Part shown: positions 1 to 28,333 of the stretch, piece after piece | Position numbering within the stretch: the stretch's first letter is position 1 | Layout: every line of letters begins with the position of its first letter | Notes under the pieces: model-generated | The model's database searches: none | Told to the model about the DNA's origin: nothing | The model's input: only the letters and a program-made list of their open reading frames with translations | IMG/VR virus record: IMGVR_UViG_3300037882_000953 | Location: 1-28,333 of that record | Strand: one strand, 5' to 3' | Length of the DNA: 28,333 nt | DNA from: a virus | Made by a program: the position numbers and the translations under genes

Positions 1-1611
1 GTCATCGCCAAGCTTGGAGCCAATACGTTTGAAATGATCTGCAGCCAAGTCTACCTTAGCCGTCTTGATATGCTGCCAAAGCTCGTCCAAACTTCCAGGA
101 TGCAAGACCTCTAATGTTGGCCCTTCACCAATTGCGATCTTAATATTTAACTGCTTATCTTTCCAAGCACGTTCCAGCAACGGAATGTCATTGCCGTGGA
201 TAAGAGTTTCATCAGGAATCTCTTTCAGGCGACTAGCCCAAATGTAGCGTTTCTCAGCTTCCAGATGGGCGCGAACACCAGTTAGTTCTGCCATATTGAA
301 TGGCATCTTGATGTCAAACTTAGCGGCCTTGACAGATTTAATGATCGCTTCAGGAGTAGGATAAGCGTCGCCAAGTGAGATAAGCTTGGGAGCTTCATCA
401 GTCACGGCACCTGCATCATCCCCGAAAAGTTTCACAAACCTGGGAGCAACCGGGACTTCGACCGCCTCACCTTTACGGGCTGCCTTAGCTGCCTTAATTT
501 CAGGTGCAGTCAGTTCCGTAACTCGTGCAATACGGACAGCGCCAGAGAAGTTTTGAAATGTTTGCTGGGCAAATCCAGGCACCATAGTACCATCAGCATT
601 TTTAACTGGCATGCTGAAATTAGCAACCAGATTACCTAACTGAGTGTCATTACCAGTTAACTGATGCGTGGCACTACGAATGTCCAGGAAGTTACGATCA
701 ATCTTGGCATTGTACAGGTTTTGGTTTACCTGGAAATTGTTTACAATCGCATCATCAGCACCGCGCACGACCACCGGAACTGCTGCCATCTCCGTATCAT
801 ACGCGAGTTGAACAATGCGTTCCGAAGGGCTGGTAGCTTCTGCAAATGCGGGACGCTCCAGGAATGGTCGGCGCAAAACATCTTCAGCAGTTCGAGCTGT
901 GCGGAGTTTGCCGAAAATTCCTGCACCAGTAAATGCGCCACCAATCACACCGCCAAGTGCAGCACCAGTAGCGATGTTAGACATGATGTCACCAATGTCT
1001 TTATCTTCCAGTACGGGAGATTTGAACATGGTGGCAGTCACTGCAACCTCAAATGCTGCAGATTCCAGGACGTTAGCATACACGCCTGAAGCCAATGCTT
1101 TCAGGGTGTTAGCATTCATCAGCGATGCACCTGCCAGAGACGAGTTGATTTCTGCGGCAGCGGCAGATACATACATCTCGGTCTTAGGAACAAGCATGCC
1201 AGTTGCACGAGCAATGCCGCCACCGACAAATCCGGTAGCTTCTACGCCTTTGACTGCATTCAGGCCGATGTTAAATAGTTTAACACCTGCAAGTCCTGGG
1301 ATGATAGAACCTGCAACGAAACCGACCAGATCAGCAGATTCGCGATTGGCTCGATAGTAGGTACCAAGATCGGTGTCTAGATCAGCAATCCATCGAGCCG
1401 TATCGTTTTGTGATGTGTCTGCACCAAGCCACGAACCGATTTGAGCAGCGCTGTTATACAAACTATTGGCGCCGGAAAGGGCGGCCGTAGCCACAAACTT
1501 ACCGGCATTGCCTAGTTTCGTGGTCCAGGTTTCTGGATCGGTCCAGGAAGTTCCAGTGTTCAGCAGATTGTGGTTGTCTGCCGCCAACATGTAAGATGAA
1601 GTTCCAGCCAT
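1..1611 (-). CDS. Large internal virion / DNA-ejection protein, N-terminal part (runs off the window)
   Basis: An open frame starts at the ATG at 1609-1611 and stays open to base 1, giving 537 residues without a stop, so the C-terminus lies outside the window. The start is preceded by AAGG about 7 bases upstream, and it follows the previous gene's stop by only 8 bases. Two Gly/Ala-rich hydrophobic stretches are visible, near residues 96-118 and 211-234; the second is a run of small residues with GG pairs. The rest is mixed and soluble-looking, with a Lys/Ala-rich patch before residue 400. Position after the other internal-protein genes and membrane-prone segments suggest a protein ejected with the DNA that may help it cross the cell envelope. 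This is inference; no enzymatic motif is visible in the part present. The missing portion may carry a lytic domain. Confidence 0.75.
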   Translation of the reverse strand, partial: MAGTSSYMLAADNHNLLNTGTSWTDPETWTTKLGNAGKFVATAALSGANSLYNSAAQIGSWLGADTSQNDTARWIADLDTDLGTYYRANRESADLVGFVAGSIIPGLAGVKLFNIGLNAVKGVEATGFVGGGIARATGMLVPKTEMYVSAAAAEINSSLAGASLMNANTLKALASGVYANVLESAAFEVAVTATMFKSPVLEDKDIGDIMSNIATGAALGGVIGGAFTGAGIFGKLRTARTAEDVLRRPFLERPAFAEATSPSERIVQLAYDTEMAAVPVVVRGADDAIVNNFQVNQNLYNAKIDRNFLDIRSATHQLTGNDTQLGNLVANFSMPVKNADGTMVPGFAQQTFQNFSGAVRIARVTELTAPEIKAAKAARKGEAVEVPVAPRFVKLFGDDAGAVTDEAPKLISLGDAYPTPEAIIKSVKAAKFDIKMPFNMAELTGVRAHLEAEKRYIWASRLKEIPDETLIHGNDIPLLERAWKDKQLNIKIAIGEGPTLEVLHPGSLDELWQHIKTAKVDLAADHFKRIGSKLGDD

Positions 1612-1619
1612 AGTAGACC

Positions 1620-3356
1620 TTATTGTCCTTGGTAGTTCTTAATGGTATTGGAATAGCTGTCACCAAAGAATCGTTTGAATGGTGCTTTAAACTCTTCAGA
1701 CATTGCTTGACCGCGCTTAGTCACATCTTGCTTCATCAGTTCAGAACTCATGTTAGATGCCAACCAACGGCTAAGTTGTGTAGAGTCCGTCAGATTCAGG
1801 TTGCCTGCCCCCAACAATCGTCCCATAGGAACATTGTATTGGCGACCTGCCATTGGGGGAACAATACCAACACGATCCAAACCAACAGCCTTTTGGTGAG
1901 TCAGCGATGCTTGCTGATACAGCGGAGCGAACTGAGCAAACTCAGACGAAGTAAGTTCTCCCTTGGCTACAGCAGCAGCCGCAGCTTTTAGCAATGTGCG
2001 AGGGTCGTTAGTAGGCACACCTGCAGCAACCATCGGAGCAAGGAACTTCTGAGTGAGTGGCAACGCAGCAATTGCAGGCGTCTTGATGTATTCTTCCAGG
2101 CCGCCAATATCAAAGACGTTGCCAGATCCAGGAACAACAGATGCGAAGTCATTGGCTACAATTCCTCCGACAGTTTTATTATATTCGGCCCCCCACTTCT
2201 CTGGCTCTTTCTTGCGATCCACACGAGCTAGTGCAGGATCAGCCAGTGCACGAGTAAGAATATCTGTCACAGGTTTCATCTGCTTCGGAAGATTCAGGTC
2301 AAAGCGCGCAATTGCTTCCACTGCTTCAGCAGGTTCTGCGCCAATGTAAGCAGTAGTTCCGCCAGTTGCTTTAATTCGCTGACCATTACGAGCATGGTAC
2401 ATATAGGACTGATCGCCAGCCTTATACATGGCAATGATCTGTTTCATGCCGATGCCTGCAGGAACTTCCAGGCCACTAGCTTTCATGCTAAGCGTAATGT
2501 TATCTTCAAGGAACTTATCAAATTGCTGTTGCTCTAGTTTGGCACCTTTAGCTTCTGCACGAGCCTCAGCCATTGCACGAGCATTCTCTTTCTGGATCTG
2601 CAACTGTGCTAGATTAATGCGAAGATTCTCATTCTGAATCCGCATAGTTTGTTCAGCCTGGATAGCATTCTGAGACTTGCCCAGAAGTTCCAGCGTCTGA
2701 ACTGATGCTTGCTGAATTGCCTGTGCACCGAGCAGGTTATATTTCAAACCTTCTAGTTGCGATTTACGAGCTAAGATTTGAGCTTCAGCGGCAGCAACCT
2801 GAGCGGCGGCATCTGCGGTGGCTGCGGTAGATACCTGCTTAAGGGCGGCCTGGGTTTGGAAAGTTTCCTGCAGTGCGTTATTTGCGCCGATCAGTTCAGT
2901 TTGAATGATCTGAGTCTTCTGTACTTTCGTACGCAACCTGTTCTCTGAATCTTCCAACGTCACCATATCTTTGATGGTGTTGATTGGATCAGAGACAATA
3001 TCCCAAACAGTACGATTGCGTTTACGCTCTACTTCATCAACAGTGGCCAGCAACTCATCACCTGCCGCACGTTGTTTGGCAAGCAAATCAACAATCCGTC
3101 CACCAGAACCATCCGCAGAAATGCCTGCAGCAGATGCAGCCGCACGGTTAGCATCTTGAACTGCAATCTGCGCAATCTGAGCTTGCCTAGCAGTGGTTGC
3201 AACAGATTGAGCTACTTGGTCATAAATAGAACTGATCTGACCTTGGATAGCTTCTTGGCCACGAAACGTTTCTTTAGCTACCTGCTCCACATCACGAGTA
3301 GCTTGCTGTGCAGTTTCAGACTGTTTAAGAATTAGATCAAGCACCGATGTGGCCAT
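1620..3356 (-). CDS. Internal virion protein, coiled-coil rich (578 aa)
   Basis: The frame can be opened at 3431, but that start lies deep inside the upstream gene. The ATG at 3354-3356 has GGGAG six bases before it and gives a normal start (residues MATSVLDLILKQ), so I use it. Roughly residues 1-290 are Ala/Gln/Glu/Lys-rich with heptad-like spacing and no prolines over long stretches, which suggests long helices or coiled coil. The C-terminal half is more globular, with Pro/Gly and aromatic residues. The gene overlaps the preceding 223-residue gene by 20 bases and ends 8 bases before the large internal protein. Podoviral internal/ejection proteins typically have this composition and position between tail and lysis genes. 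I see no catalytic motif, and the exact role is inferred from context. Confidence 0.8.
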   Translation of the reverse strand: MATSVLDLILKQSETAQQATRDVEQVAKETFRGQEAIQGQISSIYDQVAQSVATTARQAQIAQIAVQDANRAAASAAGISADGSGGRIVDLLAKQRAAGDELLATVDEVERKRNRTVWDIVSDPINTIKDMVTLEDSENRLRTKVQKTQIIQTELIGANNALQETFQTQAALKQVSTAATADAAAQVAAAEAQILARKSQLEGLKYNLLGAQAIQQASVQTLELLGKSQNAIQAEQTMRIQNENLRINLAQLQIQKENARAMAEARAEAKGAKLEQQQFDKFLEDNITLSMKASGLEVPAGIGMKQIIAMYKAGDQSYMYHARNGQRIKATGGTTAYIGAEPAEAVEAIARFDLNLPKQMKPVTDILTRALADPALARVDRKKEPEKWGAEYNKTVGGIVANDFASVVPGSGNVFDIGGLEEYIKTPAIAALPLTQKFLAPMVAAGVPTNDPRTLLKAAAAAVAKGELTSSEFAQFAPLYQQASLTHQKAVGLDRVGIVPPMAGRQYNVPMGRLLGAGNLNLTDSTQLSRWLASNMSSELMKQDVTKRGQAMSEEFKAPFKRFFGDSYSNTIKNYQGQ

Positions 3357-4008
3357 ACCGCGCTCCCAAATTTGCCAAGAAGCCAAGAACGAAACAGACT
3401 GGCTGGCCAATGTAGATGGTAGATGCGCCAAGCAGATTGAATCTGCCAGAAGTTACCATCTCATAACGTGCACGCGCTACTGGCAGCATCAGGTAAGATA
3501 GCAACTTAGAGGTGCGCATCCGCTCTGCAACTCCCATGCCCCACAGTTGGTAACCAGCAATCGTATACGGATGAAGATTGCGGAAATGTGCAGTGGCTGC
3601 AGGATGATTATAGAGGACAGAAGATAACAAACCTTGGCGATGGAGTTCAGTGCAGATGACAGTTTTCAAGCCTCCAGAAGATTTAGTACTGGATGCCTTA
3701 GATTGTTTGGCGGCAGTTCCAGTTTCGGTGGACACTGTTTGTGCAGTTACATTGGCCAGCTCACCAATCAACTTAACCATAAAATCTTGTGCAAGCAATG
3801 CTTTGGTAGATGATGCATAACCACCTGCCAAATTTTCACCAGTAGCCAATGATGCGAATCCTTGGTCTGCAGATGCAACATCATAGATCAGTTTATTAAC
3901 TGCATCTTGCGACAGTATCTTACCAGTGGTTGTAGTTTGGCTTGCAGTCTGTGTTTCAGATCCTGTGGTGCTAGTTTTATCTACGCCAAAACCAATATTA
4001 ATTGCCAT
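3337..4008 (-). CDS. Conserved virion-associated protein with Ser/Thr-rich N-terminus (223 aa)
   Basis: Residues 1-30 and about 88-112 are low-complexity (Thr, Ser, Gln, Lys). From about residue 113 there is a compact domain beginning TVICTELHRQGLL, followed by a PYTIAGYQLWG segment and a basic MRTSKLL stretch. The C-terminus has hydrophobic patches (LMLPVARARY and FVLGFLANLG) that could contact membrane or other virion proteins. A C-terminal domain with a VICTEL-type start occurs, from memory, in many podoviruses next to internal virion genes, usually annotated only as structural or hypothetical. The gene lies between the holin candidate and the internal virion protein and overlaps the latter by 20 bases. 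I infer a minor structural or ejection role. The function is unknown. Confidence 0.75.
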   Translation of the reverse strand: MAINIGFGVDKTSTTGSETQTASQTTTTGKILSQDAVNKLIYDVASADQGFASLATGENLAGGYASSTKALLAQDFMVKLIGELANVTAQTVSTETGTAAKQSKASSTKSSGGLKTVICTELHRQGLLSSVLYNHPAATAHFRNLHPYTIAGYQLWGMGVAERMRTSKLLSYLMLPVARARYEMVTSGRFNLLGASTIYIGQPVCFVLGFLANLGARYGHIGA

Positions 4009-4029
4009 GATGGTATCTCCTAATATCTG

Positions 4030-4278
4030 TTAACGAATCAAAAGAGCCGCAATGGTTTTAAGATTGCTCAGGATTGCACCTACCGCACCGCCAAGAGTTA
4101 CGAGAATCCACATAGATCCTTTGCCTTGGTTAGCTAAAGCAACTAAATCTTCCAGCACCCTATCTTGCCTAGAGGTTTTCTCTGTAAGATCCTCTACTCG
4201 CCTAGTCAGAACTCCGATTGCCACATGCAATCCCATGAGTTCAGATTTGGATACTGGGATATCATCAGATGTTGACAT
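4030..4278 (-). CDS. Holin candidate, XhlA-like (82 aa)
   Basis: The short protein has a polar N-terminus, an amphipathic helix about 18-48 with regularly spaced Leu/Val and charged residues (probable coiled coil), a GKGS turn, then one hydrophobic segment about 55-77 ending in Arg. A coiled coil followed by a single C-terminal transmembrane helix is the layout of the haemolysin XhlA family, which contributes to lysis in several phages. The gene stands between tail and internal virion genes, a usual place for lysis functions, and has the repeated 4307-4340 element just upstream. No endolysin lies beside it in this window, so assignment as holin is an inference. It could instead be a small membrane-anchored virion protein. 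Confidence 0.6.
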   Translation of the reverse strand: MSTSDDIPVSKSELMGLHVAIGVLTRRVEDLTEKTSRQDRVLEDLVALANQGKGSMWILVTLGGAVGAILSNLKTIAALLIR

Positions 4279-4306
4279 AGGTATTGCAGGAAGGTTAAAG
4301 TTTTAG

Positions 4307-4340
4307 ATTGGATTATAGTCTCATAGAATGAGATGGGGAT
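4307..4340 (-). promoter_or_regulatory. Repeated late-module element, copy B (possible promoter or processing site)
   Basis: Read on the minus strand this stretch contains ATCCCCAT, then TATGAGACTATAATCC. TATAAT (4312-4317 on the plus strand as ATTATA) fits a -10 hexamer; no good -35 is visible. A perfect 6-base inverted repeat (4319-4324 with 4328-4333, loop of 3) overlaps it. Nearly the same sequence recurs at 16937-16964, ahead of the first late gene. It sits in the 86-base gap after the gp53-like gene and ahead of the holin candidate, so it could start or process the lysis and internal-protein message. Confidence 0.45.
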
Positions 4341-4364
4341 AACCAAGGGACTGGCCGAAGCAGC

Positions 4365-4694
4365 CTAAACTCCCACAGCGAACCAATAGCAATCGTGAAT
4401 TCCGCCAGTATGAGAGATGGTGAAATCATTAAGAGTAGTGGCAGATACAGAGAATTCGTGATTTGCCATCGGTTGTAGAAATACCCCAAGCACTTGCTGG
4501 GTAAATGGGGCAGGGAAATCATAGGTTGCAGAACCTACAGGTACTTCTACAATTCCGCCCTGAAAGATCATTCCATTAAACACAAATGCCCACTGGTCTG
4601 AGTTAGCTCCTGAGAATTGCGGAACTCCGATAGTCTCACGTAAATTATCTAAGGTACCTCCTATGTAAGGAGGGGCAGAATTCCACTGGGTCAC
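4365..4694 (-). CDS. Small tail protein resembling the gp53-like tail fibre C-terminal domain (109 aa)
   Basis: The protein begins at a GTG (4692-4694) that overlaps the stop of the preceding gene as GTGA, so translation is probably coupled. From about residue 35 it has alternating hydrophobic beta-strand pattern, and it ends with an aromatic motif (CYWFAVGV). The pattern of a valine/phenylalanine-rich sandwich closed by a W/Y-F-A-V-G end resembles the C-terminal domain of phage fibre proteins of the gp53-like family, here standing alone. It follows the stabilisation-like protein and tailspike genes, consistent with a tail tip or fibre accessory part. The match is by eye only. Confidence 0.6.
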   Translation of the reverse strand: MTQWNSAPPYIGGTLDNLRETIGVPQFSGANSDQWAFVFNGMIFQGGIVEVPVGSATYDFPAPFTQQVLGVFLQPMANHEFSVSATTLNDFTISHTGGIHDCYWFAVGV

Positions 4695-6304
4695 CGTGAG
4701 CCCCCTAAAGAAAGTGTAAGCTCTAAAGAATCCAAAGCAAATTGTCCAAGAACACTTACCGCCACACTATCACCTTCTTTTCTACAATTATATGTTCTTG
4801 TATAAGAAGTAGACTCTACTGGGATCAATAATTCCGAAGATGATGTCATTGCTTGCAATGTTCCTTCAGAGACTCTGACACTAGAATCTCCAAATTGGCC
4901 TTCAATTTTTACTTCTTGCAGCTCAATCCTACGACTACGAACATACTTAAACTTCCCTAACATTATTACAGATTTAGTAGTATCAATTTGAGGTAAATTA
5001 AATGAAGGAAAGAGTACTAAACTAAATACACAAATATTGCCGGTATGGGCATTTATAACTCCAAAAGAAAGTTGTGCCGTTACAAAGTCCTGTACAATAA
5101 TAACATCTGTATGAGGATGTACTAATCTGCCATATCTACGTAAATGAGTGTCGTAAATAATTAATACATTGTATCTAGATTTACCGTTGACAATACTATT
5201 GCTAGTAGATACACAAATATATCTGTCATAGTAACTGTACACCTTAGCAGATACTACATGATTAGGAGTAATAGGTTGCAGTCGATTAGTACTGTAATCG
5301 TAAATGTGATCAGTTCGATTACTTCTTAAAAAGCTGCTTAGTTCCGGAGCTACTTGGGTAGCGGTAGTGTCTGAAAGAATTGAAAAATTATATGCGGCGT
5401 CATAAATCAATACTCGCCCACTATTCGGATCTTGCACTCCCACGGAATTTACAATGTTAGTATCACTAATCAATTCAAATTTCCAGGGGAACCTAGAATT
5501 ACCAGTATAGATTCCAGCACTTACCCCAACACGACTAAATAAGTAAAACCCAAAAGAAGTAGCATGTGAATAACTTAAATTGCCATAAAGCCCATTTGGA
5601 GTAGAACTGCCTGCTCCACTAACTAGTGATGGAACAAAATCTAATGGATTAGTTGTGGATGACCAGTAACAAGTCCCAGCAGCAGTAAACATTAGTAAAT
5701 AATTATAGCTGCCGCAAATGGTTACAATATCATTAAGAGTTACATGGGTAACGGATGCGGATACGTTAGTTAATACCAGGTTCCCAAATAACAGTTCTGC
5801 AGTATATAGATAGGTAACACCAGTATCTACTATGAGAACGTAACATACTCCTCTAACAATTGCAAAACTAATTTTACTATAACGATTTGGGTACGCTATT
5901 GCACCAACAAAAACAGGGAATGTCCATGCACCTGCCCCATAAGGGGCATAGCGATACTGCGCAGGAGATTGGATATAAATTAGCGTTCCAGTATATACAA
6001 TGTTATTTCCACCAGGCTCCAATACCGGAATTTGATTTACAAATACATTACCCGGGGAACTTGGATATGATGTAAGTGAATAGCTCTCATTTTTACCTAC
6101 ACTCTGATACCCATTAGCTGTAGGAATTACATTCTCTAAATAAATAGCTTGTGGAATACCCGCATCTTTCTGCTCTCCTTCAGGATCTACTCGCCGGTCA
6201 TAATTATTATCTGGGCCAGGAACAATAACAGTTGACCCTGCCAAGGAGATGGAGAGGGGAAAAATGGCTGAGGATAGATTAGCTCGGTAGGAGATTTGTG
6301 CCAT
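4691..6304 (-). CDS. Large tail/DNA-stabilisation-like structural protein (537 aa)
   Basis: The sequence is almost entirely short beta-strand-like segments rich in Tyr, Val, Ile, Asn and Ser with repeated turns, suggesting a beta-propeller or beta-rich virion protein. The N-terminus has an IPQAIYLENVIPTANGYQSVG-type segment (about residues 51-71), reminiscent of podoviral tail accessory proteins of the P22 gp10 type, in which a 'Pro-x-x-Tyr-Leu-Glu-Asn' phrase precedes the blades. P22 gp10 binds beneath the portal and keeps packaged DNA in place. Here the gene lies next to the tailspike, 11 bases after its stop, and overlaps the gp53-like gene downstream. The role is inferred from composition and position; it could alternatively be a tail hub or receptor-binding protein. 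Confidence 0.6.
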   Translation of the reverse strand: MAQISYRANLSSAIFPLSISLAGSTVIVPGPDNNYDRRVDPEGEQKDAGIPQAIYLENVIPTANGYQSVGKNESYSLTSYPSSPGNVFVNQIPVLEPGGNNIVYTGTLIYIQSPAQYRYAPYGAGAWTFPVFVGAIAYPNRYSKISFAIVRGVCYVLIVDTGVTYLYTAELLFGNLVLTNVSASVTHVTLNDIVTICGSYNYLLMFTAAGTCYWSSTTNPLDFVPSLVSGAGSSTPNGLYGNLSYSHATSFGFYLFSRVGVSAGIYTGNSRFPWKFELISDTNIVNSVGVQDPNSGRVLIYDAAYNFSILSDTTATQVAPELSSFLRSNRTDHIYDYSTNRLQPITPNHVVSAKVYSYYDRYICVSTSNSIVNGKSRYNVLIIYDTHLRRYGRLVHPHTDVIIVQDFVTAQLSFGVINAHTGNICVFSLVLFPSFNLPQIDTTKSVIMLGKFKYVRSRRIELQEVKIEGQFGDSSVRVSEGTLQAMTSSSELLIPVESTSYTRTYNCRKEGDSVAVSVLGQFALDSLELTLSLGGSR

Positions 6305-6315
6305 ATTCCGCCTAT

Positions 6316-7791
6316 TTAGGTTTGTGTGCCTACAACAGTACCGTCGTTGTGTGCAGTAGGGTCACCATTTTTAATGTACAATTTACCATCTACTGGGCTT
6401 ACCCATAAACGATAAGTACTAAATAAAGCGACAGCTAAAGTATTTGCTCCAGCAACAATCTTCTTCCATTGGAACAAATCAGTTGCCCCAGTAAATGATA
6501 ATGTCCTAGAATTATCCCCCATTACTTCTCGTACAGATCCTACACCAACAATTAATTCATGCTGTGTAGCTGCGGTATTAGCTGCTGAAGGACGTTCATA
6601 CCATGTCCCATTACTGATGTCTGCATTAAGAATTGTACCATACCCATTATCAGTAAGCGCCACTCCACTAAAACCTGTAGGAGATCCTTGAATGACGGTA
6701 TTTAAGCAATCATTATTGATAACGATAGAAGTACCAAACTTACCTCCGCCAATACGAGTACCTTTAACTTGACTACTACCTACGCCATCGCCCAATAAGT
6801 AGCCTGCACTACTCCCAGTAAGCTCTAAATCAAATTGGTTTTCTTGTGCAAGAGTTCCTACTGGGGGAGAGATAATTACATGAGTACCACTAGGTGCGCT
6901 AACTTCCATACGTCCTGAAAACCTATTACGATCAGCCTCTCCAATACTAATACCGATCGACCCTGTAATACTTGCTTCAATGTTACCTGCTACCCAAGAA
7001 TTTCCATTACTATTCCCGCCGCCCGTACCTTCAATACGTACTCCAACAGCGCTGTCTCTAGAATGGCATGCCATGAAACTATTGCCATTTGCTTGATTCA
7101 ACAAATACCATCCATTACCTGTGCAATACGAAGTTTCACTATGCTCTGCAGTGCCGTAAAAAGCTGTGACAACTTGTACCCCTGCAGTACTAAATCCACT
7201 GCGAGTAGATGCAAGACTTGTTGATGCCCAATTTGGGGTATTTCCAATTACCATGACTCGCGACAATCTCCACCAATGAGGATAGCGAGTTAGTCCTACG
7301 TTAGGTGCAATTTTAATTCCAATAGTACCTCCAGTAGAATACAACAACAAATCTTTAATTGTGCATCCTGGACGGCCATCAAAATCAATAGCTACCCCAC
7401 TGCCTGTGTACTTAAATTCTGTCCCATAGCCATCACCAAGTAAATCTTGTCTATCAAGTGCAAATACTACAGTACTCGCTAGCAAATATCCTCCAGAAGG
7501 AAAATACCACTCACGATGCAATGCAAGCGCTGCATTAATTGTAGCAGTCAGATCTAAAGTAAATGTGCGTGCCAGTACATCAGCTTGCTGTGCAGCGCTA
7601 AGGACAATAAAAATACTTGGACGATGTCCGTAACGAATAGCATTACCGATAGTACTTGCAGCATAATTTAGTTGCCAGTTATATCCGACAAGAGCAGAAC
7701 CTTTAACTACATCGGATGTATTTGACAAATCTGCTGCCAATACTGCGCCAGCAGGAGTAGATCCTCCAGGAGCCCAAATAGATGCACTCAT
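6316..7791 (-). CDS. Tailspike / tail fibre with beta-helix fold (491 aa)
   Basis: Residues about 75-115 contain a helix followed by REWYFPSGGYLL, the 'fatty start' commonly seen at the beginning of pectate-lyase-like right-handed beta-helices in phage tailspikes. After it come repeats of short strands with Gly/Asn turns (for example DRQDLLGDGYGTEF, then GIKI and GVRIEGTGGG), typical of stacked beta-helix coils, up to about residue 390. The C-terminal 100 residues are a separate beta domain. Such proteins bind, and often cleave, host surface polysaccharide. Catalytic Asp/Glu cannot be assigned by eye. The first 50 residues probably attach to the tail. It lies 12 bases after the adaptor gene. 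Confidence 0.75.
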   Translation of the reverse strand: MSASIWAPGGSTPAGAVLAADLSNTSDVVKGSALVGYNWQLNYAASTIGNAIRYGHRPSIFIVLSAAQQADVLARTFTLDLTATINAALALHREWYFPSGGYLLASTVVFALDRQDLLGDGYGTEFKYTGSGVAIDFDGRPGCTIKDLLLYSTGGTIGIKIAPNVGLTRYPHWWRLSRVMVIGNTPNWASTSLASTRSGFSTAGVQVVTAFYGTAEHSETSYCTGNGWYLLNQANGNSFMACHSRDSAVGVRIEGTGGGNSNGNSWVAGNIEASITGSIGISIGEADRNRFSGRMEVSAPSGTHVIISPPVGTLAQENQFDLELTGSSAGYLLGDGVGSSQVKGTRIGGGKFGTSIVINNDCLNTVIQGSPTGFSGVALTDNGYGTILNADISNGTWYERPSAANTAATQHELIVGVGSVREVMGDNSRTLSFTGATDLFQWKKIVAGANTLAVALFSTYRLWVSPVDGKLYIKNGDPTAHNDGTVVGTQT

Positions 7792-7803
7792 AATTTCCCT
7801 TAG

Positions 7804-8391
7804 TTAATATCCGACAGCTTGAATGTTAGAAAGCATGAGACGGCTTCGTTCTTCGTCTCGCAAGAATTTGAATGCGGCAAACTCTTCAGTCTTGCCAATC
7901 ATTTTAAATACCTTCTCCGCAGCTTCTAATACGATAGCATACGGATGATCTAGTGCAATCCAGGAGTCATAACCAGACACCGTAACTACAGGATTCTGGT
8001 AATATCCTAGGATTACATATTGAATTTGAGTATTAGATTTGATTTCAATTGACGCGCCCGCAGCATAGCAGACATTGGTGCGGTCCGTACCGTACAAATC
8101 TAACACGGCTTCAGGAGTAATGACGTCAAAAAAGGCACCGGTGGCGCCTGCAGAATCTGACTTGCGGAGATATTTGATTGCTCGAAACCTAGGTAGGATC
8201 GAACGATATTCGATTTCTTGTAGATATGCAGAGGCTGGAAAACTAAGTCCAGTCTCTGCCAGATCTTTCCAGAAATAATCTGATTGGTGGAGCGCCAACG
8301 TAGCTTGCCGAACTGCCAGAAGAGTTTCAGCAATCAGATCTGGGCGCTTGGTGATTGTATAAACTTCGTCTTGCAGTTCGGTGAGCGTCAT
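7804..8391 (-). CDS. Head-tail adaptor / connector candidate (195 aa)
   Basis: The protein opens with MTLTELQDEVYTITKRPDLIAETLLAVRQATL, a helical start with the 'LTELQDEV..I..RPDL' flavour of podoviral and siphoviral adaptor proteins that dock on the portal. It continues with Phe/Trp-rich helix, a central beta section (about residues 60-150), and a helical C-terminus (EAAEKVFKMIGKTEEFAAF). Size and gene order after capsid and before tail genes fit a connector ring protein. This is inferred; it could also be a tail-terminator or tubular protein. ATG at 8389-8391 is the first start, with the upstream stop 21 bases away. Confidence 0.6.
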   Translation of the reverse strand: MTLTELQDEVYTITKRPDLIAETLLAVRQATLALHQSDYFWKDLAETGLSFPASAYLQEIEYRSILPRFRAIKYLRKSDSAGATGAFFDVITPEAVLDLYGTDRTNVCYAAGASIEIKSNTQIQYVILGYYQNPVVTVSGYDSWIALDHPYAIVLEAAEKVFKMIGKTEEFAAFKFLRDEERSRLMLSNIQAVGY

Positions 8392-8412
8392 AAATAGGTA
8401 CCGGTCAGGTTA

Positions 8413-8838
8413 TTAGCGCTGGGCACCAATGGTAACAGGTGCAATATCTTTCGAAGACGTGGCATTCAGAGGGCCTTGCTTGCTAGTTCCGAGGTCGCGC
8501 CCATCAATGTTTGCTGCTGCCGTAGCCTGTTGTTGCTGGAATTCATCGAAGAATTTCTTACGCAGCGAGGCCAGCGGATCAGTGATGTCGTAATCTACCG
8601 TAGTCTCGTTAGCATCGACGTAGAGGTATTGGTGACCACGACGGATTTGCATTTCCAGCTCAGCAATCTCTCCATCGTTGGCAGTTGCATATTTGCCATT
8701 GACAAAGTTTGCAGTAGTGCCATCAGAGAAGATGTATTTGCAAGAGAGGAGACGGTTTTTAAACAGCTTAACTTCCGGCTTGGCAGGAGCTGCAGGGGCC
8801 GTAAGAGTAGCGAGAGCTTGGTTGGTGGAGGTAGCCAT
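8413..8838 (-). CDS. Conserved small structural protein (141 aa)
   Basis: An Ala/Thr/Pro-rich first 20 residues precede a compact domain: LLSCKYIFSDGTTANFVNGKYATAND, then a helix EIAELEMQIRRGH, then YLYVDANETTVD. The C-terminus is Ala/Gln-rich and probably disordered. Proteins of this layout (a Cys-Lys-Phe/Tyr strand, a 'fraction of the genome file' loop, and a glycine-histidine pair) are, from memory, common between capsid and connector genes of podoviruses and have no assigned function. It may be a minor head protein. It is separated from the preceding 64-residue gene by a 91-base gap with a stem-loop. Confidence 0.6.
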   Translation of the reverse strand: MATSTNQALATLTAPAAPAKPEVKLFKNRLLSCKYIFSDGTTANFVNGKYATANDGEIAELEMQIRRGHQYLYVDANETTVDYDITDPLASLRKKFFDEFQQQQATAAANIDGRDLGTSKQGPLNATSSKDIAPVTIGAQR

Positions 8839-8865
8839 GATATGAGATATACCTTAATTTAGGAG

Positions 8866-8923
8866 CCTGAGGGGCGGTAACAGTTTTTGAATAGAACCAT
8901 TACCAGAAAACTATTCCCTCAGG
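8866..8923 (-). promoter_or_regulatory. Stem-loop after the capsid gene block
   Basis: CCTGAGGG (8866-8873) and CCCTCAGG (8916-8923) are perfect 8-base inverted arms, and GAATAG (8889-8894) and CTATTC (8911-8916) form an inner 6-base stem. It lies in the only sizeable gap downstream of the major capsid gene. No uridine tract follows on the minus strand, so it looks more like an attenuator, processing site or RNA-stabilising hairpin than an intrinsic terminator. Confidence 0.5.
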
Positions 8924-8929
8924 AGGATA

Positions 8930-9124
8930 CTAACCGGTAATCAGCTTGATCTTGGAAATGTCTTGCACCAATTTCGTGGCTGCAGCAGCATCTACCGTAA
9001 CTTGCCCAGTAGTTGCATTGGGCGTGAGCACAGTAGCGGAGCCACCAGTACGAATCGTAATGCTGGAAATGTAGCCAGGATCAGTACTGGCCATCCCCGG
9101 AGTATTAACTTGGATGACGGCCAT
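8930..9124 (-). CDS. Small capsid-adjacent protein (64 aa)
   Basis: The protein begins four bases after the stop of the major capsid gene, so it is very probably co-translated. The sequence has a beta-rich character with a Thr/Ser/Gly/Val content (SSITIRTGGSATVLTPNATTG), followed by a short helix. Similar small proteins directly after capsid genes can be head-decoration or minor capsid proteins, but I do not recognise the family. Homogeneous composition and start position support it as a real gene. Confidence 0.6.
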   Translation of the reverse strand: MAVIQVNTPGMASTDPGYISSITIRTGGSATVLTPNATTGQVTVDAAAATKLVQDISKIKLITG

Positions 9125-9128
9125 GATA

Positions 9129-10355
9129 TTAACCCGCAGCGGCAGCAGTGAGACCGTAGATAACGGCGTTTGCGGGAGGATTCTTCACCACGCAAGTCAT
9201 TTCGGTGAGAAGAGTACCGCCAACTGCATCGATACCATTATCCACCGGCTGACCGGACATGTTGAAATCTTCCTTCTTGGTTTTCCGACCGCCAAGATAA
9301 GCAACACGGAAAGTGCTCAAATCCACTGCAATTGCCATCTTGCTCCAGTCCGCATTGCTATTGAACAGCGGGTGCTCGATCATATTAAAGCTGCCACGAG
9401 CAATCTTGAACGAGCTGAATTGCAGGCCGTACGAAGTTTCGTTGCTGTACAATTCGTACGTGGCATTCAGGCGGCCAATGTTGTTCAGCACTTTACGAGC
9501 CGTGCCGCCAACAAACAGAACTCGCTGATTACCTGCCTTCGGATCAGTCGCCTGATTGAACACCGGATCAAGAGCCGCTTCCAGTTGCGTGAAGTTGGTA
9601 GTTGCACCGGCAGTCGTAACGTTCACAGCAGCGTAACTAGCAGGATAGTTAGCCAGCGTAGAAACGATATTAATCAGGCCGTCCATGGTACGGAACGGTT
9701 GACCATTACGAGTGCCAGACGACTTCTGACCGAAGAACAGCGCCTTTTCAATATCAGCAGCGTGGAATGCAGCGCAGTCTTGACGAGATTCAGCGACGGT
9801 CGATTCGCCAGCAATCACTTGCGTAGCCTGAGCCGAACCAGACAGCGCCCAGGTGTTACGGAAGATTTGCGTGTAGTTGGTAATACGGACCGGATTGATC
9901 TGCAGCGCGTTCGGACGAATCGACGATTCTTCGAAAGCATTACCAACTTGGTACCAATCGACGCCATCAGCAACTGCACCGGCGGCAATAGTACCAATTC
10001 CACGAGTCACCGAAACAGTGGTGGACGAAAGAATCTGGTTGATAATAACAATCTCACCAGTACTTTGCGCACGCATCAGCATGCCAGGCAGAAGATTGGT
10101 AGTGGAAGCAACCGTAAAAACCGTATCGCCAGCACCAGCAACTGCTGCATCAAGATTCATGCTGGGGAACAGCATCGTCTTGGTGAAGAAACCGTGCTCA
10201 ACTTGCAGCGCAGTTTCCGACGGCAGCATTGCAGTCATGCCAAACAGCGGAGCCTGACCGTTCGGCATCAGCCGAGTAATCATTCCCGCAAACGATTTTG
10301 CGACGAAGTCGGTAGTACCAGCCAGGACGGTGGTAGATTGGATACCAGTAGACAT
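9129..10355 (-). CDS. Major capsid protein, DUF5309 / SU10 type (408 aa)
   Basis: The protein has an N-terminal segment with TTDFVAKSFAGMITRLMPNGQAPLFGM, then beta-rich middle, with a DWYQVGNAFEESS element and an NYTQIFRNTWALSGSA segment near residues 160-180. These are the phrases I associate with the SU10 major capsid family (DUF5309), which has the HK97 fold. Residues around 185-225 (a helix with ESRQDCAAFHAADIEKALFFGQKS) follow, as in that family. It forms the icosahedral shell. The gene lies just after scaffold and decoration-like genes, the usual order. GC and codon use are richer than in neighbouring tail genes, consistent with high expression. AGGAAAT precedes the ATG. Confidence 0.85.
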   Translation of the reverse strand: MSTGIQSTTVLAGTTDFVAKSFAGMITRLMPNGQAPLFGMTAMLPSETALQVEHGFFTKTMLFPSMNLDAAVAGAGDTVFTVASTTNLLPGMLMRAQSTGEIVIINQILSSTTVSVTRGIGTIAAGAVADGVDWYQVGNAFEESSIRPNALQINPVRITNYTQIFRNTWALSGSAQATQVIAGESTVAESRQDCAAFHAADIEKALFFGQKSSGTRNGQPFRTMDGLINIVSTLANYPASYAAVNVTTAGATTNFTQLEAALDPVFNQATDPKAGNQRVLFVGGTARKVLNNIGRLNATYELYSNETSYGLQFSSFKIARGSFNMIEHPLFNSNADWSKMAIAVDLSTFRVAYLGGRKTKKEDFNMSGQPVDNGIDAVGGTLLTEMTCVVKNPPANAVIYGLTAAAAG

Positions 10356-10395
10356 GAGAGTATTTCCTAGTTATAGAGATTAGATAGATTGCTGA

Positions 10396-10803
10396 TTAGA
10401 GCACAGTCCACTTAACAGTGGTAGAACTGAGCTTTTCCACAACAATGATCGAGTTGGAACTAGCAGGAGTCGTGGCGCGACCGTCAAGAGTCACACCAAC
10501 TCCGGCAACCCAGGTGATGGCAAATGCGTCCTGAATCGAAACGATCAGCATGAAAGTGTCACCAATATCCATATCCGGTGCGGCAGCCAAAATCAGCGCA
10601 GCCGTGGGAGTAGTGACACTACGACCTGCCGAAAGGGCAGAATAGTAAATAACACCACCAGCCATTTCAGCTACAGTGATGGTATGGTTAGCATCAGTAG
10701 CTTTAGAGGTAATGCTAACATTACCAAACAGGCCAGTACCAACAGACGATTTGCCAGGGACTTCTTGTCCGCCAGCGGTGTATTGCAAACGCTTGAAAAG
10801 CAT
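10396..10803 (-). CDS. Head decoration-like protein (135 aa)
   Basis: This beta-rich, Val/Thr/Ala-dominated protein of 135 residues ends in SSTTVKWTVL. It lies between scaffold and major capsid. It contains two Gly-Val-containing strand pairs and a middle SAGRSVTTPTAALILAAAP stretch. Small beta-sandwich proteins at this position usually stabilise the capsid surface (decoration or cement). The assignment is positional and compositional; it could also be a fibre-like head protein. Confidence 0.6.
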   Translation of the reverse strand: MLFKRLQYTAGGQEVPGKSSVGTGLFGNVSITSKATDANHTITVAEMAGGVIYYSALSAGRSVTTPTAALILAAAPDMDIGDTFMLIVSIQDAFAITWVAGVGVTLDGRATTPASSNSIIVVEKLSSTTVKWTVL

Positions 10804-10829
10804 GATTAGATCCTAGAAGAGTGGGTAGA

Positions 10830-11612
10830 TTAACCGCGAGTATCGCTACTCATGTATGCATCCCAATCCACTCCTTGATCGCCAGTCTTGCCAGAGGCAG
10901 ATGCATCAGCTTTAGGAGGAGAAATAAGGGCAGCCATAGCTTGCAGATGATCTTTCGCCATCGACGTAAGTTCTGCAGGGGAGGCTTTAGGGAACTTTTG
11001 TGCCAGTTGCTGAACCTGCGCATCAATCATCGGAGCGATTGCAGGATGCTTGAACGCAGGATTATCATCAAAAACCTTATTACGGGCACCTTGGTTCTTG
11101 ATGACATTAGGAATTTCAGAGATGAATTGGTCGCGAGCCTGAGAAACTGCCTGCTCCACAATTCGTGCAGTGGTTACGGCAGATTGACCATAGACTTGCT
11201 GACCGAAAGTGTTGAAAGATTCGAGAAGCGCTTTGATTGCTTCGTCACCGCCAGCAGCAACCTTTGCCAAAGTTTCCTGATTCAGGGCAGATGAGAAGTC
11301 TACTTTGCGAGCAGCTTCCATTAGTTTTGCAGGATCAACAGGTTGTTGAGCTTGCGTCGCATTTGGATCAGTTGCAGCAGGTTGCCACAGGTCCTTGTAC
11401 TTATCCAAAGGGGATGCGGGTTCAGGACTCGGATCTGCGCCGCCCGGGGGAACTACGCCATTCGCATCAGTTCCAGAGGTCTGGGCAGTTTGCACTGCCG
11501 CAGGATTATTGCGGCGCGGATCATTTGTAGGCGCAGGGGCAGCAGGAGCAACAGGTGCGGGAGCTTGCTTTGCACCAAAGATTTTGTTAAACACATCCAT
11601 AGGACCAGCCAT
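10830..11612 (-). CDS. Capsid scaffolding protein (260 aa)
   Basis: Residues 10-80 are Pro/Ala/Asn-rich and probably disordered; residues 85-225 are predominantly helical and rich in Ala, Gln, Lys and Glu without Cys; the C-terminus is short, with Lys and Trp. This disordered-helical-basic layout and position directly before the capsid genes are typical of phage scaffold proteins, which guide procapsid assembly and leave the head before maturation. No protease signature is visible, so it is probably not a fused scaffold-protease. Confidence 0.75.
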   Translation of the reverse strand: MAGPMDVFNKIFGAKQAPAPVAPAAPAPTNDPRRNNPAAVQTAQTSGTDANGVVPPGGADPSPEPASPLDKYKDLWQPAATDPNATQAQQPVDPAKLMEAARKVDFSSALNQETLAKVAAGGDEAIKALLESFNTFGQQVYGQSAVTTARIVEQAVSQARDQFISEIPNVIKNQGARNKVFDDNPAFKHPAIAPMIDAQVQQLAQKFPKASPAELTSMAKDHLQAMAALISPPKADASASGKTGDQGVDWDAYMSSDTRG

Positions 11613-11645
11613 GATTAGTTTCCTGAGGGTTAGCGCTAAGCGCGA

Positions 11646-11951
11646 TTAGAAGTTACGATTAAACGGGCCAGATTCAGTTTCTGGTGCCGCTACCTGCTTT
11701 GTGGCAGATTCTGACAAGTCCAGCAGATATCGAAGTGCGGCAATCTTACCTTTAAGATCCGCCTCCTGCTGGACAAAACGGTGAGGATTGGACATATCTA
11801 ATTCAAGATTTAATCTCTCCTGTGCATAAGCTGCGATTTGATTTTGAATTACCTGCACATTGGCAGTAGTTAGCAAACAACCTTGGATGGTTTCCTTATC
11901 GGTAAGTACCCAAGATTGGAATGAATTGGACTGATCAAGAACTGCCATCAT
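11646..11951 (-). CDS. Small portal-adjacent protein (101 aa)
   Basis: The ORF begins ATGATG and overlaps the portal stop (portal ends at 11948), so it is translationally coupled. Residues 8-30 form a beta/helix start (SFQSWVLTDKETIQGCLLTTANVQVIQNQIA), followed by a helix with regular Leu/Ile spacing and a second helix (DLKGKIAALRYLLDL) after an NPHRFVQQEADL loop. The C-terminus is disordered. This helical layout between portal and scaffold recurs in podoviruses, but the function is not known to me. Confidence 0.65.
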   Translation of the reverse strand: MMAVLDQSNSFQSWVLTDKETIQGCLLTTANVQVIQNQIAAYAQERLNLELDMSNPHRFVQQEADLKGKIAALRYLLDLSESATKQVAAPETESGPFNRNF

Positions 11952-13954
11952 TGAACTCCAGGTTGCGCAGATTGTTGGGAGTTAGCAGCCGCTGCGGTCC
12001 TAGGATCTTGCATAGCTGGATCATACCCGAATTGCTGCGGTGTAGGCATGGGGGTCGAAATCTCCACACCTTTCTGAGCCGCTTGCATTGCTACTTGTTG
12101 CCAGCCAGCCATTGCTTGTTCATATGCTTGTTGCTGTGGCGATTTCTCAAATGGCGCGAAGTTAACTCCCTCAACCTTCATCAGATATGAGAACATGGGA
12201 CCAATGTTATATGCGCCTGCAAGTTGCGGAGAAGACCCAATAACCTGCATACCAATTTTCATTGCATCCGAGGAGATTACCTTATCTTTGGGCAGCAGCC
12301 CATCAGTGACCTTGAAATTCAGAACTGCTTGTCGCAATGCAATCGGATCAATGGGAACATTTTTCTGTTGCGAAGGAGAATAGACAGTAGTTCCGCCCTG
12401 GTACTGCAGATAATTCAGCTTCAGAACTTCCTTGATTGGCGTAAATACGTCTGCTTCTGCAATCAATGCCGAACGCTGATCTTTCGATGTGGCATTGGAC
12501 ATTGAGTCCGACCACTGATCATTAGTTTTGTTGCCCTTAACAAACTGCCCTTGGCGAACAGGGTTTTGGCCGTTAAGGACATTACCGAAATTAACAACTT
12601 GTTGAATCTCCTGCATTGCAATTCCGGCTTGATCATCCCGGAAAGGAAATGGATAAACCGATTCGGAAACTGGTTTACCGTAAGCTGATGGACGTACAGG
12701 AATTTTAGCTGACGGATTCGGATTATTGATATGTGCCTCCAGTACCCTGGAGGGATCATAGAGAACTCGGTCGGTAGATGCGCGGCGACGAGATGCAAGA
12801 ATGGAATTCATCAGAGCAGATGCGGTCTGCTGAAATGGAATTGCATCCTCTGCCAAAGATTTCGATTGATACGCCAGACCTTCATCGGAAGGTTGCCAGA
12901 AGAATGTAGGAATCTTCTCGTGTGCGTTAGTCTGGCGCTCAGCATAGATTAGTACACTATGATTGATCCAGATCAGTTTCCAGATTTGCGGAGTGTTGGG
13001 AGCAGGAACGCGAAGATCAAAATCTGAAGGAATGATGCGAACATATTCCGTGGAGACCTCATACAGCCCGGTGCCATTAATATTACCTTTGCGACCAGAA
13101 GTAGTCAATCCAGCCCAGCCATTCCAGTCCTGAGTGTCGATATTTGTAGGATCGATCAGGGAAGAATAGTTAAGCTGCGGAATCGTATAAGATGCGCCGT
13201 AAGGTACATTAGATCCGAGAGACAGCAGATTTGGAGCGTCAAATGCTGCCGCAATGTTGGCAATGATTTTGACATCAAGTTTATTAATGAACGCTTTAAG
13301 TGCGGTACGAGTCAGGAGTTCCGTATGGCCAACAAAATCTGCCTTGTCAGGAATCTCCGACATTGCACAGCGATTATCGAAATAAGTGTTGTACGGATCC
13401 CAGCGAGAGATTCGGTTGCCTTGCCAGATTACTTCTTTGGGGCGCCCCTCTTTGCCTAAGTTATAACTCGGGTCAGTTTCAAGAGCTGCGGTGACAATCT
13501 TATCCCAGGTAACTTCTACGACACCCCAATATTTGAATGCATCAAAAAAGAACTTGTTGAGCTGAGATACCCAACCAGTGCGGATAGAGTTCTCTTCAAT
13601 CAATGCTTGCAATTGCATTGCCTGATCCATGTATTCAGGACCAGAAACAACGCCAAAGATTGGGTAGTCGGTAAGGAATACAGAGATTTGGTAATCTACT
13701 GCCGCATTAATCTGCGGCTTGACAACAGGAACTGTAACGTTTTGAATGGCATTGCTATTGCCTGCCATATTCTGATACTTGGCTTTCCATTGCTCCAGCG
13801 TCAGATCTTCTTCACGCAAATATGCTAGGTCAATGCGGCGCATCTGCTCCTTCATATTCCACTGATTCTCTGATTGAGTTGCGGAATATTTATGGAATTG
13901 CAGGAGAGCTTCCTGAACATTTTTAGGTGGGATAAATGCTTGGTTGGCTGCCAT
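11948..13954 (-). CDS. Portal protein (668 aa)
   Basis: The length is typical of podoviral portals. An N-terminal helical region (YSATQSENQWNMKEQMRRIDLAYLREEDLT) is followed by a NVTVPVVKPQINAAVDYQISVF segment (about residues 70-95) of the kind found in podoviral portal proteins, where 'vP.v...v....a.l...f' is recurrent. The middle has mixed strands with many Trp and Tyr, and the last 60 residues are Gln/Ala/Pro-rich. The portal forms the dodecameric ring at one vertex through which terminase pumps DNA. It lies after the terminase large subunit and before the scaffold, as expected. Confidence 0.85.
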   Translation of the reverse strand: MAANQAFIPPKNVQEALLQFHKYSATQSENQWNMKEQMRRIDLAYLREEDLTLEQWKAKYQNMAGNSNAIQNVTVPVVKPQINAAVDYQISVFLTDYPIFGVVSGPEYMDQAMQLQALIEENSIRTGWVSQLNKFFFDAFKYWGVVEVTWDKIVTAALETDPSYNLGKEGRPKEVIWQGNRISRWDPYNTYFDNRCAMSEIPDKADFVGHTELLTRTALKAFINKLDVKIIANIAAAFDAPNLLSLGSNVPYGASYTIPQLNYSSLIDPTNIDTQDWNGWAGLTTSGRKGNINGTGLYEVSTEYVRIIPSDFDLRVPAPNTPQIWKLIWINHSVLIYAERQTNAHEKIPTFFWQPSDEGLAYQSKSLAEDAIPFQQTASALMNSILASRRRASTDRVLYDPSRVLEAHINNPNPSAKIPVRPSAYGKPVSESVYPFPFRDDQAGIAMQEIQQVVNFGNVLNGQNPVRQGQFVKGNKTNDQWSDSMSNATSKDQRSALIAEADVFTPIKEVLKLNYLQYQGGTTVYSPSQQKNVPIDPIALRQAVLNFKVTDGLLPKDKVISSDAMKIGMQVIGSSPQLAGAYNIGPMFSYLMKVEGVNFAPFEKSPQQQAYEQAMAGWQQVAMQAAQKGVEISTPMPTPQQFGYDPAMQDPRTAAAANSQQSAQPGVQ

Positions 13955-13988
13955 AGGTAGGTAATCTCTGGTTTAGCGCTTGCGCGGT

Positions 13989-15551
13989 TTAGAATGGGGA
14001 GGTTTCTAGTTCTGAACGAATGGGAATCATATCCGTCTCTTGTGAATCTAACACAAGCGTGGAGCGGATAAATTCCCCGTAAAGTTCCAGAACTTTGGGG
14101 GCATATGTGTGGAGGTCAAGTACTCCATCTACGTTGTTAGTTTTAAGCGGGTTGAAGCTAGTGATCTGCGCGAAAGTTGGTGCACGGGCCGGAGCATCTA
14201 GTAAGATCTCGCCAGCCAGAAGTGCTTTAAACATTGTTAAGATTCGGGAGTTTTTGGATAGCTGTCCCGAGTAGACATCTAGACAATGAAATCCTGCATT
14301 GGTCAGCCCCATCTGTTTGATGATCTGATCAAACCAATACAGAGCTGAGTACTGGTAAGCATTGGATTCTACGCAGATGACACGACAGTTACGACGCAAT
14401 GCCATCCTAAGCGATTCCATAATCATCGCACCTGGGGATAGGCGCCCTTCGAGGATTTCTTTACAGACCGGCTTAGATTCAAAGACTTCGTAATATCCGA
14501 TGGAGACCGCATCGCTATTGGCTTTATCATTAGATGGATCGATGATAATGAAATTGCCTTGATGCTGAGGATCGTTAGTGTATGGATTTAATGGGATGCG
14601 ATTGATGTCGCAGATGTTGGAAACTGCTGCATTCTCGTCATTGAGGACTTCGGCGTAGAAAACCTCTGCGCGACCGCTAGCGCTGTCATTTTCGAATTCT
14701 TTTAATAATTGAGTTAGTGGTTGCAAATCTTCCCAAAGCGAGCGAGGCTGACCATTCTCATCGTGAATGATGCCGCCAGCAATGAATTTGACCCAGGTGG
14801 GGTTAGATTTGAGACGGCGTAAGATACTCCACTTGGTGGGATACATGTTGCCGATGAAAATGAACAGACAGCCATGAGGCGATTTTGCCTTCATAGCCGT
14901 ACCGATCATGTCAGTTTCAATCTGCTCGGAGATTACTTGTGATTCTGCATCTTGTCTGCTCTGGATGTCATCAAAGAGCATTACATCTGGACGTTGATGC
15001 TTGACATTCAGGCCTCGGACAGATTCTACGGTGCCGGCAGCAATGATGATGTTGCGACCACGGAAACCGAATTTCTTAAGAACTTGCTGGTCAGTTTCCA
15101 GGCCTAGGCGCCAATCACCAAATAGTTTCTTAATATTCGGTTCGTCTAGGAAATCACAAACGTCAGCAATAATTGCGACTGCTTTAGGTACACTATTAGC
15201 GCAAACAAGAATGAATGTGCGTTTGGTAAATAGGATTACATAAAGCAGGAAAATCTTGGTGAATGTTGTCTTGGCAAATCCACGCGGCAGACCAATTGCA
15301 AGCTGAGAGAAGTCTCGTTCTTTGTGAATATACGAGACCATCAGACGCCAGATTTGCTGGAAAACGTCTGGAAAGAAATAACGGAAAATGGTAGGCAGAG
15401 CAATGGCTGCCAGAAAATCTAAGGATGTCCTAGCTAATTCTTGCGCCTCTTGAGTGGAAACTGCCGCTTCTTGGATTAGTTCAGTGACCGCATCCTGCCC
15501 TTCGGGCGCGAATCCTAGCTTCGATTCCAGATCTAACGTGGAGTTGGTCAC
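13989..15551 (-). CDS. terL: Terminase large subunit (520 aa)
   Basis: The ATPase P-loop GLPRGFAKTT is at residues 87-96, Walker B VMLFDD at 190-195, and a TIFRYFFPDVF-type helix precedes them at about 54-64. The C-terminal nuclease is marked by FIIIDPSND (Asp338), VICVESNAYQ (Glu395) and a final Asp in VDGVLDLHTYAP about residue 485, a typical RNase H-like acidic triad. It translocates DNA into the head and cuts it. The GTG start (15549-15551) overlaps the upstream 50-residue ORF's stop as GTGA, which indicates coupling. Length is normal for the family. Confidence 0.92.
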   Translation of the reverse strand: MTNSTLDLESKLGFAPEGQDAVTELIQEAAVSTQEAQELARTSLDFLAAIALPTIFRYFFPDVFQQIWRLMVSYIHKERDFSQLAIGLPRGFAKTTFTKIFLLYVILFTKRTFILVCANSVPKAVAIIADVCDFLDEPNIKKLFGDWRLGLETDQQVLKKFGFRGRNIIIAAGTVESVRGLNVKHQRPDVMLFDDIQSRQDAESQVISEQIETDMIGTAMKAKSPHGCLFIFIGNMYPTKWSILRRLKSNPTWVKFIAGGIIHDENGQPRSLWEDLQPLTQLLKEFENDSASGRAEVFYAEVLNDENAAVSNICDINRIPLNPYTNDPQHQGNFIIIDPSNDKANSDAVSIGYYEVFESKPVCKEILEGRLSPGAMIMESLRMALRRNCRVICVESNAYQYSALYWFDQIIKQMGLTNAGFHCLDVYSGQLSKNSRILTMFKALLAGEILLDAPARAPTFAQITSFNPLKTNNVDGVLDLHTYAPKVLELYGEFIRSTLVLDSQETDMIPIRSELETSPF

Positions 15552-15700
15552 TTAACAGGCCGTTGAGCTAACATTGACTGAATGATACGCAATTGCAGGG
15601 CGGCAGCTTCCTTATTACGCTGCACAAGTGCGGCTTGATTGGAGGCTACTGCGGCAGCTTTAGCCATGGCTGCTTGCTGGGCTTGGGTGATATTCGACAT
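15548..15700 (-). CDS. Small Ala/Gln-rich ORF between terminase genes (50 aa)
   Basis: ATG at 15698-15700 opens a 50-residue helical frame (begins MSNITQAQQAAMAKAAAVAS, ends MLAQRPVK) whose TGA overlaps the GTG of terL. It overlaps the end of the upstream terminase small-subunit gene by 41 bases in another frame. The lack of helix breakers and the coupled stop/start support it as real, although small and low in complexity. Its role is unknown; it might be a terminase accessory peptide or simply bring ribosomes to terL. Confidence 0.5.
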   Translation of the reverse strand: MSNITQAQQAAMAKAAAVASNQAALVQRNKEAAALQLRIIQSMLAQRPVK

Positions 15701-16220
15701 TTGGAGGTTGATGATTAGATGGTTGGGTTTTTGAGGCGGTCAAAAGCTTGGCCATGTTACCTGATTGTACTGTGATGAGCTGTTGCTGTCCAGCTTGAAT
15801 TACTTGATTGTTTGCGTTCACTGTAAATTTCTGATAGACACTGACTGGCATGTTAAGTTGTACAACAGTTTGCTGATTTGTGATAGATTCAGGTGCAGAA
15901 GATCCGCGACGCTTGGCCTGATTGATGATTTGCAGAACTCGCGCCACTTCCATGGGACGTACCATGAATGGCATAAGATCACGCATCTTGATAATCAGCT
16001 CGTCTTCTAACTTATCGTACTCTGAGTCTCGTTCGTTGTGTTTTGATAGATTACGAAAGCGCAGATCTGCCACTTGAGCGGCAAATTCTGTTTCGGAAAG
16101 TAGCTGGGAAATGCGAGATACGGAGACTCCGACGGCAGATGCAACCATTTCAGCTCCCAGACCTTGGCCCAGGAGTTGGAGAGCACGAGATTCAGTGGAT
16201 GTGGGAGTTGCAGTGGTCAT
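15660..16220 (-). CDS. terS: Terminase small subunit candidate (186 aa)
   Basis: Residues about 13-42 (ALQLLGQGLGAEMVASAVGVSVSRISQLLSE) form a helix-turn-helix typical of DNA-recognising small terminase subunits. A helical section follows (about 43-120), then a Gln/Asn-rich oligomerisation-like region, and a disordered tail of Pro, His and Ser. It lies directly upstream of terL and overlaps the preceding HEXXH gene as ATGA (16217-16220). Small terminase subunits bind the packaging site and regulate the motor. The assignment is from fold pattern and position. Confidence 0.75.
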   Translation of the reverse strand: MTTATPTSTESRALQLLGQGLGAEMVASAVGVSVSRISQLLSETEFAAQVADLRFRNLSKHNERDSEYDKLEDELIIKMRDLMPFMVRPMEVARVLQIINQAKRRGSSAPESITNQQTVVQLNMPVSVYQKFTVNANNQVIQAGQQQLITVQSGNMAKLLTASKTQPSNHQPPNVEYHPSPASSHG

Positions 16221-16918
16221 TGGATCGCTCCACGCACAAGATTTACAATCTTATCGAGCATAGATTCCGCAGCCGGGGCAGTTGTAGACATTGGCGGCAA
16301 ATCTTTTGCATCCATACGAGTCATACGATTGCCAGTAGTTGCCTTATAAACATCAATTAGTGCTTGGTCGTCACCAAAAAATTCTTTACGCACTACCGGA
16401 TCTTTAGTCAGATCAGTTTTAGTTGCAGATTCAATGGAAGATAACTCAGCAAATTGTTCTTTGAGCGAATAATCTCCTGGGCGAGCAGGTTTACCAAAAT
16501 AAGCTGCAACTGGCGTACCTGTAATCTCTTCCAAACGCGATCGAAGTTTCTGACTGGCTGCGGACTTAGCTAATTGGTCTGTAAGTTTTGGTAGGTTGCC
16601 GCCAAGTTTCTTGTATTCATCTACAACAAGCGAATCATAGGAGCGATCGTAACGCTCACCAACCATATTTTGTAGTACATGCTCAAATTCGTGAGGAATT
16701 GTATGCTTAATTCCAGAATTTATGCGAGGATCTGCAAGATTTTCATTGATAATCATCGTACGTGGGATACGAGAATCGACCAAACCTAACGTGTCTGAGC
16801 CCAGATTTGAGGTAGCTACGCGCAATTTGGGAATGGCAGCGTTCATTGCTACTAGATTTGAGCTAGAAATGATATCTAGTGTTTGTTCGCGATACGATTT
16901 CTTGGGTGCGGTGGCCAT
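16217..16918 (-). CDS. Putative zinc metallopeptidase-like protein, HEXXH motif (233 aa)
   Basis: The protein contains IPHEFEHVLQNMVGERYD near residues 74-92; HEFEH (76-80) matches the HEXXH zinc-binding motif, with the following Glu or Asp residues as possible third ligand. The N-terminus is basic and helical; a TRxSRIPRT-like section precedes the motif. The rest has alternating helices. It is the first gene of the late module and overlaps the terminase small-subunit candidate by four bases. A peptidase-like protein at the head of the packaging module is unusual. The substrate is unknown; HEXXH may be a chance match, but its 'PHEFEHVLQ' context resembles real metallopeptidases. AGGAG lies 9 bases before the ATG. 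Confidence 0.6.
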   Translation of the reverse strand: MATAPKKSYREQTLDIISSSNLVAMNAAIPKLRVATSNLGSDTLGLVDSRIPRTMIINENLADPRINSGIKHTIPHEFEHVLQNMVGERYDRSYDSLVVDEYKKLGGNLPKLTDQLAKSAASQKLRSRLEEITGTPVAAYFGKPARPGDYSLKEQFAELSSIESATKTDLTKDPVVRKEFFGDDQALIDVYKATTGNRMTRMDAKDLPPMSTTAPAAESMLDKIVNLVRGAIQ

Positions 16919-16936
16919 GGCTATGATCTCCTGACT

Positions 16937-16964
16937 ATTGGGATGATAGTCTCATAATGGGGAT
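16937..16964 (-). promoter_or_regulatory. Repeated late-module element, copy A (possible late promoter)
   Basis: On the minus strand it reads ATCCCCATTATGAGACTATCATCC, nearly the same as copy B at 4307-4340. TATCAT (plus 16943-16948) would be the -10-like hexamer. It precedes the HEXXH gene by about 20 bases. GGACTGG and CCGAAG also occur near both copies, so the similarity extends farther than the core. Confidence 0.45.
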
Positions 16965-17167
16965 CTGGTGAGAGGAGGGGATTGGTCCGAAGGACTGGAT
17001 CAGAACAAGAGATTCCTTAAATTGGAAAAACTTTAGAAACATTTTTTGTTGCCAATAGGGTCAGCCAGCCGCCCAGAGCCAAAAAAGGTCTAGCCCGGGG
17101 GTAGTTGCGATTGGTAGTGCGAATGAGAATGATTCGCAGTTAGGTCTGGTGCTGGGGCTGGTGGCAT

Positions 17168-17220
17168 GCAGGATAGTGCAGGATAGTGCATAGGGCCGAG
17201 AATGTAACAGATTGTAACAG
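17168..17220. repeat. Tandem 10-bp repeats in the control region
   Basis: GCAGGATAGT occurs twice in tandem (17168-17187), and a related pair, AATGTAACAG and ATTGTAACAG, occurs at 17201-17220. Another 10-bp pair (ending TTGTAAAG twice) lies at 17551-17570. The 10-bp period matches one DNA helical turn, as for regulator binding sites placed on one face. Confidence 0.6.
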
Positions 17221-17236
17221 CAGGGAACTATGGATG

Positions 17237-17255
17237 ATGTTAGGTGCTCTAACAT
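17237..17255. promoter_or_regulatory. Operator-like inverted repeat
   Basis: ATGTTAG (17237-17243) and CTAACAT (17249-17255) are perfect 7-base arms around a 5-base centre, about 50 bp ahead of the 81-residue gene. Symmetry and position fit a dimeric regulator site; a short RNA hairpin is the alternative. Confidence 0.4.
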
Positions 17256-17302
17256 TGGCAAGAGAATAGAAACCTATTAATAACCTGAAGGAGAATCAGA
17301 CC

Positions 17303-17548
17303 ATGCTCACTTACTCTCAAGCACGCATCCATGCAATTTCTTGCGGTTTTGATTTGGCAAATACCGATGCTGTACCAATCGACAAAATTATTAGCAGAGC
17401 TAAATCAGGTAAAGGAGCTTGGTCCGCTGTAGATATTTTGCATCCTGAAGACCAGTCAGTTATCTGCCCCGCAGGATTTTGGATTGATGAAAAAGAAATT
17501 GAGGTTCTGCGCAGTATTGGTATTGACTATGTTATCATGGAAGACTGA
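17303..17548 (+). CDS. Unknown small protein (81 aa)
   Basis: ATG at 17303 is preceded by GAAGGAG about 8 bases upstream, an excellent ribosome site. The protein contains a DAVPIDKIISRAKSGKGAWSAVDIL segment and an ICPAGFWIDEKEIEVLRSIGIDYVIMED C-terminus, a mix of helices and strands with no membrane segment. I do not recognise a family. It is the first rightward gene and probably early. Confidence 0.7.
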   Translation: MLTYSQARIHAISCGFDLANTDAVPIDKIISRAKSGKGAWSAVDILHPEDQSVICPAGFWIDEKEIEVLRSIGIDYVIMED

Positions 17549-17550
17549 CA

Positions 17551-17716
17551 GGTTGTAAAGCATTGTAAAGCCAGCTAGATCAGGTCGGATCACGGAACTA
17601 ACCTAGCTGGATGGGATCGAACCACTAGATTGCCCCGATAGCTGCTAACACAATGGCAGCTATCTGATGCAATCCGCATCGTATCGGGCTATGCCCATAG
17701 ATTCTAGGATCAAATC
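17551..17716 (+). promoter_or_regulatory. Structured leader ahead of the 226-residue gene
   Basis: The gap holds CCAGCTAG (17571-17578) with CTAGCTGG (17603-17610), then a possible three-way junction: CCCGATA (17634-17640) with TATCGGG (17682-17688), enclosing GATAGCTGC/GCAGCTATC (17637-17645, 17656-17664; GATA/TATC compete with the outer stem) and GATGC/GCATC (17666-17670, 17676-17680). It sits just before a TAGGAT ribosome site. It may control translation. I recognise no known riboswitch. Confidence 0.5.
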
Positions 17717-18397
17717 ATGTCTATCATTGGAACTCGTCATTCTCTGTCTCTGTTCACTGCCGGCGAATCTAAGCCTGCCACTGGCCAGCGTCTGGCAAAG
17801 ATTGGATACAAGCAAACCGCTGCAATGACAAAAGCAGGCGAAATTGCGCCGCCGTCGGTTTGCGCATCAGTGCCGCAAGTTTCCGTGGATGATGTTCGCG
17901 CAAACATTGATCGTTTGTTGCCCTACATTGGCACGATGATTGAAAACGCGCAGGATGGCATCATCCGCAGTCTCTACGAATCCGCAGGACATACACTGAT
18001 TTCGGTGGATGATGCGGACATTTCGGTCAGCGCATGTATTTCGTATCTGGCAGCGGAAGCCGCAGGTGATCGGCTGAAGAAAGAAGTGATCGAACAATGG
18101 TTCGATAGCGAGGTGAGCGAGAATCTCACCGTGTTTCTGGCGGAAAAGCTCGGATTCTCCGAACTGACAGCCGAGAACATGAAAGTGGTGGATAAGCATG
18201 TGGCGATCTACCGCGCACTGATTGCATCGCTCGCTGGCGGCAAGACCATTCTCGAAACCAAGCAAATCAATGGTTGCAAGAAAGCGATTTCGTTGTCTGC
18301 ATCGGCAGATCGCATCGCACAACGGCTGACGGATCGGCTGATCGCAATGGAACAGCCGAAAAAGAAGATCGAAGAATTTCTGGATATTGGTGAATAA
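17717..18397 (+). CDS. Conserved-looking unknown protein (226 aa), GC-rich codons
   Basis: ATG at 17717 follows TAGGA with a spacing of 7. The protein is soluble and helical: a Ser/Thr/basic first 40 residues, then helices (for example VDDVRANIDRLLPYIGTMIENAQDGIIRSLYE), and a C-terminus with RLTDRLIAMEQPKKKIEEFLDI. Its codons are clearly richer in G and C (GCG, CTG, CGC, ATC) than those of the AT-rich genes to the right, as is typical of highly expressed phage genes that match host tRNAs. It has no motif I recognise. The strong leader and the large hairpin-rich region after it suggest tight control. Confidence 0.75.
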   Translation: MSIIGTRHSLSLFTAGESKPATGQRLAKIGYKQTAAMTKAGEIAPPSVCASVPQVSVDDVRANIDRLLPYIGTMIENAQDGIIRSLYESAGHTLISVDDADISVSACISYLAAEAAGDRLKKEVIEQWFDSEVSENLTVFLAEKLGFSELTAENMKVVDKHVAIYRALIASLAGGKTILETKQINGCKKAISLSASADRIAQRLTDRLIAMEQPKKKIEEFLDIGE

Positions 18398-18493
18398 CAC
18401 CGTGACAGGATTAGGGAGTGAAATAACTCCCTGATTCTCAGTGGATTCTATTTGTTTAGAATCTAGCGAGAATCAACGAAAGTAGACTGTCAG

Positions 18494-18512
18494 ACCGTTG
18501 GACCGTTGGACC
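18494..18512. repeat. Tandem 8-bp repeats (ACCGTTGG twice plus ACC)
   Basis: Two perfect direct repeats with a partial third. CAGACCGTT (18491-18499) is inverted as AACGGTCTG at 18751-18759, next to the second repeat set, so the two sets frame the hairpin region. Confidence 0.7.
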
Positions 18513-18570
18513 ATCGAGGTGGCACCTAACGGGTACTCGGTAGATTCTATGCTATACACACACTAGATTG

Positions 18571-18630
18571 TAGGGGTATAAAAAGATTTATTGATTTGAT
18601 ATTATTTCTCTATTAATTTTTATACCCCTA
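18571..18630. repeat. 14-bp perfect inverted repeat with AT-rich centre
   Basis: Arms of 14 bases (18571-18584 and 18617-18630) flank 32 AT-rich bases, and TTTT follows shortly after the right arm. It could be a terminator for the 226-residue gene, a cruciform, or an unwinding element. Confidence 0.65.
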
Positions 18631-18711
18631 TTTTAGACGCTAAGACCTAGGTAATCCTAGTGGATACCACCACTAGATTGAGGTAGTGTTAGATTCCCTA
18701 TACGGGCATGC

Positions 18712-18740
18712 TTGACAAACAGCATGCGGGTAGGTAGGGT
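18712..18740 (+). promoter_or_regulatory. Possible sigma70-like promoter
   Basis: TTGACA (18712-18717) and TAGGGT (18735-18740) are separated by 17 bases. The -10 match is weak. The tandem repeats at 18753-18774 would lie just downstream of the start, where a regulator could block it. Confidence 0.35.
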
Positions 18741-18752
18741 GGTCAGGGTCAA

Positions 18753-18774
18753 CGGTCTGGCGGTCTGGCGGTCC
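18753..18774. repeat. Tandem 8-bp repeats (CGGTCTGG twice plus CGGTCC)
   Basis: Two direct repeats with a partial third; they overlap AACGGTCTG, the inverted counterpart of the left set at 18491-18499. Confidence 0.7.
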
Positions 18775-18807
18775 ACATTCATAAACTTTTAAATCTTTTA
18801 ATCAATC

Positions 18808-18996
18808 ATGCAAGTTTCATTAGGTGGGTTAGTTAGAAGTAATGTAATCCCAAAAGCATTAGTATTAAAACTGATGATGGGGATATTTAATTTGCCCGCA
18901 TTAAGTGTAATGTTGCTATATAAACAACATGCAATTAAATATACTGAATATGGGATGACAGTAGAGGAATTTATATTATTAATGAAAAGTAGGTAA
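18808..18996 (+). CDS. Unknown small protein, AT-rich (62 aa)
   Basis: ATG at 18808 lacks a clear Shine-Dalgarno site; the upstream sequence is AT-rich. The sequence looks like a folded small protein (a hydrophobic LKLMMGIFNLPALSVMLLY middle, then MTVEEFILLMKSR). The middle could be a short membrane helix or buried. I do not recognise it. It stands just before the tRNA. Confidence 0.5.
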   Translation: MQVSLGGLVRSNVIPKALVLKLMMGIFNLPALSVMLLYKQHAIKYTEYGMTVEEFILLMKSR

Positions 18997-19016
18997 ATAA
19001 ATACTAATCAATCCTA

Positions 19017-19105
19017 GCACCGATGGCGAAATAGGTAAACGCAGCAGATTTAAAATCTGCTATGTCTGACGACATTTATGGGTTCGAGTCCCATTCGGTG
19101 CACCA
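19017..19105 (+). tRNA. tRNA-Leu (anticodon UAA)
   Basis: The acceptor arms are GCACCGA (19017-19023) and TCGGTGC (19095-19101), followed by an encoded ACCA end. The anticodon arm has stem GCAGA/TCTGC around the loop TTTAAAA, with anticodon TAA. GGTTCGAGTCCC forms the T-arm. The long variable arm (TGTCTGACGACA) is that of a class II tRNA, so leucine is the right call. Length 89 bases. Such a tRNA would help translate UUA codons in the AT-rich genes around it. Confidence 0.95.
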
Positions 19106-19145
19106 CCCAGCGCAACATGCGCAAATCAACCGGAGTTTATATATC

Positions 19146-19427
19146 ATGGAAGAAAACAATCTCAATGAAATTTATTATGAAACAAAGCCAATCGAAGCTA
19201 ATCATGTTTCACGTGCAAGAATCAAACAATTCTCACTTGGCATGTTCTATCTTATCTGGCTATGTGAAGCACAGATAGCATTAGATAAGGAATTGCCTGG
19301 TGATCTTGATCCAATTACAATCATTGGTGAGCAGTTTTTTGATCTTCTGAATGCCGAAGTAAAACAAAATACAATTCAAGGATTACGAAATCTTGCAGAT
19401 ACCCTAGAATACAGAGACAGTAACTGA
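19146..19427 (+). CDS. Unknown small protein (93 aa)
   Basis: The frame extends upstream into the tRNA, so I start at the ATG at 19146, which has CGGAG about 10 bases before. The protein is acidic and helical with an aromatic run in the centre (FSLGMFYLIWLCEAQIAL) and ends TLEYRDSN. No family is recognised. It may be a single-helix membrane or small regulatory protein. Confidence 0.65.
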   Translation: MEENNLNEIYYETKPIEANHVSRARIKQFSLGMFYLIWLCEAQIALDKELPGDLDPITIIGEQFFDLLNAEVKQNTIQGLRNLADTLEYRDSN

Positions 19428-19443
19428 CCTACGGGTCGCAATC

Positions 19444-19474
19444 TATACAATCCATATCATTTGTGGATTGTATA
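19444..19474. promoter_or_regulatory. Stem-loop in the gap before the Ala-rich protein
   Basis: TATACAATCCA (19444-19454) and TGGATTGTATA (19464-19474) are perfect 11-base arms around a 9-base loop. No U-tract follows. A second small hairpin GTCAGC/GCTGAC (19491-19496, 19500-19505) is nearer the next ribosome site, where it could influence translation. Confidence 0.5.
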
Positions 19475-19525
19475 CGTGGCAATCCTGCCAGTCAGCATAG
19501 CTGACAACAACTGGAGTTAGATACT

Positions 19526-19978
19526 ATGTCCACACCTCACATTCTCACTACTTCTCTCGCTGAAATTCGTTCATTCAACCCATGCGCAGACGGATGGCGA
19601 AATATTCTTAATGCTCGCAAACCTGCCTGCGATGCAGATTATCAAACACAGTTTCCGCTTGTAGATTGTTTGCAATCAAACAGCGTTTCTGATGTTTGCT
19701 GGTTACTTGGTAAGCGAAAGAAAGAAATTCAAATCTGCGTGAAATTTGCTCGCATGTGTGCAGATAGTGTGAAACACTTGAATACCGCATATAGTAGAAA
19801 AGCTGCTTATACTGCTGCTGCTGCTACTGATGCCGCTGCTTATGCTGATGCTGCTGCTGATGCTGCTGCTGCTGCTGCTTATGCTGCTGCTGATGCTGCT
19901 TATGCTTACAACAAACAAAAAGAACTAAACAAACAATTCCTCATCCAATGTATCAACGAATTCACCCGGAGTAACTAA
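19526..19978 (+). CDS. Unknown phage protein with Ala-rich repeat helix (150 aa)
   Basis: ATG at 19526 follows GGAGTTAG. Residues 1-90 look globular with several Cys and Trp (NPCADGWRNILNARKPACD, then VCWLLGKRKKEIQICVKFARMCADSV). Residues about 93-127 are Ala-rich with Tyr and Asp interspersed (AAYADAA-type), from a GCT/GCN codon tract at about 19801-19905, then a basic polar helix NKQKELNKQF. Ala-rich repeats of this kind occur in several phage hypothetical proteins and look like an extended helix; some resemble type I antifreeze sequences but without evidence of that function. The repeat tract may expand and contract by slippage. Confidence 0.75.
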   Translation: MSTPHILTTSLAEIRSFNPCADGWRNILNARKPACDADYQTQFPLVDCLQSNSVSDVCWLLGKRKKEIQICVKFARMCADSVKHLNTAYSRKAAYTAAAATDAAAYADAAADAAAAAAYAAADAAYAYNKQKELNKQFLIQCINEFTRSN

Positions 19979-19980
19979 TC

Positions 19981-20217
19981 ATGATCCACCCTTCCCGCAA
20001 TCAATTTCCCACAACCGCAATGGAAATTGCTACTGCAAATGCTCGCATGTTGCTGGAATCTGAACCACGACCTGCATTCGATTTGCTGGGGCATTGAGTT
20101 ATTTGTACCAATAACGATGCACCAGCAGGACAAAAGAATTACTCAGTAATCTTCAACTGTATGGGGAGCAAAGAACAAATCTTCGATGGTCGCCATTGGG
20201 ATAATTTCCCAGTCTAA
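19981..20217 (+). pseudogene. Small gene interrupted by an in-frame TGA (38 + 39 residues)
   Basis: ATG at 19981 (CGGAG upstream) reads 38 residues to the TGA at 20095-20097. The same frame then continues without a break for 39 more codons to TAA at 20215-20217, with protein-like sequence (NYSVIFNCMGSKEQIFDGRHWDNF). No ATG or GTG start lies near the second part; the next in-frame ATG is 20161. The simplest reading is one gene with a nonsense mutation, or a sequencing error. Read-through or a weak start such as ATT at 20101 is an alternative. Other genes here use TGA as an ordinary stop. Confidence 0.55.
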
Positions 20218-20246
20218 ATCGTAATCATCCTAACCTGGAACTAATC

Positions 20247-20558
20247 ATGGCACGCAAATCACCTGAGTCCATCAATCGCCTTGTCCTTTCCCAACAATTC
20301 GCATTGTTGAAATACATGGAAACAAATTATGTTTCCTCAGGACTTCTGGATACTGAGTTCGCAGTTAAAGCATCTGCCGACCTCAACATTCCACTTACTG
20401 CTGCAAACATTCACGGTAGCCGTGAAGCACTAGGTTTTAAATCCAATCGAGATTTGAAACGAGAGCAAGCAAAGCAACCTCGTAATCGTCTCGAACATAT
20501 CGAGCAACGATTGGAAAAACTGGAGTCGATGGCAAAAGAACTCGGCTGGAAAATCTAG
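20247..20558 (+). CDS. Unknown helical protein with C-terminal coiled coil (103 aa)
   Basis: ATG at 20247, with a weak GGAACT upstream. The N-terminal part looks like a winged-helix-like domain (INRLVLSQQFALLKYMETNY, then FAVKASADLNIPLTAANIHGSREALGF, the phrase 'ltaaniHgsREalgf' hinting at helix-turn-helix). The C-terminus (RLEHIEQRLEKLESMAKELGW) is a coiled coil with regular Leu. I suspect a small DNA-binding or oligomeric regulator. No family is assigned. Confidence 0.65.
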   Translation: MARKSPESINRLVLSQQFALLKYMETNYVSSGLLDTEFAVKASADLNIPLTAANIHGSREALGFKSNRDLKREQAKQPRNRLEHIEQRLEKLESMAKELGWKI

Positions 20559-20566
20559 CTGCCATC

Positions 20567-20686
20567 ATGACCAACAAAATCTTCCCTCGCAGATTAACAA
20601 CTGCCGGAAGATTTTGGTCCGCCTACGGGTTGGCCATTATCTTCTGTCTGGTGTTTTTCGGTTTTCAGTGGTTATCAGCTAACTAG
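20567..20686 (+). CDS. Small single-pass membrane peptide (39 aa)
   Basis: ATG at 20567 opens MTNKIFPRRLTTAGRFWSAY, then a hydrophobic segment GLAIIFCLVFFGFQWL (about residues 21-36), and stop TAG at 20684-20686. A basic N-terminus before one hydrophobic helix indicates an inner membrane peptide. It lies 8 bases after the previous gene and before AGGAG of the next. The role is unknown. Confidence 0.55.
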   Translation: MTNKIFPRRLTTAGRFWSAYGLAIIFCLVFFGFQWLSAN

Positions 20687-20696
20687 GAGTTTGGCT

Positions 20697-20918
20697 ATGT
20701 CATCATACTCATTTAATCCGCATCTTACAACTCCAGATCCAGATTCACCAATTGCCAATCAATGGTGGTCTGGGCTATCTTTTGCTCAACAAGAATTCAT
20801 TGACAGTTATTATCAAGTGAATTCTGTATCACCATATACAATTCTCCTAGCCTATCGTAGTCGAAATACCCTGCGGGCATTGCCAGATTGGCCTGAAACA
20901 TCATTCAATCAAATCTAG
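20697..20918 (+). CDS. Unknown small protein (73 aa)
   Basis: I use ATG at 20697, seven bases after AGGAG (20685-20689), rather than an upstream TTG. The protein opens MSSYSFNPHLTTPDPDSP and has a WWSGLSFAQQEFIDSYYQ helix with many aromatic residues. No family is recognised. Confidence 0.6.
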   Translation: MSSYSFNPHLTTPDPDSPIANQWWSGLSFAQQEFIDSYYQVNSVSPYTILLAYRSRNTLRALPDWPETSFNQI

Positions 20919-20931
20919 CCGAGAACAGTAA

Positions 20932-21090
20932 ATGTACGAAGCACCTTATAATTTCCGGCAACCTATAGATGATTACGGTAATCTCCTCACATCCTACACG
21001 TCCTCATCTTTCCAATCATGGACAATCTCCACCAGTGTTTATGGTGGATTTAGTCGTTGTGGATTCGATGATTTTGCATTGGTAATCTAA
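20932..21090 (+). CDS. Unknown small protein (52 aa)
   Basis: ATG at 20932 opens a 52-residue frame rich in Ser, Thr, Tyr and Phe (for example FQSWTISTSVYGGFSRCGFDDFALVI) that ends at TAA 21088-21090. It fills the gap between two genes on the same strand with 13-base gaps on each side. No strong Shine-Dalgarno site is visible. It is plausible but weakly supported. Confidence 0.45.
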   Translation: MYEAPYNFRQPIDDYGNLLTSYTSSSFQSWTISTSVYGGFSRCGFDDFALVI

Positions 21091-21103
21091 CTCAGGTGCT
21101 CTC

Positions 21104-21496
21104 ATGTCTGAAACTAAATTCCGACCCTATTTCTCCCCATCCGAACTAACTGAAATTATCCGATGCGTAAAAGCATCATCCACCAATCAATCATTGCTAG
21201 CTTATCTAGAAGCTTTTGCAATCAAAATCAAGCATGGAGTTATGCAACCACAACTAACAACTGCGCCAAGCCTAGAATCTAAACTAGGGTTAACTGGGTC
21301 ATCTATGTCTGCCCTGCCTGGCCCAGTACCACCAACACCTGCAGAACTTTACACTATTTGGAAATCTAATCCTGAATTCCTATCACCCCCACAACTATCA
21401 ATCGTCCACACTTATCGCTGGGAAAATGGATTAATGACAGATGAAGAATCCAGTAGATTTGAGACTGCATTGTTTGAATCTGGCCCATCAATCTAA
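21104..21496 (+). CDS. Unknown protein (130 aa)
   Basis: The start ATG (21104) follows AGGTG. Residues 10-50 are helical (SPSELTEIIRCVKASSTNQSLLAYLEAFAIKIKHGV), then a Pro/Ser/Leu linker, and a C-terminal helix with YRWENGLMTDEESSRFE. No motif is recognised. Neighbours suggest an early-gene set of unknown function. Confidence 0.65.
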   Translation: MSETKFRPYFSPSELTEIIRCVKASSTNQSLLAYLEAFAIKIKHGVMQPQLTTAPSLESKLGLTGSSMSALPGPVPPTPAELYTIWKSNPEFLSPPQLSIVHTYRWENGLMTDEESSRFETALFESGPSI

Positions 21497-21514
21497 CCAA
21501 CCTGAGATACTACC

Positions 21515-22549
21515 ATGAAGATTCTATGCGCACTTTCATCCATCGAATTCGATTGTTCCCACTTTCCAGGAACATTCTATTCTCGTGAACTTCATCACCC
21601 AATCTTTTCATTGCCCCAGAAGAAACTATTGGCTGCAACATCCAAATGGTCATCAGGTGAATTAACCACTACCGATAGCTACCTATTGTTCTTATCGTTG
21701 CTGCGAAGCAGCGATTTGATCGACTGGCGTGTTCCTGTAATCCGTACAGAACAAACAGATTCCATAATCGCAAACAACATGGAATCTCTTCTGCGTACAG
21801 TTATCAAACTCAACACCGTATCTGACCCGCAGGAAATCTTTCCTCACTATGCAATCTCCCAAGATACTCGCACACTTTCCAATGTCCGCTATTGGATTGA
21901 GAATTGGCAACATGCATACGATGAACACAAATCAGGGTACAAATCTGCCCATGAATCAGCCGCACTAATCCGCAGGGAGAACGCACTAGCACGGATGATT
22001 AAGAATCCGCATCGTCCAATCTCTGCATATTCTGGGGAACTTTCCATCTGGGCCGCAACCGCAGGATCTTTCCCTACATTCCTAGTTTCTTCCCCATTCG
22101 GTTCCTCCTTCGGTCAGCAAATCACATGCGCCGAATTCTGGAAAGAGATCATCGTTCGCTGCACTAAAAACGATTACATCTTCAGCATCCCAGATGGTGA
22201 CCTGATCGAGCTAATCGAGCATTGCGAAGAAAACATTCCAATCGGCTCAATCTACTCTCATGCACTGTTCAAAATCCTGCGTGATGCGCAATCCAGAAAG
22301 CGAAATTTCCTAGATATTGGCGACCCAGATGTCAAAAGTTCCTACAGCCTAATCTCTGCGGGCGCCAGTGTAGAATCCGCCAACATGAAAGCATTGGTTG
22401 ATTCTGCACCTAGCGAAGAGCCAAAACTGGAGCAATATCCTAGCAGATTCGCATTCCAGAAAGCTAAGCTGCGTTGGGATATGGCAAAGAAGTATGGTAA
22501 AGATACGCCGGAGGCTGATGATGCGACCAGTACAGATGTCCCAATTTGA
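21515..22549 (+). CDS. Unknown large protein (344 aa)
   Basis: It is the largest gene before the helicase. It opens MKILCALSSIEFDCSHFPG, with mixed Cys and His, has a SNVRYWIENWQHAYDEH segment and a long helix LIRRENALARMIKNPHR near the centre, and ends in a Lys/Asp-rich tail (ATSTDVPI). No catalytic motif is visible. It may be a DNA-metabolism or replication accessory protein given its proximity to the helicase, but this is only a guess. It overlaps the next gene by 29 bases. Confidence 0.7.
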   Translation: MKILCALSSIEFDCSHFPGTFYSRELHHPIFSLPQKKLLAATSKWSSGELTTTDSYLLFLSLLRSSDLIDWRVPVIRTEQTDSIIANNMESLLRTVIKLNTVSDPQEIFPHYAISQDTRTLSNVRYWIENWQHAYDEHKSGYKSAHESAALIRRENALARMIKNPHRPISAYSGELSIWAATAGSFPTFLVSSPFGSSFGQQITCAEFWKEIIVRCTKNDYIFSIPDGDLIELIEHCEENIPIGSIYSHALFKILRDAQSRKRNFLDIGDPDVKSSYSLISAGASVESANMKALVDSAPSEEPKLEQYPSRFAFQKAKLRWDMAKKYGKDTPEADDATSTDVPI

Positions 22550-22754
22550 ATTCAGATATCAAGCTCGCAATGTAGCAGAGCATAAAATCATCCCAAACAC
22601 TGCCCCATACAACCGTCAATTCTCTGATGGTGCATGGTTTTCATTCCACAAATTCTCTAAAAAATCCATGTATGCTTTCCTCTACGGGTCATTCTCAGAA
22701 TCACTAACCTGGAATGATTTTTTCAATTGCTACCTTATGGGCGGAGAATTGTGA
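22521..22754 (+). CDS. Unknown small protein (77 aa)
   Basis: The start ATG at 22521 lies 6 bases after CCGGAGG, so it is preferred to an upstream ATG at 22518. It begins inside the end of the previous gene. The protein has an aromatic, basic core (FSFHKFSKKSMYAFLYGSF) and ends in a membrane-like or beta-strand CYLMGGEL. The stop TGA overlaps the next ATG by one base. Confidence 0.55.
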   Translation: MRPVQMSQFEFRYQARNVAEHKIIPNTAPYNRQFSDGAWFSFHKFSKKSMYAFLYGSFSESLTWNDFFNCYLMGGEL

Positions 22755-23188
22755 TGAGCGCACCTAGTAACAAAGTCAAGTTTATTAGCCAGTCTCGCAA
22801 TGAGTTTAAACCACTTATCGCTCCTCAACCTCCACGTTCAACATCCCATCTTCACCACAACATTTACAATCAAATCCAGCTAGATTGGTATATTCCACCA
22901 GAGGATCGCCATAAGCTATCTAATTATTACATCCTTCATTGGACACCAGAATATCTATTCTCCTCCTGGGGTCAATATCGCCCAATTGTACGAGAAGGTA
23001 TTACTTACCTAATCATCTATCATCGCTGTCATCCAGAAGAATTGCGTGGACGTAAAGTAGTTCTGCTATCATTCCGTAAATTGCCTGATATGAAAACTGG
23101 CTACGTCCTTGTAACTCCTGCAAAGAATGCAATGGAATATATTAGGCCAGAAGATCAGAAATCTATGTTGCCACCAGGAGATTCATGA
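22754..23188 (+). CDS. Unknown protein (144 aa)
   Basis: ATG at 22754 follows GGCGGAG and shares a base with the previous TGA. The protein is basic with aromatic residues and a central LDWYIPPEDRHKLSNYYILHWTPEYLF stretch, then strands with REGITYLIIYH. No family is recognised. The C-terminus overlaps the next start as ATGA. The tight coupling suggests a joint role for this cluster of small genes. Confidence 0.65.
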   Translation: MSAPSNKVKFISQSRNEFKPLIAPQPPRSTSHLHHNIYNQIQLDWYIPPEDRHKLSNYYILHWTPEYLFSSWGQYRPIVREGITYLIIYHRCHPEELRGRKVVLLSFRKLPDMKTGYVLVTPAKNAMEYIRPEDQKSMLPPGDS

Positions 23189-23520
23189 TGCTCGAACTTG
23201 CACTAATCGGATTTAATATCTACACTCACCACACACATTCTGCATGCACGAATAATAACCCAGGCGTGTATGTAGAAACTACTGGTGGTTTTGTAGCAGG
23301 AATCTACCGTAATTCTGAATGCAGCCTAACAACTCATATCGGATACCGATTACCGTCTATTGGTCCAATTGATCTGCATGCAGGTGTAATGACTGGATAT
23401 TCCAGAGCAAAACTAACACCCTATATTCTCCCATCTGTTGCCCTACCTGCAGGATTTAGGCTTACCTGGATTCCACAAAAACGTCAAGCATTTCATTTAT
23501 CTTGGGAACATAAGTTCTGA
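23185..23520 (+). CDS. Unknown small beta-rich protein (111 aa)
   Basis: The start is an ATGATG pair; either ATG is usable and CAGGAG lies 4 or 7 bases before them. The sequence has alternating hydrophobic strands (for example PGVYVETTGGFVAGIYRNSE, then IDLHAGVMTGYSR, and ends FHLSWEHKF). This beta-hairpin pattern with a terminal Phe resembles outer-membrane-barrel-like phage proteins, such as those seen near other phage early genes. The identity is a guess. Confidence 0.6.
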   Translation: MMLELALIGFNIYTHHTHSACTNNNPGVYVETTGGFVAGIYRNSECSLTTHIGYRLPSIGPIDLHAGVMTGYSRAKLTPYILPSVALPAGFRLTWIPQKRQAFHLSWEHKF

Positions 23521-23530
23521 GGAAACTATC

Positions 23531-24058
23531 ATGAACATTTTTGTCCTCGATCCAGATCCTGCCATTGCAGCATCTTACCATTGTGACCAGCATCTACATA
23601 AGATGATTCTGGAATCTGCGCAAATCTTGTCTACAGTCTTATCTAATCAAAGAAATATTCAAGGCTTATATAAACCAACTCACTCTAATCACCCATGCAC
23701 TAAATGGGCCGCACGAACAGTTGCTAATGCGTTGTGGATTATTGAGTTGGCTACAGAATTAGATAACGTTCGTCAATCTTTATCTAATTGCGGCTCTCAT
23801 GCAAGCATGGAAGTAATTAAAACCGCAAAAGATTATTTAGCAGATTGTTATCATGGAACATCATCCGATATGCACACCCCATTTATTTTTGCTGGTCCTG
23901 CATTAATCTCAATTCGCCCTGGCTCTGTAATCGACCACTATCGCCAATACTATCGTCGCAAACACAATAACTGGCTGGTTGACAAGGGCACCGGGATGAC
24001 GTATAAGGGCCGCACAGTCCCTAATTTCATGGCTGATCTTATCCCACCAACCACCTAA
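23531..24058 (+). CDS. Conserved phage protein of the 'MNIFVLD..P..AA..HCD.H' type (175 aa)
   Basis: ATG at 23531 follows GAGGAAA. The N-terminus MNIFVLDPDPAIAASYHCDQ, with HLHKMILESAQILSTVL after it, is the signature of a family widespread in phages and giant viruses, where it is often listed as hypothetical or loosely as pyrimidine-dimer-glycosylase-like. NHPCTKWAA (around 55-65) and a Tyr/Arg-rich C-terminal YRQYYRRKH are conserved in this family from memory. Histidines and Cys suggest a nucleic-acid or nucleotide role. It stands directly before the helicase. The enzymatic function is unproven. Confidence 0.75.
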   Translation: MNIFVLDPDPAIAASYHCDQHLHKMILESAQILSTVLSNQRNIQGLYKPTHSNHPCTKWAARTVANALWIIELATELDNVRQSLSNCGSHASMEVIKTAKDYLADCYHGTSSDMHTPFIFAGPALISIRPGSVIDHYRQYYRRKHNNWLVDKGTGMTYKGRTVPNFMADLIPPTT

Positions 24059-24063
24059 ATCTT

Positions 24064-25806
24064 ATGTCCACATTAGATCCTAACCGTTTCAATGATCTGC
24101 TAGCGCAATTGCGAGCTAAGAAAGCTGCAGAAAAGGCAGCAGCAGTAGAGTATACTAAATCATTGGAGATTAATCCTCTTACTGGAGATCCTGTAGGATA
24201 TTCTCCAATTGAACCAGGAGATATTTATTCTCCCCCAACAGAAATCTCCACTGAACCTGGCCCATCTACTGGCCATCAAATCTTAGATCGCTATGGAAAC
24301 CTTATTACCCTCAATTCCAAGCAATCCGAATTTGTTACTCTCGCAGGCTCTGGTAAATCTGCTGTCCTAATCGGAGCAGCAGGTACCGGTAAAACTACCT
24401 GTCAAAAGGCAGTGGTTCAAGAACTCGAACTCTCAGGAAGAGCAGGAATTCTCCAATCTTCGGGGCACAAACATCTCACCTCCGGAACTCCTGGAATTGT
24501 TATCTGCGCATACACTCGTAGAGCAGTTGCAAACATTCGTAAGAATGTCCCCGAAAACTTGCAAGGTAATTGCATTACTATCCACAAACTCCTTGAATAT
24601 CAGCCTGTATATTACGAAGTAACTGATCCTGAAACTGGCAAGGAACGCACTACAATGCGATTCGAGGCAACTCGCAACGCGGCTAATCCATTGCCATCAT
24701 CCATTAATTGTATTATCTTTGAAGAATCTTCCATGCTTGGAACTGATCTGCATCAGGAGGTTATTGATGCCTGTCCTCACAATCCGCAGATTATTTATCT
24801 CGGCGACATTCAACAGTTACCCCCCGTATTTGGTCCTGCCATTCTGGGATTTAAACTTCTCGAATTACCAGTTGTTGAACTCACAGAAGTCTATCGGCAA
24901 GCGTTGGAGAGTCCGATTATTAGTTTGGCGCATCGAATTTTGTCTGGAAATCCAATGGAGGGCAAAGAATTCGAATCCTGGAAACGCCCAGGACAAATGA
25001 CAATTCGTCCATGGAAAAAGAAAATCGACAGCCTAAACGCATTGCTAACTCTCTCATCCGTATTCACCACCTTTCTAGACAATGGACTGTACGATCCTGA
25101 AGAAGATATGATTCTTCTACCATTCAACAAAGCATGCGGTACCGATGAACTGAATAAAAAGATTGGCAACTATCTAGCCAAGAAATCAGGTTCTCTAGTC
25201 TATCAAATCGTAGCTGGTTTCAATCGTCTCTATTTCCGTGAGGGTGAGAAAGTACTGGTAGATAAAGAAGATGCCACCATCATCCGTATCGAACAGAATC
25301 CAGCTTACTACGGTGTTCCTGCATTGCCAGCATCGCCTACGCTAGATTACTGGGGCTATGATTCATCTTCCGATTCTCCTAAAACAGCAGCAGAAACTAC
25401 TGATGATGATGTAGATTTCCTGCTCGGCCAAGTTGCAATGTCAGAAAACAAAGAGGATCGTGTCAGATCTGCCTCTCACATTATAACTGTTCGCATGAAT
25501 GATAGCGATCAGGAACTAACATTGTCTGCGGCAGGCGAACTAAATTCTATGATGTATGGATATTGCCTAACGGTCCACAAAGCACAAGGTTCTGAATGGC
25601 GCCGAGTGTTTCTTTGCCTGCACCAGTCTCACAATGTTATGCTCTCTCGGGAACTTCTGTACACTGCCATTACTCGTGCGCGCGAAGAACTCTATATCAT
25701 GTGTGAGCCAGATAGTTTGGAGAAAGGAATCAAAACACAGCGTGTGAAAGGTAACACGCTTGAAGAGAAAGCCGAGTTTTTCAAAGGTAAACAGAAAGGA
25801 ATGTGA
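24064..25806 (+). CDS. SF1 DNA helicase, Dda/RecD-like (580 aa)
   Basis: Helicase motifs are clear: Walker A GAAGTGKTT at 104-112, motif II IIFEESSM at 217-224, motif III LGDIQQLPPV at 246-255, motif IV EVYRQ about 275-279, and C-terminal motifs TVHKAQGSEW (503-512) and TAITRARE (534-541). Together they match the UvrD/RecD2-Dda superfamily 1B, which unwinds DNA 5' to 3' using ATP. The first 80 residues are extra and Lys/Glu/Pro-rich. Motif II begins FEES rather than the usual DE. It probably acts in phage replication or recombination. There is no strong Shine-Dalgarno site; it begins 5 bases after the previous stop. Confidence 0.92.
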   Translation: MSTLDPNRFNDLLAQLRAKKAAEKAAAVEYTKSLEINPLTGDPVGYSPIEPGDIYSPPTEISTEPGPSTGHQILDRYGNLITLNSKQSEFVTLAGSGKSAVLIGAAGTGKTTCQKAVVQELELSGRAGILQSSGHKHLTSGTPGIVICAYTRRAVANIRKNVPENLQGNCITIHKLLEYQPVYYEVTDPETGKERTTMRFEATRNAANPLPSSINCIIFEESSMLGTDLHQEVIDACPHNPQIIYLGDIQQLPPVFGPAILGFKLLELPVVELTEVYRQALESPIISLAHRILSGNPMEGKEFESWKRPGQMTIRPWKKKIDSLNALLTLSSVFTTFLDNGLYDPEEDMILLPFNKACGTDELNKKIGNYLAKKSGSLVYQIVAGFNRLYFREGEKVLVDKEDATIIRIEQNPAYYGVPALPASPTLDYWGYDSSSDSPKTAAETTDDDVDFLLGQVAMSENKEDRVRSASHIITVRMNDSDQELTLSAAGELNSMMYGYCLTVHKAQGSEWRRVFLCLHQSHNVMLSRELLYTAITRAREELYIMCEPDSLEKGIKTQRVKGNTLEEKAEFFKGKQKGM

Positions 25807-25810
25807 TATC

Positions 25811-25996
25811 ATGAAAGTACTAATCGAAGGTTCTTTGCTTCATTTAGAAGCAACAGGAGAAGAATTGACAGAACTTCAAACTCTTATCGAATACTGTTGT
25901 GATAACAATCTTGCAATGGATAGTTTATATGAATACATTTCTAAACAGCTAAGACCTAAAATCGTCATCAAAACTAACGTGCCGACACCCCCTTGA
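25811..25996 (+). CDS. Unknown small protein (61 aa)
   Basis: ATG at 25811, four bases after the helicase stop; GGAATG lies upstream. The protein opens MKVLIEGSLLHLEATGEELTELQ and has mixed helix-strand character and a Pro-rich end. The stop TGA at 25994-25996 lies inside the -35 box of the next promoter. No family is recognised. Confidence 0.6.
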   Translation: MKVLIEGSLLHLEATGEELTELQTLIEYCCDNNLAMDSLYEYISKQLRPKIVIKTNVPTPP

Positions 25997-26021
25997 CACG
26001 CGATCCCCGACCTGTTATATT
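25993..26021 (+). promoter_or_regulatory. Near-consensus sigma70 promoter
   Basis: TTGACA (25993-25998), spacer of 17 bases, then TATATT (26016-26021). It is the clearest promoter in the window and drives the 204-residue gene; transcription should start near 26028. Confidence 0.85.
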
Positions 26022-26037
26022 GCACTCACTGGTCCAC

Positions 26038-26069
26038 GAAACCGCACCAGCTCACAACAAAGCGGTTTC
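26038..26069 (+). promoter_or_regulatory. Hairpin in the leader of the 204-residue gene
   Basis: GAAACCGC (26038-26045) pairs with GCGGTTTC (26062-26069) around a 16-base loop. A pyrimidine-rich run follows, without a tight U-tract, so it may stabilise the message or attenuate transcription. Confidence 0.5.
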
Positions 26070-26107
26070 TTAATCTCTCTTTCTCCCTCACTAGGATTTA
26101 ATCCATC

Positions 26108-26722
26108 ATGACCGATACCAACACCAGCGAAGTTAACACCAACGAACCGACCGTTCTGCAAAAGTTTGCTTTCCGTTTCAAGAAAGACAAGCTTGGCAAT
26201 AAGCGTGCGCCCGTTGAACTGAATCTGCCGGTGCCCACTATTGCTGGCATTGTTGATATTCTCAAGGCTGGCGGCAAGGAACTGGAACTGCTGAATGATG
26301 CCATTTATGGTGTTATCAAGTCGGTTGCTGGCGAAATCGTGGCTGAGAATGCTAACGTCAGCCAAGATACTTTCCCGGTTGCACAAGTTCTGTGGTCGGC
26401 TATTGCCAACATGCCGAAGGCGGAACGTGCTACTATCCCGCAAGAACAGTGGGATGGTTTTGTGCAAGATTATTTGGCAGTTATGCCTGGCCTGACTGGC
26501 AAGACTAGCGATCAGGTTGGTCTGGCTACGCAAATTTACCTGAAGAAGTTTGCAATGGTTAAGACCAACAAGCCGATTCTGGGCAAGCTGAAGGAACAAC
26601 TGGCCCTGTATGTGGAAACTCCGAATGCCGAGAACTTCTCGGATGTTCTGGAACTGCTGCTGCGCCGTGTTGATGCTTACCTGAGCGCAGAAGAAATGGT
26701 GATTGCTGCCGATAACATCTAA
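26108..26722 (+). CDS. Conserved phage protein of unknown function, highly expressed type (204 aa)
   Basis: ATG at 26108 follows TAGGAT with a spacing of 9. The protein starts with a Thr/Glu-rich tail, then FRFKKDKLGNKRAPVELNLPVPTIAGIVDIL (about residues 22-52), and later a segment with NMPKAERATIPQEQWDGF and LTGKTSDQVGLATQIYLKKFAMVKTNKPIL. I recognise this phrase set as a conserved hypothetical family in many podoviruses (a 'KKDKLGNKRPxVELxLPVPT' start). Codons are GC-biased against the surrounding AT-rich genes, as in the 226-residue gene. A near-perfect promoter and host-like codons imply abundant protein. The function is not known. Confidence 0.85.
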   Translation: MTDTNTSEVNTNEPTVLQKFAFRFKKDKLGNKRAPVELNLPVPTIAGIVDILKAGGKELELLNDAIYGVIKSVAGEIVAENANVSQDTFPVAQVLWSAIANMPKAERATIPQEQWDGFVQDYLAVMPGLTGKTSDQVGLATQIYLKKFAMVKTNKPILGKLKEQLALYVETPNAENFSDVLELLLRRVDAYLSAEEMVIAADNI

Positions 26723-27136
26723 AAGTTTGCTCCCTGTTGTAGTTCTTTACGTTCTAAGGTTGGCCTGAAATAATAGAGATTCCGTCATGCGTACATTGTA
26801 CGTCCCGCGGACTGGATCCAAGGTGAAGAGCCTCCAACAATGATTCGCTAGGACTCCCCAACATAGCAACATCCTGGGTACGATGTAAAACTGCCCAACC
26901 TGGATTAGATTGATAAGATCAGCTAACGTGATTAAATTTAGTGGTTAGTATGGTGGGACACGCAGCCGTAATACTAACTAGATCTTATCAATGTGATCCT
27001 GGACGCAATCCTTTCTAGTAACTACCTTTCTTCTGTTTTCTATCGGAGTGAGCAGGGGAAGTTCGGGGTTGGTTGCCAAAGCTAGAAAACGCCTGAGTTG
27101 CACAGGGTAGGATCACTTCAAATACAACATTACGCT
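26723..27136 (+). ncRNA. Candidate structured RNA in a gene-free stretch
   Basis: No credible gene lies here. Long-range complementary pairs nest: CCCTGT (26732-26737) with ACAGGG (27102-27107); 26750-26756 with 27083-27091, and TTGGC (26760-26764) with GCCAA (27075-27079); CCCCAAC (26856-26862) with 27061-27068 (one bulge). Inside is a perfect 12-bp stem ATTGATAAGATC (26909-26920) with GATCTTATCAAT (26981-26992), enclosing GTTAGTAT/ATACTAAC (26944-26951, 26971-26978). GTGATCCT (26993-27000) can also pair with AGGATCAC (27109-27116), and GTTTTCTA (27035-27042) with TAGAAAAC (27083-27090), giving competing folds. It matches no RNA family I recognise. It is probably carried on the message from 25993. 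Confidence 0.5.
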
Positions 27137-27382
27137 GTGCGTCTTTACGAACCAATATGGCAAGAATTAAAACAAACTGGCACAGCTAAGCTGACTGCCA
27201 ATAGAGTACTGCACCGTAGAATTATTAAAGCAGTAATCAAAGAGAAGTGGCTAGATGTAGGATACAAATTCCAAATCTATCCGCAGCATTGCAGAGTAGA
27301 GTACGAACGATCTAACAGCATCATAACATTCAGATTGGTAAGATATGTTATTGGCTCTGCGATCACAGTATCTGATATCTAA
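27137..27382 (+). CDS. Unknown small basic protein (81 aa)
   Basis: The frame has no ATG. Candidate starts are GTG at 27137 or TTG at 27098; the TTG would overlap the structured RNA's 3' end, so I choose GTG, although neither has a clear Shine-Dalgarno site. The protein contains RLYEPIWQELKQTG, then a RVLHRRIIKAVIKEKWLDVGYKF segment, typical of a small basic fold, then strands. It probably is a real gene from its protein-like sequence, but start and function are uncertain. Confidence 0.55.
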   Translation: MRLYEPIWQELKQTGTAKLTANRVLHRRIIKAVIKEKWLDVGYKFQIYPQHCRVEYERSNSIITFRLVRYVIGSAITVSDI

Positions 27383-27398
27383 GTCCGCATAGCGGACT
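27382..27398 (+). promoter_or_regulatory. Short stem-loop after the 81-residue basic protein gene
   Basis: AGTCCGC (27382-27388) and GCGGACT (27392-27398) form a 7-base stem with a 3-base loop, starting inside the stop codon. It stands just before a second hairpin at 27406-27421, and together they could mark the end of a message. Confidence 0.5.
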
Positions 27399-27405
27399 AA
27401 TCCTA

Positions 27406-27430
27406 GCCCTCTTATGAGGGCATTTCTGTT
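27406..27430 (+). terminator. Rho-independent terminator candidate
   Basis: GCCCTC (27406-27411) pairs with GAGGGC (27416-27421) over a TTAT loop and is followed by ATTTCTGTTT, a broken U-tract. It is the best terminator-like structure on the plus strand, though its weak tract makes termination partial. Confidence 0.5.
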
Positions 27431-27450
27431 TCCGAAGAAAGGAAATAATC

Positions 27451-27618
27451 ATGGGTAAGATCAAATTGTGGCATATGCATGTTGTAATTACATTGGTATT
27501 TGTACTTATAGTAATTGAAAGTATTCTAGCCGGGAGGTATATTTTGTCGGCAGCTAACTTCCTTGCTCTCATTATCAATGCTTATGCAGCATATTACATT
27601 CGCAAGTACGGAGATTAA
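27451..27618 (+). CDS. Small two-helix membrane protein (55 aa)
   Basis: ATG at 27451 follows AAGGAAATAATC. Residues about 10-27 (HVVITLVFVLIVIESILA) and 32-50 (LSAANFLALIINAYAAYYI) are hydrophobic, with a positive turn and RKYG end. It is a small inner-membrane protein; a holin or a superinfection-exclusion protein is possible, but the function is unknown. It ends 2 bases before the next ATG. Confidence 0.6.
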   Translation: MGKIKLWHMHVVITLVFVLIVIESILAGRYILSAANFLALIINAYAAYYIRKYGD

Positions 27619-27620
27619 TT

Positions 27621-27971
27621 ATGCCTACACCGCCTTGGGAAAATGATCCTAACATGCCAGATGTAGATAACTTGCCTCCAGTATCCGCGTACGATGCGCC
27701 GGATCTAAATCCTATTACAACTGTGCGGCCTGGAGATAAGTTGCACACAATTCATGGATACATTGTCCGTGAAACTGACAAGGCAGTGTTGATTGAAGTC
27801 ATGCAGGTAGATAATTCCAAGCTTGATGATAAAGATGTACCTGGTGGCAGTCGTAACATGTGGTTCCCGCTATCCCAAGTATCCACAATTCATAGGTCAA
27901 ATGACGCTGGCGGCGAATACGATTACATCCGCGCCAAAGAATGGATTTGTAAGCAGAAAGATCTGATCTAG
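27621..27971 (+). CDS. Unknown protein with C-terminal helix (116 aa)
   Basis: ATG at 27621 follows GGAG about 6 bases upstream. The N-terminal 35 residues are Pro/Asp-rich and disordered. Then strands HTIHGYIVRETDKAVLIEVMQVD lead to MWFPLSQVSTIHR and a final helix YDYIRAKEWICKQKDL. 'RETDKAvLiEv ... mWfPlSQv' is a phrase seen in several phage proteins with no assigned function. The order suggests an early gene. Confidence 0.7.
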   Translation: MPTPPWENDPNMPDVDNLPPVSAYDAPDLNPITTVRPGDKLHTIHGYIVRETDKAVLIEVMQVDNSKLDDKDVPGGSRNMWFPLSQVSTIHRSNDAGGEYDYIRAKEWICKQKDLI

Positions 27972-27979
27972 GAGCGCAC

Positions 27980-28267
27980 ATGACACCATACGAACAGCTT
28001 CAAGAGAAAGTAATCTCTCTAGATACAGCAATCAAGGATCGGCATCCAACGATGCCAACATTGTTACAAGAAATCTGGAAAACTCTCAAGGCGCAGCCAG
28101 AAAACGTAACTCTGATGACTGAAGAAGAAATCGGAATCATTGTATCTGGTCTGCAAGTGCAAACTAACGTGAGTCTGGCACAGAACATGGCCAAGCAATC
28201 TAAGTCTGCAGCAGCTACCAAAGGTGTGGCCGCAAAGATTAATCAGCTTGGCCTGGATGCAATCTAG
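27980..28267 (+). CDS. Unknown helical protein (95 aa)
   Basis: ATG at 27980 follows TAGGAG. The protein is largely helical (EQLQEKVISLDTAIKD, then LLQEIWKTLKAQ, then MTEEEIGIIVSGLQ), with a Ser/Lys/Ala C-terminus that could bind nucleic acid. I recognise no family. It lies 8 bases after the previous gene. Confidence 0.65.
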   Translation: MTPYEQLQEKVISLDTAIKDRHPTMPTLLQEIWKTLKAQPENVTLMTEEEIGIIVSGLQVQTNVSLAQNMAKQSKSAAATKGVAAKINQLGLDAI

Positions 28268-28278
28268 GATAACCTGAT

Positions 28279-28333
28279 GTGTCCTCACCACTCACAATCA
28301 ATCAAGCACTAGCACTGTCGTTTTATATACATA
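28279..28333 (+). CDS. Start of a CDS cut by the window edge
   Basis: A GTG at 28279 lies 9 bases after AGGA (28266-28269) and opens MSSPLTINQALALSFYIH to the end of the window. An ATG two bases earlier gives only 11 codons and is less likely. The evidence is short and rests on the ribosome site and same-strand spacing. Confidence 0.4.
   Translation, partial: MSSPLTINQALALSFYIH

Follow-up and report, generated by a model that had tools for sequence, protein, structure and literature searches.

A Compact Pseudoknot and Clade-Specific RNA Modules in the Gap between Two Genes of a Tailed Phage

Introduction

A gap of 414 nt at positions 26723–27136 separates two genes of a tailed phage, which carries terminase, capsid, and Dda-like helicase genes and is represented by a 28,333-base IMG/VR virus record; the whole of this record was analyzed here and is referred to as the window. 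A first-pass annotation described long-range nested pairing in the gap and regarded it as a possible undescribed structured RNA. The locus raises the question of whether such an RNA exists, how it is folded, and what it could do between two genes.

Flanking Genes and Overall Fold

The gene 5′ of the gap (26108–26722, + strand) encodes a 204-residue protein whose supposed conservation was verified in 47 IMG/VR loci besides the window, at 30–94% identity. This protein was the anchor for comparing the loci of the gap, and the nearest relative (L001) has a version 94% identical to that of the window. The gene 3′ of the gap (27137–27382, + strand) starts with GTG and encodes 81 residues. Neither protein matched a family in Pfam and PHROG. 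A protein-coding reading of the gap itself was rejected, since no credible frame was found, in agreement with the gene-free state assigned to it before; a TTG-started extension of the 81-residue gene (27098–27136) is not shared by its homologues, which begin at or near 27137. The gap and both flanking genes probably form a single transcription unit, because a sigma-70-like promoter, TTGACA-17-TATATT (25993–26021, + strand), identified as a consensus match at 11 of 12 positions, lies 5′ of the 204-residue gene, and a terminator-like hairpin followed by a T-rich tail (27406–27421, + strand), present in L001 and L002 as well, lies 3′ of the 81-residue gene as the probable end of the unit. No strong internal promoter was detected in the gap.

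As read from its sequence and those of its relatives, the gap is a structured RNA consisting of separate modules in a row, which are module E, pseudoknot A, a long hairpin, and module C, and compensatory changes among relatives favor every one of them. It belongs to no Rfam family. The structured character proposed by the annotation was hence retained, whereas the single large nested RNA was replaced by a mosaic of small self-contained modules. The 414 nt as a whole folded only weakly better than shuffled sequence (z = −1.3, equaled by 8 of 100 shuffles), the outer pairs proposed at 26750–26764/27075–27091 and 26856–26862/27061–27068 are imperfect, and L001 keeps their 3′ half without the 5′ half, so that one large nested RNA was rejected. 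The long hairpin (26902–26999, + strand) is a strong fold instead, for which −36.8 kcal/mol and z = −5.9 were evaluated over 26902–27000, matched by none of 200 shuffles. Its 12-bp perfect inverted repeat (26909–26920/26981–26992) and the pair within it exist as described, and a repeat as long arose in only 9 of 2000 Markov-resampled controls. Two 8-bp matches, 26993–27000/27109–27116 and 27035–27042/27083–27090, are also present; the former had been taken to conflict with other pairs, and actually closes module C as a conserved stem. When compared across the anchor-gene loci, the gap is a mosaic in which modules are swapped freely and the length varies from ~90 to >600 nt, with no overall architecture conserved among the relatives.

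Structure and Pairing of Pseudoknot A

The annotation had overlooked an H-type pseudoknot (A; 26870–26897, + strand), which is better conserved and more widely spread than any other part of the region. The window copy reads CAUC-C-UGGGUA-C-GAUG-UAAAAC-UGCCCA, in which S1 (CAUC/GAUG, 26870–26873/26882–26885) and S2 (UGGGUA/UGCCCA, 26875–26880/26892–26897) are accompanied by L1 (C26874), L2 (C26881), and L3 (UAAAAC, 26886–26891). In its general form, S1 comprises 4–6 bp of nearly free sequence, L1 is a single C, S2 comprises ~6 bp of the type UGRRYA/UGYYCA, L2 is one nucleotide with few exceptions among 242 contexts, and L3 is A-rich and ends in AAAC. A one-nucleotide L1 across an S2 of about 6 bp is the classical geometry to cross the deep groove.

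Pairing was examined in a non-circular manner by using a pattern restricted to letters that are either unpaired or invariant (CCU, A.G, and AAACUG), on both strands of 432 kb of protein-fetched loci. This search, whose count is conditioned on neither S1 nor S2, gave 32 distinct sequences, 30 of which form both stems, and 179 of 192 free pairs were kept as compared with a mean of 122 and a maximum of 135 after shuffling. The two misfits are at window position 22405, within a listed reading frame, and at its counterpart in L001. Among 178 sequences from all loci, the three free S1 pairs were kept in 176, 176, and 141 cases, with A-U, C-G, G-C, and U-A all common; these S1 counts are unconditioned, whereas S2 counts in this set are conditioned, since most loci of this larger set were retrieved by a pattern fixing parts of S2, and kinship among relatives inflates the counts in general. 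A finder that demands pairing detected 264 matches in 1.70 Mb versus 5 in Markov controls. An alignment of 24 sequences also agrees with the pseudoknot, which is not independent evidence because they were preselected by a pairing-requiring finder.

Genomic Position and Spread of Pseudoknot A

Comparative analysis of its contexts shows module A to be a 28-nt H-type pseudoknot that follows the stop codons of numerous phage genes with no relation to one another and also occurs immediately 5′ of tRNA genes. The genes 5′ of it belong to 42 unrelated protein families, including Hsp20 and a clamp-like protein. It typically begins 5–20 nt past the stop codon, with an overall spread of 5 to >140 nt; for the 116 non-redundant contexts no farther than 60 nt from a stop, this distance starts at 4–5 nt, peaks at 5–8 nt, and has a median of 12 nt, and the next start follows such copies at a median of 112 nt. 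The window copy is located 147 nt past its stop, unlike this usual closeness. A same-strand tRNA gene was found within 150 nt 3′ of A in 25 of 243 contexts (24 at 3–14 nt and one at 88 nt), while none of the 243 had a tRNA gene preceding A; for most copies the next gene is protein-coding, not a tRNA gene. Arthrobacter phage Molivia, for example, has the order ssDNA-binding-protein gene, A, ~3 nt, and tRNA-Gly, and Nostoc phage NMeng1 has A and then a tRNA. In Roseobacter phage SIO1 and Lentibacter phage ICBM1, A is behind ribonucleotide reductase. Many phages of the set, such as those of L083, L104, and similar loci, have a 360–411-residue protein (phrog_1221) ending in VQNVMQIA or alike, then A, and often tRNA-Asp (GUC). 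The window has a tRNA-Leu (UAA) gene at 19017–19105, near which no copy of A was found.

The exact pattern TCCTGRRCATGANNTAAAACTGYYCA was detected in at least 120 IMG/VR contigs and in 13 GTDB contigs in 257 Gb, while 28 Gb of E. coli gave no match and 7.3 Gb of plasmids gave nothing full-length. Pseudoknot A appears to be phage-bound, because of its absence from E. coli, the lack of a full-length plasmid match, and the small number of GTDB contigs. The hosts of cultured phages with A include cyanobacteria, Roseobacter, Paracoccus, Mycobacterium, Arthrobacter, Vibrio, Lactobacillus, and Streptococcus. The fold was confirmed by inspection of the sequence in cyanobacterial phages (Synechococcus S-EIVl, S-RIM4, and S-H35, and Nostoc NMeng1), in Paracoccus ParMal1 and ParKuw1, Lentibacter ICBM1, Roseobacter SIO1, and Vibrio D456, and further in Mycobacterium Labelle, Arthrobacter Molivia, Lactobacillus phiAQ113, Lacticaseibacillus P7.1, Streptococcus Javan271, and a human-gut phage. 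Matches in Chaseviridae of Erwinia and E. coli are less regular, and a match in a Lak phage (H74) was rejected on inspection, as it has no pseudoknot. In three GTDB contigs (L171, L174, and L179; Pelotomaculum, Auribacterota, and Desulfotomaculaceae), tiny frames beginning with MLGKRYMLRPVAHCKGGC or MKRYTLRTVAHCSEGC lie just 5′ of A and end within it; they resemble short cysteine-containing peptides, possibly precursors of modified peptides. Pseudoknot A had no match in Rfam 15 and no description in the open-access papers searched, where the sequence itself was also looked for, so that it is apparently undescribed.

Clade-Specific Modules and the Start of the 81-Residue Gene

Module E (26726–26868, + strand) forms a stem that closes on itself, contains internal CCC loops, and carries inner arms that vary; homologous elements were found in eight loci (L002, L044, L021, L031, L009, L025, L105, and L168). 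Its stem varies with pairing kept, as judged by eye, from UGUUG/CAACA in the window to UGUUA/UGAUA, UGCCUUC/GAAGGCA, and UUGUCA/UGACA. In L021, L031, L009, L002, and L168, this module includes a hairpin whose loop, CAUAAAAAC, is conserved while its stem covaries (CAAUCA/UGGUUG, GAUCA/UGGUC, and AGGUCA/UGGCCU). The place of the long hairpin is occupied by differing stems in L001, L002, L008, L009, and L131.

Module C (26993–27116, + strand) consists of P1 (26993–27000/27109–27116), the invariant GGACGCAAUCC, P2 (27012–27018/27082–27088), and the hairpin P3 (27092–27106), and occurs in seven phages (the window, L001, L002, L008, L009, L044, and L131). P1 and P3 are common to most homologues in single-sequence folds. 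Over these two elements in the seven phages, 100% of cells are paired and eight pairs have double changes, including all seven counted pairs of the closing stem. A covariation value of 0.623 was obtained, as compared with 0.256 for shuffled and at most 0.147 for slid controls, on an alignment whose stems and hairpin were joined by hand and in which one loop base was omitted in L009 and L131. Other relatives instead have module B, a long stem around GGUAACUU...GAUCAAUGCAGAAA. When modules C, E, and B were sought in the collections beyond the clade, only clade members were returned, and these modules appear clade-specific as far as tested.

More distant relatives have another version of the gap. 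Soon past the stop of the anchor gene, L004 (5631–5705), L046, and L047 have a candidate hammerhead-like ribozyme, CUGAUGA...GAAAC with three stems and a GUC or GUA site; the core and the three stems were recognized by eye in L004 and L046, and L004 scored 18.5 bits in Rfam against a cutoff of 48.5. L004 (~5760–5920), L046, and L047 also share a further structured module, GGAACCACAGUAACC...AAACCUUGCAGUAACGUGCUGUGAGGUU, which is strongly conserved and gave no Rfam match at the gathering score.

The 81-residue gene had been described as lacking a good ribosome site, which holds for nearly all of 36 relatives, in which no Shine–Dalgarno (SD) sequence precedes its start and the median SD energy was 0.0 vs −3.9 kcal/mol (p = 1 × 10⁻⁶). 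The start is also predicted to be buried, as its unpaired probability had a median of 0.09 vs 0.47 (p = 4 × 10⁻⁶), and a mean of 0.23, as compared with 0.39 when the upstream sequence was shuffled (p = 0.003); these values were computed by nested folding, which ignores pseudoknots, on relatives that are not independent. Different relatives bury the start by different structures, and it is open in L024 and L043. Owing to the absent SD and the buried start, the clade-specific modules probably gate translation of the 81-residue gene in this folding model.

Proposed Role

The best explanation of these observations, which we hold tentatively and short of even confidence, is that A serves as 3′-end punctuation of processed phage mRNA, while the clade modules hide the 81-residue start. 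An RNA-level role is proposed for A because it is a generic element, which occurs behind unrelated genes and before tRNA genes and has no fixed ribosome spacing. A tRNA gene behind A leaves no initiation role for a next gene there, and makes RNase P a natural cutter. The gap would be an intercistronic stretch of one message containing the promoter, the 204-residue gene, the independently folding modules, the 81-residue gene, and the terminator. This polycistronic message would be cut 3′ of A, by RNase P where a tRNA adjoins and by other nucleases elsewhere, and A at the new 3′ end may then block 3′-to-5′ exonucleases and stabilize the upstream message. The long hairpin and module C, or module B in relatives, would hide the 81-residue start, so that the 204-residue protein is produced in bulk and the 81-residue protein only after opening or processing of the RNA. 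The distance between the window copy and its stop, and the fact that most copies precede protein genes, speak against this punctuation. Bacteria moreover use simple hairpins at 3′ ends, and a pseudoknot may have a more specific partner. A broader proposal, in which phage pseudoknots are a widespread general 3′ cap, an exonuclease-resistant RNA of DNA phages, combined here with interchangeable modules that switch on an SD-less gene by RNA processing, is rather doubtful.

The region could instead be chiefly a regulatory leader of the 81-residue gene, which keeps the start shut until it is opened by a ligand, a protein (perhaps the 204- or 81-residue protein), a passing ribosome, or cleavage, or which directly recruits ribosomes in an IRES-like manner; we consider this possible and rather unlikely. 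It would account for the general lack of an SD and for the burial of the start by varied structures, among which the long stem of module B extends its 3′ strand into the ATG in L010, L022, L018, L028, L038, and L196. The loop CGCA of module C also has its complement, UGCG, at the start or close by in the window, L001, L002, L009, L131, and L008; such a pairing common to six phages remains a suggestion, because these are the closest relatives. On the other hand, A in other phages precedes tRNA genes and also occurs remote from starts, an extra ORF lies between A and the 81-residue gene in L023 and L028, and the partner that the partition function predicts for the window start region (27135–27144), the apical loop at ~26957–26966 of the long hairpin, is unconserved.

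Against punctuation of processed mRNA stands also a separate noncoding RNA of the GOLLD/ROOL kind, released and acting in trans, to which the length of ~400 nt, the abundant structure, the phage origin, and the tRNA gene elsewhere in the window would fit. It is improbable, given the variable length, the swapped modules with no conserved architecture, and the lack of a strong internal promoter. The annotation had matched the gap to none of GOLLD, ROOL, and HEARO, and their covariance models indeed gave no match at gathering score in the window and 16 relatives, and none at E ≤ 10 in 26600–27450.

A similarly low probability is assigned to an action of A on ribosomes or RNA polymerase, by which it would insulate cistrons from post-termination ribosomes, or pause or modify the polymerase. 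The position near stop codons is consistent with this, as are the copies in other phages, which number up to eight, are clustered, and mostly share one strand (the relatives of the window mostly have one copy). The distance from the stop is nevertheless not fixed, and a tRNA gene offers no ribosome entry that could be insulated.

Stimulated recoding at the upstream stop, either frameshifting or readthrough as in luteoviruses, is very unlikely. A has the compact H-type geometry with short L1 and L2 and an A-rich L3, and is often 5–10 nt from the stop, but the spacing is broad, the stops are mostly TAA (118 of 164), and there is nothing to read into in the 24 cases where a tRNA gene directly adjoins. 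The luteovirus type would have a heptamer 5–9 nt 5′ of the fold and a continuing frame; no consistent slippery heptamer was noticed by eye in the listed contexts. It is just as unlikely that A acts as a riboswitch that binds a ligand in the manner of preQ1-I or SAM-II, since the likeness of A to the small H-type preQ1-I pseudoknot with its A-rich L3 is outweighed by single-nucleotide L1 and L2 that leave no binding loop, by unrelated surrounding genes, and by the lack of an Rfam match, preQ1-I included, even in a permissive search at E ≤ 10 of the window copy and that of L055.

If punctuation of processed mRNA by A is correct, one 28-nt fold common to phages of cyanobacteria, proteobacteria, actinobacteria, and Gram-positives marks the ends or cuts of messages. 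It would provide a predictable landmark for phage transcriptomics, a DNA-phage equivalent of viral exonuclease-resistant RNAs, and a compact RNA-stabilizing part. As A is absent from Rfam 15 and the open literature searched, annotation pipelines would miss it.

Comparison with Known Systems

The frameshift pseudoknot of BWYV is of the H-type with very short L1 and L2, a C in L1, and an A-rich L3 ending in AAAC before S2. Pseudoknot A shares this topology, the short loops, the C of L1, and the AAAC end of L3 with the luteovirus type, but differs in being behind stops and before tRNAs, in having no evident slippery site, in its S2 of ~6 bp, and in its occurrence in DNA phages. The preQ1-I riboswitch (RF00522) is likewise a small H-type pseudoknot with an A-rich tail; it has an L2 loop with a preQ1-binding C, in place of which A has a single nucleotide in nearly all contexts, and A has no common downstream pathway. 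The intercistronic RNase III hairpins of T7 are repeated structures that define stable 3′ ends of phage mRNA, and A is similarly a repeated intercistronic structure, which differs in being a pseudoknot and in its spread over unrelated phages.

In T4, T2, and RB69, the gene 32 pseudoknot serves autoregulation on the 5′ side of a single gene, whose start follows 67 nt downstream (PMC3014915). This element and A are both pseudoknots of phage mRNA, whereas A is behind many unrelated genes. GOLLD and ROOL are large structured phage RNAs of no known function that are found near tRNAs (PMC12286853). The gap RNA is also structured and of phage origin, and A in other phages is near tRNAs as they are; in contrast to one defined large RNA, the gap, which has no sequence match to them, is assembled from small modules as a mosaic whose length varies.
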